Origin: Gammaproteobacteria bacterium
GTDB taxonomy: Bacteria; Pseudomonadota; Gammaproteobacteria; Steroidobacterales; Steroidobacteraceae
Assembly (NCBI GenBank): GCA_021323735.1
Contig: JAJPKM010000021.1
Location: 1-64,000, forward strand
Direction: 5' to 3'
Length of the DNA stretch: 64,000 bases
Shown: one piece after another, positions 1 through 64,000 of the stretch
How the letters are laid out: every line of letters begins with the position of its first letter
Numbering within the stretch: the first letter of the stretch is position 1
Program-made: the position numbers and the translations under genes
Notes under the pieces: model-generated
What the model saw: the letters and a program-made list of their open reading frames with translations, nothing else
Told to the model about the DNA's origin: nothing
The model's database searches: none

Positions 1-58
1 CGCCATAAGCCATACACTTCAAGGCGTTGCGACGCGACAGCAGCGATTCATCCGACAT
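1..58 (-). CDS. N-terminus of a Tat-exported protein (partial)
   Basis: Only the first 19 codons lie in the window; the gene continues beyond position 1. The translation begins MSDESLLSRRNALKCMAYG, whose SRRNALK is a twin-arginine export motif (known family rule: S/T-RR-x-hydrophobic). An AGGAG ribosome site lies about 8 bases upstream of the ATG at 58, which is why I prefer it over an in-frame ATG 6 bases earlier. The product is probably exported folded. The function cannot be read from this fragment. Confidence 0.6.
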   Translation of the reverse strand, partial: MSDESLLSRRNALKCMAYG

Positions 59-153
59 AGTCATCTCCTGGGGTTGACAGTTCTGCACTGAAAGACTCCC
101 CAACAGGTGGATTTATTCCATCTTTCGTTCAATTAATATGGGTACCTGGGGGT

Positions 154-846
154 TCAGACGCGCCCGGCCACGGGCAACGCCGCTCCGGAAATCGCGCCGG
201 CTGCATCCGAGACGAGAAACGCGATCACCTCGGCCACCGCTTTAGGGCTCACCCAGCGGGTGAAGTCCGCGTCGGGCATCTCCGCCCGATTGCGTGGTGT
301 GTCGAGGATGCTGGGCAGAACCGCATTTACCCGGATGCCCTGATCCTTCGTCTCATCAGCCAGGGCTTCGGTCAATTTCAAAACCCCGGCCTTTGACGCC
401 GCATAGGCACCCATTCCGCTGGTGGCCTTGATGGCTCCCATGGCGCCGACATTGACGATGCTGCCGCTCTTGCTTCGCAGCAGATGGGGAAGCACGGCCT
501 GGCAGGATGCGACGGCTGTCAGCAAGTTGACGCGGAACATGGCATCCCAACTATCCAGCGTGCTGCCCTCGAGCTGACCCCAGTGAAAGCCGCCCGCGAG
601 ATTGAGGAGCCCGTCGATTCGGCCGGTGTCCTTGAATACCTGAGCAGCAACTTTCGCCACGGCACCTGGGCGCAGGACATCGACTCCCGGATAACAGAGA
701 GCGGCCGGCGGATGCTCCGCGGCAAGGATGGATCGCCTTCCGAGGAGTGCAGGTCGGGCACCATTGGATATCAAGCAATCGGTCACTGCCGGGCCGAGGG
801 CGCCAAATGCACCGGTGACGATGAAAACCTTTCCCGATAGATTCAT
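154..846 (-). CDS. Short-chain dehydrogenase/reductase (SDR)
   Basis: Classical SDR oxidoreductase of 230 residues, the usual length for the family. The N-terminal Rossmann motif reads TGAFGALG (glycine-rich NAD(P)-binding loop). A conserved NLAGG follows near residue 85, and the catalytic set is Ser in NVGAMGA with YAASK (Tyr-x-x-x-Lys) near residues 150-155. The substrate is unknown; these enzymes reduce or oxidise a carbonyl/hydroxyl using NAD(P)H in the cytoplasm. The start is the ATG at 846, with AGAGGT about 10 bases upstream; a TTG just before it is also in frame. It is transcribed towards the Tat-protein gene, with a gap of about 95 bases that could hold a separate promoter. Confidence 0.9.
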   Translation of the reverse strand: MNLSGKVFIVTGAFGALGPAVTDCLISNGARPALLGRRSILAAEHPPAALCYPGVDVLRPGAVAKVAAQVFKDTGRIDGLLNLAGGFHWGQLEGSTLDSWDAMFRVNLLTAVASCQAVLPHLLRSKSGSIVNVGAMGAIKATSGMGAYAASKAGVLKLTEALADETKDQGIRVNAVLPSILDTPRNRAEMPDADFTRWVSPKAVAEVIAFLVSDAAGAISGAALPVAGRV

Positions 847-906
847 CAAATGGATACCTCTGGATTGGGCGGTCGCGCCGAACTGATTGACTCGAGCTCG
901 CCGATA

Positions 907-1548
907 TCAGGACTCGGCACGACTCTCAGAGGTTCTGAATTCGAACGTTCGATCGGCCGAGTGGATCCGCTCGGTCGTCGGGTGGATCCGCCACCGTTCG
1001 GCGGCCGGCAGCATGGCCGTGAGCGTGTCGTCTCTACGCCAGAAGTGATGAAACAGTGCCGCCGCGGCATGCAGGGCAATCAGTCCGAGCAAGGAGAAGC
1101 CCACTGCCTTGTGCAGGCTCAGGAGCGTCTGCGCCAGTTGTCGATTCTTCTCGATGAGTACCGGTAGCTGGCCGATGAAGTACAGATTCACCTGATCACC
1201 ATGGGCGTTCGTCTGCAGCAGGCCGAGCAGCGGCTGCGTCAGCAGCAGTGCGTACAGCGTGTACTCGGTGGCCACGGCTACGATTTGCATCGGCCGCGAC
1301 ATATCGCTCGGCCAATTGGGATACTTGGCAAAACAGCGCCACACGAACCGACCCATGGTCAGAACCCAAATGGTCAAGCCGACGGATCGATGCAGTTGTA
1401 GAAAGGCCATATGCGAAGATCGCGTGGTGGCGATGTCGATGGAAAATGCCAGCACGAAGACCAGCAGCATCAGCGCTGCGGTCAGCCAGTGGATCAGCCG
1501 GGTGGCCCAATCGAAAACTCGTAGTTCAGGAGCGCTGTCGGCACGCAT
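907..1548 (-). CDS. Cytochrome b561-type diheme membrane protein
   Basis: A 213-residue protein with four hydrophobic helices. The order of conserved pieces is typical of bacterial cytochrome b561 (CybB/YodB): an N-terminal RVFDWATRLIHWL with its histidine in helix 1, LHRSVGL at the start of helix 2, the third helix YALLLTQPLLGL, and LHKAVGFSLL...LIALHAAAALFHHF with histidines in helix 4. These histidines ligate two b hemes. The family moves electrons from quinol to periplasmic acceptors or superoxide. The ATG at 1548 puts the signature sequence at residue 9; the open frame extends further upstream but has no family resemblance there. It ends 61 bases from the SDR gene and is read in the same direction. 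Confidence 0.85.
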   Translation of the reverse strand: MRADSAPELRVFDWATRLIHWLTAALMLLVFVLAFSIDIATTRSSHMAFLQLHRSVGLTIWVLTMGRFVWRCFAKYPNWPSDMSRPMQIVAVATEYTLYALLLTQPLLGLLQTNAHGDQVNLYFIGQLPVLIEKNRQLAQTLLSLHKAVGFSLLGLIALHAAAALFHHFWRRDDTLTAMLPAAERWRIHPTTERIHSADRTFEFRTSESRAES

Positions 1549-1692
1549 CGTCTCTCTCTCGCTTCGAAGCCCTTTGTGGGCATGTACTGGAGAGACCTCT
1601 GCGGATGCGATTTTATTCCGGTGCACACGCTGCGCGTCCACCTCGCGCGCTGCCGCGCACATAAATGGCGCTTGCGCGTACACTACGCATCA

Positions 1693-3366
1693 ATGAACGC
1701 GGAGTGCTCAGACAGGCTTCTGGCCAATCCCTCATGCTTTTGCGGATTGCATCACGTCGCGTTGCTGGCGTTGGTGAGCTTGGCCGCATGCACTTCACTG
1801 CCCCCCGCGGCCACTCAGCCGAAAAGCATGACGCAGGCGGTGTCGCCGGCGCTCGAAACTCCGCTCGGTAAGGCAGTGGGTCCCTTGGCCGCGGGCCATG
1901 GCAGCGATTCCGGATTTCGGATGATATCCGCGGGTATCGATGGCCTTACGGCGCGTATCGAAGCGATCGACCTGGCGCAGCGCTCGATCGATATTCAGAC
2001 ATACATATTTCGCGCGGATGAGTCGGGCAACTTGGTGGTCGAAGCTTTGTTGCGGGCCGCCGAGCGCGGCGTGCGCATCCGTATCCTGGTCGATGATGGC
2101 GAGACGGTGGCCGGCGACGAAAAGATTCTTGCGCTGTCCGGACAGCCGGGATTCGAGGTGCGAATCTACAATCCCCTAAGGTACCGCGGACACAACCGGT
2201 TTCGCCGCGGCGTGGAGTTCTTGTTCAACAAGGCGCGGGTCGACTACCGAATGCACAATAAGCTGATGGTCGCCGACAACGTAGTGGCCATCATCGGCGG
2301 CCGAAATATCGGCAATCAATATTTTCAGATAGACCCTGCATCGCAATTCGGCGACGATGACTTGGTAGTCACAGGTCCCATCGTGCCGCGTTTGTCCGGT
2401 GTGTTCGACGAATTTTGGAATAGTCCCATCGCTATCCCCGCTCAAGCGGTGGACCAAGCCGACACCACGCCGCAGGCCCTGTCGGAGTACAAGAAGCAGT
2501 TGGCCCAGTACCTGCAACGACTCGATGCCAAACGCGTTGCCGGCGCGCAAAGCACACCGAACTCCTCGAATTCGCCGAACTCATCGAACACACCGAACAC
2601 GCAGAACACGTCAAGTCATCCGTTCCTGGACATCGGATCGGGCCGCGTAACTTGGCGCTGGGCCCCCATGAAACTGGTTTACGACAGCCCGGACAAGAAG
2701 GATGTCGCCAAGGGCGAGGTACCGGGCCGTTTGATCTACAAGGCCATCGCGGATCAGGCGAACGCGGTTTCAAGCGAGCTGATCATGGTCACGCCCTATT
2801 TCGTACCCACCCAGGATGAGATGGCGGGGATCGAGCATGAGCGAGAGCGGGATGCCCGCGTGCGCATTTTGACCAACTCGCTGGAGACTGCACCCAGTTT
2901 GGGAGCGCAATCCGGCTACGGTCATTTTCGCGTGAAATTGTTGAAGGCCGGTGTGGAACTGCACGAAGTGCGCGCATTGTTGGGGAGTGCGCGAGGCAGT
3001 GGACAGGGCAGGGCGATTTCGCGCCACGGCAACTATGGGTTGCACGCCAAACTATATGTATTTGACCGCAAGATTTCATTCGTGGGTTCGCTGAACTTCG
3101 ATCAGCGCTCCAATCACCTGAACACCGAAATCGGCCTGCTCGTGGCGAGTCCGGAACTATCGGGCGAAATTGCGGCACGGTTCGAGGCTCTGACCCAGCT
3201 CGACAATTCCTATGCCGTGACCTTGGGTGATGACGGTAAACACCTGGTGTGGACGACGCAGGAAAACGGCACCTTGGTTCACCGCCGGAAAGAACCCGCT
3301 CGAAATGCCTGGCAGCGAGCCGAGGTACGGCTCCTGTCCCTGCTTCCCTTGGATCCTGAGCTCTGA
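1693..3366 (+). CDS. Phospholipase D-family lipoprotein (cardiolipin synthase-like)
   Basis: A 557-residue protein beginning with a lipoprotein signal whose lipobox is LAAC, so it should be lipid-anchored in the envelope. Two HKD motifs mark the PLD superfamily: HNKLMVAD in the first half and HAKLYVFD followed by GSLNFDQRS in the second. Together they form one active site that exchanges phosphodiester groups (phosphatidyl transfer or hydrolysis). A low-complexity Asn/Ser/Pro/Thr insert (positions about 2560-2615, repeated NSSN, NTPN, NTQN units) separates the halves and is probably a linker. The start at 1693 is chosen because it places the signal peptide at the N-terminus. Known relatives include periplasmic PLD lipoproteins next to cytochrome b561 genes, but here the two genes are divergent. 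Confidence 0.88.
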   Translation: MNAECSDRLLANPSCFCGLHHVALLALVSLAACTSLPPAATQPKSMTQAVSPALETPLGKAVGPLAAGHGSDSGFRMISAGIDGLTARIEAIDLAQRSIDIQTYIFRADESGNLVVEALLRAAERGVRIRILVDDGETVAGDEKILALSGQPGFEVRIYNPLRYRGHNRFRRGVEFLFNKARVDYRMHNKLMVADNVVAIIGGRNIGNQYFQIDPASQFGDDDLVVTGPIVPRLSGVFDEFWNSPIAIPAQAVDQADTTPQALSEYKKQLAQYLQRLDAKRVAGAQSTPNSSNSPNSSNTPNTQNTSSHPFLDIGSGRVTWRWAPMKLVYDSPDKKDVAKGEVPGRLIYKAIADQANAVSSELIMVTPYFVPTQDEMAGIEHERERDARVRILTNSLETAPSLGAQSGYGHFRVKLLKAGVELHEVRALLGSARGSGQGRAISRHGNYGLHAKLYVFDRKISFVGSLNFDQRSNHLNTEIGLLVASPELSGEIAARFEALTQLDNSYAVTLGDDGKHLVWTTQENGTLVHRRKEPARNAWQRAEVRLLSLLPLDPEL

Positions 3367-3566
3367 GTCTGGCCGGCCCTGGATAGTTGCGGTACATCGA
3401 GCGGGCGACAAACTCGAGGTCTATGCGCTGCGGCATGCTCGGCCGGTAGGACGAGTCTTACCGCACAATGTCGCGCTCGGCCAATGCGTTCGAACACGAT
3501 CTGAGGCGAAATCAGCGCAGGAATGCATACCATGTCTGCGCGCCACAACCGCGTGTCCACCGACTT

Positions 3567-4958
3567 ATGACCCGTCCCGTCAAGAGCAAGGGGGTCGCGA
3601 CACTGCGCCCGCCCGATGTGGAGGCCCTGCCCCGAGTCGAACTCTTGGATGCCTGTCTGCAGGCGGTTCCGGATGCGGTGGTTGTATTGGACGAGAACAG
3701 AAAGGCGGTATATATGAATCGCGCCGCCGAATCCTTGAGCGGCTGGAGTTCAAGCCGCGCAATCGGCAAGGCCATCACGGAGATTTGGCGCACGGACGAC
3801 GAGGCAACGGCATCCGCTCTGACATCTCCATCCGCGTCCTTCAATCACGCGGTGCTGTCGAACCGTATTGGCGCCAAGGTGGAGATCGAGCAGCAAATTA
3901 CTCCGCTGGGCAGTAAAAACGGCGGTGCGCTGGGTTTCATATTGTTGGCGCGCGCATGCCCGAATCAGCATGACGAAGCGCCGCCGCGGCGCGCGATGTC
4001 TTTCGACGGGCATGCCGACGGCTTGTTCGAGGAACGAGAGCGTGCGCAGGTGACGCTGGATTCCATCGGCGATGCCGTCGTGAGCACGGATTTTCGCGGC
4101 CATGTCGCCTACCTGAACAAAGCTGCCGAGCGCTTGACCGGATGGATGCAGGCCGACGCCGCAGGTTTGCCGGCAGGGAGGGTCTTTCAACTCGTGGATG
4201 TCGACACCGGCCAGCCGACGCCCTGTCCCGCCACGGAAGCCATTATCGAAAATCAGCGACGCGCGCCGGCGGCGGCAAGCTGCGTATTAGTGCGCCGCGA
4301 CGGCGAGGCGGTGGCGGTGGAAGTTGCCGCAACACCCATTCACGATCGTCTTGGCGGTGTCGTGGGCGCGGTGATGGTGGGGCACGACGTGACGGCGGCT
4401 CGCAAGCTCTCGGACAAGCTCGCCCATTTGGCGCTGCATGATCATCTGACCGATCTGCCCAACCGAACCCTGTTCAACGACCGCATCGAACACGCCATCA
4501 CCTTGGCCCACCGTACCGGCAGCCATTTGTCGCTGCTGTACATCGATCTGGACCGATTCAAGGAAATCAACGATACGCTGGGCCATCTCGTGGGCGACGA
4601 AGTGCTGAGGATGGCCGCAAATCGACTGCTCAACTGCGTCCGCGCCTCCGACACCGTAAGCCGTCAAGGCGGGGATGAATTTCTGGCGTTGCTGATCGAT
4701 TGCGACCTCGAGGAGGCGAACAGCTGTGCGCAGAAGATCCTGGATTCACTCTCCGCGCCGTACGTGATTGGGACAAATCGCCTGGTGCTGTCCGCGAGCA
4801 TTGGAGTCGCGCAGTATCCCGAAGATGCGACGGACACGGCGGCTCTCATCAAGGCGGCGGATACCGCGATGTATGTGGTCAAGTGTGCAGGCCGCGCGAC
4901 CCGCGCCGAATCCTCGTATTCAATCGCTGGGCACGAAAATCCACAGCAGAACATATAA
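3567..4958 (+). CDS. PAS-PAS diguanylate cyclase (GGDEF)
   Basis: A 463-residue cytoplasmic signalling protein. An N-terminal PAS domain (about residues 20-130, with VPDAVVVLDENRKAVYMN) is followed by a second PAS (about 145-290, SIGDAVVSTDFRGHVAYLN, and GHDVTAARK at its end). A C-terminal GGDEF domain (about 295-455) follows. The signature GGDEF is intact in QGGDEFLAL, as are DHLTDLPNR and DLDRFKEINDT, so the enzyme should make cyclic di-GMP. No EAL domain and no transmembrane segment are present. The start is the ATG at 3567; an in-frame upstream extension to 3468 lacks family features. The last 39 bases overlap the tail of the convergent PspC gene. Confidence 0.9.
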   Translation: MTRPVKSKGVATLRPPDVEALPRVELLDACLQAVPDAVVVLDENRKAVYMNRAAESLSGWSSSRAIGKAITEIWRTDDEATASALTSPSASFNHAVLSNRIGAKVEIEQQITPLGSKNGGALGFILLARACPNQHDEAPPRRAMSFDGHADGLFEERERAQVTLDSIGDAVVSTDFRGHVAYLNKAAERLTGWMQADAAGLPAGRVFQLVDVDTGQPTPCPATEAIIENQRRAPAAASCVLVRRDGEAVAVEVAATPIHDRLGGVVGAVMVGHDVTAARKLSDKLAHLALHDHLTDLPNRTLFNDRIEHAITLAHRTGSHLSLLYIDLDRFKEINDTLGHLVGDEVLRMAANRLLNCVRASDTVSRQGGDEFLALLIDCDLEEANSCAQKILDSLSAPYVIGTNRLVLSASIGVAQYPEDATDTAALIKAADTAMYVVKCAGRATRAESSYSIAGHENPQQNI

Positions 4959-5237
4959 GAGTAGGCCAGCCCCCAAACAGATGAACAGTGCCGTAAAAAG
5001 TAGCCGCCATACCCAGGACTCGGTTCCCGTGGCTCGGGCAATTCCGCCGCATACGCCACCGAACCATCGATCGGTACGGCTGCGACGAAATGTATTGACG
5101 GCGAATGAATGCGGTTCGTGAGGACGAGCCTGCTCGGCCCCCAAGAGGCGTTCCTTGGCGCGGATGAACTCCTCCTCCGTCAAGCCGCCACTTGCGCGCA
5201 ATTCCGCCAGTTTGCTCAGTTCGTCAGCCAGCGCCAT
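4920..5237 (-). CDS. SHOCT-PspC domain membrane protein
   Basis: A 105-residue protein with two modules. The first 30 residues form a SHOCT-like short helical motif (LSKLAELRASGGLTEEEFI). Residues about 50-105 are a PspC domain (DRWFGGVCGGIARATG) ending in a strongly hydrophobic helix (LLFTALFICLGAGLLLYVLLW) and the family-typical FVPSD. PspC proteins sit in the inner membrane and take part in the phage-shock/membrane-stress response. Here the gene stands alone, without pspA or pspB, so its role is inferred from the family only. It converges on and overlaps the GGDEF gene by 39 bases, an arrangement in which each message is partly antisense to the other. Confidence 0.85.
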   Translation of the reverse strand: MALADELSKLAELRASGGLTEEEFIRAKERLLGAEQARPHEPHSFAVNTFRRSRTDRWFGGVCGGIARATGTESWVWRLLFTALFICLGAGLLLYVLLWIFVPSD

Positions 5238-5615
5238 AAGTACTCCCTTTAAGATGAGGTCTCTTTAAGATGCCCCCACAGACTTAGAACACCGCAATAG
5301 ACAAAAAGTAACACTAGGGGCTATCCAGAAGCGATTTATTTGCCTGCTCCTCGTGGCGATTGCCAATGGGAGTGTTGAGCCGGCCTAGGTTCCTGCACGA
5401 GTTGCCGACGAGCTGCGATGGCGGCATGGATGAATGTACAGTACCGCCTCGAAGACTGTGCAATATGCGCTACTATCGGTAAAGCAGGCACTCGTGAGTT
5501 GGGCGCATGCGAAATGCACATCGAACGGCCGTTGGATGCGTGTGGATTATGGAGAAACGAAGCTTCAAGATCCGCAAATGCCGCTTACAGTAAAACTAAC
5601 CAGAAGGATTGGCGC
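5238..5615. other. Intergenic stretch, 378 bases, no supportable gene
   Basis: This gap separates the start of the PspC gene from the start of the exported methyltransferase-like gene. Open frames on both strands here have no recognisable features or ribosome sites. It presumably carries the two divergent promoters, but I could not single out convincing -35/-10 pairs. Confidence 0.5.
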
Positions 5616-6311
5616 ATGCGCAAGCTCGGATTGTCTTTAACGCTGGCTATCTCGATCGGCGCGGGTACCGGCGCATTTTCGCAATCCGCTGCGCCTACGC
5701 TCGATCCTGCGTGGAAGGCGCCGGAGGTCGTCGCATTCATCGGACTCAAGGCGGGTGACAAAGTAGCCGACATCGTGGCGGGACGCCTGACGGCATCGCT
5801 TGCGCAGGCCGTTGGGCCGTCCGGAAAAGTGTACGCCGTTGAGACGGCCGAAGTCGCCAAGGCCTATCCCGAAGCATTGAAGCACATGAAGACGTTGGCG
5901 AATCAGTCGCCCAATGTCATCGTCAGCGCGGAGCCGGTCGCATCCGCTTTGCCGCCGGGACTCGACGCCGTTTTCATTAGGCAGAATTATCATGATCTGT
6001 ACGACAAGTTCATGGGACCCGCGGATGTACCCGCCTTCAATAAGGCGGTCTTTGCCGCTCTGAAACCGGGCGGTGTCTATGTCGTCTTGGATCACGCAGC
6101 GGCGGCAGGTTCGGGCGTCAGCGCAACCGATACCCTGCATCGGATCGATCCGGCAAGGGTGAAGGCCGACGTGTTGGCGGCCGGCTTTAAGCTGGATGCG
6201 GAGAGTTCAATTCTCGCGAACACGGCCGACGATCACACCAAGAATGTGTTCGATCCGTCCGTCCGCGGTCATACCGACCAGTTCCTGTTTCGCTTCAAAA
6301 AGCCGAATTGA
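5616..6311 (+). CDS. Exported class I methyltransferase-like protein
   Basis: A 231-residue protein with an N-terminal signal peptide (MRKLGLSLTLAISIGAGTGAFSQ), so it is predicted to work in the periplasm. The mature part resembles S-adenosylmethionine methyltransferases: a motif-I-like region GDKVADIVAGRLTASLAQAVG, KVYAVETAE for the second strand, and KPGGVYVVLDHAAAAG after it. The usual GxGxG of motif I is replaced by ADIVAGRL, so cofactor binding is uncertain. Exported proteins of this type are known in several proteobacterial genomes without assigned substrates. The ATG at 5616 has an AGAAGGA site about 7 bases upstream; the longer in-frame extension would bury the signal peptide. Confidence 0.75.
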   Translation: MRKLGLSLTLAISIGAGTGAFSQSAAPTLDPAWKAPEVVAFIGLKAGDKVADIVAGRLTASLAQAVGPSGKVYAVETAEVAKAYPEALKHMKTLANQSPNVIVSAEPVASALPPGLDAVFIRQNYHDLYDKFMGPADVPAFNKAVFAALKPGGVYVVLDHAAAAGSGVSATDTLHRIDPARVKADVLAAGFKLDAESSILANTADDHTKNVFDPSVRGHTDQFLFRFKKPN

Positions 6312-6350
6312 CCGCAAGTGCGGCCCGGCCGATAAATTAACGACCCTGCC

Positions 6351-6515
6351 TCAGCGCGGAAGCAAGATGGCGGCGATCACGGCGAAATACGCCAGAACCA
6401 GCGCGCCACCGGCGAGGAAATGCCACCAATCCCTCTTTTCGGGGTGCTGCTGGCGAAACGCAGCGACGCAGCCGATGATGAGGATGATATGAGCGATGCC
6501 TCCGATGAGCACCAT
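6351..6515 (-). CDS. Small two-helix membrane protein
   Basis: A predicted 54-residue protein of unknown function. It has two hydrophobic segments (MVLIGGIAHIILIIGCVAAF and LAGGALVLAYFAVIAAILLP) separated by a charged turn (RQQHPEKRDWW). The conserved-looking Trp pair and charge pattern suggest a real small membrane protein rather than a shadow, but no ribosome site is obvious. A longer form starting at a TTG at 6563 is possible. It is convergent with the exported methyltransferase-like gene. Confidence 0.4.
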   Translation of the reverse strand: MVLIGGIAHIILIIGCVAAFRQQHPEKRDWWHFLAGGALVLAYFAVIAAILLPR

Positions 6516-6684
6516 CAGCGTGTCGGGCCGATGTATGTGCCCGGTACTCAACAAGGTCCACAATTCGTGACCCTCAAGCGCTTTTCCGTGCTGCGAAGCT
6601 GGAACTATGAAGTGTCGGAAGCCGGGATCTCCGCGGCATGTGCGACCTCGATCGCGATCGGGGCCTAAATCGACTAGTAGGGGA

Positions 6685-6761
6685 TGGTGGTGAAGGAGGG
6701 AGTTGAACCCTCGACCCCGGCGTTATGAATGCCGTGCTCTAACCAACTGAGCTACTTCACC
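6685..6761 (-). tRNA. tRNA-Met (anticodon CAT)
   Basis: A 77-base cloverleaf on the reverse strand. Acceptor arms are GGTGAAG and CTTCACC, the D stem is GCTC/GAGC, the anticodon loop is TTCATAA giving anticodon CAT, the T arm is GAGGG-TTCAACT-CCCTC, and the 3' CCA is encoded. Overall similarity is to elongator tRNA-Met rather than initiator, which would have an unpaired first acceptor pair and three G-C pairs in the anticodon stem. The lowest pair of the anticodon stem is an A-C mismatch (pairs 31-39). A tRNA-Ile with CAT modified to lysidine cannot be fully excluded by eye. Confidence 0.93.
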
Positions 6762-6775
6762 ACGGAGAGGCGCGA

Positions 6776-6804
6776 ATTCTTGGGGAGTGAAGCCTCGCTG
6801 TCAA
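6776..6804 (-). promoter_or_regulatory. Sigma-70-type promoter of the tRNA-Met gene
   Basis: On the reverse strand TTGACA (6799-6804) is followed after 17 bases by AAGAAT (6776-6781), then a GC-rich discriminator before the mature tRNA at 6761. Spacing and the perfect -35 support the call. The -10 matches the consensus at four of six positions. Confidence 0.55.
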
Positions 6805-6992
6805 CCAATCGAGATAATAAATAAATAAATCAATAAGTTACGTGAAGTGAGGCCGGTAAGGCATGCCGCTAGATCGCCAAGGGGCAGGCGCGACGCCGGG
6901 CCGGCGTGGTCGTCCACGGCAGTCACTGGTGTATGTTTCAATGAAAGGCGAGAAGCTGCTTGGGCGATTTTTTTATAGTACGGAGACTGCGC

Positions 6993-7610
6993 TTGTTCTA
7001 TGAACCCAGCAAGAGAAACCATGGCCTATTGCACGACCCTCTCAAGGCAATCATAGCGCCACGTCCGATCGGGTGGATTTCCTCTAGGAGTCTCAAGGGT
7101 GAGATCAATCTTGCGCCATACTCATTTTTCAACGGCGTATCGAGCGATCCACCGATTGTGATGTTTTCTTCGGAGGGGCGTAAGGATTCACTCGCGTTCG
7201 TCGAAGAGACCCGCGAATTCGTCTGCAATCTTGCGACCTGGGATCTGCGCCTTCAGATGAATGCGACTTCAGGATCCTTTCCGCGGGGTGTCAATGAAAT
7301 GAAGGAGGCGGGGCTGGAGGCGGCCCCGTCGATTCTGGTGCAGGCGCCGCGAGTCCAAGCATCACCGTGCGCGTTGGAATGCAAGTGGCTGCAGACGACT
7401 CATCTCAAGAATATCCGCGATGAAGACACAGACAGGTATGTCGTGTTCGGCCAGGTGGTAGGCATTCATATTGACGAGCGGTTCATCAAGGACGGTATGT
7501 TGGACACGGCAGCAATGCAGCCGATTGCGCGCGCCGGTTATCACGAGTATTTCGTTTCGACATCGGAGACAAAATTTTCGATGCGACGCCCCTCAGGTGG
7601 AGGGAAGTGA
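6993..7610 (+). CDS. Flavin reductase-like domain protein
   Basis: A 205-residue FMN-binding protein of the flavin reductase-like (split-barrel) family. Recognisable pieces are FYEPSKRNHGLLHDP at the N-terminus, IAPRPIGWISSRS, NLAPYSFFNGVSSDPP with the phosphate-binding region, EFVCNLATWDL and a late ARAGYHEYF. Members either reduce free flavin with NAD(P)H or bind FMN in small oxidoreductases. I place the start at a TTG (6993) because family members begin with FYEPxKRNHG and a CGGAG site lies about 7 bases upstream; a longer frame starts at 6960. It lies downstream of tRNA-Met on the opposite strand, with about 230 bases between. Confidence 0.85.
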   Translation: MFYEPSKRNHGLLHDPLKAIIAPRPIGWISSRSLKGEINLAPYSFFNGVSSDPPIVMFSSEGRKDSLAFVEETREFVCNLATWDLRLQMNATSGSFPRGVNEMKEAGLEAAPSILVQAPRVQASPCALECKWLQTTHLKNIRDEDTDRYVVFGQVVGIHIDERFIKDGMLDTAAMQPIARAGYHEYFVSTSETKFSMRRPSGGGK

Positions 7611-7766
7611 GTGCCGCGCTGACGCGCAAGGGCGAACAACGTCGTGGCGAACGCGTAGAGACGGTGGCGAAGGGGGGCGACGAATGAGGGCGAGCGTGCC
7701 CTAAACGGTGGACGCAAGTATACTGGCCGCGGCGAATGTCGCGATTCTAGCGTGGAGCTTAAGCTT

Positions 7767-9005
7767 ATGCAGCGAGATCTTGACCCTTTGGCGCAGTCAC
7801 GGCGACATTTTATCGCAGGCTTAAGCGGTCTTGGCTTCACCGGATTGCTCGGTGCGTCGGCGTGGAGCGGTACCGACGAATCCGTGGTCTTTCCCTTCGT
7901 CAACGGAGAACGCAACCTGGTCAAGACCTTTCCGCAGAAGGGCTCGATGGTTTTGCAGCGCACACGGCCACCCTTGCTTGAAACGCCCTTTGAGGTGTTC
8001 GATCAAGGTGTCTTCACGCCCAACGATCGCTTCTACGTACGTTGGCACCTGGCCAATATTCCTACGGTGGTCGATCCCGCCACCTTTCGGCTCAACATCC
8101 GCGGTCATGTCGGGCAGCCGGTAAGCTTCACCCTCGATGACCTAGTGCGGAAATTCAAACCGATGGAGATCGCGGCGGTCAATCAATGTTCAGGTAATTC
8201 GCGTGCATTCTTCACCCCGCGCGTGGCGGGCGGGCAATGGGCGAACGGAGCTATGGGCAACGCCGTGTGGAGGGGCGTGAGCCTGAAGGCGTTGTTGGAT
8301 CGTGCCGGCGTCAAGACCGGAGCGCTCCAAGTCCGATTCAACGGGCTCGATACCGGCATTCTTCCGCAAACCCCGGATTTCATGAAATCGCTGGATGTGG
8401 ATCATTCACTCGATGGAGAAGTGATGGTCGCGTATGCGATGAATGGAGAGCCGCTACCGCTTTTGAACGGCTATCCGTTGCGGTTGGTCGTTCCCGGCTG
8501 GTATGCGACCTACTGGGTCAAAATGCTCAATGACATTGAGGTGCTGGATAAACCCGATGACAACTTTTGGATGACGCGTGCCTACCTGATTCCCGACACG
8601 CCGTTCGCGGATGTCGTGCCCGGACAGCAGGGTGTAAAAACGATTCCCATCAATCGTATGCTTCCGCGTTCATTCTTCACGAATATTCAGGACCAGGCGA
8701 AACTCAAGGTCGGCGAGACAACGACTGTACGTGGCATCGCGTTTGGCGGGGACACGGGACTCGCAAAGGTATTGTTCTCAGGCGATGGGGGAAGCCAGTG
8801 GCAGGAGGCGAGGCTGGGGCCGGATCACGGCAAGTACAGCTTCAGACAATGGAGCGTAGATTTCCGGCTTGCGTCTGCCCAACCGCAAAAACTCCTGGTC
8901 AAGGCGTTCAATACGGCCGGCGCATCGCAGCCCGAGCGCGCCAACTGGAATGGACCGGGTTACATGCGCAATGTCGTTGAATCCGTCTCGGTCCAACCCG
9001 CTTAG
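7767..9005 (+). CDS. sorA: Sulfite dehydrogenase molybdopterin subunit (SorA-like)
   Basis: A 412-residue protein of the sulfite oxidase molybdenum-cofactor family. A Tat signal is visible (SRRHFIAGLSGLGFTGLLG), so folded protein is exported to the periplasm. The cofactor-ligating cysteine is in VNQCSGNSR (about residue 141), and RFYVRWHLANIP and GYPLRLVVPGWYATYWVK are conserved family stretches. A C-terminal dimerisation domain begins around residue 290. The reaction is presumably sulfite to sulfate, with electrons passed to the cytochrome encoded 24 bases downstream, the SorAB arrangement. The start ATG at 7767 has GGAG about 9 bases upstream. Relatives act on other oxyanions, so sulfite is the likely but unproven substrate. 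Confidence 0.85.
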   Translation: MQRDLDPLAQSRRHFIAGLSGLGFTGLLGASAWSGTDESVVFPFVNGERNLVKTFPQKGSMVLQRTRPPLLETPFEVFDQGVFTPNDRFYVRWHLANIPTVVDPATFRLNIRGHVGQPVSFTLDDLVRKFKPMEIAAVNQCSGNSRAFFTPRVAGGQWANGAMGNAVWRGVSLKALLDRAGVKTGALQVRFNGLDTGILPQTPDFMKSLDVDHSLDGEVMVAYAMNGEPLPLLNGYPLRLVVPGWYATYWVKMLNDIEVLDKPDDNFWMTRAYLIPDTPFADVVPGQQGVKTIPINRMLPRSFFTNIQDQAKLKVGETTTVRGIAFGGDTGLAKVLFSGDGGSQWQEARLGPDHGKYSFRQWSVDFRLASAQPQKLLVKAFNTAGASQPERANWNGPGYMRNVVESVSVQPA

Positions 9006-9029
9006 CTCACCCGAAGACGAGGCACGAAA

Positions 9030-9404
9030 ATGCGATTCAATGGTCTGGCATTCATCGCCTCTGCCGTCGCAGTACTGTCCATCGCAGGGGCGGCGTGGTG
9101 GAGTTCTGCGCAGGCAGGCTCCCCGCCCGGCAAGACGGAGGTGGCCTCGCGGCGCTGGGCGGTCGTCAAAGTTGAATTGCCGGCCGGCGATGAGATTTTT
9201 CCACCCGCGGTCGGCGCGGACATTGCCACCAGCCAATGCTTGATATGTCACTCCGCAGGGATGGTATTGCAACAGCCTCCGCTCACGAAAGCAGAATGGC
9301 GCGCTGAAATCGTGAAGATGCGTTCCGCGTACGGAGCGCCGGTGCCCGACGATCAAGTGGATGCACTGTCGGAATATCTGACAGGTATTAACGGTCGACA
9401 ATAG
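9030..9404 (+). CDS. sorB: Monoheme cytochrome c, SorB-like subunit
   Basis: A 124-residue exported cytochrome c. An N-terminal hydrophobic signal (FIASAVAVLSIAGAAWW) precedes a mature part with a single heme-binding CLICH (Cys70, Cys73, His74) and a later Met in EIVKMRSAYG that could be the sixth ligand. It ends in a helix typical of class I cytochromes (DDQVDALSEYLTGI). It follows sorA by 24 bases, so both are probably on one message, and it would accept electrons from the molybdopterin subunit. Its last 17 bases overlap the end of the convergent hydrolase gene. Confidence 0.85.
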   Translation: MRFNGLAFIASAVAVLSIAGAAWWSSAQAGSPPGKTEVASRRWAVVKVELPAGDEIFPPAVGADIATSQCLICHSAGMVLQQPPLTKAEWRAEIVKMRSAYGAPVPDDQVDALSEYLTGINGRQ

Positions 9405-10743
9405 AACGCGATTCCCGGTACAGAACCCAAGAAGTCAGCAGGTCCGCATAGCCTGGGGTAATGCGCGACCAATGGAACGGCTCGCCCGCCCTTGATCCAT
9501 TGACGAGGGTATGGGAAGCCTGCGGGAACACGACGATGGTGAAATCGGGATTCCCGTTCTCACTCAATGCTTGCTGAATCGCTGCCACGGAGGGGGCGAC
9601 CGGAACGCGCTCATCCTCGCCCGCCTCGACGATCAGGACCGGCACGTGAATGAGCTTCCAGTAGTCCGCGGGGTTGTAGTTTGCAATGGTCGGAAAAAAC
9701 CTTATGAAATAGGAGTCCTCAGGCGGCAATGGAATTCCCTGGATCCACGCCGCTCCGCTCTGTTGTTCGGCCTTATATTCGCTTCTGAGTGCGTCATATC
9801 CGATGCCGGACCGCTCCACTTGGACCGCTCGCTCGATGAACTTTTCGGCGCTGGCTACATCGCGGGACGACAACCCGGAATGCCTGGCACCCGACTGTTG
9901 ACTGAAGATCTCCGCCTGCCACATGGGGATTCCCGAGGCTGCATCGGCCAAGACGAAGGCAACGGACTCGGACTTCGATGCGACGAGCGGTGCAATCGAT
10001 GCGCCCTGGCTATGGCCATGAATTCCGATTTTCTTCGGATCGATTCCTGTTTGAGATAGCAGCAACCTGACCCCTGCCAGCGCATCGTCGGCTAGTGCGT
10101 TGAAGTCGGAGGTCTTCCAGTCGCCTGTAGACTTGCCGGTGCCGCGTTTGTCGTAGATAAGACACGCTATACCTCTGCGGCCGAAGTAGTCGGCCCAAAA
10201 GCGATTTGCACCCCAGCGCGTCTCGGGGCCAGATCCTTGCAGCATGACAATGGCCGGGTGGGGGCCTTTGCCGCGCGGAATGTGCAGGGTTCCGGAGAGA
10301 GAAACAGGCCCATTGCGGAAGACGACGCCAGTCATCGAATAAGGAAACTGAGGGCTCGCGGTACGATGAAGTGCGAAGGTGCCGGAGCCATCCTCATCTT
10401 TGAAGGTGCCGTTGAGCGTCGAATGATCGAATCGTCCCGACCAGTGGATCTCACCGCCAAGAACCAGATCGACTTGATCCCCCACCTGCTTCGTCGAATC
10501 GAACGGGTACTCCATCGCTCGCTGCGTGACCGACGTGAAGGACGCCGCCAATTTTGCATCGACGCAAGTGAAATCGAATTCAATGGGAATAGATGCAGTA
10601 TTGCGCGTCATCGTACCTGCCCAGTGTCCGACGGTCGCAGGGGGCGCACACGGGGTTTCGGCGCGAGAGATCGACACTCCTAAGAATACAAGGGTGATCG
10701 CCAAGAGAGGGCCGTTCGGACGCAACAACGTTGATGACATCAT
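9388..10743 (-). CDS. Exported alpha/beta hydrolase
   Basis: A 451-residue secreted protein. After a signal peptide (LLAITLVFLGVSISRAE), an N-terminal beta-rich region of about 110 residues (GHWAGTMTRNT, WSGRFDHSTLNGTF) resembles the lead domain found in some dipeptidyl-peptidase-like hydrolases. The hydrolase fold follows: oxyanion region VMLQGSGPETRW, YDKRGTGKS, the nucleophile elbow GHSQG, an acidic residue in VPVLIVEAGEDERVP and the histidine in FPQASHTLV. The catalytic triad is thus complete. The substrate is an ester or peptide of unknown kind. It is convergent with sorB, overlapping by 17 bases, and its upstream side is a long gap of about 390 bases. Confidence 0.85.
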   Translation of the reverse strand: MMSSTLLRPNGPLLAITLVFLGVSISRAETPCAPPATVGHWAGTMTRNTASIPIEFDFTCVDAKLAASFTSVTQRAMEYPFDSTKQVGDQVDLVLGGEIHWSGRFDHSTLNGTFKDEDGSGTFALHRTASPQFPYSMTGVVFRNGPVSLSGTLHIPRGKGPHPAIVMLQGSGPETRWGANRFWADYFGRRGIACLIYDKRGTGKSTGDWKTSDFNALADDALAGVRLLLSQTGIDPKKIGIHGHSQGASIAPLVASKSESVAFVLADAASGIPMWQAEIFSQQSGARHSGLSSRDVASAEKFIERAVQVERSGIGYDALRSEYKAEQQSGAAWIQGIPLPPEDSYFIRFFPTIANYNPADYWKLIHVPVLIVEAGEDERVPVAPSVAAIQQALSENGNPDFTIVVFPQASHTLVNGSRAGEPFHWSRITPGYADLLTSWVLYRESRSIVDR

Positions 10744-11131
10744 GGTACCGTCAAATAGGTTGAACTATAAAAAAGGCCGTTCTGCGTAACTGAATTGCAT
10801 CGAACACGAATTGTTCATTGACCAATACGTACCGGCACTCGGTTGAGGGTGCGGCGATGCCTAACTATGTTGCAGAGGCAGAAGGACAAATCCGATTTTG
10901 AGGTAACCCAGCGGACAGGGAGCTGCTCAAATCTCCGAAGTGGTGGCATCCGCGGAGGCGAAACGGGCCGTCAACAGGTGACCATCGGGCCAGTGGACAG
11001 CTTCGCGCCCCGCGGCGCCAGTCGTCACTATATTCCTACGCACCCGCACCACCAACACTCATTGATCCTATCGATATGGCGAATTCGCATGACGCAGAAG
11101 ATCCACCATGCGAGGTCGGCACAGGCGAAAC
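10744..11131. other. Intergenic stretch, about 390 bases, no supportable gene
   Basis: The gap lies between two divergently read genes, the hydrolase and the GbsR-type regulator. An open frame of 229 codons crosses it but runs into the regulator gene in another frame and has no family features. No hairpin or RNA motif was evident apart from the promoter at its right edge. Confidence 0.45.
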
Positions 11132-11160
11132 TTGACAATCTAGTCCTGATGGACTGTAAT
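11132..11160 (+). promoter_or_regulatory. Strong sigma-70 promoter, abutting the start codon
   Basis: A perfect TTGACA (11132-11137) is followed after exactly 17 bases by TGTAAT (11155-11160), five of six matches to the -10 consensus. Transcription would begin near 11166-11168, and the regulator's ATG is at 11168. The message should therefore be leaderless or nearly so. Confidence 0.7.
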
Positions 11161-11187
11161 ATCTGTTATGACAGAAATTACAGATAT
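11154..11187. promoter_or_regulatory. Nested inverted repeats over -10 and start codon (putative operator)
   Basis: Two interleaved perfect inverted pairs are present: CTGTAAT (11154-11160) with ATTACAG (11177-11183), and ATATCTGT (11159-11166) with ACAGATAT (11180-11187). A smaller CTGT/ACAG pair flanks the ATG itself. Placement over the -10 element and first codons suits autorepression by the encoded winged-helix regulator. The assignment to that regulator is inference. Confidence 0.55.
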
Positions 11188-11743
11188 AAAAGGCCAGATT
11201 CCCCAAGCCGTGCGGCGCTTCGTGCTCGAGTGGGGGAATCTTGGCGAGCGCTGGGGGGTAAACCGCTCGGTGAGTCAGATCCACGCGCTGCTGTATGCGT
11301 CGAAGCAACCCTTGGCGGCGGAAGACATTGCCGAAACGCTTGGGATCGCGCGCTCGAATGTATCCAATTCGCTGCGCGAACTCCAAAGCTGGAACATCAT
11401 TCGGTCGGTTCCCGTCCTGGGCGACCGACGCACCTTTTATACCGCCGAGACGGACCTATGGAATCTGGTGTCGCGAATCGCGGCAGGACGCAAGGCACGC
11501 GAACTGGATCCGGCGGCCGCGGCCCTGCGTGATTGCGTCGAGATGTCGCGGGATGACAAGAGCGTGGATCCGGTCGTGCAGCTTCGCTTGAGGGAGATGC
11601 TGGATTTCGTGGAACGCACCAGCCGTTGGTACGACCAAATGATTGCGCTCCCGCGGTCTACGATCGTCACTCTCATGAAGTTGGGCGGCGGAATCGCGCG
11701 CCTGATCGATCGGGGCGGGAAACGGAGCAGGGACTTTTCTTAG
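11168..11743 (+). CDS. GbsR/MarR-family transcriptional regulator
   Basis: A 191-residue DNA-binding protein. The N-terminal winged helix has GERWGVNRSVSQIHALLYAS, then the helix-turn-helix DIAETLGIARSNVSNSLRELQSW and a wing (VLGDRRTFYTAETDLW), the pattern of GbsR-type MarR regulators. The C-terminal half is helical and probably dimerises. The start ATG lies about where transcription should begin, so no ribosome site is possible upstream. It is followed after 13 bases by a saccharopine-dehydrogenase-like gene and a DUF2269 gene in the same direction, so it probably heads a three-gene operon. Confidence 0.88.
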   Translation: MTEITDIKGQIPQAVRRFVLEWGNLGERWGVNRSVSQIHALLYASKQPLAAEDIAETLGIARSNVSNSLRELQSWNIIRSVPVLGDRRTFYTAETDLWNLVSRIAAGRKARELDPAAAALRDCVEMSRDDKSVDPVVQLRLREMLDFVERTSRWYDQMIALPRSTIVTLMKLGGGIARLIDRGGKRSRDFS

Positions 11744-11756
11744 CCCTGATTGAATC

Positions 11757-12839
11757 ATGCGCGTGGTGGTCATAGGCGGGCTCGGCAACTTCGGGGCGAG
11801 GATCTGTAAGCGCCTGAGTCAGGAAGGGGGAATCGAGGTCATCGCGACCAGCCGCCATCGGCCAGGGGCGGCCGCCGAGAATATTCAGACAGCGGTCGTG
11901 GATATCGACCATGTCGATTTCGCTGCGCAGTTGAAAGGTCTGGCGCCCGATCTTGTGATTCATTGTGCGGGGCCGTTCCAGGGTCAAGATTATCGGGTCG
12001 CTTTGGCCAGCTTGGCCTGCAAGGCCCACTATGTGGACTTGGCGGACGGGCGCGACTTCGTGGCTGGATTCGTCAAGGCCGTAGGACCTGCTGCCGCATT
12101 GGCGGGGCGCCTCGCCATAAGCGGTGCCAGCACGTTACCGGCACTGTCCTCGGCGGTGATCGATTCGCTGCAATCATCGATGCAGAACATTGATGCGGTC
12201 GATATCGTCATCGCACCCGGTCAACACGCTCCGCGCGGGGTTGCCACACTTGCCGCAGTACTTGGCTACGCGGGTCAGGCATTTCGGTGGTGGCAAGATG
12301 GCGTCTGGCGCACGGTATACGGCTGGCAAGAGCTGAAGCGCGAGAAATTCTCCTTCGGTAGCCGCCTCGCGGCGGCCTGCGACGTACCGGACTTGGAGCT
12401 TCTGCCGGACCGATACCCGGGCATCCGCAGCGTTACGTTTAGGGCGGCGTTGGAAGTGTCGGTTCAGCATCTGGCATTGTGGACCCTTGGCGCCTGTCGA
12501 CGGATGGGCCTGCCGATACCGGTCACTCGCTGGGCAGTCGCCTTCGATCGGATCGGAACTTGGTTGAACTGGTTGGGAACCGACACCGGTGGGATGACCG
12601 TGCGTCTCTCGGGCATCGACGCTGCAGGTCAACCTGGTTTTAGGTACTGGGAACTAGTTGCCGGAAAGAATCATGGGCCTGAAATACCCTGCATGGCCGC
12701 GGTCATTCTCGCCAAGAAACTTCAGCGTGGCGCTGAATGGGCCGCCGGCGCCAAGGTCTGTATGGGAATGATCACTTTGGGTGAATTCGAGCACGAGTTC
12801 GCACGTTGGGATATCCATACGAGGGAATCCGACTCGTGA
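11757..12839 (+). CDS. Saccharopine dehydrogenase-like NAD(P)-binding protein
   Basis: A 360-residue protein with an N-terminal Rossmann fold: VVVIGGLGNFGARICKRL, then ATSRHRPG, VVDIDH and LVIHCAGPFQGQDY, the order seen in the saccharopine dehydrogenase NADP-binding family. ISGASTLPALSSAV and a long C-terminal region follow, as in family members of unknown substrate. A true saccharopine dehydrogenase would need lysine-pathway neighbours, which are absent, so I call only the fold. It sits 13 bases after the regulator, and its stop overlaps the next start as GTGA, so the two downstream genes are translationally coupled. Confidence 0.75.
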   Translation: MRVVVIGGLGNFGARICKRLSQEGGIEVIATSRHRPGAAAENIQTAVVDIDHVDFAAQLKGLAPDLVIHCAGPFQGQDYRVALASLACKAHYVDLADGRDFVAGFVKAVGPAAALAGRLAISGASTLPALSSAVIDSLQSSMQNIDAVDIVIAPGQHAPRGVATLAAVLGYAGQAFRWWQDGVWRTVYGWQELKREKFSFGSRLAAACDVPDLELLPDRYPGIRSVTFRAALEVSVQHLALWTLGACRRMGLPIPVTRWAVAFDRIGTWLNWLGTDTGGMTVRLSGIDAAGQPGFRYWELVAGKNHGPEIPCMAAVILAKKLQRGAEWAAGAKVCMGMITLGEFEHEFARWDIHTRESDS

Positions 12840-13306
12840 ATTGGTATTTGCTGGTCAAGTGGGCTCACATCGTATCCTCCACGGTGCTGTTCGGAACAGG
12901 CGCGGGAATTGCGTTCTTCTTTGTTCGTGCGCAGCGCGCCGGCAACCTTGAAGTCATCGTCAGCGTCGGCCGCGATGTGGTAGTGGCCGACATGGTTTTC
13001 ACGGCCACGGCCGTGATCTTGCAACCGGTCACAGGCATTGCCCTAGCGCTCATGGCAGGATTTCCGCTGTCGGCACCCTGGTTGCTCGCGTCGATAACCT
13101 TGTATTTGTTCGTAGGGTGCTGTTGGCTGCCGGTGGTTTGGCTGCAAATCAGGATGCGGGATCTCGCAGCGGCAGCTGCTGCGGCTTCAACAGCGCTGCC
13201 GTCGCTGTACCACCGATACTATCGCTGGTGGTTCGCGTTAGGGTGGCCGGCGTTCCTCGGCGTTCTTGGCATTTTCTATCTGATGGTGGCGAAGCCAAAC
13301 GCTTGA
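12836..13306 (+). CDS. DUF2269-type integral membrane protein
   Basis: A 156-residue protein starting with GTG at 12836 inside the upstream stop (GTGA). Four hydrophobic helices are visible, with a conserved opening (YLLVKWAHIVSSTVLFGTG) and VVADMVFTATAVILQPVTG, features of the DUF2269 family. No enzymatic residues stand out. Overlap with the saccharopine-dehydrogenase-like gene suggests the pair acts together, perhaps with the membrane protein anchoring or supplying the substrate; that is inference. The open frame extends upstream to 12806, but the GTG matches family N-termini better. Confidence 0.75.
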   Translation: MNWYLLVKWAHIVSSTVLFGTGAGIAFFFVRAQRAGNLEVIVSVGRDVVVADMVFTATAVILQPVTGIALALMAGFPLSAPWLLASITLYLFVGCCWLPVVWLQIRMRDLAAAAAAASTALPSLYHRYYRWWFALGWPAFLGVLGIFYLMVAKPNA

Positions 13307-13351
13307 AGTTGCGAAATCAGGTGAGATTGACATCGCCGCAGATTCGCGCTG

Positions 13352-13528
13352 CTACGCCAAGGGTTCTTGGCACCCATCCGTCTCCATGGGCTTTGTGAGT
13401 CGCTTGCGGCGTGCAGCGCTCACCGCCCCCTGAAGCTGTGCAATGAGCTTCTCATTCAAGTAAGGCGGGGCGGGTCCGCCATCCAAGCGCGGCCGTTTGT
13501 GTCGGCTGCCAGGGGTTTTCTTCGGCAT
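13352..13528 (-). CDS. Possible small basic protein
   Basis: A 58-codon frame beginning MPKKTPGSRHKRPRLDGG, rich in Lys/Arg, with a central helix (YLNEKLIAQLQGAVSAARRKRL). It fills otherwise empty sequence after the DUF2269 gene on the opposite strand. No clear ribosome site precedes it. It could be a genuine small protein of unknown function or chance. Confidence 0.3.
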   Translation of the reverse strand: MPKKTPGSRHKRPRLDGGPAPPYLNEKLIAQLQGAVSAARRKRLTKPMETDGCQEPLA

Positions 13529-13691
13529 GTGGGCGGTCTCTGAAACTGCTTGAGTTCAACATGCCAGCAAGCGTCAGAGCAATCAAGGTGGGAGTGCCTT
13601 TGCTCGGTCAGTTTGAGACGGACTCGAAAGGCTCACGGCCATTATGTCGTGAATGTGTGCCCGCCGGTCGCGACTGCAGACTTAGGCCAAT

Positions 13692-13937
13692 TTAAGCCAA
13701 AACGTCCAGCAACGTGCCGAGCAGTTTGTTCGACGTACTGATGACATTCGCGCCTGCTTCAGCCAGCTGCAAGGATTGGTTCAAATCCAGCAATGAGCTG
13801 GTAATGTCCTGGTTCACCGGGTTGGCAATCAACTGAGCGTCCTGACTCAGACGCTGACTGCCGGCCGCGATCGCAGCAGCACCGCTGCTTTGCGCACTAG
13901 ACGGGGCGACAGAAGGCAGGGCGTTGATGGTGCTCAT
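13692..13937 (-). CDS. Orphan protein like the flagellar rod/hook C-terminal segment
   Basis: An 81-residue protein. The C-terminal half, with NQDITSSLLDLNQSLQLAEAGANVISTSNKLLGTLLDVLA split over about 40 residues, resembles the C-terminal amphipathic helix of axial flagellar proteins (FlgB/C/E/F/G family), which pack into the rod and hook. The N-terminal half is a Ser/Ala-rich linker. No other flagellar gene is in the window, so it is either a stand-alone small member of this family (known in some proteobacteria) or a relic. Its position next to an AT-rich patch leaves both open. Confidence 0.6.
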   Translation of the reverse strand: MSTINALPSVAPSSAQSSGAAAIAAGSQRLSQDAQLIANPVNQDITSSLLDLNQSLQLAEAGANVISTSNKLLGTLLDVLA

Positions 13938-14299
13938 CTGAGGATCATCGGCCGCAAGTGCCCAAACTTTAGCCTTGATTTGTTCGACCGCTCGAGAGGG
14001 TAGCGGTGCCGACCTTTGGCATGGCTGCTTGGCGGCAGCGGCGCAGTGAATGAGTCATAATGTGTGTCACATTTAACTTAGATATATTCCGTAATCATTT
14101 GATATATATATCGATTATTTATTCCTTTTAGATGCCTTTTCCTTTTGTTGCTTGATGATGTTATCCGATCGACTCCGCCCACGAGTTGGCTGCGCCCATG
14201 AGCAGGTGGCGGGCGTATTCTCTGAAAAATCGCGCCCGAATTACGAAACTTTTCCGATCCTGAGGTGTTGTAGGAGGAGCGAAAGGGGGAAATGTCGCT
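13938..14299. other. AT-rich intergenic stretch
   Basis: Between about 14050 and 14160 the sequence becomes markedly AT-rich (for example GATATATATATCGATTATTT), unlike its GC-rich neighbours. No gene, RNA fold or mobile-element end was recognised. The composition suggests foreign or decayed DNA, or a promoter zone. Confidence 0.45.
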
Positions 14300-14683
14300 A
14301 TGAGCATCGGGGTCGCTCACTGCTTTCATTCGATGTTGTACCGGCTACGTCAAAAGCCCGTACTGACGGCCATGATGGTCTGCTTGCTGGTCTTTGGAGC
14401 AACCGCATTGACGGCGAGCGTTGCGCTGTGGCGTGTGAAGTCAGCTTGCTCGGTGACCGAAAACCTCCACCTTCCCGATGTCGCCCAGTTCGCCCAGGCC
14501 ACCGCGGATCTTTCCAATCAAACCGATCTGTCGGTTCGACCTTCGTTTCTGCAGTCGGAGTTAGGGTTCCGTGCTGCGCAGAGCACAAGCAGCTCAGCCC
14601 TTTCGTACCGTGGTACGCCGACGAGTTGTCCTTGCGCCCGAAGGGAGTTACTGCCTGCCCGAGCAATATGGCGGCGGATCTGA
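14300..14683 (+). pseudogene. Possible remnant of a MacB/FtsX-type permease gene
   Basis: A 127-codon frame whose first 45 residues have the look of MacB-type ABC permease N-termini: a basic lead (MLYRLRQKPVLTAMMV) and one strong hydrophobic helix (CLLVFGATALTASVALW). After that helix the translation loses any family character and ends as a Cys/Ser-rich, unstructured tail. Intact permeases of this kind exceed 380 residues, so this would be a 5' fragment. It stands in a gene-poor zone next to an AT-rich patch and has no ATPase partner. Assignment is weak. Confidence 0.25.
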
Positions 14684-14705
14684 ACCGCCGACCATCGATA
14701 GCCGG

Positions 14706-15332
14706 TCAGTACTCCGTGAGCGGGGGACGGGCATGGTTGATCCACTGTTGCACGCTGGGCCTACGCCACTGGCGGTTGGCATAGTCGACGAGCTTTTGGG
14801 GAACCCCATCGCCGTGGACCACCAGGCGCTGCAACATCATGGCCAAATCCACGTCCGCGATCGACCATTGGCCGAATAAATGCTCGGTGCGGCCATCGAG
14901 CAACTGCGAAGCCGCCGCAAACAGCTTTTGAGTGGCTTCCGTCGCCTGCGCCGAGAGCGCGGGTCTGCGAGCGCCGCAGAACACGACGAACGTCGGCCGC
15001 TCCTCCCGAATCGGCATGAGATCACTGCGCACCCACGCCTGAATTTGCCGAGCCCGTGCCCGCTCCCGCAAGTCCGTGGGATAAAGGCGTGTGCCGGCAA
15101 AGCTTTCGTCAATGTATTCGCAGATCGCAGAGGATTCCGACAACGCGAAGCCATCGTGTACGAGCGTCGGGACCCGCTGGGTGATCGAGGTCGAGGCGAA
15201 GGTGCTTTCGTGCTGCGCGTTGGCGAATAGTTCGAGGGGTTTGACATCGAACGTCAAACCTTTTTCGATCAAGCTGACGAATGCGACCAAGGCATAGGGG
15301 CTGGCAAAATTGGAGTCGACGTAGAGCAGCAT
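14706..15332 (-). CDS. yfcF: Glutathione S-transferase, YfcF type
   Basis: A 208-residue enzyme closely matching the E. coli YfcF pattern as I remember it. The N-terminal thioredoxin-like domain has FASPYALVAFVSLIEKGLTF, RVPTLVHDGFALSESSAICEYI (glutathione-binding cis-Pro and ESSAI). An all-helical C-terminal domain has RARARQIQAWVRSDLMPIREERPT, FGQWSIADVDLAMMLQRLV and HGDGVPQKLVDYA. It conjugates or reduces electrophiles with glutathione in the cytosol; YfcF also has peroxidase activity. The start ATG has GGGAG about 6 bases upstream. It is the last gene of a reverse-strand run. Confidence 0.9.
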   Translation of the reverse strand: MLLYVDSNFASPYALVAFVSLIEKGLTFDVKPLELFANAQHESTFASTSITQRVPTLVHDGFALSESSAICEYIDESFAGTRLYPTDLRERARARQIQAWVRSDLMPIREERPTFVVFCGARRPALSAQATEATQKLFAAASQLLDGRTEHLFGQWSIADVDLAMMLQRLVVHGDGVPQKLVDYANRQWRRPSVQQWINHARPPLTEY

Positions 15333-15399
15333 TGGATACTCCCAAAGAGGAGGCGGTATCGTAACATTGTGCCGTCAAGCCAAGTGCAGGGGCCGGCGC

Positions 15400-16335
15400 T
15401 TAAGGCACCGTGGGGCGGTGCTCCAACGCGAAATCAATCGCTGCGCGAACCGCTGCCACTTGCGCGGCATTGCATTGCTCGGGGGTGGCAGAAGGGCTGT
15501 CGGGATAGACCTCAGTGGTCGTCTTGTAGGGCGCGTCCGTGATGCTGGCGCAGAGACCGAGCTGCTTGAGCGGGTAGCGGATGACGCCCGGCGCAACCAT
15601 GGGAGAGCCGATGATCTGGCCGTGACGGTCCGCCGACGCAATGCGTGTGACCTTTGCCACCGCAGAGATCACGGCTTGCTGAAACGCCGGTTGCGGATTC
15701 TCGCCATCGTCGACCAGATAGAAGCCATCGGGGATTTCGCCCGGTTCGTGCACCACGCCGTCGCGTGCGGCCAGCGCCGGTCGAAACTCGGACTCATCGC
15801 TATCGGTGGTTTCGTGCAAATCAATGTGCACCAGCACGCGGTCGCGGATGGGCGCGACCAGACGCATGAGGGCTGCCGATTCTTGCGCCGGGCTGTCGTC
15901 GCGAAATGAACGATTGGGGTCGACGGCGTGCATATTCCAGCGGTGAATCATTTCGTAGGCCCAGGGACTGACGCAGGGCGCTATCAGTAGGTTGACCTTG
16001 CCGTCATAGCTGGCCGCATGCCGGTCGACAAATTGCAATGCGCCGTGCACGCCGCTGGTTTCATAGCCATGTACGCCGCCCGTTACCAACGCGCAGGGTA
16101 GCGTGTCGCGCCAGACGCGGCTCTTGATCGCAAGCAAAGGGTACTTGTCGGGGTGATAGTCCAGCCGGCCATACTGCACCACCTCGTAGCGGGACCCGAG
16201 GGCCTCGATGGGGCGCCTCACATCCGCTTGGTAACTGCGCTTGACGGCCTGACGTGACAGCCAGGCGATCACTTCCGCTTGACCCCAGGGAACTCCGGGC
16301 GCGCCGATGGGGTAGGGTACCTGGATTGTGCTCAT
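15400..16335 (-). CDS. M14-type zinc carboxypeptidase family protein
   Basis: A 311-residue protein with the zinc-binding pair H-x-x-E in GGVHGYETSG (about residues 96-105), a later histidine in the RWNMHAVDPNRSF region, and HIDLHETTD. These fit peptidase family M14, including the subgroup related to succinylglutamate desuccinylases. A catalytic Glu would come from the C-terminal part (TTTEVYPDS). No signal peptide is visible, so it is probably cytoplasmic. The start is the ATG at 16335; the open frame extends upstream as a shadow of the next gene. It follows the polysaccharide deacetylase gene by 52 bases in the same direction. Confidence 0.78.
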   Translation of the reverse strand: MSTIQVPYPIGAPGVPWGQAEVIAWLSRQAVKRSYQADVRRPIEALGSRYEVVQYGRLDYHPDKYPLLAIKSRVWRDTLPCALVTGGVHGYETSGVHGALQFVDRHAASYDGKVNLLIAPCVSPWAYEMIHRWNMHAVDPNRSFRDDSPAQESAALMRLVAPIRDRVLVHIDLHETTDSDESEFRPALAARDGVVHEPGEIPDGFYLVDDGENPQPAFQQAVISAVAKVTRIASADRHGQIIGSPMVAPGVIRYPLKQLGLCASITDAPYKTTTEVYPDSPSATPEQCNAAQVAAVRAAIDFALEHRPTVP

Positions 16336-16387
16336 ATGCTCTAAATTGAGATGAATGCTGGAGGTCGGGACACGAGATGTAAGCTTC

Positions 16388-17338
16388 TCACAAGTGCAGG
16401 CGGTCGAGAATCGGCTTCTCGTACACATCATCTTCTGCGGGATAGCGCAGGCCCGGAACACCTTTTTTCTTGGCCAGCGCCCAAAGGATGCTCTCACCGG
16501 CCGGCAATATATCCGGACGCATGGCGTAGACCGGATCTTTGAACGCAACGTCGGAATCGATCAACGTCCATCCCTTATCCTTGAACATTTGAATCATATC
16601 CTGCAAAAAGAGCGCATTGATCAGATTGTGGTGCAGGAGCAGGACGTGCGCCACCGAGCGCCCGAGTACGGTGCGCGACAGACCGTCGTAATATTCCGCC
16701 CGGCCGTAGATATGACGAAGGTAGGCGTCCCTGTACGGTTGTGTGTCGGCGTTGGGATGATCCTTCAGCCGGGTACTCAAGCGTTGACTGTAGTACCAAT
16801 CGCTGGCATCCACCGACACGGGGCCGGTCTGATAGGAATTCGAATCGAGAAATTGCAGGAAGCCATCACGCTTTTCGGCGGTGTCGCCTTCCTTCAAGTA
16901 GGGAAATCGAAAGCGCCGCGTGAACCCCGGTACATCGCGGATGGCTTGGTCGCACGCGAGCAGTTCCTGCTCAAAGGCTGCCAAGCTGGTGCCTTCAAAG
17001 TTTGGATGGGTGGCGGTGTGGTTGCCGACCTGATGTCCAGAGGCGCCCCACTGCCGGATCAACTCATTCCTCGTAGGGTCCGCATCTGTCCTAGTGACGA
17101 AGAGAATGGACTTGAGGCGCGCCGCGGCCAATTGCCTCAATATCGCGGCGTTGCGATCCGCCGCGCTGAGTCCGATATGATCGGCCATGTTTGGCCCATC
17201 GTCGAATGTCAATGCGATGCTCTGGCCGTTGGCCGGCGGCATGAGCAGCAAAATCCCCAGTGTCATGCAGGCGATGATCGCGCATCGAATGGAAGCGGTA
17301 GTTGTGGATGGCATGGGCATCACCCTAGTCTCAACCAT
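16388..17338 (-). CDS. Exported polysaccharide deacetylase
   Basis: A 316-residue protein with a signal peptide (IRCAIIACMTLGILLLMPPANG) and a NodB-type deacetylase domain. The metal/catalytic motif TFDDGP lies just after the signal, the two zinc histidines are in NHTATHPNF, and a late LLLHHN supplies another conserved histidine. It should remove acetyl groups from an amino sugar in the cell wall or an exopolysaccharide. Because the catalytic domain starts right after the signal, it lacks extra binding modules. The start is uncertain between the codon at 17338 and in-frame ATGs shortly after it. Confidence 0.85.
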   Translation of the reverse strand: MVETRVMPMPSTTTASIRCAIIACMTLGILLLMPPANGQSIALTFDDGPNMADHIGLSAADRNAAILRQLAAARLKSILFVTRTDADPTRNELIRQWGASGHQVGNHTATHPNFEGTSLAAFEQELLACDQAIRDVPGFTRRFRFPYLKEGDTAEKRDGFLQFLDSNSYQTGPVSVDASDWYYSQRLSTRLKDHPNADTQPYRDAYLRHIYGRAEYYDGLSRTVLGRSVAHVLLLHHNLINALFLQDMIQMFKDKGWTLIDSDVAFKDPVYAMRPDILPAGESILWALAKKKGVPGLRYPAEDDVYEKPILDRLHL

Positions 17339-17363
17339 TCAAGAGCAACGGGAAAGCCCGCCC

Positions 17364-17861
17364 TCACTGCATGGCCGACCAACCCGCGAGCGCCGCCAGC
17401 TTTTGATCGCGTCCCCAGGGCGCCGGCGCGCACTTGGGCACCTTGGATGGATCAAGCGATCGGGACGGCATGATCCGCGTGGGAACGGTGCACGCATCGC
17501 GCAACACGTCGCGATAGAAAAATCCCTCTGCGGAGTGCAGCCGCGGGTGCGACTTCAGGACCTCTCGAAGATCTCCCGCAGAGCCTTCCTGAGCAACGAT
17601 TGCGCAGACGCTCACCATTTGAGTGAGGAGAGGGGATAGCGCCCGACGTGCATTGGCGGTGGCCTTTTCTCTGATCCGGGCGATCCACTTTTCGGCGGAC
17701 GCATACTCCATGTCGGCGGCCAAGTGGAAGCAGAAACGCTCCGAATCGCCGAGAATTTCAATCGCTTCGTTGGCGAATATCTGGGGTCTGCGCAGCGATC
17801 CCCCGACAATGACGCATGCGCCCCATCCCGTGTGAAGACTGATGCCGAGCGCGCGCTCCAT
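17364..17861 (-). CDS. Conserved hypothetical protein
   Basis: A 165-residue protein I do not recognise. It opens with MERALGISLHTGWGACVIVGG, a beta-rich start resembling ASKHA-like or small nucleotide-handling folds only superficially. A mid-region RFCFHLAADMEYASAEKWI and a C-terminal WGRDQKLAALAGW follow. No signal peptide or membrane segment is seen. Coding character is good (sensible codon use, defined helices). It lies 25 bases upstream of the deacetylase start and could share its message. Divergent from the dehalogenase gene, with about 70 bases between. Confidence 0.55.
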   Translation of the reverse strand: MERALGISLHTGWGACVIVGGSLRRPQIFANEAIEILGDSERFCFHLAADMEYASAEKWIARIREKATANARRALSPLLTQMVSVCAIVAQEGSAGDLREVLKSHPRLHSAEGFFYRDVLRDACTVPTRIMPSRSLDPSKVPKCAPAPWGRDQKLAALAGWSAMQ

Positions 17862-17933
17862 GCGGATAAACTATCACAATCCCGATGTCCATCGTTATTG
17901 TGCAACTCGCCTTGATCGTATGAGAGGCCTCCT

Positions 17934-18626
17934 ATGCCGGAACGTCCGCTGCTGATATTCGACGTCAATGAAACTCTCTTGGATATTGACGCCTTGGCGC
18001 CCCACTTCACGAGGATGTATGGGGAATCCGCCGCGCTGCGCGAATGGTTTGCGCAGCTGATCCTCTATTCCGAGGCGATCACGCTCGCGGGTGACTACGT
18101 GCCATTCGGCGAATTGGCCGGGGCCGTCCTGCGTATGATGGGCGCAACGCGCGGGATTCATGTCGCCGAGAGCGACCTTCAGGGTGTCAGGGAGGCGATG
18201 GCGTCGCTGCCGCCTCACCCCGACGTTCATGCAGCGCTTCACAGGCTCCGCGCCGCGGGTTTTCGTCTGTTTACCCTGACGAATAATCCGAAGTCGACTT
18301 GCGAGAGCCAGCTTCGGCATGCCGGCATCGATTCGATGTTCGAGCGGCAGTTCAGCGTGGACGAAGGCGTGCGTCGCTACAAGCCGGCGCGCGAGGTTTA
18401 TCGGGCAGTGGAAGAGTCCCTCGGGGTACCGCCGAACCGATTGTGCCTAATTGCCTGCCACACCTGGGACATTCTGGGCGCAGCCGCGGCAGGATGGCAG
18501 ACTGCGCTGGTTCTTCGCCGGGGAAATGCGGCTCTGGGGGTTGGCGGTCAACCGCTCATGACGGGTCAGGATCTCGATGTGCTCGCCGACAAACTTCTGG
18601 AAGGATGCGTGTCAAAAGGGGCTTGA
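17934..18626 (+). CDS. Haloacid dehalogenase type II family enzyme
   Basis: A 230-residue HAD-superfamily hydrolase. The nucleophile motif is IFDVNETLLD (Asp9 or so), motif II Thr is in LFTLTNNP, the motif III Lys is in RRYKPAREVY, and the acidic C-terminal motif is CHTWDILGAAAAGW. The DVNETL form is that of (S)-2-haloacid dehalogenases, which split C-halogen bonds in haloalkanoic acids through an aspartyl ester. Its actual substrate cannot be read. The start ATG at 17934 has a GAGAGG site upstream. Confidence 0.88.
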   Translation: MPERPLLIFDVNETLLDIDALAPHFTRMYGESAALREWFAQLILYSEAITLAGDYVPFGELAGAVLRMMGATRGIHVAESDLQGVREAMASLPPHPDVHAALHRLRAAGFRLFTLTNNPKSTCESQLRHAGIDSMFERQFSVDEGVRRYKPAREVYRAVEESLGVPPNRLCLIACHTWDILGAAAAGWQTALVLRRGNAALGVGGQPLMTGQDLDVLADKLLEGCVSKGA

Positions 18627-18679
18627 TGAGGGGAAGCTCGATGGCAGCGCCCGCATGGTGACCGCGCCGGGGAAGGGGA

Positions 18680-20332
18680 TTGAAGGTATCCCATTCCGCC
18701 GAGGAATGCCGCCGCGAGATGCCGCCGTGGCGGCAACGTGACATCCGTCAGTTACTCTGGCGAGGGGTCCGGAGTAAACTCACCCTGCCTGACCGTGCGT
18801 CCGGCATCGTTCCGCTCCGAGTACTGCCTTTGCCGAATCTGAAATCATCCCGCGCGCTGATCATTGCCTCGGTCATGACGACCATGGCCATGGTTGCCAT
18901 CGAAGCGACCATCGTATCCACCGCCATGCCGCAGATCGTCGCTGATCTCGGGGGACTGCGTCTCTACAGCTGGGTATTTTCTTCGTTCCTGCTGGCGCAG
19001 ACCGCCATGACCGTGGTCTTTGGAAATCTTGCGGATGTGTATGGACGCAAGCCGATCATGCTCGTTGGAATCGGAATTTTTCTCTTGGGATCGGTACTGG
19101 CAGGCCTCGCCGGGTCCATGCCGGCCATGATCGGCTGCCGGCTCGTTCAAGGCGTGGGCGCAGGCGCCATGCAGCCGGTGGCCATGACCATCGTGGCCGA
19201 TCTGTACCCTGCGCGCGAGCGGGGCAAGGTGCAGGGATATTTGGCCAGTGTTTGGGCTGTCTCGGCGGTGACCGGGCCGATATTGGGAGGGCTCATCATC
19301 CGCTCGGTGCCGTGGGCGTGGATCTTTTGGATCAACATCCCGGTGGGTATTGCGGCCGCGACGGGTTTTATTCTATTCCTCAAGGAAGGTGCGCAACACC
19401 AACGCCGCTCGATCGACGTGGGCGGTGCCGCCTCGTTCACGGTCGCCGTCACATCTCTCTTGGTCGCTCTCACGGAACTAGGTAATGCACACCCGACGCG
19501 ACTGGCGGTAGCTGCGGCGCTGTTCTTGATCGCGGGCGTGATGTTTGTCGTGCTGGAGCGCCGATCCGCTCACCCCATCGTTCCCTTGGGCCTGTGGAGT
19601 CATCGGCCCATTGCGACGACCAACTTGGTGGGCGTGGTAGCCGGCATGACGCTCATCGGTCTCACCACGTTTCTGCCGATTTACGTGCAGCTCGTCATGC
19701 AGCGATCACCCACCACGGCAGGGTTTACGTTGACGACCATGCTCATCGGTTGGCCGGCAGGCGCCACGACGGCGGCGCGATTGTTCCACCGGTTTGCGCT
19801 GCGTCACCTGATCCTGATCGGAGCGCTGCTCCAACCGCTGGGCGCCATGTGTTTCGTTGCGCTGACCCCGCAGGCCTCGCCTCTTTTGCCCGCGATGGGA
19901 TCTCTCGTGATGGGATTCGGGATGGGACTGATCAGCGTACCTTCGCTGGTGCTCATCCAAGAGATCGTCGACGGGGCACAACGCGGCAGCGTCACCGCGT
20001 CGAATCTCTTCTCGCGCAATCTGGGCAGCACGCTGGGCGCCACGGTGCTGGGTGCCGTCCTCAATCATGGCCTCCGAGCGTCGGGGACTTTGGAACCGAT
20101 CACCTCGGATCAGCTGCGTCAATTGTTGAACACTCACGGCCTGATCAGCGGTGAGGCGGTGATCCGTGGAGGTCTGGCGCAGGCCTTGAACCTCACGTTC
20201 TGGGCCATGCTGGCGCTGTCGGTGGTCACTGTGTGCCTGGCCTTGCTCGTTCCCCCGACCGCCATCACCGACTCGATGACCGAGGTATCTCGCAAGCCGG
20301 TGGCAGCACCTCAGCCCGAGAGCCTGTCTTAG
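18680..20332 (+). CDS. MFS drug exporter, DHA2 family
   Basis: A membrane transporter with about 14 predicted helices. The family signatures are VAIEATIVSTAMPQIVADLGG in helix 1, a motif-A loop GNLADVYGRKPIML between helices 2 and 3, RLVQGVGAGAMQPVAMT in helix 4, and AVTGPILGGLI in helix 5. These belong to the DHA2 (EmrB/QacA-like) proton antiporters that expel drugs across the inner membrane. The TTG at 18680 with GGAAGGGG just upstream is the longest start, but that gives about 50 residues before helix 1, so a later start near 18830 is also plausible. Transcribed after the dehalogenase gene with a 53-base gap. Confidence 0.85.
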   Translation: MKVSHSAEECRREMPPWRQRDIRQLLWRGVRSKLTLPDRASGIVPLRVLPLPNLKSSRALIIASVMTTMAMVAIEATIVSTAMPQIVADLGGLRLYSWVFSSFLLAQTAMTVVFGNLADVYGRKPIMLVGIGIFLLGSVLAGLAGSMPAMIGCRLVQGVGAGAMQPVAMTIVADLYPARERGKVQGYLASVWAVSAVTGPILGGLIIRSVPWAWIFWINIPVGIAAATGFILFLKEGAQHQRRSIDVGGAASFTVAVTSLLVALTELGNAHPTRLAVAAALFLIAGVMFVVLERRSAHPIVPLGLWSHRPIATTNLVGVVAGMTLIGLTTFLPIYVQLVMQRSPTTAGFTLTTMLIGWPAGATTAARLFHRFALRHLILIGALLQPLGAMCFVALTPQASPLLPAMGSLVMGFGMGLISVPSLVLIQEIVDGAQRGSVTASNLFSRNLGSTLGATVLGAVLNHGLRASGTLEPITSDQLRQLLNTHGLISGEAVIRGGLAQALNLTFWAMLALSVVTVCLALLVPPTAITDSMTEVSRKPVAAPQPESLS

Positions 20333-20436
20333 CCGAGCAGACGCACTAAAAATCCGGGCCTTCCTGGTAGGCTGCATTGACACGAGCGCTACGTCCTCTT
20401 GAAAATGGCAAGTAATCCACTTTGACGAACCCAACC

Positions 20437-23001
20437 ATGCCCGTATTCATCAGTTACGCCTCGCAGGATGTGGAGGCGGGACGCGGTATTGCCGAAGCGC
20501 TGCGCGAAGCAGGCGTTGAGGTTTGGTTCGACCAGAGCAGCTTGAAAGGAGGCGTTGCATGGGATGCAGAAATTCGCAGCCGCATTCGCGATTGTGCGCT
20601 GTTCGTGGCCGTCATTTCGGCGAACACGGAAGCTCGCTTGGAAGGGTATTTCAGGCTGGAGTGGCGGCTGGCGGATCAGCGCACGCACCTGATGGCAAAA
20701 GGGACGCCTTTTCTGCTACCTGTCGTCATAGACAACACGCCGGAGACCAAGGCACGCGTACCTGACTCATTTCTCGAAGTGCAATGGACTCGAGTAGGTG
20801 TCGCCGATGATTTCAGAACGTTTGCGAACCAGGTTGCAAGCCTTTTACACCCGGACAATCCGCCGTCCGTCTCGCACGTGCAGGCCGACAGATCCTTGCA
20901 TCCGCAACCGCAAAGTATGTCATCGCAAACTCAGACGCTATCTGCGATCGCGGTTCGGCCGTCCGACGATCTTAAAGCCGATTGGACCAACCGAGCGCGC
21001 GCCCGCCGGTACCTGTTTGCGGCGGCCGTATTCGCGGCCATCATCCTGGCTTCGCTAGGCGCGCTTGCTTATCGAAACTCCGAGGAGCGCCACTGGGTTC
21101 GCGAAACGGCGATACCAAAGATCGTCTCGTTGAGCGCGAACGACCGGACTGTCGAGGCGCTCCCATTGATCGAAAGGTCTGAAAAGTACGCGCCGGACGA
21201 TCGCGATTTGGCGCGAGCGGTTGCGTCTGCCACGCGCGTAGCGACCATACATTCGAATCCACCGGGCGCGGTCGTGGAAGTGAAGGACTACGTATCACCA
21301 AAAAGCTCGTGGCTTCGGCTCGGAACGACGCCGCTGGACAAGGTTCGCATACCCGGTGGTTACCTGCGATGGAAGGTGACGAAGGCGGGTCTTGGCGAGT
21401 CGATCACGGCGCCCGCGCCGGCCGAGACTCTTTCCTTCGACCTCGTTGAGGCGGCGAAGGCTCCGGCAGGGATGGTGCCCGTCAGCGGCGGTCCATGGGC
21501 TGACTATCTCGCATTTATTGGCTGGATGGGCCCTTACGCTTTGCCCACGTTCTACATCGATCGCTTCGAGGTGACGAACCGTCAGTACCAGGAGTTCGTG
21601 GACAAGGGCGGCTATTCGACGCGCGGCTACTGGAAGCAAACCTTTACGCGCAACGGCCGCGACATGGCGTGGAATGAGGCCATGGATCTGTTCCGCGACG
21701 CGACCGGGCGCCCTGGACCCTCCACGTGGGAGGGCGGTCACTATGCCGAGGGCAAGGGTGATTACCCCGTGTCGGGTATCAGCTGGTTTGAAGCAGCCGC
21801 TTACGCAGAATTCGCAGGCAAAGCTCTCCCGGTGATCGCACAGGGCTACAGGGCGATGCCGCCCTCTTTCGACCGATTCGTGGCCGAACAAAGCAACCTC
21901 ACCGGCAATCTGGCGCCGGTGGGGCAATTCTCGGGGCTCGGGCCGTTCGGGACCTTCGATCTGGTAGGCAACGTACGCGAGTGGTACTGGAATGCGGCCG
22001 GTTCGGATCTCAGATACGCGTTGGGCCGCCAGGCAAGCTCCTATGGACCCGAAGCGCTCTCGCCATTCGATCGTTCGGCGTTGAACGGCGTCAGATGTGT
22101 GCGCAACCAAGGCCCCATTCCCAGTGAGGCGGTGGCGCCGCGCACGATGCTGACGCGTGATTTCTCGAAGGTCCAGCCGGTCGACGAAAAGACATTCAGG
22201 TTATATCGCGACATGTATGCCTACGACCACGGGCCACTCAATGCGACGCGGGACAGGCTCGCCGATACTTCGGGCGACTGGACAACGGAAAAAGTCACCA
22301 TGGACGCCGCCTATGCAGGTGAGCGTATACCCGCGTATCTATTTCTGCCGAAACACGTCCGGCCGCCGTTTCAAATTGTGGTCTTCTTCCCAAGTGCCCG
22401 GGTGAACTTCTCGCCGAGCAGTGCCGATCTTGGGGATATGGGCTTTGTCGACTATGTCATCGAAAGCGGCCGCGCGGTGATGTATCCGGTCTACAAAGGG
22501 CTCTATGAACGGCACTTCGACACGCCCATGGTGCCCGGTCCGACGCTGGAGCGTGAAAATCTGATCAGTTGGTCAAAGGACATCGGCCGCACGATTGACT
22601 ACCTGAAGACACGGACCGACATCGATGCGAACAACATCGCCTATTTGGGTGTGAGCCAAGGCGCCGCTTACGGCGTGATACTGGTCGCATTGGAACAGCG
22701 ATTCAAGACGGCGGTATTCCTGGACGGCGGCATGTTCCAATTCAAACCACAGGTCGCCGGTCTGGATCAAGTCGACTTCGCGCAACGACTGACGCAGCCG
22801 GTTCTGATGGTCAACGGCCGGTACGACGCCACGTTCCCGTATGAGACCTCTCAGCAGCCACTATTCCACCTACTCGCCACGCCGCAGGCCGACAAACGTC
22901 AAGTCGACTTCGATACAACACACGACGTGCGTCTGCGAAGAACGGATCTGGTGAAGGAGGTACTGCAATGGTTCGACAAGTACCTGGGGCGTGTGCAGTA
23001 G
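20437..23001 (+). CDS. TIR - TM - FGE-like - alpha/beta hydrolase fusion protein
   Basis: An 854-residue multidomain protein. Residues 1-125 are a TIR domain (VFISYASQD; EVWFDQSSLKGG; candidate catalytic Glu75 in FRLEWRLAD). A single transmembrane helix lies at about 192-212. Next come a region like PEGA (ATIHSNPPGAVVEV... at 270-315) and an FGE/sulfatase-modifying-like domain (about 345-560: GMVPVSGG, FYIDRFEVTNRQYQEFV, GDYPVSGISWFEAAAYAEFAGK, GNVREWYW, GVRCVRN). The C-terminal alpha/beta hydrolase has nucleophile Ser740 in GVSQGAA, Asp797 in GRYDATFP and His829 in TTHDV. The same FGE-hydrolase tail is known behind Ser/Thr kinase domains; here a TIR domain sits in the kinase place. Membrane topology would leave TIR in the cytosol. 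The upstream TTG start at 20422 is less likely. Confidence 0.85.
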   Translation: MPVFISYASQDVEAGRGIAEALREAGVEVWFDQSSLKGGVAWDAEIRSRIRDCALFVAVISANTEARLEGYFRLEWRLADQRTHLMAKGTPFLLPVVIDNTPETKARVPDSFLEVQWTRVGVADDFRTFANQVASLLHPDNPPSVSHVQADRSLHPQPQSMSSQTQTLSAIAVRPSDDLKADWTNRARARRYLFAAAVFAAIILASLGALAYRNSEERHWVRETAIPKIVSLSANDRTVEALPLIERSEKYAPDDRDLARAVASATRVATIHSNPPGAVVEVKDYVSPKSSWLRLGTTPLDKVRIPGGYLRWKVTKAGLGESITAPAPAETLSFDLVEAAKAPAGMVPVSGGPWADYLAFIGWMGPYALPTFYIDRFEVTNRQYQEFVDKGGYSTRGYWKQTFTRNGRDMAWNEAMDLFRDATGRPGPSTWEGGHYAEGKGDYPVSGISWFEAAAYAEFAGKALPVIAQGYRAMPPSFDRFVAEQSNLTGNLAPVGQFSGLGPFGTFDLVGNVREWYWNAAGSDLRYALGRQASSYGPEALSPFDRSALNGVRCVRNQGPIPSEAVAPRTMLTRDFSKVQPVDEKTFRLYRDMYAYDHGPLNATRDRLADTSGDWTTEKVTMDAAYAGERIPAYLFLPKHVRPPFQIVVFFPSARVNFSPSSADLGDMGFVDYVIESGRAVMYPVYKGLYERHFDTPMVPGPTLERENLISWSKDIGRTIDYLKTRTDIDANNIAYLGVSQGAAYGVILVALEQRFKTAVFLDGGMFQFKPQVAGLDQVDFAQRLTQPVLMVNGRYDATFPYETSQQPLFHLLATPQADKRQVDFDTTHDVRLRRTDLVKEVLQWFDKYLGRVQ

Positions 23002-23042
23002 GAGCGTGTCCTCCCCACTTGAAAACCTGAGTGGACTGCGCC

Positions 23043-23074
23043 GGTGATCGGTGCATTCCCTCGCACCGATCACC
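23043..23074. terminator. Bidirectional hairpin terminator
   Basis: A perfect 12-base stem (GGTGATCGGTGC and GCACCGATCACC) encloses the 8-base loop ATTCCCTC. It lies in the 105-base gap between the ends of the convergent TIR-fusion and HD-like genes. There is no T-run on either side, so it would terminate weakly or act as a transcript-end hairpin. Confidence 0.6.
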
Positions 23075-23106
23075 TAGGCGGCTCTCTCAGGCCACCCTTC
23101 GCGCCA

Positions 23107-24402
23107 TCAGATGATGTGCAGAGCTCTCAGGCGCGCGATGTCGGCGATGACCGCCTTGATGCCCTGTTGGCTGTATTCGACCGACAGGTGCTCCGGGCTC
23201 AAGAAGGCAAGTACGACATTGCGAAACTTGTTGTTGTAGGTGGCGGTGTCGGCCGGGTTGAAGCCGAACTGCGATGCCACGGTTTGCAGCAGGACCTGCG
23301 CTTCGGTGACCGAGGGGATCGAGTTCACGAAGTCGGAGTCCGAGAGATTGTGAATTTGATATTCGAGCAGCAGATTGGTCTGGCCCTGGCCTACCAGATC
23401 CACACCCTCGCCGAGTGCCAGCAGCGCGGGTAAGCGCAGATTTCCCTTGGCATCGGGGGTCAAGTAGCCCTTCTGCACCGGATCGATGCGGGCGATGATG
23501 GCGGCGGCGCGCAGCCAGTTGACGACCTTGAATTCGTTGCCCAACGTGGGAGCGGAGTGCGCGGAGGCCTGTGTGATCACCAGTTCAGGCGGCAGACCGC
23601 GGGCCATGGATTCCGCGATGCTGAGGATGTGATGCCCACCCGTGCGGGAATCACCGGGGGCGCCGAAATTGTCATTGCTGCCGGTGCCGCCGAAGTTCAT
23701 CTCGGTGAACTCCGTGCCGTCCGCATTCCACTGAAACACCATCATCTTGGCCCAGTCATGCCAGATCGGCGCGGCAAGGATGATGTCTTGGTTGACGAAT
23801 CCATCCTCCGGCTCGCGGCGCGAGCCCTGAGCCACCGGCAGGCGCTGCCGGCCGCTCTGGGCGTATTCTCCGCGGTAGGTATCGGCGAAATTGATCGAGC
23901 TTTGATCGTTGAAGGATTCATGTACCGCCAACCCGCCGGGGTAGGAGTGATGGCCGCCAAAGTTGCTTCCCGGCGTGGCGTCGAAGCTCAGCGGTAGCTG
24001 CGGACAGGGGCTTTGGTCGGCCAGAATGGCGGGGAATACGCCGGCCTTCACGCCGCCGGTAATCGTGGCTGCATCGGCCGGGTTGATCAAACCGGCGAGT
24101 TCAAGTTGCTGCAGGATGGCGCTCTTCACCGCGTCCGTCACGCCGATGCGGTGGACGATGCAGGTGTGTGGATTGTTGAAGGCGTCGAGTGTGGTCTCGC
24201 GAATGAACCGGTCCTCGATGCGATTCGCATTGTCGATCAGCAGCTGCTTCGCGGATTGCACCAAGGGCGAAGCCGCTCCGGTGGACTCGGCGTTCGCGTT
24301 GCCCGCTCCAACCTGGGTTTGATCCGCGGCCAGGGCGCCGCTACTTGCCATCCAACTCATCGCCACGCAAGCGGTGGCAATTCTCCATCCGGAATTCGAC
24401 AT
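23107..24402 (-). CDS. Exported HD-domain-like metalloprotein
   Basis: A 431-residue protein with a signal peptide (IATACVAMSWMASSGALAADQ), so predicted periplasmic. Mature-part histidines are arranged like an HD-type metal site: GGHHSYPGGLAVH (His151, 152, 161), WHDWAK (His215-Asp216), GGHHILSIAES (His257, 258) and ASAHSAP (His282). HD proteins hydrolyse phosphoesters, but almost all are cytoplasmic, so an exported one is odd. The start ATG at 24402 has TGGAG 8 bases upstream. No partner gene is evident. The enzymatic role is inferred from the metal pattern only. Confidence 0.7.
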   Translation of the reverse strand: MSNSGWRIATACVAMSWMASSGALAADQTQVGAGNANAESTGAASPLVQSAKQLLIDNANRIEDRFIRETTLDAFNNPHTCIVHRIGVTDAVKSAILQQLELAGLINPADAATITGGVKAGVFPAILADQSPCPQLPLSFDATPGSNFGGHHSYPGGLAVHESFNDQSSINFADTYRGEYAQSGRQRLPVAQGSRREPEDGFVNQDIILAAPIWHDWAKMMVFQWNADGTEFTEMNFGGTGSNDNFGAPGDSRTGGHHILSIAESMARGLPPELVITQASAHSAPTLGNEFKVVNWLRAAAIIARIDPVQKGYLTPDAKGNLRLPALLALGEGVDLVGQGQTNLLLEYQIHNLSDSDFVNSIPSVTEAQVLLQTVASQFGFNPADTATYNNKFRNVVLAFLSPEHLSVEYSQQGIKAVIADIARLRALHII

Positions 24403-24631
24403 GCTAGGTCTCCAGGAAATTTTTTTTGGTTCTCCGGCTTGCTGCCGGTGACCCGATACCTTGGGCGATGCGTATGTCGAGATCGTTATGCTTGTGTGAA
24501 CCCCGTGTAACGGAGGCGACGAGTGCTACCTCTGAAATAGGCACCGGCGAACGAAGTCCTGCGGTGCAATGCCCCCGAGGGCGATACGACGCCTCTTGGC
24601 GATAGATAAGGCTTTGATTCTTAAGCCGTAG

Positions 24632-24660
24632 TTGACGATTGACCGACAGCCCTGTTTAAT
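24632..24660 (+). promoter_or_regulatory. Promoter of the tRNA-Phe gene
   Basis: TTGACG (24632-24637) and TTTAAT (24655-24660) are separated by 17 bases and followed by a GC-rich discriminator, ending 15 bases before the mature tRNA. Matches to the consensus are five of six and four of six. Confidence 0.55.
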
Positions 24661-24675
24661 ACGCCGCTCGCAAGG

Positions 24676-24751
<76 letters not shown>

Positions 24752-24771
24752 ATCCACACACGTCCCAGTTC

Positions 24772-25295
24772 GTCCGTAAACAACTGTTTTATGGCGGCGG
24801 CCTATACCTGTTGGTGGCTCCAAACGGCGGGCGATGGTGGCCTCTCGAATTCTGGGCTGGGGGTAAGAGAAAGCTTTTGTCGCTGGGGACCTACCCCGAC
24901 GTGTCATTGAAGCAAGCCCGTGAACGCCGCGATGAGGCCCGCCGCGACAAAGCAAATGGGATCGACCTGTACCAAGCGCCGCTCGGAACAGGACTCGGTG
25001 GGCGACTCTTTCGAGGCGGTCGCGCGCGAATGATTTTATGAGTTCTCAACCAATTGGGTCCTGGGGCACTCAGGCAAAATCATTCGTCGTTTGGCGCTGT
25101 ACGTGTTTCCGTGGTTGGGGTCGCAGCCGCTCACAGGTGATGGCCGCTTTGTATGCTCCGGCGCGCGGAGCGTCAAACGACCGCTTTTCTGACACTGCGC
25201 TCCGTGCTGCGCTTCGGCGTATGAGATTCGATCGCAGCGTCATCGTGCCGACCCCGTGATTTCGCCGGCCGCTCGAGTGTCGAGTCCTCCTCCAT
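24772..25295 (+). pseudogene. Decayed P4-type integrase gene at tRNA-Phe
   Basis: Directly after tRNA-Phe. The frame starting near 24772 reads YGGGLYLLVAPNGGRWWPL, KRKLLSLGTYPDVSLKQARE and RRDEARRDKANGID, the N-terminal DUF4102 arm-binding domain of P4-type tyrosine integrases. Further on, in other frames, come YVFPWLGSQPL (core-binding-like), then SDTALRAALRRMRFD and a scrambled TP*FRRPLECRVLLH that recalls the C-terminal HGFRAMAS...LLHE. The catalytic middle (R, K, H-x-x-R, H-x, Y positions) is missing or frameshifted. This is therefore the dead remnant of a mobile element. I saw no direct repeat of the tRNA 3' end elsewhere in the window, so the far attachment site is lost or outside. Confidence 0.8.
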
Positions 25296-25437
25296 GTGAT
25301 CATTAAAAACGCAAATGTCGCGTAGTAGTGGCCACGTAGTGGAGACGGTCAGGAAAGACCCACCAAACGCGTGACGTTTTTTCGCGCGCAATGTCGCTAT
25401 GAATGTATCTATGGATCAATAGGGAGCGATAACCGGA

Positions 25438-25752
25438 ATGTTGCCATTCAAGAATGCTAGGCAATCTGTTGGAAAACAAACAGGAAAGGAATCTCTGACG
25501 GATTACGTTTCGGTGAATACTGCGGATAGTGAGAGCGAATTATCAAATGGATCCTCTTCTCTGGGTACAAGCACGTCGCTCGTTTGCCTCAACTTCAAAG
25601 TGCCTCTGTCTGTCCGTCAGCAGTTCAAGATCTGCGCGGCGCGACACAACATGACGATGACCGAGCTGCTGCTGCGGCTTTTGGATGACTGTTTGAGGTC
25701 TGCTGATGCGAGCGGCGGTCAGGGCGAAACGACTCGTAAGGTAAAGAAATAA
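25438..25752 (+). CDS. Ribbon-helix-helix-like protein (ParG-type)
   Basis: A 104-residue protein. The first half is Ser/Gly-rich and unstructured; the second half reads VCLNFKVPLSVRQQFKICAA, RHNMTMTELLLRLLDDCLR. This beta strand followed by two helices fits ribbon-helix-helix DNA-binding proteins, notably ParG-type partition regulators of plasmids. It lies just downstream of the dead integrase, so it is probably cargo of the same inserted element. No ParA ATPase is next to it. The gene is slightly AT-richer than the chromosomal neighbours. Confidence 0.6.
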   Translation: MLPFKNARQSVGKQTGKESLTDYVSVNTADSESELSNGSSSLGTSTSLVCLNFKVPLSVRQQFKICAARHNMTMTELLLRLLDDCLRSADASGGQGETTRKVKK

Positions 25753-25875
25753 CTATTTTCGTGACTCGCTAGTTGCTTTGATTGGTTCCTGGTAATTTCA
25801 CGATCGTTGTAGTTTTCCGACCGTCTAGGCAAATGCAGGATTTTTCTCTAACTGCTAACACGATAGGATAGGTAA

Positions 25876-26340
25876 ATGGTACACAAACTTAAGATAGCTC
25901 TTGCCGCGGCAATTTCACTGATCTCTGGCGCGGCGTATGCGACCCAGCTGGGAAATGGGGTTTTAACGGAAGCAAGCGGGTGTGACCTGACCAACTCACC
26001 TCCGAGTCCGATTACCGGCGCAATAAACGTCGGGACGGCCACGGCCAGCAATGGCCATGTCATGTTCTATGTTACGCAATCAATTGGTTACAATTCCGCT
26101 TTCGGTGCCGCACAACCGGATAATTTGCTAAATTTTATTTTTGCTTTTGATACGACTGCGGGAACATATATCGTTACAGCACCTGGCGCAGACGCGCGGA
26201 TTGGCGCTAGCTTCAGCACATTGCTCAGTGGAAGTTATACAGGGAGCATATCCCCCAATAGCACTGGGGGATATGCCGTCAGCGTCACTCTAGGGTGCGG
26301 CACAAAACTTGTTGGGACAACACAGAACACCGGTACCTAG
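25876..26340 (+). CDS. Small exported protein of unknown function
   Basis: A 154-residue protein with a signal peptide (MVHKLKIALAAAISLISGAAYA) and a mature part rich in Thr, Ser, Gly, Asn and Ala, e.g. GYNSAFGAAQPDNLLNF and SYTGSISPNSTGGYAVS. Two cysteines (SGCDLTN and LGCGTKL) could form a disulfide. The composition suggests a beta-rich secreted or surface protein. AGGATAGG lies upstream of the ATG at 25876. It is in the accessory stretch after tRNA-Phe and is followed by a good terminator. Confidence 0.6.
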   Translation: MVHKLKIALAAAISLISGAAYATQLGNGVLTEASGCDLTNSPPSPITGAINVGTATASNGHVMFYVTQSIGYNSAFGAAQPDNLLNFIFAFDTTAGTYIVTAPGADARIGASFSTLLSGSYTGSISPNSTGGYAVSVTLGCGTKLVGTTQNTGT

Positions 26341-26369
26341 CTGAACTTCGCGGATTCGATCGTAAATGA

Positions 26370-26390
26370 GGCCGCGCCCTCGGCGCGGCC
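26370..26390 (+). terminator. Hairpin terminator after the small exported protein gene
   Basis: A 9-base GC stem (GGCCGCGCC / GGCGCGGCC) with a CTC loop lies 30 bases after the stop codon. A T-run begins about 17 bases further on rather than directly at the stem. Confidence 0.65.
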
Positions 26391-26428
26391 TTCTCAAAGT
26401 GTTAGATTTTTTTTGTTTGTGAGGCGCA

Positions 26429-26444
26429 CGTTTCCGCGGAAACG
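26429..26444. repeat. 16-base perfect palindrome
   Basis: CGTTTCCGCGGAAACG reads identically on both strands and stands alone in non-coding sequence downstream of the terminator. It could be a protein-binding site; no owner is evident. Confidence 0.5.
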
Positions 26445-26649
26445 CGTGTAGTGCCGACCTACGAGCCGCGTGATGGCTGCGTCGTTCGGGAAGGATGGGC
26501 GGAGTCCCAGTACTCGATCAGGCTGGCCAGGGCCAAACCATCTACGTCCCTTCATTGCCGTTTAGTCTGGATGCAGCCAAGAAGTCGGCTGGACAACACC
26601 CATGGATCTGCTCGGAGGTGACGTCCATGTCCATGTCTCCCTAAACGTT

Positions 26650-26673
26650 ACCGACACCGGTTTGTCGGTTTTT
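26650..26673 (+). terminator. Hairpin with T-run
   Basis: ACCGACA (26650-26656) pairs with TGTCGGT (26663-26669) around a 6-base loop, followed by a T-run. It may serve leftward transcription from the 26724-27467 gene only weakly, as the T-run is on the + side. No gene that it would terminate on the + strand is convincing. Confidence 0.4.
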
Positions 26674-26690
26674 ACTAGTCTTTTGTGCCA

Positions 26691-26719
26691 ACGATCGTGT
26701 TTCTATCCACGATCGTGTT
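26691..26719. repeat. Direct repeat of an 11-base palindromic word
   Basis: ACGATCGTGTT occurs at 26691-26701 and again at 26709-26719, 18 bases apart; each contains the palindrome ACGATCGT. It lies just past the 3' end of the reverse-strand exported-protein gene. No function is assigned. Confidence 0.5.
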
Positions 26720-26723
26720 GCAA

Positions 26724-27467
26724 TCAATTGTGCTTGGTTGCCGGCACATGCCTGGATTTGACAGTCGAGGTCTTGTCGATGATGGGCCGGTGACCGATCA
26801 GCAGATGCCCCAGGTAGCCCGTCATACCGCTGAGATTGTTGAGGCTGGTTAGTATTCTGGCCGCGTGAGTCGCATCCTTAACACGCACCTGCCATACCTT
26901 GACCGCGCTGGTCGCGCTGCTGTCCAAGGGGGCAAGAAAGATTCCCCACTGTATGATCCCGCCGAATTCCTGTAGCGGGTCGGGATCTTGCGGGAATTTT
27001 TGCCTTTCCAGGCCTTTGATCAAGGTGGACAAATGCGGCCCCGTGCAGTCCGTTGGGCAGCCACCCTTTATCTCGATCCCCCAGCCGTTCAGGGTTTTGC
27101 CGCTGGCAGCGGTCGCGGGATCCGGATCGGCTATGCAACCCACGCTATTGCGCAAAGAGCCGGCGGTTTTGGGATCGGCGTGAAAGATCATCTTTCCTGC
27201 GGCCTCGCTATCAGTATCGTTGTCAAATACGAAGAGCAGAACGTATTCGTGCGGCAACACCGTGCTCATCGGAACTCCGAGGCCCGATGGGAATAGCGCT
27301 TTGCAGGCGGCGGAAGGCGGCACCGGATCTTTGTCCTGATAGTATTCGGTGGGCATACCGCTAGTGCTTTGCGCGCCCGCTTGTTGGCCAATCAACGCAG
27401 CCAGTAAGGCCAAGCTTAGCTTCCAACGAATATGGCCGGCGGCCGAGCGTTTCTCGCGGATGTTCAT
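26724..27467 (-). CDS. Exported protein of unknown function
   Basis: A 247-residue protein with a signal peptide (WKLSLALLAALIGQQAGAQ). The mature part has several cysteines (SAACKAL, SVGCIAD, KGGCPTDCTGPH) probably paired as disulfides, and stretches such as PHEYVLLFVFDNDTDSEAAG and QEFGGIIQWGIFLAPLDSS. I do not recognise a family. GGGAG stands 7 bases before the ATG, supporting the start. It closes the accessory region on the reverse strand; its upstream side faces the sensory module at 27663 across about 195 bases. Confidence 0.6.
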   Translation of the reverse strand: MNIREKRSAAGHIRWKLSLALLAALIGQQAGAQSTSGMPTEYYQDKDPVPPSAACKALFPSGLGVPMSTVLPHEYVLLFVFDNDTDSEAAGKMIFHADPKTAGSLRNSVGCIADPDPATAASGKTLNGWGIEIKGGCPTDCTGPHLSTLIKGLERQKFPQDPDPLQEFGGIIQWGIFLAPLDSSATSAVKVWQVRVKDATHAARILTSLNNLSGMTGYLGHLLIGHRPIIDKTSTVKSRHVPATKHN

Positions 27468-27662
27468 CGAATACTCCCTGGTTGTGATGAGACCAACCTC
27501 CCCCTAAAATGGACGCTTTATAGAGAACTCGGTGCGTATCATCAGAGCAGGGATGCCATTGAATCACGAAAAATATTCGCGCGGACTCGCCCATTTGGCT
27601 CATCCTTTTGTCCATCATGGCAGCCCCAAGGGATGGACTTCGCTTTGACTCGAGGCAGCGGG

Positions 27663-28673
27663 ATGGCCGCTTCCGTGACATGTCTCTCTCGACGACGATT
27701 TTGCAGTTTGCTTCTTTTCGGTGCGCTGCCGCGGTCCATTGCTTCCAGTCCGTCCGGGCCGTCCGGGCCGACCGCGCGGCCGATTTTGATTGCGTTGCTA
27801 AGTACCGGCCATAACGATTCCGCTACCTATGAATCGCTGCAGACTCACCTCAAGGACAGCCTGGCTTCGATCGTCCCGCAGCTGCGCATCACGATCCGCG
27901 AGGGAGGCTTTTCCAGCGAACTCCTCGTGAGTCAGGTGGATGAGATCATGACTCTTAACCCCAGTGTGCTCATCTGTATGGACCTGTCCGCCGCGATCGC
28001 GGCCTCCGCTCGGCGACGGAACGGCAATCCGCCCATCGTTTTCCTTGCGCACGACGATCCCTTGACCTACAAGCTCATTCAAAGCTACGCCCGGCCAGGA
28101 AACAATCTCACCGGGGTAACGACTTTTCGGTGTGTCGACGGAAAGATGATTGAAATTCTGGTCGATGCATTTCCGAACCGCCGACGCATCGGATATCTAT
28201 TCGATTCGACTGCCGGGGATAGTAGGTGCAATGAACAGGCGGAGGAGGCAGCGGCACGCCTCCGAGTCGATCTGGTCAAAATCGATGTGGCCGCGCATGG
28301 TTTTATCCAAGAGATGGGGACCAGACTCAAGCCGCTGCATTTGGATGCGGCGATCGCACCGGCATCGGCACCCATTTGGCAAAATCGCCATGCGGTGGTC
28401 GAAACATTAAATGATCTTAGCCTGCCGGTGATCTACGAGAGCACGCTATTTCTGGAGGAAGGCGGTCTCATGTGTTACGGGCCTGTTCGCACGGACACGA
28501 TACCGCAGGTCGCTGCCTATGTTCGCAAGATATTGCTCGGAGAGCCTGCGGGTCAGATTCCCGTGGAACAACCGACGCTGTTTGAACTGGCGATCAATCT
28601 TCGTGCACCTCATGCCGCCCATTTCGGTATCAGCGCTGCAACGCTGCGGCGGGCGGATCGCATACTGCAATGA
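27663..28673 (+). CDS. Exported ABC-type substrate-binding protein
   Basis: A 336-residue protein resembling the ABC substrate-binding family PF04392 (TrpX-like): RPILIALLSTGHND near the N-terminus, LNPSVLICMDLSAAIAA, NPPIVFLAHDDPL, GNNLTGVTTFRCVDGKMIEILVDAFPNRRRIGYLFD and LPVIYESTLFLEEGGLMCYG. A signal with SRRRFCSLLLFGAL gives export, possibly by Tat. No permease or ATPase gene is near, so I infer a sensory role: its stop overlaps the next start (ATGA), which encodes a membrane histidine kinase with an extracytoplasmic domain. The ATG at 27663 has GAGG 7 bases upstream; an ATG at 27633 is in frame but poorer. Confidence 0.78.
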   Translation: MAASVTCLSRRRFCSLLLFGALPRSIASSPSGPSGPTARPILIALLSTGHNDSATYESLQTHLKDSLASIVPQLRITIREGGFSSELLVSQVDEIMTLNPSVLICMDLSAAIAASARRRNGNPPIVFLAHDDPLTYKLIQSYARPGNNLTGVTTFRCVDGKMIEILVDAFPNRRRIGYLFDSTAGDSRCNEQAEEAAARLRVDLVKIDVAAHGFIQEMGTRLKPLHLDAAIAPASAPIWQNRHAVVETLNDLSLPVIYESTLFLEEGGLMCYGPVRTDTIPQVAAYVRKILLGEPAGQIPVEQPTLFELAINLRAPHAAHFGISAATLRRADRILQ

Positions 28674-31012
28674 AGCGTGAATCGCCTATTTTTAGAAAGT
28701 ACCTTCGCATGCTCGTCATCAGCATGGGCGGATTGGCATTCGTGGTAGGCATGGTTCACATGTTGCTAGTGGCCGAAACACAGCGAAAGGCGGTGGCGGA
28801 GTTGCTCAATGCCGAGACTCGCACGGCGAGCGGACAGATTCAGAACTTCATGGACAACACGGTCGGCTCGCTGAAGTGGATCGACGATCTCGACGAGCCG
28901 GGGACTCCGCCTGACTATGATGCTATCCGCGACGCAGGATATCGGCTCCTGCGGCGGGCGCCGTCGGTCGTTGGGTTATCCTTTTTCGATAGTCGAGGCT
29001 GCGAACGACTGTCCATTTCTCGTATCTTGCCGGACACGAGGTCCACCTGTTCGGACGTGCCCAGCGCCGGACCCAGAGCCGAGATCCTTGCTCATGCGCG
29101 TGCGCAGGGTATTGCTTTTAGCAGTGTGTCCTTCCCTGATGGTTCCGAGCCACATTTGCTCCTAGCCATCGCGAGTCGCGGTCAGAATACCGGCGGATTG
29201 GTAGCCGAGATCAACCTCAAAGTCATCCATGACAGCGTCGCGGCGATCCGTGTGGGCCACAGCGGGATCGGATTTGTCGTCGACGCCAGCGGCCGGCTCA
29301 TTGCCCACCCGGATCAGAGTCTCGTGCTTCGGCAAAGCAAAGTTCCCGCTACGTTTGTAGTGGGGACGGACTCCGGTGGATTGAATTTCGCAACCGATTT
29401 CGAGGGGCGCCGCGTCGCGACGGCATCTCGCGGAATCGAGGGTCCGACATGGCGAGTGATCGTCGAGCAGCCCACCAGCGAGGCGCTGGCACCGGTGTAT
29501 GCGGCCTTATGGACGACGGGCGCCTTGGTTCTCGCGGCCGTCTTGATTTCGCTATTCGCCGGATTGGTGGTCGCCGGACGACTCGCCCAGCCCTTGTCGC
29601 AATTACGGGATGGAGCGGCAAGAATCGAGAAGGGAGATCTATCGACGCAGTTGAATATTGCCACCGGGGACGAGATCGAGGAAGTGGCTGACGGATTCAA
29701 TAGGATGGCGCGGGCCTTGGCGGATTCTCGAGGTCACTTGGAAGCGAAGGTTGCGGATCGCACCGCCGCGCTGGTCGCGACTACCCAGAAAGTTCAGCAG
29801 CAGGCCGGCAAACTGACTGAGCTCAATGCAGCGCTCGAGTTGAGGCTTCAAGACGCACGGCGGCGCAAGGATGACGCCGAGCGCGCGAACATAGCAAAAA
29901 CTCGGTTTTTGGCGGTGGCCAGTCACGATTTGAGGCAGCCGATGCATGCGGTAAGTTTGCTGGTCGGCCTGCTGGGCGAGAAGGTCAGCGAGCCCGAGAT
30001 GAGGAATATCGTCAAAAAAGTTCAGGGCTCCGTCGATGCAATGGGCGAACTCTTCAATACGCTCCTGGATATCTCCAAGCTGGATGCCGGGGCCATTCAG
30101 CCGGCCATCGAAGAGTTTGCGATCGCGGGGCTCCTCGATAGGGTGAGGAGGACCTTCGAGCCGCTTGCCGAGGATAAAGGACTGTTGTTGTCGGTAGCGA
30201 CAAGCACTGCAATAGTGCAAACCGATGCCGCGCTCCTCGAAAGAATCATATTCAACCTTGTCAGCAATGGAATTCGCTACACGCACACAGGATCCGTACT
30301 GCTTCGCTGCGAACCGGAAGACGACAGGCTGCGAATCAGCGTCGCGGACACCGGGATAGGGATCGCCGAGGAGTATCGGGAACGGATTTTTGACGAGTTC
30401 TTTCAGATCGCCAATTCCACGCAAGATCGAAGCAATGGTCTCGGCCTCGGATTGTCGATCGTCAAGCGCTGCGCCGACCTTCTGGGGCACGATCTATCGA
30501 TGCAATCGAGCCCGTCCGGATCCCGATTCAGCATCGACGTACCGTGCGTAGGTGCAACGGACCATGTGAGCGGATTTACGCCGGGTGCGCGTGCCGTTAG
30601 CGAGAGGCTCGCAAACGCGTTCGTCGTCATTGTCGATGATGACGCTGACAGCCGCTTTGCCGCCGAGGCGACGTATCGCCAGTGGGGTTGCCATGTTCTT
30701 GCGGTCGAATCGGCCCACGAGGTGATATTTGCGCTCGAGGAGCATCTGCGTTCACCGGACTTGATCGTATCTGACTACCAATTGGCATCGGGGCATACGG
30801 GGGCGCAGGTCATCGAGGCTGTGCGTGCATATGCCGAGAACTGCATGCCGGCCATCATCGTGACCGCCGACGTCGGCCGATTGCAGCCTAATCAATTGGA
30901 GGGCAGTTGCATGGTTTTGCAAAAGCCGGTGGGATCTGAGCGGTTGAAGGAGGTATCCGAGCAGCTTCTTGCATGCGACACCGCCTGCGATGCATTGGTC
31001 CTGCGGACCTAG
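28670..31012 (+). CDS. Hybrid sensor histidine kinase (Cache-HAMP-HisKA-HATPase-REC)
   Basis: A 780-residue membrane kinase. Helix 1 (about residues 13-33) and helix 2 (about 279-303) bracket a Cache-like periplasmic sensor. A HAMP linker (AQPLSQLRDGAARIEKGDL) follows, then a coiled coil and the phosphoacceptor His419 in ASHDLRQP. The ATP domain is complete: N box NGIRYTHTG, G1 DTGIGI, F FDEFFQ, G2 GLGLGLSIVK. A receiver domain ends the protein, with IVDDDADSRF and acceptor Asp in LIVSDYQLAS. It autophosphorylates and passes the phosphate to its own REC and probably to the NarL-type regulator encoded convergently. Translational overlap with the binding protein suggests that protein delivers the signal. 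Confidence 0.92.
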   Translation: MKRESPIFRKYLRMLVISMGGLAFVVGMVHMLLVAETQRKAVAELLNAETRTASGQIQNFMDNTVGSLKWIDDLDEPGTPPDYDAIRDAGYRLLRRAPSVVGLSFFDSRGCERLSISRILPDTRSTCSDVPSAGPRAEILAHARAQGIAFSSVSFPDGSEPHLLLAIASRGQNTGGLVAEINLKVIHDSVAAIRVGHSGIGFVVDASGRLIAHPDQSLVLRQSKVPATFVVGTDSGGLNFATDFEGRRVATASRGIEGPTWRVIVEQPTSEALAPVYAALWTTGALVLAAVLISLFAGLVVAGRLAQPLSQLRDGAARIEKGDLSTQLNIATGDEIEEVADGFNRMARALADSRGHLEAKVADRTAALVATTQKVQQQAGKLTELNAALELRLQDARRRKDDAERANIAKTRFLAVASHDLRQPMHAVSLLVGLLGEKVSEPEMRNIVKKVQGSVDAMGELFNTLLDISKLDAGAIQPAIEEFAIAGLLDRVRRTFEPLAEDKGLLLSVATSTAIVQTDAALLERIIFNLVSNGIRYTHTGSVLLRCEPEDDRLRISVADTGIGIAEEYRERIFDEFFQIANSTQDRSNGLGLGLSIVKRCADLLGHDLSMQSSPSGSRFSIDVPCVGATDHVSGFTPGARAVSERLANAFVVIVDDDADSRFAAEATYRQWGCHVLAVESAHEVIFALEEHLRSPDLIVSDYQLASGHTGAQVIEAVRAYAENCMPAIIVTADVGRLQPNQLEGSCMVLQKPVGSERLKEVSEQLLACDTACDALVLRT

Positions 31013-31686
31013 AAACGAAGGCCGATCTTTCCGGCCGCGACAATAGCCTGGGTTCGCGTCGTGACGTTGAGCGCGCGCAGCACCGCCGACGTGTGCGATT
31101 TCACAGTGCTTGCGGATAGATTGAGTTCCCGGGAAATGACTTTGGCGGATTTTCCCTGGAGGACACGAAACAAGACATCTGACTGCCTTGGGGTGAGGCC
31201 GAGGTCCGTGGGGCATTTTGACTTGACCGAGTCCTGACTGCTGATTGGCGCCGTTGCCGCGGCGGCTGTCGCACCATGGACATGACGATCGCCTAGAAAT
31301 GCCGAGGGAGGCAGGTAGATGCCCTTGGCCAGTATCAACCGCAATGCTCCGGTCAGAATCGATGAACTGGCACTCTTGGGGACGAATCCCATGGCGCCGC
31401 GGTCAATCGCGCTGAGTACCGTCGCCTTGTCTTCGCTTGAAGAGAGGGCGACGACCGGCACCTCGGGATATTTCTCGCGCAACAATCCGATGGCCTCGAT
31501 GCCGCTCAGATCCGGAAGACCTATATCCATCAGCACCAGTCCAATTCCAGCGTGTGTCGCGAGTTGTAACATCGCCTCGCTGCTAGTGCCGGCTTCAAAT
31601 ATTTCGACATCCTGCATCAAGCTGCGCAACAACAGCGAGAGCCCCTCTCTAAACAGGACATGATCGTCTACGAGCAGTACCTTCAT
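31009..31686 (-). CDS. NarL/FixJ-type response regulator
   Basis: A 225-residue regulator. The receiver domain has acidic pair LLVDDHVLF, acceptor Asp54 in LVLMDIGLPD, Ser in ALSSSEDK and Lys in FVPKSAS. The C-terminal LuxR-type helix-turn-helix has GLTPRQSDVLFRVLQGKSAKVISRELN split about residue 165, and LSASTVKSHTSAVLRAL. It binds DNA when phosphorylated. Its 3' end overlaps the kinase gene by 4 bases on the opposite strand, so kinase and regulator are convergent. It most likely forms the output of that kinase. Confidence 0.9.
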   Translation of the reverse strand: MKVLLVDDHVLFREGLSLLLRSLMQDVEIFEAGTSSEAMLQLATHAGIGLVLMDIGLPDLSGIEAIGLLREKYPEVPVVALSSSEDKATVLSAIDRGAMGFVPKSASSSILTGALRLILAKGIYLPPSAFLGDRHVHGATAAAATAPISSQDSVKSKCPTDLGLTPRQSDVLFRVLQGKSAKVISRELNLSASTVKSHTSAVLRALNVTTRTQAIVAAGKIGLRF

Positions 31687-32090
31687 CCTATTTCTCCGCG
31701 AGAAGCGCCGGCTTTTGAGCCGGCGAGGGATAGCGACACATGTAAACTTGGCGAGCGGGTGATGAATGCATTGATTGAATTCGACATGCCGATAGATTGT
31801 CTAACGAGGCTGAAGCACGCAATGGGCCAGGCTCGAAATTCACTTGAACTTCGACGATGGAGGCGCCAGGAGTTACCGACCGTTGAGATTGCTATGAAAA
31901 ATAGCCTCTCGCGCGAAGGGTGGATGGTAACTATAAAAGCATCTTTGTGCTCGTACTTCGGATGGCACCTTTGGGTGAGCCATTTTTCCGAGGACTGTTG
32001 GTGGAAACTTGACCCGGTGATCAAATGGAGGGCGCGTCACGGGGCTCAAGCCATGGGCTGAGCCCCTGGCTCATCACAGAGATGATGAGA
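31687..32090. other. Intergenic stretch, about 400 bases, no supportable gene
   Basis: This gap precedes the NarL-type regulator gene. Open frames of about 110-130 codons occur on both strands, but neither shows a ribosome site or family features, and one overlaps the regulator's start. It must contain the regulator's promoter on the reverse strand. Confidence 0.45.
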
Positions 32091-32426
32091 TCAGCCGGCC
32101 AATCGGGTGCGCGGCATCCGTTGCTCGATGGGGGGCACGCCGCCTTCCGTCAGGACGACCAGATACTTCGCGCCCTTTTTCCGATGTTGCCGGGCTTCCT
32201 GATACGCCGCGCTGTGGTACCAACTTCGCGCGGTCTCCCTGGAGGGAAATTCATACACGGCCACTTCCTCCACGGGACCCTGTCCCTCGAGGATCCGTAG
32301 TCGGTGGTTGTCGAGTACGACTCGAGCGGAGTGGCCCGCCAACGTTGCATTCACGCACTGCCAATAGGCAGCGAGTTCCTGCGGGTTGACGATTTCACGG
32401 CAAACAAAAACGACATAGGCAGGCAT
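32091..32426 (-). CDS. DUF1330 family protein
   Basis: A 111-residue small alpha/beta (ferredoxin-like barrel) protein. DUF1330 traits: PAYVVFVCREIVNPQELAAYW, VEEVAVYEFPSRETARSWYHSAAYQEARQHR. No catalytic residues are clear; the family is related to dimeric alpha-beta barrels found in small-molecule metabolism. GAGGT precedes the ATG at 32426. It lies 42 bases after a paralogue in the same direction, and the two may form a heteromer. Confidence 0.82.
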   Translation of the reverse strand: MPAYVVFVCREIVNPQELAAYWQCVNATLAGHSARVVLDNHRLRILEGQGPVEEVAVYEFPSRETARSWYHSAAYQEARQHRKKGAKYLVVLTEGGVPPIEQRMPRTRLAG

Positions 32427-32468
32427 GCGGCACCTCGTTGATCAATTGGGCCTGGATGGCAATATCAA

Positions 32469-32798
32469 TCATTTCCGGACTGGCTTGCGTTCACTGACGG
32501 ACACGACTCCGCTCTCCACGAGCAAGCCGAGATAGTCGTTGCCATTGGTGCGGTCTTTGCGGGCTTCGACATAGGCATTACCGTTAAACCATTCGAGCGT
32601 CTGTTCGAATGGAGGGAACTCGGAAATCACCACGCCCTCGACGCGTTCATCCTGGTCCGCATCGAGCACCTCGCATGGACCGTATGCCGCGAGCACGTTG
32701 ATATTTGTGGGGTAGGTGGGCGGCGCGAGCTGCCAGTAACGCTCGAGACCTGCGCGGTTTTTCACCGCCTGGCAGATATAAACAAGATAGCTGGACAT
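32469..32798 (-). CDS. DUF1330 family protein, paralogue
   Basis: A 109-residue second copy of the same fold: SSYLVYICQAVKNRAGLERYW, VEGVVISEFPPFEQTLEWFNGNAYVEARKDR. It is diverged from its neighbour but keeps the same pattern at the same positions, so an old tandem duplication is likely. The start ATG at 32798 has GAGGT 7 bases upstream; a longer frame to 32834 lacks support. Divergent from the MerR gene, about 130 bases apart, and probably controlled by it. Confidence 0.82.
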   Translation of the reverse strand: MSSYLVYICQAVKNRAGLERYWQLAPPTYPTNINVLAAYGPCEVLDADQDERVEGVVISEFPPFEQTLEWFNGNAYVEARKDRTNGNDYLGLLVESGVVSVSERKPVRK

Positions 32799-32929
32799 AG
32801 CATGTACCTCGGTTTCATTGGCAACTGGATCCATTGTCAGGCCTCCGGCAATGGGAGACTCAAGCCTTTTCAGAGGATTGACTCTCCTGCAGGGGGAGGG
32901 TGCAAACTAAGATCGAGGAGTGCAGACTT

Positions 32930-33772
32930 GTGACCATGCCAGCGGTACCCACCATGCTCAGCATCGGGGATTTTTCGCGAGCCACGTTGCTCACGATCAA
33001 GACTCTGCGGCACTATCACGATATGGGCCTCTTGGAGGCGGCCGAGGTCGACGTCCACACCGGTTACAGGCGCTATCTGACCAGCCAGATTCCGCAGGCG
33101 CAGATGATCAAGCGCTTTCGTGAGCTGCAGATGCCGCTGAATGAGATCAGGCAACTGCTTGCCTCGCCTGAGGGCTCGACCCGCAACGGCATCATTGCCG
33201 CGCACTTAAGACGACTCGAAGATGACCTGGGACGAACTCGAAGCGCGGTCTCGGAATTGCGCGGTCTACTCGACCCACCCGTAAGTCCCGTGGCCATTTC
33301 CCATCGCCACATGGCGCCAATGTTGTGCGCCGCCATCGCTGAGCGTGTCGACTCGAAGCACGCAATGCCGTGGTTGGTGGGCGCGTTGGCGGAGTTGCAG
33401 TCGACCCTCGTTAGCCAGAGTAGACGAGCCGTCTCCCCGGCGGGAGGACTCATCTCGGACGAGATCACTACCAAAGGGCGGGGTAGGGCAACGGTCTACA
33501 TCCCCTGTGATGGGCCCATCGAAGGGATCGGTCGGGTACGACCCTACCAGTTGCCCGAGGTCGAGCTTGCCACCATCGTACATGCAGGTTCGCATAGAAA
33601 CTTTGATCTCGCCTATGGAGCTTTGGCAACGCACGTGGCGCGTTATGAACTGGCCGCGGATGGGCCCTTGTGGGAGCGCTACCTGGTGGGACCACTGGAT
33701 ACTTCGGACGAGAGTGCCTGGCGCACGGAGCTCGGTTGGCCCGTCGTGAAGGTCGCCGAGCGCTCCCACTAG
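32930..33772 (+). CDS. MerR-family regulator with effector-binding domain
   Basis: A 280-residue regulator. The N-terminal MerR helix-turn-helix reads MLSIGDFSRATLLTIKTLRHYHDMG and GYRRYLTSQIPQ across the wing; a coiled coil (AAHLRRLEDDLGRTRSAVSELR) dimerises it. A C-terminal region (residues about 125-275) has the GyrI/BmrR-like effector-binding look: YIPCDGPIEG, VELATIVHAGSHRN, YLVGPLDTSDESAWRTE. A start GTG at 32930 has GAGGAG 9 bases upstream; the ATG two codons later is also possible. It is divergent from the DUF1330 pair, the usual arrangement for MerR regulator and target. Confidence 0.88.
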   Translation: MTMPAVPTMLSIGDFSRATLLTIKTLRHYHDMGLLEAAEVDVHTGYRRYLTSQIPQAQMIKRFRELQMPLNEIRQLLASPEGSTRNGIIAAHLRRLEDDLGRTRSAVSELRGLLDPPVSPVAISHRHMAPMLCAAIAERVDSKHAMPWLVGALAELQSTLVSQSRRAVSPAGGLISDEITTKGRGRATVYIPCDGPIEGIGRVRPYQLPEVELATIVHAGSHRNFDLAYGALATHVARYELAADGPLWERYLVGPLDTSDESAWRTELGWPVVKVAERSH

Positions 33773-33958
33773 CGTAGCGGGCGCTAAGTCCGAGAGAACG
33801 GCCTGCGACACTCGAGCCGCTCGGAACCGGCGCATGAAGGTGCGTTCGCTCGGTAGGAGACCACCTACGAAGTGATCTGAATGTGCGAGATACGTTCCGA
33901 GGCGGACCCCGGTATCCTTGCCCTCGCTACCAAGAGCTTGATCCACCGGGTGAGTTAA

Positions 33959-35073
33959 ATGGAGCTGTCGAGGATCTCAAGATCGGCATGCGCGTTTACT
34001 TTAGCGTATGTGCCGTTGTTGACCGGTTGCGGTAGTCACGATGGAACGGCCCAATCCGCAGGATCTACCTCAACGACCGCAGGGGCAATGAGCTCATATC
34101 CCGTACCGAGCCTTAGCTCAATTAGCCCCAGCAATGTTGCAATTAAATCTGGTTTTTTCAGCCCCCAACACTTCGGTGTCAGCCAGAAAATTGCGGCAAA
34201 CCAGGGATATGCCACGGACGGCACACAAAATTCCTTTTCTCTACGGAGCAAATCGTCGAGACAGATGCTCAGTGGAGGGTTGTCTACACCAACTCCGCGC
34301 CATTTGCGGGAATAAATATCAAGCTGGCACACATTGGCGACGGCGAAGTCAGCGGTGGCAAGATTTATGTGCCGCTGGCATGTTCCACTCAGGAGGGGTG
34401 CAGTCCTGAGGTGGTTGGTATCGGTGTGTATTCTGCCCATACGGCCGGTCTACCATTGCAGCAGTGGGCGGATATCACATCTTCTGGCTGCGATGGGTCC
34501 GGGATAGCGGTCGGACCAAATAATACCCTTTACGTCAGCAGCTTCTTTGTGAATTCGGACATGCTTTGCCTGTTTGACGCAACGACCCTGGAATCCAAAG
34601 GGACGCTGACGCTGTCAACACCAATACCGCGTATCCAAGGAGTAAGCTTCGATCCCGCGTCGCGGCGATTCGCCGTGGCCGCAGATAACCCGGCGCGAAC
34701 GATAGGTTACATTTACTTCGTTTCATTGGATGGCGAGGTGGTCGGTCCCACATACACGGTTCCGCAGACCGGTGAGCTCGAAGGTTTGGATTTTACCCAA
34801 GGCTACATCGGCTACGTCATTCAACCCTTCGACTATGTCTATTTCCTCTTTTCGATCCAAGCGGCGGGCAGCGGCTTTTACCCAGCGTCGCAGGTCGAAG
34901 TCGATGGCGTCGCGCAACCGACGAGGTACGAAAATGGCGAGTTACTGGAGGCAATTGTGCCCGCCTCAGCACTGCAAACCTTTGGCCAAGCTCACGTTAC
35001 GGTCGTAAATCCCCCTCCCGGCGGTGGCACTTCATCTGCTTTGCCCTTTACCGTGACGCAGTCAGACCTCTAA
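33959..35073 (+). pseudogene. Beta-propeller-like lipoprotein gene with a frameshift
   Basis: The first frame (33959 onward) gives a lipoprotein signal with lipobox LLTGC and a Ser/Thr-rich region. Around 34230-34245 the sensible coding switches to another frame, read as TEQIVETDAQWRVVYTNS and IKLAHIGDGEVSGGKIYVPL, leading into the long C-terminal frame to 35073 (ADITSSGCDGSGIAVGPNNT, SFDPASRRFAVAADNP, LDFTQGYIGYVIQPFDYVY). Repeated strand-turn units suggest a beta-propeller. The switch falls near the A- and T-rich words AAAATT and CCTTTTC. So this is probably one gene of about 370 codons broken by a single-base change, or a sequencing error; programmed frameshifting is less likely. Confidence 0.6.
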
Positions 35074-35087
35074 ACCTCTGTCACCGT

Positions 35088-35282
35088 CTAACTCACGATT
35101 GCCGGGTTAGGGCAGGGTGCGTCGCACGGCGCAATCGCCTGGACCGGATACCCCGACCGGCTCGCCAGCGTCAGATGCGGCCGCGACTGAAGCTCGAATA
35201 GAAATCCGACCGCGCCCATGATCAGGCTGCTCATAATCAACGCGGCCGCGACTGCGATGAGTTTGGAAGAAATATTGGTCAT
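35088..35282 (-). CDS. Small single-pass membrane protein
   Basis: A 64-residue protein starting at the ATG at 35282 with GGAG 7 bases upstream. The N-terminal part has one membrane helix (AVAAALIMSSLIMGAVGFLF); the tail contains two cysteines (APCDAPCPNP). It is tail-to-tail with the lipoprotein gene, 14 bases away. The function is unknown. A longer frame upstream to 35456 has no features. Confidence 0.5.
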   Translation of the reverse strand: MTNISSKLIAVAAALIMSSLIMGAVGFLFELQSRPHLTLASRSGYPVQAIAPCDAPCPNPAIVS

Positions 35283-35713
35283 GTGTGTCTCCACCAATGG
35301 GTTGTTGTCATCGATCCTCACTGGAGAGGAAAGCAAGAGCCGTGCCAGCCGCCTGAAGGCCGTAAACCCTGTTCTTTGGCGAGAATCTGCTGGCGCAGCG
35401 GCAATAAGTGACCGCGGACACTGTCCGCGGACAAAGCGGACAGAGCTGTTTCTCACCTCAATCTACATTCCCTTTTGCTTTCTTTAGGGCATTTTTTACG
35501 TAGGTAATCCGCGTCATGTCAATCGTGATCCACGCGTAGTCTGTTGCCTTATTCACCGACGCAAAAACGTTTTTTAAGCGAGGTAGTCGGGAGAGAACAA
35601 TCGAGATCATGCGGACGTCTATTCGACTGCGACAGGCAGTCCATCCTAAGATTACGTCACGCACGCCCGACACCATGGCCGCGCGCGGCCTCCGCCGTTT
35701 CGCGACACCGGAG

Positions 35714-36328
35714 TTATCGCGTTGCGACTGCTATGGCGGCACCCGCCATCACCGTTCCCGTGCCGCGGTTTAGCCAGCGGACGGCACGCACACTCTTGAA
35801 GAGACGTCGAGCCCGCATGGCGGCACCCGCATAGATACTCAACACGGTCGTCAAAATGAGGCAAATCGCAGCCGCCACTTCCATGAACGCGGCAAGACTC
35901 ATCTTCGTCAAATCTAGGACCGTAGGCAGAAGGGCTAGAAAAAAGATCATGACCTTGGGATTACCCAGAGTCAGAGTCAGACTGGCGATGAAGAGCCGTG
36001 GCGCGCGCTGCGGCGGTGGAGCCTGGCCTTCAGCAACGACTTCTACCGGCACCATCCACAACCGATAGGCCAGATAGAGCAGATACGCTACGCCGGCATA
36101 TTTTATCACCACGAATAGGGAATGAGCCGTCTGCGCGAGCATCGCCATGCCCGTGGCAGCCAACGTGAACCAGATCAAATCGCCAACTACATAGCCGGCG
36201 ATGAATGCCACGAGGCCCTCGGTGCCTCGGCCGAGTACGCGGGCGAGAATTGCACCGATACCGGGACCGGGTGTTGCCGTCGCGAGAAAGTAGGTCAGAC
36301 AGAATAACGTGAGGCCGTGTAGTGCCAT
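35714..36328 (-). CDS. LysE/RhtB-family amino-acid exporter
   Basis: A 204-residue membrane protein with about six hydrophobic helices. LysE signatures are visible: TATPGPGIGAILARVLGRG near the start, GYVVGDLIWFTLAATG, IKYAGVAYLLYLAYRLW and LTLGNPKVMIFFLALLPT. Such proteins export amino acids or related small molecules by proton exchange. The start ATG at 36328 has GAAGGGA upstream. It follows the isochorismatase-like gene in the same direction by about 100 bases and may belong to the same regulon. Confidence 0.85.
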   Translation of the reverse strand: MALHGLTLFCLTYFLATATPGPGIGAILARVLGRGTEGLVAFIAGYVVGDLIWFTLAATGMAMLAQTAHSLFVVIKYAGVAYLLYLAYRLWMVPVEVVAEGQAPPPQRAPRLFIASLTLTLGNPKVMIFFLALLPTVLDLTKMSLAAFMEVAAAICLILTTVLSIYAGAAMRARRLFKSVRAVRWLNRGTGTVMAGAAIAVATR

Positions 36329-36430
36329 GATTTTCCCTTCAATACTCGCCGGTGCTGGGCGGAGCAACGCCGGCACCGACGCTGACAAAGCCGAATCGGA
36401 CGGCGATGATTCTGCCGCTGCTCATTTTGG

Positions 36431-37000
36431 CTACTTCGCCGCCAGGGCTTGTAGTACCCGTGCAGTGCTCACTACTTCGGCGAATTCGCCGTTCAAGCTG
36501 GCCAGCGCGGTGTCATGCATCAGTTGCGCGGGATAGTACTTCCCATCCGGACCGGATCGGTCGAACGTGGCCGTCGCGTCCGAAACAATAAACGTGTCAA
36601 ACCCCAAATTACCGGCCATGCGGGTGGTCGTGGACACGCAGTGATCGGTTGTCATGCCGACCATGACAAGGGTGGTGGCTCCGATCGCCCGGAGTCGTTG
36701 CTCAAGATCCGTTCCAATAAACGCACTGTTTACGTTCTTGAACAAGACAGGCTCTCCGTCAATCGGCAGAGCCTCCGGTTTGGCGACAATGCCGGAGCTG
36801 TCCGGATTGAACAGGCTGTTAGGTTTGGGATTGCGGTGGTGTACGTGCATCACCTGCCTCTTCGCTTCGCGCCAGCTTGCCAACAACTCGCCGATATTCG
36901 CCTCTGCGGAGAGATTATTTCGTTTCCCCCATTTTGGATTGTCGAATGCCTGCTGCATGTCTATAACGACGAGTAGGGTGTCCTCAGATAGGTAATTCAT
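36431..37000 (-). CDS. Isochorismatase-family cysteine hydrolase
   Basis: A 189-residue enzyme with the catalytic trio of the family: Asp in VVIDMQQAF, Lys in VLFKNVNSAF and Cys in GMTTDHCVSTTTR, with the cis-peptide Val before it. NLGFDTFIVSDATATFDR is another conserved stretch. Members hydrolyse vinyl ethers or amides (nicotinamide, N-carbamoyl compounds). No pathway neighbours identify the substrate here. It lies between DUF1272 upstream and LysE downstream, all on the reverse strand, and opposite a GlxA-type regulator. Confidence 0.87.
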   Translation of the reverse strand: MNYLSEDTLLVVIDMQQAFDNPKWGKRNNLSAEANIGELLASWREAKRQVMHVHHRNPKPNSLFNPDSSGIVAKPEALPIDGEPVLFKNVNSAFIGTDLEQRLRAIGATTLVMVGMTTDHCVSTTTRMAGNLGFDTFIVSDATATFDRSGPDGKYYPAQLMHDTALASLNGEFAEVVSTARVLQALAAK

Positions 37001-37071
37001 TGATGGCTACTCTGTTGCAAGAATTTCATTCGCCCTTGAGAGACTGACTGCCCGTTTCTTCATTATTCCGG

Positions 37072-37380
37072 TCAGCGTTCGTGAGGCGGTATCGCCTGCA
37101 ACTTGGCTGAAAGTGTGACATGCATCGCCTGGTCAACAGGTCGATGCCTGACGTGACTGCTTGCCGGGTCCGCACCCAGGAAATTGTCACCCTTCCAGTT
37201 CGTCGATGGCCGAATCGGTCGCGGCGCAAACCCGCCACCGCAATTCGGGCACACGTCGCGCAGCACTTGGTCCACACAAGCCGCGCAAAATGTGCACTCA
37301 TACGAGCAAATCCGCGCGTCGAGGGAATTCGGCGGCAGCGCCACGTTGCAGTTCTCGCAATTTGGACGAAGCTCGAGCAT
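37072..37380 (-). CDS. DUF1272 cysteine-rich zinc-binding protein
   Basis: A 102-residue protein. The first 60 residues are the DUF1272 core: MLELRPNCENCNVALPP, CSYECTFCAACVDQVL, DVCPNCGGGFAPRP with paired CxxC motifs that bind zinc ions. The remaining 40 residues are basic and less ordered. The family role is unknown. The start at 37380 matches family N-termini; a longer frame is a shadow. It heads the leftward run with the isochorismatase-like gene, facing the GlxA-type regulator across about 90 bases that hold a direct repeat. Confidence 0.85.
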   Translation of the reverse strand: MLELRPNCENCNVALPPNSLDARICSYECTFCAACVDQVLRDVCPNCGGGFAPRPIRPSTNWKGDNFLGADPASSHVRHRPVDQAMHVTLSAKLQAIPPHER

Positions 37381-37408
37381 TGGGATCGACTCCTCTTGAC
37401 GGCGTAAG

Positions 37409-37454
37409 TATCCCTCGTTAGCCTGATGTCGTAAATGTCCTATATCCCTCGTTA
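37409..37454. promoter_or_regulatory. 12-base direct repeats in a divergent promoter (candidate operator)
   Basis: TATCCCTCGTTA occurs exactly at 37409-37420 and 37443-37454, 34 bases apart start to start, between the DUF1272 start and the GlxA-type regulator start. AraC-type activators often bind directly repeated half sites in such divergent promoters. Assigning it to this regulator is inference. Confidence 0.55.
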
Positions 37455-37468
37455 ATAGCCATATAGCC

Positions 37469-38473
37469 ATGATCCGCACGATCGAGTTTTTGATCTTTCC
37501 GGACTTCAACATTCTGGATTTGACCGGACCCATGGCAGTATTCGAATCGGGACAAGCTCTGTCGCGCTCGCGGCCTTATGTTTTGAAGGTGTTGTCCGAG
37601 GAGGGTGGACTCGTGTCCAGTTCCTGCGGACTGACCGTCGCTACTCAACCGCTCGGCCGTAGTGCATGCGACACGATTGTGGTCGTCGGCGGCCGGGGAA
37701 CGGCGGCTGCAACACGACGGCATGCTTTGGTTCAATACATACGGCGGATATCTCGACGGGCGCGTCGAGTATGCAGCGTATGTACTGGCGCGTTCTTGAT
37801 TGCCAAAGCAGGTCTGCTGGATGGCCGCAAGGCGACCACTCACTGGCAATCGGCCGGAGAGTTGCGGCGCTCGTTCCCCAAAATCAGGATGGACAGCGAC
37901 CAGATTTACGTGAAGGACGGAAACATCTACACCTCCGGCGGTGTAACCGCCGGAATTGACCTCGCGCTCACGCTCGTCGAGGAGGACCTCGGCGTCACTG
38001 TAGCGCAAGCTGTGGCGCGAGACCTGCTCGTCTATCACCGTCGCGCGGGCGCACAGGCTCAATTCTCCTCTCTCTTGGAACTTGGCCCCACGTCTGATCG
38101 AATTCGGCGCGCGCTTCACTATGCTAGGGAGCATCTGCGAGAAACACTGTCCTTAGATGTCCTGGCCGCGGCGGCACGAATCGGACCTCGGCAATTCAGC
38201 CGACAGTTTGTTCGTGAAACTGGTGAGACTCCCGCGAAGGCGATCGAACGACTACGCGCAGAGGAAGCGAGAATCCGAGTGTCCGGTTCGTCTGATCCGA
38301 TCGAAGCCGTAGCGCGACATGTGGGATTCTCTGATCCCGAGCGAATGAGACGGGCATTTTTGCGCCTATTCGGTCAACCGCCACAGGCAATTCGCCGGCT
38401 AGCCAGGCGGTCAAGTCTCCAAAACATTCAAACATCAGCGGTCACGCGCCCTGGGCGCGTCGGAGAGTCATGA
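37469..38473 (+). CDS. GlxA-type AraC-family transcriptional regulator
   Basis: A 334-residue protein. Residues 1-190 are a DJ-1/PfpI-like glutamine-amidotransferase fold used as a sensing domain (EFLIFPDFNILDLTGPMAVFE, VVVGGRGT, CSVCTGAFLIAKAGLLDGRK, ATTHW, TSGGVTAGIDLAL). Residues about 225-320 form the two AraC helix-turn-helix motifs (LDVLAAAARIGPRQFSRQFV and IEAVARHVGFSDPERMRRAF). It binds DNA, probably responding to a small molecule. Divergent from DUF1272 and its followers, the likely targets. The start is at 37469. Confidence 0.9.
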   Translation: MIRTIEFLIFPDFNILDLTGPMAVFESGQALSRSRPYVLKVLSEEGGLVSSSCGLTVATQPLGRSACDTIVVVGGRGTAAATRRHALVQYIRRISRRARRVCSVCTGAFLIAKAGLLDGRKATTHWQSAGELRRSFPKIRMDSDQIYVKDGNIYTSGGVTAGIDLALTLVEEDLGVTVAQAVARDLLVYHRRAGAQAQFSSLLELGPTSDRIRRALHYAREHLRETLSLDVLAAAARIGPRQFSRQFVRETGETPAKAIERLRAEEARIRVSGSSDPIEAVARHVGFSDPERMRRAFLRLFGQPPQAIRRLARRSSLQNIQTSAVTRPGRVGES

Positions 38474-38567
38474 GGACACCCCGCGCGACCCTTACTGCGG
38501 CGGACAAACTAAGAATCCAGCAGACGGAATTGCCGAAGTTGTGATCGCGGTTTGGTGAGACAAGGCT

Positions 38568-39101
38568 TCACGCCGTCCGGCGAAGTTGGAACGTTGTATC
38601 CGGTCGCCACGTAACTCCGTCGTCACCAAGAAGGTAGGCGCGCCAAACAAAGGAACATTCGGTGATTTGGGAAAAGACCCATTTTTCAGGGCGCTCGGCG
38701 TCCAGGCAGAATTGCACGATATCGTCACCGACCCGGCGACCAATCAAATCGATCCTCTTACCAGCCACTGGGTTCAGCCATACGGCCCGCCATGCTTCGA
38801 TGTCCGAATGAAACACACGAAGCGTGGTGCCATAGGTCTGTCGCTTCAAGGTCGATCCTTCGCGCTGCGCTCGGGGTGGCGCAATCCACGTGTCCTGGAC
38901 CGCTCGCCCTTGCAACACCCAGCCGAAATGAACCTCCATGGTGCCAGTCTCTTCAGACCCATCCGTATCCCAGTCACGGTACTCGCCAGCCCAACTTCCA
39001 ATGAGTCGGCCGAATGTGTCAGCGTGCGCGCCGAGACTCGGATGCGACGAGGCCGCCAATAGAGTGTCGGCGAGACCTGAATAGTGCAGAGGTGTGGTCA
39101 T
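38568..39101 (-). CDS. Conserved hypothetical protein (DUF1579-like fold)
   Basis: A 177-residue protein. It reads GRLIGSWAGEYRDWDTDGSE, TMEVHFGWVLQGRAVQDTWI, TLRVFHSDIEAWRAVWLNPVAGK: an antiparallel barrel-type pattern similar to DUF1579-like or lipocalin-like proteins. The function is unknown. The start ATG at 39101 has GGGAG about 7 bases upstream; the frame reaches 39257 but that part lacks structure and overlaps the AraC gene region. It is divergent from the AraC regulator, a common pairing. Confidence 0.6.
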   Translation of the reverse strand: MTTPLHYSGLADTLLAASSHPSLGAHADTFGRLIGSWAGEYRDWDTDGSEETGTMEVHFGWVLQGRAVQDTWIAPPRAQREGSTLKRQTYGTTLRVFHSDIEAWRAVWLNPVAGKRIDLIGRRVGDDIVQFCLDAERPEKWVFSQITECSFVWRAYLLGDDGVTWRPDTTFQLRRTA

Positions 39102-39268
39102 CGTAGGCTCCCGAATGACGAAAATTCGAGTCCCAGCGCCGGCGACTACAACCGAGGCAAGGACTGCTTTTGCAAAGAACGGCCCTGAAGATCTGGCGTA
39201 ATGACGTATCGGTGTTTCTGGCATGATGTCGGTATTCCCTCGACATTCGCTTGGCAAAAATTGCTCAC

Positions 39269-40153
39269 ATGGCCCCTTCCAATCCTGTCTTAACAGCGCT
39301 GCGGATCAAGTCGAAGTACGGTGCGGCGGGAACTGCCACCAGGCGCCGCATCGCCTCTGGCAGAGGCTGGGCGGTTCATGATGTGGTCTGCAGCTCCGGC
39401 CCGGCAGATCGGCCTTTTGAAGAGCGTCACGACTGGGTGTCGGTGGCGGTGGTGTTATCCGGCACCTTCACCTACAAGAATGAATTCGGGCGCTCACTGT
39501 TGACCCCCGGCGCCTTATTGCTGGGCGGTGCGGGAGGATGCTTCACGTGCGGTCATGACCACGACGAAGGCGATCGTTGCTTGTCATTTCACTTCGAGCC
39601 CGCGTATTTCGAAGATATTGCCGCCGCGGCCGGTGCACGCACGATGGGTTTCATGTCCGCTAGTCAGCCGGCACGGCGAAACCTTGCGCCGCTGGTAGCT
39701 CGATCCCTGGTTGCGGCGAACAGAACTGTTTCGGCAGCATCTCCTGGCGCATTGGAAACGTTGGCGATTGATCTCGCTGAAGCTGCTATGTTGACGCAAC
39801 GCGACTTCCGACGGCCAGCAATCTCGTCACAGGATGAGCGGCGAGTTGTCGCCGTCGTACGGCACGTAGAGCGTGAGTTTAGCGAGCCTTGCGCGTTGAG
39901 TGATCTGGCGCGTCTCGCCGGACTGAGTCCGTACCACTTCTTACGAATATTCCGCAGTGTTGCCGGCCTTACACCGCATCAATATCTGCTGCGAACGCGA
40001 TTGCGCAGCGCTGCCTCGGAGCTAGTGACAACTGATGCGTCCGTTACTAATATCGCTCTGGCGGCCGGATTCGGTGATCTTTCAAACTTCACCCGGAGTT
40101 TCCGCTCCGAGTATGGCTTATCCCCCTCCAGCTATCGGGCGTCCGCTTCTTAA
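39269..40153 (+). CDS. AraC-family transcriptional regulator
   Basis: A 294-residue regulator. The N-terminal half is a cupin-like ligand domain (HDWVSVAVVLSGTFTYKN, LTPGALLLGGAGGCFTCGH, CLSFHFEPAYFEDI). The C-terminal part has two helix-turn-helix motifs, CALSDLARLAGLSPYHFLRIF and VTNIALAAGFGDLSNFTRSFR, followed by the typical YGLSPSSYR end. The ATG at 39269 is chosen; a TTG at 39251 is also in frame. Divergent from the DUF1579-like gene. It is the last gene before the dif site. Confidence 0.88.
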   Translation: MAPSNPVLTALRIKSKYGAAGTATRRRIASGRGWAVHDVVCSSGPADRPFEERHDWVSVAVVLSGTFTYKNEFGRSLLTPGALLLGGAGGCFTCGHDHDEGDRCLSFHFEPAYFEDIAAAAGARTMGFMSASQPARRNLAPLVARSLVAANRTVSAASPGALETLAIDLAEAAMLTQRDFRRPAISSQDERRVVAVVRHVEREFSEPCALSDLARLAGLSPYHFLRIFRSVAGLTPHQYLLRTRLRSAASELVTTDASVTNIALAAGFGDLSNFTRSFRSEYGLSPSSYRASAS

Positions 40154-40271
40154 AATGACGTCCGCGCCTCCGGTACGGCGAGACCAACTCAGATTGAGTG
40201 TGCCAGGATTGTGTTACCGCGAGCTTCTCGCGGGCCAACGTAGGCCGAAAAATGCGCCGTAGAATCTTCAT

Positions 40272-40299
40272 ACTTCGCATAATGTATATTATGTTAAAT
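40272..40299 (+). other. dif site, XerCD chromosome-dimer resolution site
   Basis: A 28-base site in the gap between two convergent genes. The XerC arm is ACTTCGCATAA (40272-40282), the central hexamer is TGTATA (40283-40288) and the XerD arm is TTATGTTAAAT (40289-40299). The central hexamer, XerD arm and most of the XerC arm are identical to the E. coli dif site as I recall it; the four differences all lie in the outer XerC arm. It also fits the degenerate form seen across beta- and gammaproteobacteria. Such sites lie at the replication terminus and are used by XerC/XerD under FtsK control. Confidence 0.93.
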
Positions 40300-40306
40300 T
40301 AAATGA

Positions 40307-40317
40307 TATGCGAATAC
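40307..40317 (-). repeat. Inverted XerC-arm-like half site beside dif
   Basis: TATGCGAATAC on the + strand is, on the reverse strand, GTATTCGCATA, matching the TTCGCATA of the dif XerC arm (40274-40281) as an 8-base perfect inverted repeat. It may be an accessory site, a remnant of an integrated element, or chance. Confidence 0.4.
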
Positions 40318-40339
40318 TATAGGGACCAACAGAGGCGAT

Positions 40340-40768
40340 TCAGACCTCGAGGACCTTGACGTGCCCTTCCCGTCCGTAGGCGATAATTTTCGCGTCATGT
40401 GTGGCGAGTCTGGCACGATGGCTACGTGCCGTGGCGATGAGAAAGCGATCTGCGGGATCGCCGTGAATTTCACCGGGCAGGTAGACACTGTCTATTGCGG
40501 TAGCCGGTCGCGTGAGACCGACGAGTCGGATCTCGGGACGACTCAACGCGAGAGCAACCCAATCGCTCAAGGGTAACGGCAAAACAACCCGTTCTCGGGC
40601 CACGAGCATAGCCAGTTCCCATATCGAGACAATGGAAACCATCAGGCCATTGGTCTTGCCGGCATCTTCGAGCTGCTGAAGAACGCTAGGGGAAATTCTC
40701 TTTGTCGTTCCCAGCAAAAGCCACAGCCACACGTGAGTATCGAGCAGCACGCGCTCCGGGCGAGTCAT
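40340..40768 (-). CDS. vapC: PIN-domain toxin (VapC-like)
   Basis: A 142-residue PIN-domain ribonuclease. Acidic active-site residues are visible: Asp10 in LLDTHVWLW, Glu in SIWELAM (about residue 51), Asp in GDPADRFLIATA, and the last acidic pair in THDAKIIAY. These bind a metal ion to cut RNA. Its start overlaps the antitoxin stop by 4 bases, typical of toxin-antitoxin pairs. It is the first gene on the far side of dif. Confidence 0.9.
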   Translation of the reverse strand: MTRPERVLLDTHVWLWLLLGTTKRISPSVLQQLEDAGKTNGLMVSIVSIWELAMLVARERVVLPLPLSDWVALALSRPEIRLVGLTRPATAIDSVYLPGEIHGDPADRFLIATARSHRARLATHDAKIIAYGREGHVKVLEV

Positions 40769-41100
40769 TTGCGCTTGCGGGCTGGAGGCGGACCACTTGC
40801 GTGCGACGCAGACGTGGACGGCTCGAGATCGGCGTAGAGATCATCCTCTTCCCCGGTCAAAGCGGACCATTCAAGGGCGGGCATGTTGACGACATCACCG
40901 CGAATTTCCGCGGTCCCAGTCATATAGCCAAAAAGTCGTGCACGTGGTTCCGGCTCGTCCGGTGGGACCAGCTTGGCCACCGGCTTGCCACGCTTGGTGA
41001 TCACGATTGGCTCGCGGCTACGGGACACTTTATCCATGAGTTGGAGGCATTTTGCCTTGAATTCGCCGGCAGGTATTTCCATCGTAGTGTCCATGGTCAT
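40765..41100 (-). CDS. Phd/YefM-type antitoxin
   Basis: A 111-residue antitoxin. The N-terminal Phd/YefM DNA-binding fold reads EIPAGEFKAKCLQLMDKVSRS and PIVITKRGKPVAKLVP. A C-terminal tail of about 60 residues (LFGYMTGTAEIRGDV..., basic RKRK end) would bind and neutralise the toxin. Several ATGs are possible at the N-terminus (41100, 41094, 41082). The upstream region has the repeats ATGACTATGA and ATGACCATGG, possible operator half sites that overlap the start. Confidence 0.88.
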   Translation of the reverse strand: MTMDTTMEIPAGEFKAKCLQLMDKVSRSREPIVITKRGKPVAKLVPPDEPEPRARLFGYMTGTAEIRGDVVNMPALEWSALTGEEDDLYADLEPSTSASHASGPPPARKRK

Positions 41101-41311
41101 GAAATCATAGTCATGGTGGCATAGATCGGCGCCAATCGCAATCCTTTCCCATGATTCCGCATTGGGCGGCGAGAAGAGCCCATTGAATCAACGATGTCGA
41201 TGGTTTCTTGGCATTGTCCTACAAGAATTTCCCTAGGCGGAACCCCATGAGGCTCCCCTCACCCGCTGCAGCGCTCCCGCCGGCAAAGCCAATCCAGCAT
41301 GGCTCCGTGGT

Positions 41312-42784
41312 TCATGGGTTGGCAACCGGCTGTCCCGGAGGCTTTTGCACGAGGAACACGCAGCCTACGGAGATGAGCGAGATGAAGGCGCCGCACAGAA
41401 AGCCGCCACGGACGCCGCCCGACAGCGCGTCTAAAGGAGCAAGACCGTGTGCGGTCAAGGTCGTCGCTCGCGCCGACATCAATGCCACGAATAGCGCAAC
41501 TCCAGCCGCGCCGGCGACCTGCTGAATAGTGCCGATGACCGCGCTGCCGTGCGAGTACAGGTTTGGCTTCACTGACGACAGGCTGACGGTAAACAGCGGT
41601 GTAAACAGAAGAGCAAAGCCGACACTCATCACCACATGGCCGGCGAGGATATAGCTCACAGGTGTGTGCGGACCCAGCAAGGTCATCGCCCACAGCACGG
41701 CACTCACGACGATGACGCCGGGGACCAACAGCCTGGTCGGACCCACCCTGTCATATAAACGTCCGACATGAGGGCCAAGCAAACCCATCAGCAGCCCCCC
41801 GGGCAGCAGCAACAGTCCGGTTTGAAGGGTACTGAGCGTGAGCACATTCTGCAGGTAGATGGGCAGCAGGATGATGGTACCGAACAGCGCCATCATCAGA
41901 CTCGCCATGAGCACCACCGACACGGTGAAGTTACGCGAGTTGAAGGTCCGCAGGTCGAGCAGTGGATGGCCGGTCGTCTGAAGCGATATCTGCCGGAAGA
42001 TGAATACCGCCAAAAACGCCGCGCCGACCGCGCTCCAGATTCCGGCGGCGAACGCTCCCGGCTCCGCGGAGACACCCACATGGCTGAGTCCATATACGAT
42101 GCCGCCGAACGCCATCCCCGAGAGAACTACCGAGACCCCATCAATCGGCGCTTGGTGCGGGGTCGTCACATTCTGGATGCGGTGGGCACCGAGTGCCAGT
42201 GCGCCGAGCGAGATGGGCAGCACCAGGATGAACATCCAACGCCAACTCAGATAGTTGAGAATGATTCCCGAAAGGGTTGGGCCGACGGCGGGCGCCACCG
42301 AGATGACGGTGGAAATAAAACCCATGGTCTTGCCGCGGGTTTCCGCAGGTGCCAGCGTCATGACGGTGGTCATCAGCAGCGGCATCATGATCGCAGTCCC
42401 TGATGCTTGAATGACGCGTGCGAGGATCAGCACCTCGAGATTGGAGGCCATCGTGGCGATCAGGGTGCCCAGGGTGAACAACGACATCGCCAAGACAAAC
42501 ACCGGTCGTGTGTTCATCCTTTGCAGCAAGAAGCCGGTAACCGGAATGACCACCGACACGGTGAGTAGAAATGCCGTGGTCAACCACTGCACCGCGCCGG
42601 CCGTGACGTTGAAGTCGCGCATGAGCCTCGGGATGGCCACGGCCATGAGCGTCTCGTTGAGAATGACCACGAAAGTGGCGACCAGGAGAAGATTGATGAC
42701 GAGTCGGTTGCGTCCCGTGGTATCGGCAGCCATTGGGCCGGCGATGTTATCCAAGCTGGCGGCACTCGCTGAATGGTCGGTCAC
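41312..42784 (-). CDS. MFS drug exporter, DHA2 family
   Basis: A transporter of about 490 residues with 14 predicted helices, distinct from the one at 18680. Motifs: VVILNETLMAVAIPRLM in helix 1, LLQRMNTRPVFVLAM near motif A, RVIQASGTAIMMPLLMTTVM, SVAPAVGPTLSGIILNYLSWRWMF and LLPGGLLMGLLGPHVGRLYDRVG. It is an LmrB/EmrB-like proton antiporter for drugs. The start is uncertain: GTG at 42784 has AGG 6 bases upstream; GTG at 42796 and ATG at 42733 are in frame. It has no regulator next to it, unlike most DHA2 pumps. Confidence 0.88.
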   Translation of the reverse strand: MTDHSASAASLDNIAGPMAADTTGRNRLVINLLLVATFVVILNETLMAVAIPRLMRDFNVTAGAVQWLTTAFLLTVSVVIPVTGFLLQRMNTRPVFVLAMSLFTLGTLIATMASNLEVLILARVIQASGTAIMMPLLMTTVMTLAPAETRGKTMGFISTVISVAPAVGPTLSGIILNYLSWRWMFILVLPISLGALALGAHRIQNVTTPHQAPIDGVSVVLSGMAFGGIVYGLSHVGVSAEPGAFAAGIWSAVGAAFLAVFIFRQISLQTTGHPLLDLRTFNSRNFTVSVVLMASLMMALFGTIILLPIYLQNVLTLSTLQTGLLLLPGGLLMGLLGPHVGRLYDRVGPTRLLVPGVIVVSAVLWAMTLLGPHTPVSYILAGHVVMSVGFALLFTPLFTVSLSSVKPNLYSHGSAVIGTIQQVAGAAGVALFVALMSARATTLTAHGLAPLDALSGGVRGGFLCGAFISLISVGCVFLVQKPPGQPVANP

Positions 42785-42879
42785 GTATACCTGCACGGCT
42801 GTTGATGAGCACCCGGAAACCGCAGGCGCATGAAATCGTCGGTATCCCGAGTACCGATCCTCGAAGGGACGAGAGCGGT

Positions 42880-43254
42880 CTAGATATCTAAAGGTACTTT
42901 CGACTTCTTGACGCGGATCGATACGGGCGGTCTTTGAGTTCCATCGGCGGGGCTTCGGTGAGTTGCTTCGGCCGAGCTTCGATGAAATCCCTCTGCGGGG
43001 TTTCTTCGATGGCTTCCCTCGACGGGGCTTCGGTGGGCTGCCTCGACCGAGCTTCGATGACTGCCCTCGGCTGGACTTCGATTGCCCGCCTCCTCCGCTT
43101 GGATGCGCGCGTAGATTTCTTCGCGGTGAACGGCAACATCCTTCGGCTCGTCAATACCAACCCGAACCTGCGCTCCGCTCACGCCGAGTACGGTGACATT
43201 GATCTCATTTCCGATGGTAATGGTTTCGCCGACGCGACGGGTGAGTATCAGCAC
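42880..43254 (-). CDS. csrA: CsrA-family RNA-binding regulator with repeat tail
   Basis: A 124-residue protein starting with GTG at 43254 after a GGGGGA site. Residues 1-52 are a full CsrA domain ([40 protein letters not shown]), including the RNA-contacting Arg44. CsrA binds GGA motifs in mRNA leaders and controls translation. Ordinary CsrA ends at about 60-70 residues; here a further 70 follow, built of octapeptide repeats such as [32 protein letters not shown], then a basic end (VSIRVKKSK). The tail is hydrophilic and likely disordered. A second, standard csrA may exist elsewhere in the genome. Confidence 0.88.
42931..43080 (-). repeat. 24-base tandem repeats inside csrA
   Basis: About six diverged units of 24 bases encode the HRS(P/S)xE(G/A)x octapeptides; one unit is lengthened by one codon. 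On the + strand the unit is recognisable as variants of GGCTTCGGTGG and GAGCTTCGATGA. Confidence 0.75.
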
Positions 43255-43489
43255 GTAATTCCCCCAACTTTCCAAAAGTACAGTACAAACGCCAGAAAAT
43301 GGGGCTTGCCTGCCAATTGTAATCCATTGTGCACCGTCTGTGTCTTCGGCTCGCAGACCGTTCCGTGTACTCTCGCGTCGCAGCACGGACGGCCCCGGCC
43401 CCGTGCAGCGATCTGCCAAAATCATGCCTGGAGGATAGACTCGGGTCTAGCTGACGTCGGTATTCCCCGCTGAGCCCCTAGGAGCGAAC

Positions 43490-45109
43490 ATGGAGACAAT
43501 TGGCGGCGATTTGCGCCAAATGCAGCGAACCCCGCTGGCGGCATCTCACGTCCAGGCAATGCGTGCCGAGGGCAAGATCGTCACCTACCCTGCCGGTACC
43601 TTCCTGGCCCGGCCGGGCGAGCCCATAGAGCGCTTTGTCTACGTCGAGGAGGGAGAGATCGAAGTGGTCAACCCCTTTACCGATGCGCGGCACTTGCCCT
43701 CAACGCTCGGTCCGACCCAGTTCATGGGCGAAATCGCCTTTCTGAACGGGGGTGCCTGGTCGATGCCGATGCGCACAGCGCGCGAAACGCGGGTGATCGA
43801 AGTGCCGCGTCAGGCGATGCTGACGCTGATGTCCCGTATTCCCGAGATGTCCGACATCATCATCACCGTGTTCTCCGCCCGCCGCCGCCGACAGCTCGAC
43901 GACCACGACGGCAGCTTGCGGCTGATCGGGGAAGACGAGGACCGAAACGTGCGCCGGATCGCGGAGTTCGCCAACCGCAACCGCATGCCCTATACCTCGC
44001 TACGTCTGGGGAGCCCCGAGGCGGAGGCGACCGCCCGCGGCTGCTCGATCACTCCGGGCGAGCCCGCGGTGATTTTCGGACGCAACGTCGTCGTCACGGA
44101 TCCCACGCCGGAAAAGGTGGCACGCCTGATCGGCCTCAAACTCGACTTCAAATATGACGAAATATTCGACGTACTGATCGTTGGGGGTGGACCTGCGGGC
44201 GTCGCCGCCGGCGTGTATGCGGGCGCAGAAGGCCTGTGCGCGCTGGTCGTGGAAGACGTGGCGATCGGCGGCCAGGCAGGCACCTCGAGCCGCATCGAGA
44301 ACTACATGGGCTTCCCGACCGGTATTTCCGGTGCCGATCTGGTCTGGCGCGGCGGAGTGCAGGCGATGAAGTTCGGCACACGCTTCGCGATGCCGCGGCG
44401 GGTGGTGCTCCTGCAGCACCTCGAGGATGAGAGCTTCTGCGCCGTATTCGACGACGGCCAGCGCGTTCGCGCCAAGTCTGTGGTGGTTGCAACCGGGGTG
44501 CAGTACCGCCGGCTGCGGCTCGACCGCCTCGCCGAGTTCGAAGGGACCGGCGTTTATTATGCCGCGACCGAGATGGAAGCGCGCTACTGTAAGGGAACGG
44601 AGGCCGTCATCATCGGCGGCGGCAATTCGGCAGGGCAAGCCGCAATGTTTCTGAGCCGCTCGGCAAGCTGCGTACGCGTACTGGTTCGCGGGGCATCGTT
44701 GGCGGCCTCCATGTCGAGCTACCTCTCCAACCGGCTGGAAGCGGATCCGAGGATATCCCTGGAATACGCCGCCGAAGTAACCGCGCTGCACGGCGCCGAT
44801 CATCTTGAGGCGGTTAGCATCCGCGACGCGGCGACCGGTGTGACACGCGTCGTCGACACGCGCGCACTGTTCATCATGGTGGGCGCCGCACCCAACACCG
44901 AATGGCTCTCGGGTCTCGTCAAGCTCGACAATAAAGGGTTCGTGATCACCGGTTCCGGCGCGGACTCGGCCGCCTCGCCCTTCGCCACCACGATGCCCGG
45001 CATTTTCGCGGTGGGCGATGTGCGCGCCGGTTCGGTGAAGCGCGTAGCCTCCTCCGTTGGCGAGGGATCTGTCGTGATTTCCAAGGTCTGGGAGTTCCTC
45101 AACCGCTGA
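43490..45109 (+). CDS. Cyclic-nucleotide-binding domain fused to thioredoxin reductase-like enzyme
   Basis: A 539-residue protein. Residues 1-130 are a cyclic-nucleotide-binding-like domain (GTFLARPGEPIERFVYVEEGEIEVV, MGEIAFLNGG). A short linker-like region (130-225) precedes an FAD/NAD(P)-binding pyridine nucleotide reductase (FDVLIVGGGPAGVAAGVYAGAEG, VVVATGVQYRRLRL, AVIIGGGNSAGQAAMFLS, GIFAVGDVRAGSVKR). The site of the thioredoxin-reductase CxxC reads IGGQAGTSSRIENYMGF, with no redox cysteine pair, so it cannot be a true thioredoxin reductase and may reduce another acceptor. TAGGAG precedes the ATG at 43490. Confidence 0.9.
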   Translation: METIGGDLRQMQRTPLAASHVQAMRAEGKIVTYPAGTFLARPGEPIERFVYVEEGEIEVVNPFTDARHLPSTLGPTQFMGEIAFLNGGAWSMPMRTARETRVIEVPRQAMLTLMSRIPEMSDIIITVFSARRRRQLDDHDGSLRLIGEDEDRNVRRIAEFANRNRMPYTSLRLGSPEAEATARGCSITPGEPAVIFGRNVVVTDPTPEKVARLIGLKLDFKYDEIFDVLIVGGGPAGVAAGVYAGAEGLCALVVEDVAIGGQAGTSSRIENYMGFPTGISGADLVWRGGVQAMKFGTRFAMPRRVVLLQHLEDESFCAVFDDGQRVRAKSVVVATGVQYRRLRLDRLAEFEGTGVYYAATEMEARYCKGTEAVIIGGGNSAGQAAMFLSRSASCVRVLVRGASLAASMSSYLSNRLEADPRISLEYAAEVTALHGADHLEAVSIRDAATGVTRVVDTRALFIMVGAAPNTEWLSGLVKLDNKGFVITGSGADSAASPFATTMPGIFAVGDVRAGSVKRVASSVGEGSVVISKVWEFLNR

Positions 45110-45247
45110 GGCCGGAACCGATGCGCGCTCCGATCAGCCTTGCATCGGTACGTGTACTCGACCTTGACGATCCAAGAACAGCCCGAATTTGTCGACTCTC
45201 CTAAAAACATGTCAAGTGGCTTGGAGTAAAATAACCCTCTTTGGGAG

Positions 45248-45264
45248 TACTCTGTAATAGAGTA
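45248..45264. promoter_or_regulatory. Palindrome upstream of hicBA (putative operator)
   Basis: TACTCT (45248-45253) and AGAGTA (45259-45264) are perfect inverted arms around GTAAT, 37 bases before the antitoxin ATG. HicB-type antitoxins autorepress by binding palindromes near their promoter, so this is a candidate site. Confidence 0.5.
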
Positions 45265-45300
45265 TCGTCAACTCGACCCAGGAGGACCAGAGGCGAACCC

Positions 45301-45519
45301 ATGGAACACATGATTCAGTTGCACATCGAGAAGCTACCCGAGGGCGTGTATCTGGCCACCAGCGATGAGGTGCAGGGTTTGGTCGCCCAGGGGCGCACTA
45401 TTCAAGAGACGATCGAGATCGCGCGCGATGTGGCTAAGAAGCTAATCGAAGCACAGACGGATGCCTCTCTGCCCACCGTAGCTGAGTCCTTTGATTATCC
45501 GATGATCATCGGGACCTGA
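45301..45519 (+). CDS. hicB: HicB-like antitoxin
   Basis: A 72-residue protein with a degenerate RNase H-like HicB fold: IQLHIEKLPEGVYLATSDEVQGLVAQG and TIQETIEIARDVAKKLIEA. It should bind and neutralise the toxin encoded next. GAGG lies 7 bases before the ATG. The toxin ATG overlaps its TGA by one base. The order antitoxin first is opposite to the most common hicAB order. Confidence 0.8.
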   Translation: MEHMIQLHIEKLPEGVYLATSDEVQGLVAQGRTIQETIEIARDVAKKLIEAQTDASLPTVAESFDYPMIIGT

Positions 45520-45746
45520 TGGGACGACTGGCCGGTTTTACTTACCGCGACATCACCCGGCGACTAAAAACGCTGGGCTTAGAGTTCCATCGTCAGGCGG
45601 CCGGCAGCCATGAGATTTGGCGTCACCCCGCGACCAACCGCTATACCACTATCCCCAACCATCCCGGCGATATGCCCGAAGGCACGCTGCGCGCCATCTT
45701 GAAGCAGGCCGGTATCGAGCCGGAAGTGTTTCTACAAAAGAAGTGA
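45519..45746 (+). CDS. hicA: HicA-like toxin
   Basis: A 75-residue protein of the HicA/YcfA family. It reads FTYRDITRRLKTLGLEFHRQAAGSHEIWRHP with the signature G-S-H containing the catalytic histidine, then TTIPNHPGDMPEGTLRAILKQAGI. HicA is an mRNA-cleaving double-stranded RNA-binding-fold toxin. It is coupled to hicB by the overlapping TGATG. Confidence 0.88.
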   Translation: MGRLAGFTYRDITRRLKTLGLEFHRQAAGSHEIWRHPATNRYTTIPNHPGDMPEGTLRAILKQAGIEPEVFLQKK

Positions 45747-45807
45747 TTGGCAACCGCTTGCAATGCCGGAGTGCGCCGTGCGTTCGCCCTCGAGACAACG
45801 CAGCCGC

Positions 45808-46380
45808 CTATCGAGCGAGCCGTGCTGCGATTCGATCCGCGAGCTCCGCCAGAAGTTCGCTGAGACGGCTGGCGAGTTCTCCGGGCGTACCGGCCGCCGC
45901 CGATTCGAGCGTGACGACATCACCGCTGCCCACCGATGCGGGGCCTGCGCCGGCCTGCCAGCTGGCCACGAATATCGCACCCCTTGAGTCATTGCCGGAG
46001 CGCAGGATGACCACGTTCAATCCCAGTGCACCGTCCGGCTTGTCGAGCGGTGCCAGAATGACTTTGCCGGGCGGCAATCGCGCAACTAAATCGGCGGTCA
46101 GGGTTTGCTGCGCCATCCGCGGCAGTGACGCGGCCCAGTGGTCGAGCTCATGGATGACGAGGTCGCCGGAAGTGGATTGGGTGACGATCTCGGCCCGATC
46201 CATGTCGGCCGGCAGATGCACCACCTCGACACGCACCGCGGGCCCGCTGTAGGACACCGTGCCTCGCGCGGGCACGGGGTGCAATGAATATAGCCGCGTG
46301 GGAGCGCTCGAGCATGCGCCGACGGCGAGCATGCAAAACCCCATGTACAAGAGATTTCGCAGGCGAATTGGCTGTTTCAT
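45808..46380 (-). CDS. pqiC: PqiC-like lipoprotein
   Basis: A 190-residue lipoprotein with lipobox AVGACSS, so anchored in the outer membrane. The ABC-type transport auxiliary (DUF330) region has RLYSLHPVPA, VRVEVVHLPADMDRAEIV, DLVIHELDHWAASLPRMAQQTLTADL and a C-terminal helix. PqiC forms the outer-membrane ring that meets the PqiB tube. Its ATG overlaps the pqiB stop as ATGA. It is convergent with hicA. Confidence 0.9.
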   Translation of the reverse strand: MKQPIRLRNLLYMGFCMLAVGACSSAPTRLYSLHPVPARGTVSYSGPAVRVEVVHLPADMDRAEIVTQSTSGDLVIHELDHWAASLPRMAQQTLTADLVARLPPGKVILAPLDKPDGALGLNVVILRSGNDSRGAIFVASWQAGAGPASVGSGDVVTLESAAAGTPGELASRLSELLAELADRIAARLAR

Positions 46381-48056
46381 GGAGTTTTTCTCTTGCCGCG
46401 CAGCAGCGCTTCGGGATGGCGCGACAGATAGTCGCTTAAGGATCGGATCGAGCGGGCGGCCTCGGACAGTTGCTGAATGGCTTCGCCCAAGTTGCCGTCC
46501 CCGCCGCCGTTGTCGCCCTGTAGCAGACGGTGTGCTTCGGAAGCGGCAGCGGACAACTGCTCGGCCGTGTTCTTGAGATTCTCGAGCAGCGGCCCTACCT
46601 GCGGTTTGGCATCGCTCAGCATGGCATCGAGGCTTGCCAACGACGCGCCGAGGTGCGTGAGGCTGGACTGCAGATCGGGCGAATCGACGAGTTGCGCGAG
46701 CCGCGCGCTGACGGTGCGCAGATTGTCCCCGATCTCGGCAAATGGCACTGAGTTCAAATTGCCGAGCAGTAGACCGGCCTGATTGCTCAGGTCCTCCAAG
46801 CCGCCACCCGCGGCCGTCGGGAAACGAGGCGGCTCTCCCGCTTCGAGCCGCGCCGTAGATCCGCCGCGCGTCTTCACCAAAGCGATGGTTTGCTCGCCGA
46901 TCAGCGCCGGAACTTGCCGGAGCTGAGCTCGGTAACCCGAGCGCACGAGTTGCGTGAATTTCGTATCCGTCGCCGCGCGCCAACCGTCCCCCGGCGACTG
47001 CGCGGCGACCAAGTGCAATTGCTGGGGATAGATGTCCGCGACGGCAATGGTTCGGGGTTCGCCTGATCGGGGGTCAAAGCTCAGGCGCACCGAACGCACG
47101 TCTCCGATCTCAAACCCGAGCAAGGTCACGGCGGCGTCCTGTTTCAGTTCACCGGCGTCGCCGTGGAAGAGGAACTCATAGGACACGGTGGGTCCGGTCA
47201 AACCGGCGCGCGCGGCACTGTGCGATTCGTACAGCACGAAGGGTTGTTCCGCAGGGGCGCGCACCTCCGCCGCTGCCTCATCGGCATGTACGTCGACGTC
47301 GATGCCACCCGCGAGCAGCGCGGCGGCGGGTGCGAAGCTCGCCGATATGCCATCGTTGAAATGCAGGCGCACCGGACTGATCTTCCAGAAACGCGCACCC
47401 ATGGTGATGAGCGTATCGAAGGGCTCGAAGATGAAGATCTCGATGGTAAATGCATCCTTGCCGTCGAACTTGATCTCGCTCACCTTGCCGATTGCCTGGC
47501 CGTGGAACAGCACCACCGAACCCTCGTGCACGGAATTGATCTTGCTGGCGAAGAGCCGATAGCGCACACCCTTGTCGCTCGGCAGAATGATGGGAGCCTT
47601 CTCCAGGCCGACAAAGGTCGTCGTGGGTTCGCCGCTTTCTCCGGGTGCGTAGCCGATCGCAATGCCGGAGAACACGGCCTTCAGAGAACTCAAATCGGTA
47701 ATGTTGGGCGACGCACCGATCAACCAAAAGCGCGCATTCGAATTCAACCCCGCTCTGGCCTCGGGCACCATTCGCAACTTGAAGTCGAGACTGCGCCCAT
47801 CTTTATTCGGCTCGATCTTCAGCAACTGCCCCGCCTCTACTCCTTGGTAGAGCACCTTGGTCTCGCCGGCACGCGCTCCGGCCGCCCGCTCGAATGTAAC
47901 GGTCACGGTCTCACCGCGATGCGTGACGGATTCGACACCGAGATAGGCGACGATGATGAGCGAGGCGATCGGAATCGCCCAGACCAGATTCGGCAGGCGG
48001 GAGCGGCGCCGTAGGCTGTTGGGCACGGACGCCATGGGATCGGCGGGCTCGTTCAC
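46377..48056 (-). CDS. pqiB: PqiB, MCE-domain lipid transport tube
   Basis: A 559-residue protein with one N-terminal helix (LVWAIPIASLIIVAYLG) and three consecutive MCE domains (about residues 45-140, 160-270, 285-400), then a long C-terminal helical part (from about 420). The MCE starts are visible as VTVTFERAAGARAGETKVLYQGVEAG, YRLFASKINSVHEGSVVLFHGQAIG, and YEFLFHGDAGELKQDAAVTLLG, each quoted in pieces here. The trimers or hexamers form a channel for lipids across the periplasm. GTG start overlapping the pqiA stop (GTGA). Confidence 0.92.
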   Translation of the reverse strand: MNEPADPMASVPNSLRRRSRLPNLVWAIPIASLIIVAYLGVESVTHRGETVTVTFERAAGARAGETKVLYQGVEAGQLLKIEPNKDGRSLDFKLRMVPEARAGLNSNARFWLIGASPNITDLSSLKAVFSGIAIGYAPGESGEPTTTFVGLEKAPIILPSDKGVRYRLFASKINSVHEGSVVLFHGQAIGKVSEIKFDGKDAFTIEIFIFEPFDTLITMGARFWKISPVRLHFNDGISASFAPAAALLAGGIDVDVHADEAAAEVRAPAEQPFVLYESHSAARAGLTGPTVSYEFLFHGDAGELKQDAAVTLLGFEIGDVRSVRLSFDPRSGEPRTIAVADIYPQQLHLVAAQSPGDGWRAATDTKFTQLVRSGYRAQLRQVPALIGEQTIALVKTRGGSTARLEAGEPPRFPTAAGGGLEDLSNQAGLLLGNLNSVPFAEIGDNLRTVSARLAQLVDSPDLQSSLTHLGASLASLDAMLSDAKPQVGPLLENLKNTAEQLSAAASEAHRLLQGDNGGGDGNLGEAIQQLSEAARSIRSLSDYLSRHPEALLRGKRKTP

Positions 48057-49315
48057 GTACGCTTACCCGCGGCGTCCCACATGAGGCGCGGATCGAAGGC
48101 CTTGACCGCCAGCGAGGTGAGTATGACCACGGCGGTAAATGGGGTGGCCGCGGGCTGCGCATGCCCGTCGATCAATCCGTTGAACTGCAGTACCGGCACG
48201 AAGCAGGCAATGGTCAGTGGATCCACCATGGACCAGCGTCCAGCCTCCTCGACGATGCGATAGACGCGCGTCTTCGCCACCAGATGCTTCGATTGCCTCT
48301 TCAGTGCCGAGGCGATGCACCAGGCGAGCCCCGCCATCTTCAGCAGCGGAATGGTGAAGCTCGCCGTAAAGACCAACAGCGCCAGACCGAATAGATGCGA
48401 GTCGAGCAAATCCAGGACCCCGCCGAGCACGGTGTAGGAGGTCGGCGTCAAGCCGATGGGAATGGTGGCGATGGGGTACAGATTTGCGGGAATGTAGAGC
48501 AGCAACGAGGCCAGGAGGAGCGCAAGTGAGCGTGAATAACTACGGGTCTTGCGCGCATGCACGATGTCGCCGCAGCGCGGACACGCCTGCCCCTCGCAGG
48601 AGTCCGCGACCAACAACCCGCAGCTCAGGCAGCCGATCACGGACGTAGGATCGGTGCAGCGCCGTTCCCAGCCGATCATGTGCCACACGCCCACCTTGTC
48701 CAGGCTGGCGCGCGCGGCGACGCCGAGCACGACTGCCGCCATGAAGAAAATGGCGCCGCCATCGATGGTGGCGGGAATCGAGGTGCGCATACGAAAGTAC
48801 GCCACCAGCAACCCCAGGAGAAAAACATCGAGCATGGCCCAAGTCTGCAGGGCGTTGCACAGCCGGAAGGCCGCGGGCAGCCAACGCGGCTTGTCGCCGG
48901 CACGCAAGGCGAACAGCACCGCCGACAGGCTCAACAGTCTCAGCAGTGGGAACACGAGGATGAACAAGCCCACCACCACGGCGAGCAGCGGCTGACCTTC
49001 GCGCCAGAGGATGGTGATGCTGGAGAACAGATGGCTGGTGCGCGTGGCGCCGAGCGCCGATGTGGTGAGAAACGGCAGCGTCCAGGCAGGAATCAGCAGC
49101 AGGAGCGCGCCCAGCGCGCACGCCAGCGCAACATTCGGATCGGTACCGGCGCAATGCTCCAAGCGCGAACGGCAGCGCAGGCACGCCACCACGACGCGGT
49201 GGTCCCGCAATGGCACGAACTGAACCAGGTCACAGTACGGGCACCGCACCTCATGCTCGTATTGCGCGCTCCTGGCCTCGCGCGACCATCCCGCTTCAGC
49301 GACTCGTACATTCAT
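48053..49315 (-). CDS. pqiA: PqiA, inner-membrane protein of the Pqi system
   Basis: A 420-residue protein made of two PqiA repeats. Each begins with a CxxC zinc pair: CPYCDLVQF and CLRCRSRLEH first, then CLSCGLLVADSCEGQACPRCGD. Each is followed by four hydrophobic helices (for example SHLFSSITILWREGQPLLAVVV and IPANLYPIATIPIGL). It anchors the PqiBC machine in the inner membrane and helps maintain envelope integrity under stress. It is the first gene of pqiABC; the promoter lies in the 65-base gap to the nitroreductase end. Confidence 0.92.
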   Translation of the reverse strand: MNVRVAEAGWSREARSAQYEHEVRCPYCDLVQFVPLRDHRVVVACLRCRSRLEHCAGTDPNVALACALGALLLLIPAWTLPFLTTSALGATRTSHLFSSITILWREGQPLLAVVVGLFILVFPLLRLLSLSAVLFALRAGDKPRWLPAAFRLCNALQTWAMLDVFLLGLLVAYFRMRTSIPATIDGGAIFFMAAVVLGVAARASLDKVGVWHMIGWERRCTDPTSVIGCLSCGLLVADSCEGQACPRCGDIVHARKTRSYSRSLALLLASLLLYIPANLYPIATIPIGLTPTSYTVLGGVLDLLDSHLFGLALLVFTASFTIPLLKMAGLAWCIASALKRQSKHLVAKTRVYRIVEEAGRWSMVDPLTIACFVPVLQFNGLIDGHAQPAATPFTAVVILTSLAVKAFDPRLMWDAAGKRT

Positions 49316-49380
49316 AGTAGGCCCTATGAAGCTTCAAGCATCGCGATTCATTTGGCAAATGCAGCGATCGTTTCCCGGCA

Positions 49381-49980
49381 TCACGTGTGCGGGAAACCGC
49401 CCTCGAAGACCAGTTCCTGCAGCGGCAGGCGGGTATTGGGTTGCTCTTTCGCCTGCAGCTTCTCGGGGAGCACGGACTTGTCGGCCTGCTTGCCGATGGC
49501 ATAGACCGCTTCGACCCGGTGTGCCGCCGGCACGGCGAGTTCGACGATCGCCCGCTCCAGGTCAAAACCGGCCATTCCATGCAGGTACCAACCCATCTTT
49601 CTGGCCTGCAGGGCGAGGAAGCCCGACGCAGTTCCCGCGTCCAACGAGTGACTGTGCGAGGGCACGTCGGCGTCGCTTCCCGGGAGACGCATGTGGGACT
49701 TCGACACGATGAACACCAGCGCCGCTGCGTTCTGCGCCCAGATCTGATTGGATGGGACCAATAAATGCAGGAACTTGGTCCAATGAGGTGTATCGCGGCG
49801 GGCGTACAGAAAGCGCCATGGCTGCGCGTTGAACGACGAAGGCGCCCAATGCGCCGCATCCAACATCGTGAACAGCTCAGCCGTAGAAATCGCCTCACCG
49901 GTAAATGCACGCGGCGACCATCGATCGAGAAACATCGGATCGATCGGAAACTCCGACTCGCGGGAATTGAATTTCGTCAT
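49381..49980 (-). CDS. Nitroreductase family protein
   Basis: A 199-residue FMN enzyme. The FMN-binding start reads LDRWSPRAFTGEAISTAEL, then LDAAHWAPSSFNAQPWRFLYARR and a late DLERAIVELAVPAAHRVEAVYAIGK. It reduces nitroaromatics, quinones or similar with NAD(P)H. The ATG at 49980 is chosen; a GTG start three codons earlier is possible. It precedes pqiA by 65 bases in the same direction and might be co-transcribed. Confidence 0.87.
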   Translation of the reverse strand: MTKFNSRESEFPIDPMFLDRWSPRAFTGEAISTAELFTMLDAAHWAPSSFNAQPWRFLYARRDTPHWTKFLHLLVPSNQIWAQNAAALVFIVSKSHMRLPGSDADVPSHSHSLDAGTASGFLALQARKMGWYLHGMAGFDLERAIVELAVPAAHRVEAVYAIGKQADKSVLPEKLQAKEQPNTRLPLQELVFEGGFPHT

Positions 49981-50255
49981 GTATTGCACCAGGCTTGCAC
50001 CAACGACCTCGATGAGTCTCTATTGCTCGTGAACATATTATGAATATACCGATCTTTCATGAATTGTTCAGGCATACCCACCGCGACCTGCGTGCCCAAT
50101 CAGCAATCCGGATCCGTGATTAATTTGAAATTTGACGCCCTGACCGGCGCCGGCGGAATCCCTGACGCAAAATCCGCGATTGGGAAATGATTCACGCGGC
50201 AATGACGACATGGGATTGACCCATCCGGGATTCACCCATACGGCCTATCGGCGCC

Positions 50256-50627
50256 CTATTCCCCGCCCAGTTTGATCTCCAGGTCGTTCACCACCCGCCG
50301 CACGCCAGGGATGCGTCGGCTGAGGCGGATGGCGTTGCGTAAATCCCAGTCCTCGTAAACGATGCCGTGCAGTGTTGCAACGCCGTTCATGACGGTGACC
50401 GTGATATGCTCGCTATTCACATACGCATCGGCCGCCAAGGCAGTTTCGACCTGGCGCTGCAGACGCGCATCGGCAACCGGATCAGGCTGACGTCTTGCCG
50501 TCACCACCACTTCGCTGAGCGGTCGATTTGCCAGTGCCGGCGCGTCGGCCCCTGCCGCGCCACCGCCGATGACTCCCATCACGAGCAGGGCGGCGGCCAA
50601 TTTGGCATCGAACCCATAGGTTTGCAT
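50256..50627 (-). CDS. Exported BON-domain protein
   Basis: A 123-residue protein with a signal peptide (LAAALLVMGVIGGGAAGADA) and one BON domain: RLQRQVETALAADAYVNSEHITVTV, NGVATLHGIVYEDWDLRNAIRLSRRIPGVRRVVNDLEI, cut into pieces. BON domains bind phospholipid or other membrane parts. It lies about 16 bases from the HpnL-like gene end, in the same direction. Confidence 0.85.
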   Translation of the reverse strand: MQTYGFDAKLAAALLVMGVIGGGAAGADAPALANRPLSEVVVTARRQPDPVADARLQRQVETALAADAYVNSEHITVTVMNGVATLHGIVYEDWDLRNAIRLSRRIPGVRRVVNDLEIKLGGE

Positions 50628-50643
50628 ACCTTGGAAAATCCTC

Positions 50644-51621
50644 TCACGCCCGGGTGGGGTGCGACCGGGCGCGGTGGCCCTCGACTGCCTGCCAGACCAG
50701 CAGCGTGGGTACTCCCAATCCTAAGTCGCGCGCCCTTTTTAAAAGTGATACCGCCAATCCGATCTCAGGTCCTATGCCGAACAGGGGCGAAAGAACTACA
50801 TAAGCCGCTTCTTGCACGCCGAGCGCATGAGGGATGAATACGGCGGCGCTTCGGGTGGCGCAAACCACACTTTCGATCGCCAAGACAGATGCCGGATCGA
50901 CGCGCGCGCCGATGAGGCGAAAGGCGATCCAGGCACTCGCCGCACTGGCGATCCATCCCACGAAGTGAATGACGCTGGAAGCCGCGACACGCGAACGGGA
51001 ACGATAGATGGCTTTGAGCTCAACGCTGACCGCCGCGGTTCGCCCCAGCGCACTGGGCAGGATGCGCACCATGAGCCGCTCGATGAGGCCCTGCCCGTGG
51101 CGCTGCAAAGCGAGGAAGACGCCGGCCGCGCCGATGGCGCATACCAGCCCGATGAACAGACCCTGCATCAGGGAATGGGCGAAGGAGGTGGCCGGCGCCC
51201 GCAAATCCAGGATCACCAGTCCCAGCGCGACATAGGCGATTTGCGCCAGCATCTCGGTGGTCACGTCGACCACGGTCGAGGCATACACCAAAGCGTTCGG
51301 TACGCCGTTTAAGATGCCCACGCGCGCACCCAGCACGATTCCCCCCAGCTGGGAGAAGGGCAGCACATCGCTGGCGGCATCGCGCACCATGCGCGCCCAG
51401 ATGAAGGTCCGCGCACTCACCGGCGGCGAGGCAGGTAGCAGGACGTACCAGGCACCGCCCAAGATGATGAACAGACCCAAGCCGTAAAGACAAAGCAATC
51501 CGAAACCGCCCCACCCCACCGCGCCGACCGCCGCAAAGACGGCGCCAATGCCGGCGTACATGACCAGATAGACGGTCAGCGCGATCCCAAGAAGCGCGAT
51601 GATGGCGACGCGGAGTTTCAC
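50644..51621 (-). CDS. hpnL: HpnL-like integral membrane protein
   Basis: A 325-residue protein with about eight hydrophobic helices, from the lysylphosphatidylglycerol-synthase transmembrane/flippase family (YbhN/HpnL). Traits: YLVMYAGIGAVFAAVGAVGWGGF, DVLPFSQLGGIVLGARVGI, VDVTTEMLAQIAYVALGL and FIPHALGVQEAAYVVLSPLFGI. HpnL belongs to hopanoid-producing clusters in other bacteria; the presence of hpnJ two genes upstream supports the same role. The GTG at 51621 with GGAA 5 bases upstream is favoured over the TTG at 51639. Confidence 0.7.
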   Translation of the reverse strand: MKLRVAIIALLGIALTVYLVMYAGIGAVFAAVGAVGWGGFGLLCLYGLGLFIILGGAWYVLLPASPPVSARTFIWARMVRDAASDVLPFSQLGGIVLGARVGILNGVPNALVYASTVVDVTTEMLAQIAYVALGLVILDLRAPATSFAHSLMQGLFIGLVCAIGAAGVFLALQRHGQGLIERLMVRILPSALGRTAAVSVELKAIYRSRSRVAASSVIHFVGWIASAASAWIAFRLIGARVDPASVLAIESVVCATRSAAVFIPHALGVQEAAYVVLSPLFGIGPEIGLAVSLLKRARDLGLGVPTLLVWQAVEGHRARSHPTRA

Positions 51622-51663
51622 GCAGTTCCGGCGAGGCAACTACCCGTAAGCTTCACAAGCGTT

Positions 51664-52548
51664 TCACGATCGGATGAAACGTCGCGCCAGTCTGGCCAAC
51701 GCGGGGACCAAGGCGGGCCGCAGCAGACGCCGATCATAGGAACTCATACGCCGGCTGTTTTCCGCCAGGCAAATATCGATCAATTCCCCGACCTTGATAT
51801 CATCGCCGACCGACTTCGCGCCCGTTACCGTGAAGTTGTTGTCCTGCACGCCGTTGCCCATGTCGCGCGCAATGCCGATGCGCTCCCAAATCAGGAACAA
51901 CCAGACGGCCAACACCTTCAGCTCGAAAAACGGCCGCCGCCAGAAGGGCATCGTTCGACGGTGCCACGCCGCCCAATTGACGAAGAATAGAATATGCCGC
52001 GCTTCCTCTTGAATGACGGGCTCGAAAGTGTCTACCAGCGCGGCGGGGAAGAACCCGGAACGTTTGGCGGATTCGAACAGGCCGAAGGCAAAGAAGCTGT
52101 CGATGCACTCGCTGTAGCCGGTGACCATGAATGCCCATTCCGGGTCGCCACGTACCACATACTCCGGTTCGGGTGCGAGGGTGACGCCATACGCAGCTAC
52201 CAGATTGGACAGCACCAGTTTATGCCGGCCCTCCTCGAAGGCATTGAGCTCGATGGCCTTGCGCAACAAGGGATCGGCCGTGATCGCGGCATAGGAAGCC
52301 ACGTTGAGCCGTGCCCTGCCCTCGGTCTGCACGGCAATATCCCAGATGGGCAGGCTCACCAGGCGATCCTTGGCTTCGGTTTCGAGCTGGGGCCAGTCGA
52401 TCACCGCCGGCTTGTACGGATCGAAGGTATCCAGCAAGGTGCGGCAAAAGAGCACCTTGTGCGCATCGCTTCCGCGCTTGATCGGTCCGTCCGGAAACGG
52501 TTCGAACTCGCGAGAGGTTTCGGAAACTCTCGCCATCGGCACACTCAT
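51664..52548 (-). CDS. Ferritin-like domain protein in the hopanoid-type run
   Basis: A 294-residue protein. Its central helices hold paired acidic and histidine residues of a ferritin-like di-iron fold: IELNAFEEGRHKLVLSNL (E-x-x-R-H) and FEPVIQEEARHILFFVNW (E-E-x-R-H), about 75 residues apart. The rest is helical, with amphipathic parts near the C-terminus. Di-iron enzymes of this fold oxidise or desaturate lipids and related compounds. It lies between hpnL and hpnJ on the same strand, so a role in the same lipid pathway is likely, but no function has been assigned that I know. Confidence 0.75.
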   Translation of the reverse strand: MSVPMARVSETSREFEPFPDGPIKRGSDAHKVLFCRTLLDTFDPYKPAVIDWPQLETEAKDRLVSLPIWDIAVQTEGRARLNVASYAAITADPLLRKAIELNAFEEGRHKLVLSNLVAAYGVTLAPEPEYVVRGDPEWAFMVTGYSECIDSFFAFGLFESAKRSGFFPAALVDTFEPVIQEEARHILFFVNWAAWHRRTMPFWRRPFFELKVLAVWLFLIWERIGIARDMGNGVQDNNFTVTGAKSVGDDIKVGELIDICLAENSRRMSSYDRRLLRPALVPALARLARRFIRS

Positions 52549-52589
52549 CGTCTTTAAGTCTCCAGCATCCGCCGACGTGACCGCCCGAC

Positions 52590-54014
52590 TCAAACGGCAT
52601 CCTGCCGGGAGCGCAGGAAGTGGAAGAATTCCACGCCCTCGCGCAGCCGGCGCTTCATCATCTCCGGGCTCTTGATCATCTCGGCGACGATGGAAGCGAT
52701 CTTGGATGGACGAAAATAAAACTTCTTGTAGAAATCCTCGACCGACTGGAAGATCTCGCCATGGCTCAGGTGCGGATAGTTTAAAGGCGCAATCTGCGTG
52801 CCTTCCTGTGTCAGAAGATCGATCTCTTCGTTGAACAGCCAGCCGTTCTCCTTCGCCTGGCGATAGAGGAAGGTGCCGGGATACGGTGCGGCCAGCGAGA
52901 TCTGAATGGTGTGCGGGTTGATCTCCTTCGCGAAGTCCAGTGTCTGCTGGATCGTTTCCCGTGTCTCGCCGGGAAGCCCCAGGATGAACGTACCGTGAAT
53001 CACGATGCCCAGCTCGTGACAATCCTTGGTGAAGCGGCGCGCGAAGTCGACGTGCATGCCCTTCTTGATGTTGATCAAGATTTGCTGGTTGCCGGATTCA
53101 TAACCGACCAGCAGCAGGCGCAACCCATTGTCCTTCATCACTTCGAGCGTCTTGCGCGGGACATTGGCCTTGGCATTGCATGACCAGGTGACGCCCAGTT
53201 TGCCAAGCTCCTTGGCCAGCGCCTCGACGCGGGGCAGATTGTCGGTCAGCGTGTCGTCATCGAAGAAGAATTCCTTCACCTGAGGAAAGGCCTCTTTCGC
53301 CCATTTCATCTCGGCGACGACATTTTCCACCGAGCGCACGCGATAGCGATGTCCGCCCACGGTCTGGGGCCACAGACAAAAGGTGCAACGCGATTTGCAG
53401 CCGCGGCCGGTATAGAACGAGATGTAGGGATGCTTGAGATAACCACCGAAATAGTTCTCGATCTTCAGATCACGCTTATAGACCGGGGTCACCCACGGCA
53501 GCGAGTCCATGTTCTCGAGGACCGCGCGGTCTTCGTTGTGGACGATGACACCCTCTTTGTTCCGGTAAGAAATCCCCTTGATGTCGCTCAAGTCGCGACC
53601 ATCGGCCACCTCTTTGACGGTGAAGTCGAACTCGTTGCGGGCGACGAAATCCACCGCACGTCCGGCGATGAGGCTCTTCTCGGGCTCGACCGCCACCTTG
53701 GCGCCGATGAAGCCGATCTTGATGTCGGGATTGATCGACTTGATCATTTCCGCCGTCCTCACGTCCGACTTGAAGGACGGCGTGGAGGTGTGCATGACGA
53801 CCAGATCGCGGTTTTTGAATTCTCCGGCGATGTCCTCGAAACTCAGACGGTGCGGCGGTGCATCGATCAGCTTCGACCCCTCGACCAGGGCGGCGGGCTG
53901 GGCCAGCCAGGTGGGGTACCAGAACGAACGCACCTCGCGCTTCATCTGATACCGGGCGCCGGCGCCACCGTCGTAGCCGTCAAAGGAAGGAGCCTGCAGA
54001 AACAAAGTCTTCAT
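52590..54014 (-). CDS. hpnJ: HpnJ-type radical SAM protein (hopanoid side-chain)
   Basis: A 474-residue B12-binding-domain radical SAM enzyme. The N-terminal part (KTLFLQAPSFDGYDGGAGARY, FWYPTWLAQPAALVEGSKLIDAPP) matches HpnJ as known. The radical SAM motif reads GRGCKSRCTFCLWPQ with the three cysteines binding a 4Fe-4S cluster. HpnJ acts on the bacteriohopanetetrol cyclitol-ether side chain, where it helps form the carbocyclic cyclitol. The ATG at 54014 has GAGGA 7 bases upstream. It is the first gene of the hpnJ-ferritin-like-hpnL-BON run. No squalene-hopene cyclase gene is in the window. Confidence 0.88.
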   Translation of the reverse strand: MKTLFLQAPSFDGYDGGAGARYQMKREVRSFWYPTWLAQPAALVEGSKLIDAPPHRLSFEDIAGEFKNRDLVVMHTSTPSFKSDVRTAEMIKSINPDIKIGFIGAKVAVEPEKSLIAGRAVDFVARNEFDFTVKEVADGRDLSDIKGISYRNKEGVIVHNEDRAVLENMDSLPWVTPVYKRDLKIENYFGGYLKHPYISFYTGRGCKSRCTFCLWPQTVGGHRYRVRSVENVVAEMKWAKEAFPQVKEFFFDDDTLTDNLPRVEALAKELGKLGVTWSCNAKANVPRKTLEVMKDNGLRLLLVGYESGNQQILINIKKGMHVDFARRFTKDCHELGIVIHGTFILGLPGETRETIQQTLDFAKEINPHTIQISLAAPYPGTFLYRQAKENGWLFNEEIDLLTQEGTQIAPLNYPHLSHGEIFQSVEDFYKKFYFRPSKIASIVAEMIKSPEMMKRRLREGVEFFHFLRSRQDAV

Positions 54015-54188
54015 CAAGTTATCCTCAAAAACCGCAACGTAAGAACCATCTGTCTGAAACGGGGTTTTCCCGCTGCGGGGGGTTGGCGGTAGCGCTGTCC
54101 CCCATCGTCAGATAGACGGGGCGTTCAGGGGTGGGAGTATAGCATTGCAGCGGAATGGGATTTGTCCGCCGTGCGATCAATGGCTTAC

Positions 54189-54275
54189 ATGATTCTTGGT
54201 CAGCGGCTCACGTGTCGGCCAGAGGGTCACGTGATTCTTGGTCAGTGGGTTGCATGACTCCTGGTGAGCCGTGCC
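54189..54275. repeat. Degenerate tandem repeats after the sigma-factor gene end
   Basis: TGATTCTTGGTCAG occurs twice (starts near 54189 and 54231), with a third diverged copy TGACTCCTGGTGAG near 54255, each followed by a GTG-rich spacer. The repeats straddle the stop codon of the ECF sigma gene. Confidence 0.5.
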
Positions 54276-54853
54276 CGAAGATGTCGGCGCGCCCGCGACA
54301 AACGCGACATGACGGTGCCGATCGATGTCCCCGTCGATTCTGCAATCTCGCGATAGCTAAGGCCCCGCACATGGCGCAGTGCCAGGGTTTGACGATAGTG
54401 CGCAGGTAGCCCGGCAACCACGCTCGCGAGCTGCTGACTCTCTTCCCAATCGATCAGGCATCGCTCGGCGGTATCCGTATCGATGGGCGATGCGGGTGAA
54501 TGCTCCAGGGTATTGAGATCATCACTGCGCACCACCGCCGCGGGCCGATTCTTGTCGAGCCAGTCATAGGCGGCGCGGCGCACGATGGTAAGTACCCAGG
54601 TCCGCGCATCGCCGTCGGCGAAGTTGCCAATGCCGTGCAGCGCCCGAAGGCAGGCGTCTTGGACCACATCCTGAGAGTCGGTATGGTTGCGAGTGAGTCC
54701 GCGGGCAAGGACATAGGCATCGGCCAGATAAGGGAGCACCACGCTGCCGAAACGCCTGTGGGAGTCCTCGGCATACATCTGGGGCCGAATGCTCTCGGCA
54801 GAGACCGGGAGGGGTGCTTCAGCGGGGGCGGTTCTTGAATGCAGCGGACTCAT
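54242..54853 (-). CDS. ECF-type RNA polymerase sigma factor
   Basis: A 203-residue sigma factor. Region 2 reads YVLARGLTRNHTDSQDVVQDACLRAL, GDARTWVLTIVRRAAYDWL. Region 4 has LPAHYRQTLALRHVRGLSYREIAESTGTSIGTVMSRLSRARRHLRARL, quoted in pieces. It recruits RNA polymerase to a stress regulon. No anti-sigma gene follows directly. The ATG at 54853 has GAGGT 6 bases upstream. It is divergent from the CadC-like TPR regulator. Confidence 0.9.
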   Translation of the reverse strand: MSPLHSRTAPAEAPLPVSAESIRPQMYAEDSHRRFGSVVLPYLADAYVLARGLTRNHTDSQDVVQDACLRALHGIGNFADGDARTWVLTIVRRAAYDWLDKNRPAAVVRSDDLNTLEHSPASPIDTDTAERCLIDWEESQQLASVVAGLPAHYRQTLALRHVRGLSYREIAESTGTSIGTVMSRLSRARRHLRARLTRSHATH

Positions 54854-55113
54854 GGCAACCTCGATAGCCCGATCAGCGATCGATCTCCAACGCGCTGAAC
54901 ATTTGCCTCGATCCGGCCCTACGCTCAATGGACCATGCCTCTCTTCTCGCTGGAGTGTTGCTGGAGTTTTAATCCCTGATATAAATCATTGGAATCAATA
55001 AATTACGGCATATTCTCCCCTGCCATACGTATCTGCCGGTACTCGATGGCCGAGGCGGATTTCTTGCGGGGCGACGACGGTACGGCGTTCGGAACGTGCG
55101 AGAATATCGCCTC

Positions 55114-57033
55114 ATGCCACAACCCCAACCATCGGCAGGACGCTTCCGGTTCGGCGTCTTCGAAGCCGACGTCGTGGCGCGGGAGCTGACCAAAGGGGGA
55201 AAGCTTCTGCCGCTGCAGGAACAGCCGTTCCTGGTATTGGTGATGCTGTTGGAGAAACCCGGCGCGCTAGTGACGCGTGAGGAGTTGCGCGCCCGACTGT
55301 GGCCGCAGACCATCGTCGACTTCGATCACGGTCTCAATAAAGCCGTCAGCAAGATCCGCGACGTTCTGGGTGATTCCGCGGAAAACCCGCGCTTCATTCA
55401 GACTGTCGCCCGGCGTGGTTATCGCTTCCTAGCCGAAGTGCGAGAAATCGGCGCCGAGCCGGCCGCGGCAGGAGAGCCGGTGGCAGCGACCAGGATGGCC
55501 GATGCCGGACAGGCTGGCGGTCTACCGGACCGCGGACCGTCGACGCTTAAGTTGAGCTCGCGGCCCATCGGTCCGTGGATCTTAGGAGCGCTCGCCTTGC
55601 TGGTGTTGGCAGGCGTGGGGATCTGGATCCATGCCATATCGAGTTCTGCCCTGCCGCCGATTCGTTCCCTGGCGGTGCTACCGCTGGAAAATCTCTCGGG
55701 CGAAGCGGCCCAGGATTATTTCGCGGACGGAATGACCGACGAATTGATCACCCATCTGGCGCAGCTTCGCGACCTGCGGGTCATTTCTCGCTCCTCCGTG
55801 ATGCCTTATCGGCGCTCACACAAACCTCTGGTTGAGATTGCACGTGAACTCGATGTGCAGGCGGTAGTCGAAGGCGGCATTTTGCGAACCGGTGACCGCG
55901 TCCGGATCAACGCCCAGCTGATTCGAGTGCCGGCGGACCAGAACCTCTGGGCACACAGCTACGAGGGTGATATTAGCGATACGCTGGTCCTGCAAGATCA
56001 AGTCGCCCGTACCATCGCCGAGCAGATTCGCGTAACGGTAAGCAATGAGGGCCACGCTTCTGGCCCGAAGACGGTAAACGCGGAAGCCTATGACAGTTAC
56101 TTGAAGGGGCGGTACGCCTGGAACAAGCGAACCGGTGAGGGTTTGAGGGAAGCCATCGACTACTTCAAACGCTCGATCAGCATCGACCCGAGCAACGCCG
56201 AGGCCTATTCGGGCTTGGCCGATGCCTACGCGCTGGCCGGCGATTGGGAATACGGCATCTTACCGCCCGCCGAGGCCTTTCCCCAGGCAAAGGCGGCGGC
56301 GAACGAGGCATTGGCACTCAACGACCGTCTGGGCGAGGCTCACACCTCGCTGGCCTTCGTGCTGGATCTTTATTACTGGGACTGGGCCGCTGCCGAGAAG
56401 CAATACCAACTCGCCATCAATTTGAACCCCGGCTATGCGGGTGCGCATCACTGGTATGCCTGGCATTTGCTGGTCTTGGGGAAAAACGCCGAGGGCATGT
56501 TCGAGATCAGGAAGGCCGAGAGTCTGGATCCTCTTTCTCTCATCATCCGCTCAGATGTGGCGGACGCGCTGTCCGCATTGCATCTGTTCGACGAATCCAT
56601 ACAACAAAGCAGCAAAACCCTCGCGCTCGACCCAAACTTTGCCGTGGGCCATTTCCAATTGGCCGAGGCCCTGGTGCAGCTGCATCGTTACGACGCGGCC
56701 ATCGCCGAATTCCAACAGGCGATCACACTATCGGGACATCTGGCCGCATTTGATGCCAATCTGGCCTACGCCTATGCCGTGTCGGGCCAAAGAGCAGAAG
56801 CGCTTAAAATTGCTCATCGCATGGAAACCGGTCACAGCTTGAATCCATCGGCCAATGCCAGCATCGCCTTGATTTACGTCGGGCTTGGAGACTTGGACCA
56901 GGCGATGAGCTGGCTCAACAAGGCCTATGACGCTCGATTCAACCCGTCAATTCTCCTCCGACCCACCTTCGATCCGCTGCGTTCGGATCCGCGGTTCCAA
57001 GAATTGCGGCGCCGCATCGGCCTGCCCGACTAG
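55114..57033 (+). CDS. CadC-like winged-helix regulator with TPR domain
   Basis: A protein of about 639 residues. The N-terminal OmpR-type winged helix reads FRFGVFEADVVARELTKGGK, GALVTREELRARLWPQTIVDFDHGLNKAVSKIR, and RRGYRFLAEV (C-terminal wing). One membrane helix (about residues 150-172, WILGALALLVLAGVGIWIHAI) follows. The periplasmic part begins with a TolB-like domain (SLAVLPLENLSGEAAQDYFADGMTDELI). The remaining 300 residues are TPR-like repeats (DPSNAEAYSGLADAYALAGD, LALNDRLGEAHTSLAFVL, LDPNFAVGHFQLAEALV). It senses an envelope signal and acts at DNA as a membrane-bound regulator. Divergent from the sigma factor. Confidence 0.88.
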   Translation: MPQPQPSAGRFRFGVFEADVVARELTKGGKLLPLQEQPFLVLVMLLEKPGALVTREELRARLWPQTIVDFDHGLNKAVSKIRDVLGDSAENPRFIQTVARRGYRFLAEVREIGAEPAAAGEPVAATRMADAGQAGGLPDRGPSTLKLSSRPIGPWILGALALLVLAGVGIWIHAISSSALPPIRSLAVLPLENLSGEAAQDYFADGMTDELITHLAQLRDLRVISRSSVMPYRRSHKPLVEIARELDVQAVVEGGILRTGDRVRINAQLIRVPADQNLWAHSYEGDISDTLVLQDQVARTIAEQIRVTVSNEGHASGPKTVNAEAYDSYLKGRYAWNKRTGEGLREAIDYFKRSISIDPSNAEAYSGLADAYALAGDWEYGILPPAEAFPQAKAAANEALALNDRLGEAHTSLAFVLDLYYWDWAAAEKQYQLAINLNPGYAGAHHWYAWHLLVLGKNAEGMFEIRKAESLDPLSLIIRSDVADALSALHLFDESIQQSSKTLALDPNFAVGHFQLAEALVQLHRYDAAIAEFQQAITLSGHLAAFDANLAYAYAVSGQRAEALKIAHRMETGHSLNPSANASIALIYVGLGDLDQAMSWLNKAYDARFNPSILLRPTFDPLRSDPRFQELRRRIGLPD

Positions 57034-57061
57034 GAGCCTGCCCTACTTCGCGTATCGAGGG

Positions 57062-58168
57062 CTATGGGAGCGGATGCATCGCACGGCGGCGCTCTCCGCG
57101 GAGCTCGTTACCCACGACCTTAAGTCCCGTGGCAGACGAGCGCCGCGGTTTCGACATGCTGGCGTAGAGCTTTAGGTAGTTCTGGGCCATATGCTGCGCT
57201 GTGAAGCGACGCTCGAACTCGCGACGGATCCGGTTTCGGTCCAGCATGCTTAAACTCCGCACGGCATCGACTGCCTGCTCCTCCGTGGTTGAGATGAAGC
57301 CGGTCACGCCGTCTTCGAGCACTTCGGGAACCGAGCCGTTGTCGAATGCGACTACGGGAGTTCCGCATGCCATCGCTTCAATCATCACCAGGCCGAAGGG
57401 TTCGCGCCATGCTATAGGGAAGAGAAGTCCTGAGGCATTGCCGAGAAATTCCTGCTTCCGGTTCTCGCATATCTCGCCGATGAATTCGACATCGCTGTGG
57501 CCAAGCAGCGGTTCGATCTTGGTCTTGAAATATTCTCTGTCGATGAGGTCTACTTTTGCGGCGATTTTAAGCGGAACACCGGCCCGCGCAGCAATGCGAA
57601 TCGCTGCGTCGGGCGCCTTTTCCGGAGAGATTCGTCCGAGGAAGGCGAGATATCCCCCGCGTCCCTCGCCCTTGTTCAGCAAATTCTTAGGCAACCCATG
57701 CAAAACCGTCGCGACAAAGTGTGCCTCCGGCAGGGGCTCGCGCTGTGAATCGGAGATCGACACGACGGGGACATCGCCGTACAACCGATAGAGCGGAGGC
57801 AACTCGGGAAGATCGAGACGGCCATGTAAGGTGGTGAGGGATGGTGTACCGAGCCGGCGCAGCAAAGGATAGCTGAGATAGTCGATATGCCAGTGGATCA
57901 CGTCGAACTCATGAGCTCGTTGCGCCACCGTCTCAAGCTGCATGAAAATCGGTGCGAGGTGATCCTTCACCTCGGGGTCCAACCGCAGTGCCCGAGGCCA
58001 AACGGGCGACAGCGTCGCCTTGGTAGAACTGTCGCCTGACGCGAACAAGGTGACATCGTGCCCGAGCTCGACCAAGGCATCGGTCAGGTAGGCCACCACT
58101 CGTTCGGTACCCCCGTATAGTTTGGGAGGGACCGCTTCGGCGAGCGGTGCGACCTGAGCGATTTTCAT
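57062..58168 (-). CDS. GT4-family glycosyltransferase
   Basis: A 368-residue glycosyltransferase with the GT-B fold. The N-terminal part has KIAQVAPLAEAVPPKLYGGTERVVAYL; the C-terminal sugar-nucleotide part has YLAFLGRISPEKAPDAAIRIA, FIGEICENRKQEFLGNASGLLFPI and REPFGLVMIEAMACGTPVVAFDNGSVPEVL with the E-x7-E motif. It is similar to enzymes that make trehalose, sucrose-like or glycan products; the exact one cannot be read. It faces the amylo-alpha-1,6-glucosidase gene divergently, so both may belong to one glucan pathway. Confidence 0.88.
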   Translation of the reverse strand: MKIAQVAPLAEAVPPKLYGGTERVVAYLTDALVELGHDVTLFASGDSSTKATLSPVWPRALRLDPEVKDHLAPIFMQLETVAQRAHEFDVIHWHIDYLSYPLLRRLGTPSLTTLHGRLDLPELPPLYRLYGDVPVVSISDSQREPLPEAHFVATVLHGLPKNLLNKGEGRGGYLAFLGRISPEKAPDAAIRIAARAGVPLKIAAKVDLIDREYFKTKIEPLLGHSDVEFIGEICENRKQEFLGNASGLLFPIAWREPFGLVMIEAMACGTPVVAFDNGSVPEVLEDGVTGFISTTEEQAVDAVRSLSMLDRNRIRREFERRFTAQHMAQNYLKLYASMSKPRRSSATGLKVVGNELRGERRRAMHPLP

Positions 58169-58361
58169 GGCATCTCTACGAACTTGGGGCCGAAATGTCG
58201 GTGTGCGGACATAGTATCCACTTGAGGATGCTTTGTCGGCTTTCAATTTGGAACCGAACGCTGTAAGAGAACTCTTGGGCTGTGAGATTTCTGGTTGGCA
58301 CTGTTCACAGGTCCTGTGAAAAATTTACAACTCGACGCCTCCTCATATTTTGGAAGATCGC

Positions 58362-60569
58362 GTGAGCACACCCTCCATAGTCGAAGCGATGGCGTCCCAA
58401 GCCCGGCATAGCGACGCGACGGCGCCACAATTTGCCATCGCCGTCTCGGCGACTGTGCAGGAGCGCCGCACGCGGACGTTGAAGAACGGCGACAGCTTCG
58501 CGGTGTTCGATCAACGCGGCGATATGGGAGGCAAGCCCGGAAATCCCGAGGGCTTTTATCATCGGGACACGCGCATGCTGTCGCAGCTGCGGCTGTTGCT
58601 GGCGGAGGAGCGGCCGCTGTTGCTCTCGTCGATGACGCAGGACGACAACGCGGTGTTCACGGCGGACTTGAGCAATCCGGATCTGATGGTGGACGGCAAG
58701 ATCGCACTGCGGCGGGAAAGCATTCATTTGAACCGGATGAAGTTCGTCTGGAATGGTGCCTGCTATGAGCGCCTGTTGGTCAAGAATTTCAGCGATTGCG
58801 GGTTGGACCTCAAGCTGACCTACTGCTTCGAGTCGGACTTCGCGGATTTATTCGAAGTAAGAGGCGAGCGCCGGCGCGCCCGCGGAGAATCCCGCGCTGC
58901 TCTCGAGAGCGAACACGGCGTCGCGCTGCGCTACGCGGGGCTTGATGGGATCGAGCGGGTCACGAAGCTGGCCTTCTCGCCGGTGCCCAGTACCCTGACC
59001 ACGACCAGAGCCTCCTTTGATCTGTCGCTCAAGCCTCGCGCCACCCGTCGAATATTTGTGCGAGTCGGCTTTGCCGATTCCACTCAAAGTGATTGGACCG
59101 GCCGCTTGTTCTATCGCCGGATGCGTACGGCCCGTCATGCGCTCAATGAATCGAGCGCACGCGCCGCCAGCGTCGACAGCTCCAATTCGGTATACAACGA
59201 AATTGTCAGGCGCTCGGTGTCAGATCTGTACATGCTGATTACGGACACTCCGCAGGGGCCCTACCCATATGCAGGGATCCCCTGGTTCAGCACTCCGTTC
59301 GGACGCGACGGAATAATTACCGCGCTGATGACGCTGTGGCTCGATCCCACCATCGCCCGGGGTGTACTCGGATTTCTGGCCGCCACGCAGGCAACCAAGG
59401 TCGAACCCGAGCGCGACGCGGAACCGGGCAAGATCTTGCACGAGATGCGCCACGGCGAAATGGCGAATCTGCAGGAAGTGCCGTTCGGCCGCTACTACGG
59501 GAGCGTCGACGCGACGCCGCTGTTCTTGCTTTTGCTCGGCGAGTATTTTCGGCGCACCGGCGATCTCGATACGGTGCGCTCGCTGTGGCCCAACGCCAAG
59601 GCAGCGCTCGGTTGGATCGATCAATATGGCGATCGGGACGGCGATGGATTGGTCGAATATCACCGTCAGACCCGAGAGGGCCTCGCGAACCAAGGCTGGA
59701 AGGATTCGTTCGATGCGATTTTTCATCGCGATGGACGCCTTGCGGAAGGCCCCATTGCGCTCTGCGAGGTACAGGGCTACGTGTACGGTGCAAAACGGCA
59801 CGCCGCCGTGCTGGCTGAAGCACTAGGGTATACGCGATGCGCCGCGGAACTTGCGTCGCAGGCCGAATCGCTGCGGGAGAAATTCGAGTCGCAATTCTGG
59901 TGCGAGGAGCTTGCAACCTATGCACTTGCGCTGGACGGCAATAAGCAGCCCTGTCGCGTCGTATCGTCGAATGCGGGACAAGTCCTCTTCACGGGTATTG
60001 CGTCGCCGGAACGAGCGGCGCAGCTGGCGCATACGCTTTTGTCGCCGGCGACATTCGCCGGGTGGGGCATTCGGACGGTGGGTTCGGCGGAATCCAGATA
60101 CAACCCCATGTCCTACCACAACGGTTCTATTTGGCCCCACGACAACGCGCTGATCGCAATGGGTTTCAGCCGCTATGGGATGCAGAGCTCGGCCGTTCGA
60201 GTTTTTGCCGCGTTGTTCGATGCCGCGAGCTACATGGATTTGCGCCGCCTTCCCGAACTATTTTGCGGCTTCTCGCGGCGGCAGCACAACGGTCCGACAC
60301 AGTATCCGGTGGCCTGTTCACCGCAGGCGTGGGCGAGCGCCGCGCCGTTATGCCTGTTGCAGGCCTCTCTCGGCCTCGAACTGCTCGACCGCACCGGCGA
60401 GGTCAAGTTCTATCGTCCGGTGCTGCCGGAGTTCCTTGATCACGTGCGTCTACGCAACTTGCGGCTCAGAACAGGTTCGGTCGACGTGCTGCTTCAGCGC
60501 CAGGATGCCAACGTCGGGGTGACGGTGACGCGTCGAGACGGTGATGTGGTAGTGGTTACGCGGTACTAG
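58362..60569 (+). CDS. Amylo-alpha-1,6-glucosidase / glycogen debranching-type enzyme
   Basis: A 735-residue GH-type protein. An N-terminal beta domain (residues 30-240: DSFAVFDQRGDMGG, GFYHRDTRMLSQLRLLL) is followed by an (alpha/alpha)6 barrel (about 275-730). Catalytic-domain pieces are AGIPWFSTPFGRDGIITALMTL, GLANQGWKDSFDAIF, and YNPMSYHNGSIWPHDNALIAMG. It belongs to the amylo-alpha-1,6-glucosidase family that removes branch glucoses from glycogen-like glucans. The GTG at 58362 with GGAAG 5 bases upstream is favoured; ATG at 58389 is also in frame. It ends 6 bases before the convergent OmpA-like gene's stop. Confidence 0.9.
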   Translation: MSTPSIVEAMASQARHSDATAPQFAIAVSATVQERRTRTLKNGDSFAVFDQRGDMGGKPGNPEGFYHRDTRMLSQLRLLLAEERPLLLSSMTQDDNAVFTADLSNPDLMVDGKIALRRESIHLNRMKFVWNGACYERLLVKNFSDCGLDLKLTYCFESDFADLFEVRGERRRARGESRAALESEHGVALRYAGLDGIERVTKLAFSPVPSTLTTTRASFDLSLKPRATRRIFVRVGFADSTQSDWTGRLFYRRMRTARHALNESSARAASVDSSNSVYNEIVRRSVSDLYMLITDTPQGPYPYAGIPWFSTPFGRDGIITALMTLWLDPTIARGVLGFLAATQATKVEPERDAEPGKILHEMRHGEMANLQEVPFGRYYGSVDATPLFLLLLGEYFRRTGDLDTVRSLWPNAKAALGWIDQYGDRDGDGLVEYHRQTREGLANQGWKDSFDAIFHRDGRLAEGPIALCEVQGYVYGAKRHAAVLAEALGYTRCAAELASQAESLREKFESQFWCEELATYALALDGNKQPCRVVSSNAGQVLFTGIASPERAAQLAHTLLSPATFAGWGIRTVGSAESRYNPMSYHNGSIWPHDNALIAMGFSRYGMQSSAVRVFAALFDAASYMDLRRLPELFCGFSRRQHNGPTQYPVACSPQAWASAAPLCLLQASLGLELLDRTGEVKFYRPVLPEFLDHVRLRNLRLRTGSVDVLLQRQDANVGVTVTRRDGDVVVVTRY

Positions 60570-60575
60570 CTGGCT

Positions 60576-61466
60576 TCAGCTGCGCCGCGCCGCAATCGCC
60601 GTGCCGTTATCCGCGCCTATGACCACTTCAACCCGCCGATTCAATTGCCGGCCGCCCGAGTCTGAGTTGCTGGCGACTGGATAGGACTTGCCGTAGCCCT
60701 GAGTCGCGATACGCGTTGAAACGATGCCGCGCGATACCAGTTGATATCTGACCGCATCCGCGCGACGCTGGGAGAGGTCCTGATTGTATGAGTCGGTGCC
60801 TATGCTATCGGTAAATCCGTCAATTTGTACCAGGCGTTCAGGGTGATCCGTTAGGAACTGCACCAGCCGATCCAAGTTGCGTCCTGCTCCCGAACTCAAT
60901 GTGGAGCTGCCAGTTTCAAATAACACATCGCCGAGAGTCAGCACCAAGCCCCGATCGGTCGGCCTCGCTTTGAGAGCGTCGACTTCCGCTTGCAGCCGCG
61001 CGGCGTTCTCAGTGGCTTGATCGCGGGTGATTCTTGCATCATCCGTCGCTCGATTTGCGTCACTCGCGGCGCGATTCGCGGCGTCCTTGGCGCGATTGGC
61101 AGTGTCAACCTGGTTGGTCCGTGCCGCGAGTACGATGCTGTCGCGCTCTGCCTGTCCGGCGGCAACGCGTGAATCATCCGCTTTTGCGGATCCCCGTAAC
61201 TGCGCGAGACGCGCATTCTGCGCCGCCATATAGGCCGGTTGTGCGATGCCCTTCGCATCGCGCCTCACGAATGCAGCGTCAGCGATGGCCAGATCGGACT
61301 TGGCCGTCTGTAGGTCAACTGCCGCATACTTTGCCGCGTTGGGATCCGCTTCTGCCGATTGGACGATACTGCGAGCGCTTTCGAGAGCCTCGTTGGGTTT
61401 GGGTGTCGATGCGCAGCCCGCTATCGCCAGCGCAATTCCTATTCCGGTCAACAATTTGGTGTTCAT
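60576..61466 (-). CDS. OmpA-family lipoprotein with DUF4398
   Basis: A 296-residue lipoprotein with lipobox AIAGCAS. The DUF4398 part (residues 25-110) is helical: ALESARSIVQSAEADPNAAKYAAVDLQ, split. A coiled-coil zone of Ala/Asp/Arg repeats (NRAKDAANRAASDANRATDDA) follows. The C-terminal OmpA peptidoglycan-binding domain has GDVLFETGSSTLSSGAGR, IDGFTDSIGTDSYNQDLSQRRADAV, QGYGKSYPVASN and NRRVEVV. It links the outer membrane to peptidoglycan. Downstream of a DUF4398 gene by 8 bases in the same direction. ATG at 61466 fits the lipoprotein signal. Confidence 0.9.
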   Translation of the reverse strand: MNTKLLTGIGIALAIAGCASTPKPNEALESARSIVQSAEADPNAAKYAAVDLQTAKSDLAIADAAFVRRDAKGIAQPAYMAAQNARLAQLRGSAKADDSRVAAGQAERDSIVLAARTNQVDTANRAKDAANRAASDANRATDDARITRDQATENAARLQAEVDALKARPTDRGLVLTLGDVLFETGSSTLSSGAGRNLDRLVQFLTDHPERLVQIDGFTDSIGTDSYNQDLSQRRADAVRYQLVSRGIVSTRIATQGYGKSYPVASNSDSGGRQLNRRVEVVIGADNGTAIAARRS

Positions 61467-61474
61467 GGATATTC

Positions 61475-61858
61475 TCATTGATTAGGAGTTGAGGTGCGGT
61501 TGGATTCCTGCCGCAGCGTTGCCATGCTGGCATCAAATTCACCCGCGGCCTTGGTCGCGCGCTCCTTCTGCGCTTTAGCTTCGGCCACTTGTGCATCTAC
61601 CGTGGCTTGGTCCGCCAGTTCAATCGCCGGCTTCCGATGGCGATCCGCATTGGCCTTCTCGGCACGTGCCAGTTTGTCGCGCGCAGAGGCGAGTTCGACC
61701 GGTGCCGCCTGTGGCGCTCCAGATTGCTCCGCCCGCTCCACTGCGGCCTTCGCAACCGCGATGCTCTCATCGGCGGCGGGGTTACCGGCACGCGCCGCCA
61801 TTGCGACGAAGCTCAAGGCGATGGCTGCTCCGGTTAAAATCAAATATCGTGTATTCAT
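61475..61858 (-). CDS. Exported DUF4398 protein
   Basis: A 127-residue protein with a signal peptide (LILTGAAIALSFVAMAARAG) and a DUF4398 helical body: ESIAVAKAAVERAEQSGA, ELASARDKLARAEKANAD, EAKAQKERATKAAGEFDAS. It carries no lipobox or OmpA part and is probably periplasmic. It is 8 bases before the OmpA-family lipoprotein with the same DUF, so they likely form one complex in the envelope. Confidence 0.82.
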   Translation of the reverse strand: MNTRYLILTGAAIALSFVAMAARAGNPAADESIAVAKAAVERAEQSGAPQAAPVELASARDKLARAEKANADRHRKPAIELADQATVDAQVAEAKAQKERATKAAGEFDASMATLRQESNRTSTPNQ

Positions 61859-62227
61859 GCTGGAGACCCTTCATGTGATTCGACTGATTGATTGCGGCTG
61901 CGTCATGGCAACTGCCTTGTCGCTAGTCCGAGCGCGCGCATCAACCATGCGTAAGCTCGCATCCCATTCTCGAACGACGTGCAGTACTCCGGCACGGGTT
62001 TGGAGAGGCACTCGATGAGCAAGGCTACATAACTCATGGAAATTCGTCTGTACGGCGGCGCACGGAGAGCGAGCGAAAAGGGAGCGCCAAATCTATGCGT
62101 CATGCAAGCTCGGGGTTTTGGCGCAGGGGCACTCATTCCCGGGCCGAGCACAGCTGCCTAGCCTTAGGGTCGAGGACAATTCACAGCCACGGCAAGCTTT
62201 TGGAAGCCCAGCAGTCGATCGCGGCCG
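61859..62227. other. Intergenic stretch, about 370 bases, no supportable gene
   Basis: The gap lies upstream of the DUF4398 gene and downstream of the ZIP gene, both on the reverse strand. A 44-codon frame (MSYVALLIECLSKP...) on the reverse strand has no ribosome site. The promoter of the DUF4398-OmpA pair should lie here. Confidence 0.4.
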
Positions 62228-62977
62228 CTACACCTGCGCGAGACTGACGGCGGCATAGAGCACCGCCATGCCGACCAATGTCATGAAGGTGGTCAGAGCT
62301 CGCGGAAAGGCCCGGTGACTCTCCGGAATCAGATCGCTGGCTCCGATATAGAGAAAAAAACCCGAAAACAGCGCAAGAATTACCCCTAAGGCATCTCCTG
62401 GGACCCGGAAGAAAAGCGTCGAGAAGATCCCTAGAGCCGGCGCGATCGCATCGGCCAGCAACCAGCGCAACGCGCGGCGGCGGTTGCTGTCGTTTCTCAG
62501 CACGACATTCATGGTGTTGATGCCGTCTGAAAAGTCATGGGTCAGCACCGCGATCGCCACCACCGCTCCCACCGCAACGGATGCCTGGAACGCCAGACCG
62601 ATGGCGATGCCGTCCAGGAAACTGTGCAATGACAAGCTGGCGGCGAACAGTGTCGCGCGTGCGTGTGCGACCGACGTCGCTCCCGGCAACCCGGCGGCGA
62701 CTTGACTACGAAAGCGCTGTCCATGAGAGAGCATCACGCGATCGAACAACAGATAAACGAGAAAGCCGGCCGCCGCACAGGCGAATATTGATGTGATTCC
62801 CAACGTCGCGGACCCGAGGTCCAACGCTTCCGGCAACAGATCGAAGAACGCGACAGCCACCACGGCGCCGGCACTGAAGCCAAGTACCCAGTGCATACGC
62901 GCCGCCAGCTTGAGTGTCAGCAACCCGCCGACACAGGTCATGCAAAAGGCCGCGATCGCCAGCGTCAGCAGCAGCAT
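62228..62977 (-). CDS. ZIP-family metal transporter
   Basis: A 249-residue membrane protein with about eight helices. ZIP signatures: LHSFLDGIAIGLAFQAS in helix 4 with His and Asp/Gly, LTHDFSDGINTMNVVL in helix 5, and a late GFFLYIGASDLIPESHRAF. It moves divalent cations such as zinc into the cytoplasm. The start at 62977 lies inside the 3' end of the previous gene's stop region, with GGGAG 11 bases upstream; a start at 63028 would overlap the previous gene by 32 bases. A second ZIP gene lies immediately upstream. Confidence 0.85.
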   Translation of the reverse strand: MLLLTLAIAAFCMTCVGGLLTLKLAARMHWVLGFSAGAVVAVAFFDLLPEALDLGSATLGITSIFACAAAGFLVYLLFDRVMLSHGQRFRSQVAAGLPGATSVAHARATLFAASLSLHSFLDGIAIGLAFQASVAVGAVVAIAVLTHDFSDGINTMNVVLRNDSNRRRALRWLLADAIAPALGIFSTLFFRVPGDALGVILALFSGFFLYIGASDLIPESHRAFPRALTTFMTLVGMAVLYAAVSLAQV

Positions 62978-62996
62978 GGCAGGGACCGCTCCCGAC

Positions 62997-63770
62997 TCAT
63001 GAAAGACTTGCCAGAACGTACATGACACCCGCCCCGCTGAAGGTCATGACAAGCGTCAGGAGCTGCGGATGCTCATGATAGCTTTCGGGGATGAGATCGC
63101 TTGCGCTGAGATAGGCAAAATATCCGCCGAACAGAGCCAGAATGACGCCGAGCGCCTGCGGCGATGCAGCGCCGAAGTCGGTGGCGGCCAAACCCGCCGC
63201 CAGACAGGCCGCACGCAGCATGGTTTCGCGCCGCACGGGGTGAGGCTGTGCAAGGTGAGGTTGTACGGGATGAGGCTGTGTAGGGCTAGGCTGTGCGGGG
63301 TGAGTATGCGAGCCGCCTAGCGCCGAACTCGCGGCGTCCGCGCTGTCGGAAAATTCGTGCACCAGCAATGCCACGCTCACCGCGGCGCTTAAGCCCAGTG
63401 AAACGTGGTGGGCAACGCCGATGGCGGCGCCGTTGAGCAGCGCATGAACGAAACGCTTAGGTGCTGCGGCATGTATGGCCGTCGGGTGTACGGCATTACC
63501 CTGCCACGCCCTCGATCCAAAACGATCGAGGAGCAAGGCGATGACGAATCCTAAGCCCGCCAACGGCAGCAGCCGATCGGCGCCGTGAGTGCCGCCGGAT
63601 CGCATCAAGGCCTGCGGCAGAAAAATGAAAAAAGCGGCGGCGATGACGGTGCCGGCACTGAAGCCGCGTGCCAGATGCCGGCGGTCCCGCACACGCCGCG
63701 CAAAGGCGACACCGGTCAGGTTCGCCAAAAAAGCAGCACAGACGACCGCGGTGAATTGGATGTATTGCAT
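62997..63770 (-). CDS. ZIP-family metal transporter with His-rich loop
   Basis: A 257-residue paralogue of the preceding ZIP. Helical motifs: FIFLPQALMRSGG, ALLNGAAIGVAHHVSLGLSAAVS, LLVHEFSDSADAAS and GGYFAYLSASDLIPESYHEHP. In ordinary ZIPs the helix 4 site reads HxxxDG; here it is HALLNGAA, so one metal ligand is changed to Asn. A cytoplasmic loop (about residues 158-185) holds HTHPAQPSPTQPHPVQPHLA type His/Pro repeats that may bind metal. It is next to a TonB-dependent receptor 3' end upstream. Confidence 0.85.
   Translation of the reverse strand: MQYIQFTAVVCAAFLANLTGVAFARRVRDRRHLARGFSAGTVIAAAFFIFLPQALMRSGGTHGADRLLPLAGLGFVIALLLDRFGSRAWQGNAVHPTAIHAAAPKRFVHALLNGAAIGVAHHVSLGLSAAVSVALLVHEFSDSADAASSALGGSHTHPAQPSPTQPHPVQPHLAQPHPVRRETMLRAACLAAGLAATDFGAASPQALGVILALFGGYFAYLSASDLIPESYHEHPQLLTLVMTFSGAGVMYVLASLS
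63236..63306 (-). repeat. 15-base tandem repeats encoding His-Pro pentapeptides
   Basis: Variants of CAGCCTCATCCCGTA recur about four to five times in tandem, encoding H-P-(V/A)-Q-P and related pentapeptides in the loop of the ZIP protein. Repeats like these expand and contract easily. Confidence 0.7.
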
Positions 63771-63837
63771 TCACTAAATCCATGGAATCCGCGAGCGGCG
63801 AGTGCGCGCTGCGGCTCCCGCTGCCGCAGCGACACCC

Positions 63838-64000
63838 CTATATGGACTTCGAAAGCCCGAAGAACAGCCCGCGCCGCGGCCCGAATTGCGGCGCACCCAC
63901 GCCGACTCCGGTGCCGTCGCGGATCTCATAGATTTTATCGAATACGTTGATCACGTCGAATCGGGCCGTGAGGGTCCCGGCATCTCCCAGGTGGAAAATG
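63838..64000 (-). CDS. TonB-dependent receptor C-terminus (partial)
   Basis: The last 54 codons of a longer reverse-strand gene that extends beyond position 64000. They read HLGDAGTLTARFDVINVFDK, then IYEIRDGTGVGVGAPQF and GPRRGLFFGLSKSI, the ending of TonB-dependent outer-membrane receptors, whose final strand closes the beta barrel with a terminal hydrophobic residue. It stands 67 bases upstream of the first ZIP gene, so receptor and both inner-membrane transporters probably form one metal-uptake route. Confidence 0.82.
   Translation of the reverse strand, partial: IFHLGDAGTLTARFDVINVFDKIYEIRDGTGVGVGAPQFGPRRGLFFGLSKSI

Follow-up and report, generated by a model that had tools for sequence, protein, structure and literature searches.

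A putative chromosomal dif site in the replication terminus region of a Steroidobacteraceae draft genome

The 28-base sequence at positions 40272 to 40299 of the window (the whole 64,000-nucleotide stretch of DNA that was analyzed) is very probably, with a probability of about 0.96, the chromosomal dif site of this proteobacterial genome. dif is the standard short site at which joined bacterial sister chromosomes separate before division, and the window site is a new instance of this well-known, ordinary kind. The chromosomal reading is favored because the site is exact and single, KOPS switch strand at it, XerC and XerD are encoded in the genome, and the site is conserved in relatives; the first three of these support a preliminary description of the DNA, which had proposed a chromosomal dif and placed the window in the terminus region. 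Counted against this reading were a GC-skew maximum 27 kb from the site, a skew sign change at dif in only 4 of 10 long-flanked loci from relatives, a control octamer that is likewise skewed towards dif in relatives, the 18 of 59 relatives in which the site was not matched at up to three mismatches, and a stop codon that precedes the gamma domain in ftsK.

The site was confirmed as an exact match on the plus strand; with up to three mismatches allowed, the window contains no other. Its architecture, with an 11-bp XerC arm, a 6-bp center, and an 11-bp XerD arm, is that of an XerCD-type chromosomal dif. The XerC-binding arm (ACTTCGCATAA, positions 40272 to 40282, plus strand, exact match) shares its inner seven bases with the dif of E. 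coli K-12 MG1655 and differs from it only at the outer bases 1, 2, and 4, while the central hexamer (TGTATA, positions 40283 to 40288, plus strand) and the XerD-binding arm (TTATGTTAAAT, positions 40289 to 40299, plus strand) are identical in the two organisms, all as had been claimed beforehand. The E. coli site has other neighbor genes; it likewise lies near a toxin-antitoxin pair (hipAB) and is likewise approached by KOPS that point inward on both sides.

The genome to which the window belongs is a 58-contig draft of 4.19 Mb (96% complete). The whole 28-mer was searched in the window and its 278-kb contig and the inner 24-mer in the whole draft, where it occurred once (up to three mismatches), in agreement with a single-copy site. 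When the 278,083-base contig was scanned with the gammaproteobacterial dif consensus, the best dif-like 28-mer besides the site had nine mismatches; a match with seven mismatches was the dif site itself, read on the opposite strand. Carnoy and Roten 2009 (PMC2731167, Table 1) give a dif for Thiobacillus denitrificans that is identical to the window site at all 28 bases, XerC arm included; T. denitrificans is an organism other than that of the window, and the comparison covered the 28-mer. An inverted repeat of the XerC arm was also considered (TTCGCATA lies in the arm, and its reverse complement lies 25 bases on), and E. coli has a similar inverted arm hexamer at another distance. Over 36 sites, the inverted hexamers were seen 2 times against 0.54 expected for TATGCG, 2 against 1.46 for ATGCGA, 2 against 0.61 for CGCATA, and 3 against 1.0 for TCGCAT. 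Such hexamers were few; the inverted arm, indistinguishable from chance, was dropped.

The strand bias of KOPS, the octamers that orient FtsK (GGGNAGGG), changed at the site, as the preliminary description had anticipated for a chromosomal dif. On the 278-kb contig, six copies were on the plus strand and one was on the minus strand to the left of dif, versus 5 plus and 17 minus to the right (Fisher p = 0.0055). Expressed as direction, 23 copies pointed towards dif and 6 pointed away (p = 0.0023); for a control octamer, the corresponding numbers were 17 and 9 (p = 0.17). The running sum of plus minus minus-strand copies peaked between those at 35,110 and 40,364, an interval that encloses dif, and the copy at 40,364 starts 65 bases beyond the site. 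Within the window, copies directed towards dif lie at 32893 to 32900, 33481 to 33488, and 35110 to 35117 (the nearest on the left), all on the plus strand, and at 40364 to 40371 (the nearest on the right, within a PIN toxin gene), 51089 to 51096, 52314 to 52321, and 59259 to 59266, all on the minus strand. The same polarity was found in 32 loci from relatives (one genome contributed two), where 43 of 44 KOPS copies pointed towards dif and 1 pointed away. The control octamer was also skewed in these loci (19 towards dif and 5 away); general strand skew therefore accounts for part of the KOPS signal, and another part is KOPS-specific. In a 49-kb segment of E. coli K-12, analyzed as a control, the plus/minus counts of KOPS were 7/0 to the left and 0/3 to the right of dif.

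GC skew located the terminus less sharply on the contig than the KOPS switch did. Measured per 10 kb of the 278-kb contig, skew was 0.034 to 0.051 in the first 30 kb and 0.002 to 0.012 between 30 and 70 kb; past 70 kb, 18 of the 21 bins were negative. The cumulative skew on this contig, which is not the whole chromosome, reached its maximum at 67006, about 27 kb from dif. This change of sign fits a terminus but sets the shift in composition some 27 kb away from dif. Kono et al. 2011 (PMC3025954) reported that dif position is strongly correlated with the skew shift point and concluded that replication terminates near dif rather than at dif. Among the 10 loci from relatives that had more than 3 kb of flank on each side, skew was higher to the left of dif than to the right in 8 and changed sign at dif in 4. 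The orientation of dif relative to skew was also considered as a clue (the window site is on the plus strand and the E. coli K-12 site is on the minus strand) and was uninformative because the terminus is symmetric under reverse complementation.

The inner 24-mer also served to assess how conserved the site is. With up to three mismatches allowed, it was present in 41 of 59 relatives (42 of 60 genomes with the window's own) and was without a match in the other 18. When these 60 genomes were restricted to those with a completeness of 90% or more and a contamination of 5% or less, 35 of 45 carried it. In a draw of 184 genomes from the class, 81 (among them the window's own) carried it with no more than one mismatch. 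Of 5426 complete E. coli genomes, 5369 gave a place for a padded query with this 24-mer.

In the draft genomes of the 60-genome set, at least 10 of the 45 dif places had a contig end no more than 600 bases away (for example, loci L134, L135, L136, and L137), as though dif neighborhoods often broke assemblies. Two of these loci, L136 and L137, come from one genome of the same genus, in which two contigs each carry a dif core. They have in common a 428-base stretch (96% identity) that directly follows dif in one and is about 2.8 kb away in the other; this stretch may belong to just one strain. Gene content around dif was compared by tblastn of 24 window genes against 55 fetched loci. Four genes were matched, at 23 to 60% identity, and 20 genes, the immediate dif neighbors among them, had no match in these loci, which are short stretches; because of that shortness, the missing synteny means little. 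The comparison touches on the suggestion in the preliminary description that a terminus position may explain the many accessory pairs and scars of the window.

In the window, the site is AT-rich (6 G+C of 28 bases) in surroundings of about 58% GC, and it lies between the ends of two convergent genes; both features had been described beforehand and held on inspection. To the left is a gene for an AraC-type regulator (39251 to 40153, plus strand; Pfam HTH_18, 86.8 bits), which ends 118 bases before dif. To the right is a gene for a PIN-domain (VapC-like) toxin (40340 to 40768, minus strand; Pfam PIN, 44.6 bits), which pairs with a Phd/YefM-type antitoxin gene (40765 to 41100, minus strand; Pfam PhdYeFM_antitox, 44.1 bits). 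The regulator and toxin genes converge because their ends, at 40153 and 40340, both face an AT-rich gap of 186 bases that contains dif. Farther to the right, the window encodes a CsrA-domain protein whose long tail repeats SHR-SxxE/P-like units (42880 to 43425, minus strand) and a cyclic-nucleotide-binding domain fused to a pyridine-nucleotide-disulfide oxidoreductase (43490 to 45109, plus strand).

The toxin-antitoxin pair that adjoins the site bears on a different reading, in which the sequence would be an Xer site that was captured or is mobile, either the end of a dif-integrated element or a plasmid-type dif module that carries such a pair. It is well known that some elements integrate at dif (PMC5357621), and the contig ends found within 600 bases of at least 10 of the 45 dif places might arise if the neighborhoods vary between strains. 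However, no second dif-like site bounding a cargo was present on the 278-kb contig at fewer than nine mismatches, and KOPS switch strand at the site, which favors a chromosomal terminus; we consider a mobile origin very unlikely. A plasmid or phage carrying a captured dif, raised in the preliminary description, found no support, as the segment from 39251 to 41100 (1850 bases) had no DNA match in plasmid or phage collections. The toxin gene was set aside as a clue to mobility: of 260 toxin-relative loci found, 80 were kept, and none of these 80 contained a dif-like core at up to six mismatches. A chance AT-rich sequence is a negligible explanation, for although the site does lie in an AT-rich intergenic gap, the 28-mer search at up to three mismatches gave no match in 100 shuffles, and a reversed inner 24-mer gave none in the genome of the window or across all 60 genomes, this one included.

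Returning to the chromosomal dif, the partners of such a site were sought in the genome. XerD (395.4 bits) and XerC (368.7 bits) were both found, above the NCBIfam curated cutoffs, in line with the suggestion that both genes should be present. Elsewhere in the genome, on contig C8, three adjacent tyrosine-recombinase matches lie on one strand (57793 to 60484; L113, L114, and L116). This arrangement is reminiscent of recombinase-in-trio elements. The E. coli system serves as the model for XerCD binding, activation, and strand exchange at the window site. By analogy with it, recombination would fuse sister chromosomes, each carrying one dif copy, into a dimer; XerC would bind the left arm and XerD would bind the right arm of both copies; septal FtsK would read KOPS and pump DNA towards dif from either side; its gamma domain would switch on XerD; and strand exchange at dif would turn the dimer into two monomers.

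The FtsK gamma domain reads KOPS and activates XerD (PMC5357621; PMC5052618). FtsK motor and gamma-domain sequences are both encoded in the genome, and an in-frame TGA (L145:5874-5876, contig C5) splits ftsK between them. The gamma part scored 95.6 bits, compared with 94.5 to 98.1 bits in other genomes of the genus. A same-genus survey covered 23 genomes, of which 4 had no gamma-domain match; in all 18 of the other genomes with a match, the open frame around the domain spanned 373 to 793 residues, compared with 83 residues in this assembly. If the stop is real, readthrough or a separately made gamma part would be required. When about 323 kb of the genome was scanned, a single stop was found to divide a pair of coding-like segments at five places, alongside 143 long coding segments; ftsK is one of the five, so its stop is not the sole such place. 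An assembly error or a strain variant seems a likelier source of the stop than biology.

Bases beyond the 28-mer were also compared, with a matrix built from 33 dif sites of relatives in the genus, family, and order (34 loci of 44 places outside the window's genome, one of which was dropped as its site was at a contig end). In these 33 sites, the seven bases past the XerD arm were not random: the fourth was A or G in 31 and the fifth was G or T in 28. The seven bases past the XerD arm in the window (TAAATGA, positions 40300 to 40306, plus strand) scored 1.22 on this matrix, and those of E. coli scored 2.35. The matrix was then applied to dif sites of other families in the class, first to 30 and afterwards to 40 (70 of 84 places). 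Mean scores were 1.15 and 0.48, respectively, compared with −1.73 and −1.87 for AT-matched seven-base words from the same loci, and in neither set did any of 3000 AT-matched draws come up to the observed mean. These draw statistics ignore kinship, though most families in the 184-genome class draw gave one or two sites and conservation was slight at positions farther out. When the frame was slid by 1 to 19 bases in the 40-site set, the score was at most −1.04. A further 31 sites from the class, which include one genome already used and many sites from few families, had a mean score of 1.53, reached by 0 of 3000 draws. An extension outside the Gammaproteobacteria was unsupported among 19 sites from other classes of the phylum, where 209 of 3000 AT-matched draws reached the score, as was conservation of the flank on the XerC side (260 of 3000 and 724 of 3000 draws).

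From these sequence comparisons, we tentatively suggest, at slightly less than even odds, that the functional dif of the Gammaproteobacteria is longer than 28 bp. It would extend on the XerD side only, by about seven bases (A/T-A-T-A/G-G/T-A-T) under weak selection, and these bases would perhaps be read or bent by XerD or by FtsK docking on XerD. Carnoy and Roten (PMC2731167) reported high variability in the bases that surround the 28-mer. Two epsilonproteobacterial sites in that paper continue with AATATA and AATAGA past the XerD arm, which would fit the pattern of the putative extension. The archaeal dif of the Thermococcales has conserved AT-rich flanks, for which its authors left a flank-binding partner protein possible (PMC2958812). 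Like the class dif examined here, it shows AT-rich conservation outside the 28-mer; unlike it, it is served by XerA instead of XerCD, and its flanks span about 23 bp, compared with about 7 bp here, confined to the XerD side. Among the literature listings and text passages covered, none described an XerD-side extension for the Gammaproteobacteria.

Both the extension and the stop within ftsK merit checking, and no new system is claimed. If the extension is true, assays on the 28-mer alone would miss the contribution of the bases past the XerD arm, and the extension would matter against the highly variable surroundings pictured by Carnoy and Roten (PMC2731167). For the organism itself, the dif site marks the terminus region of a draft genome and identifies the window as chromosomal, a result that is useful but routine.
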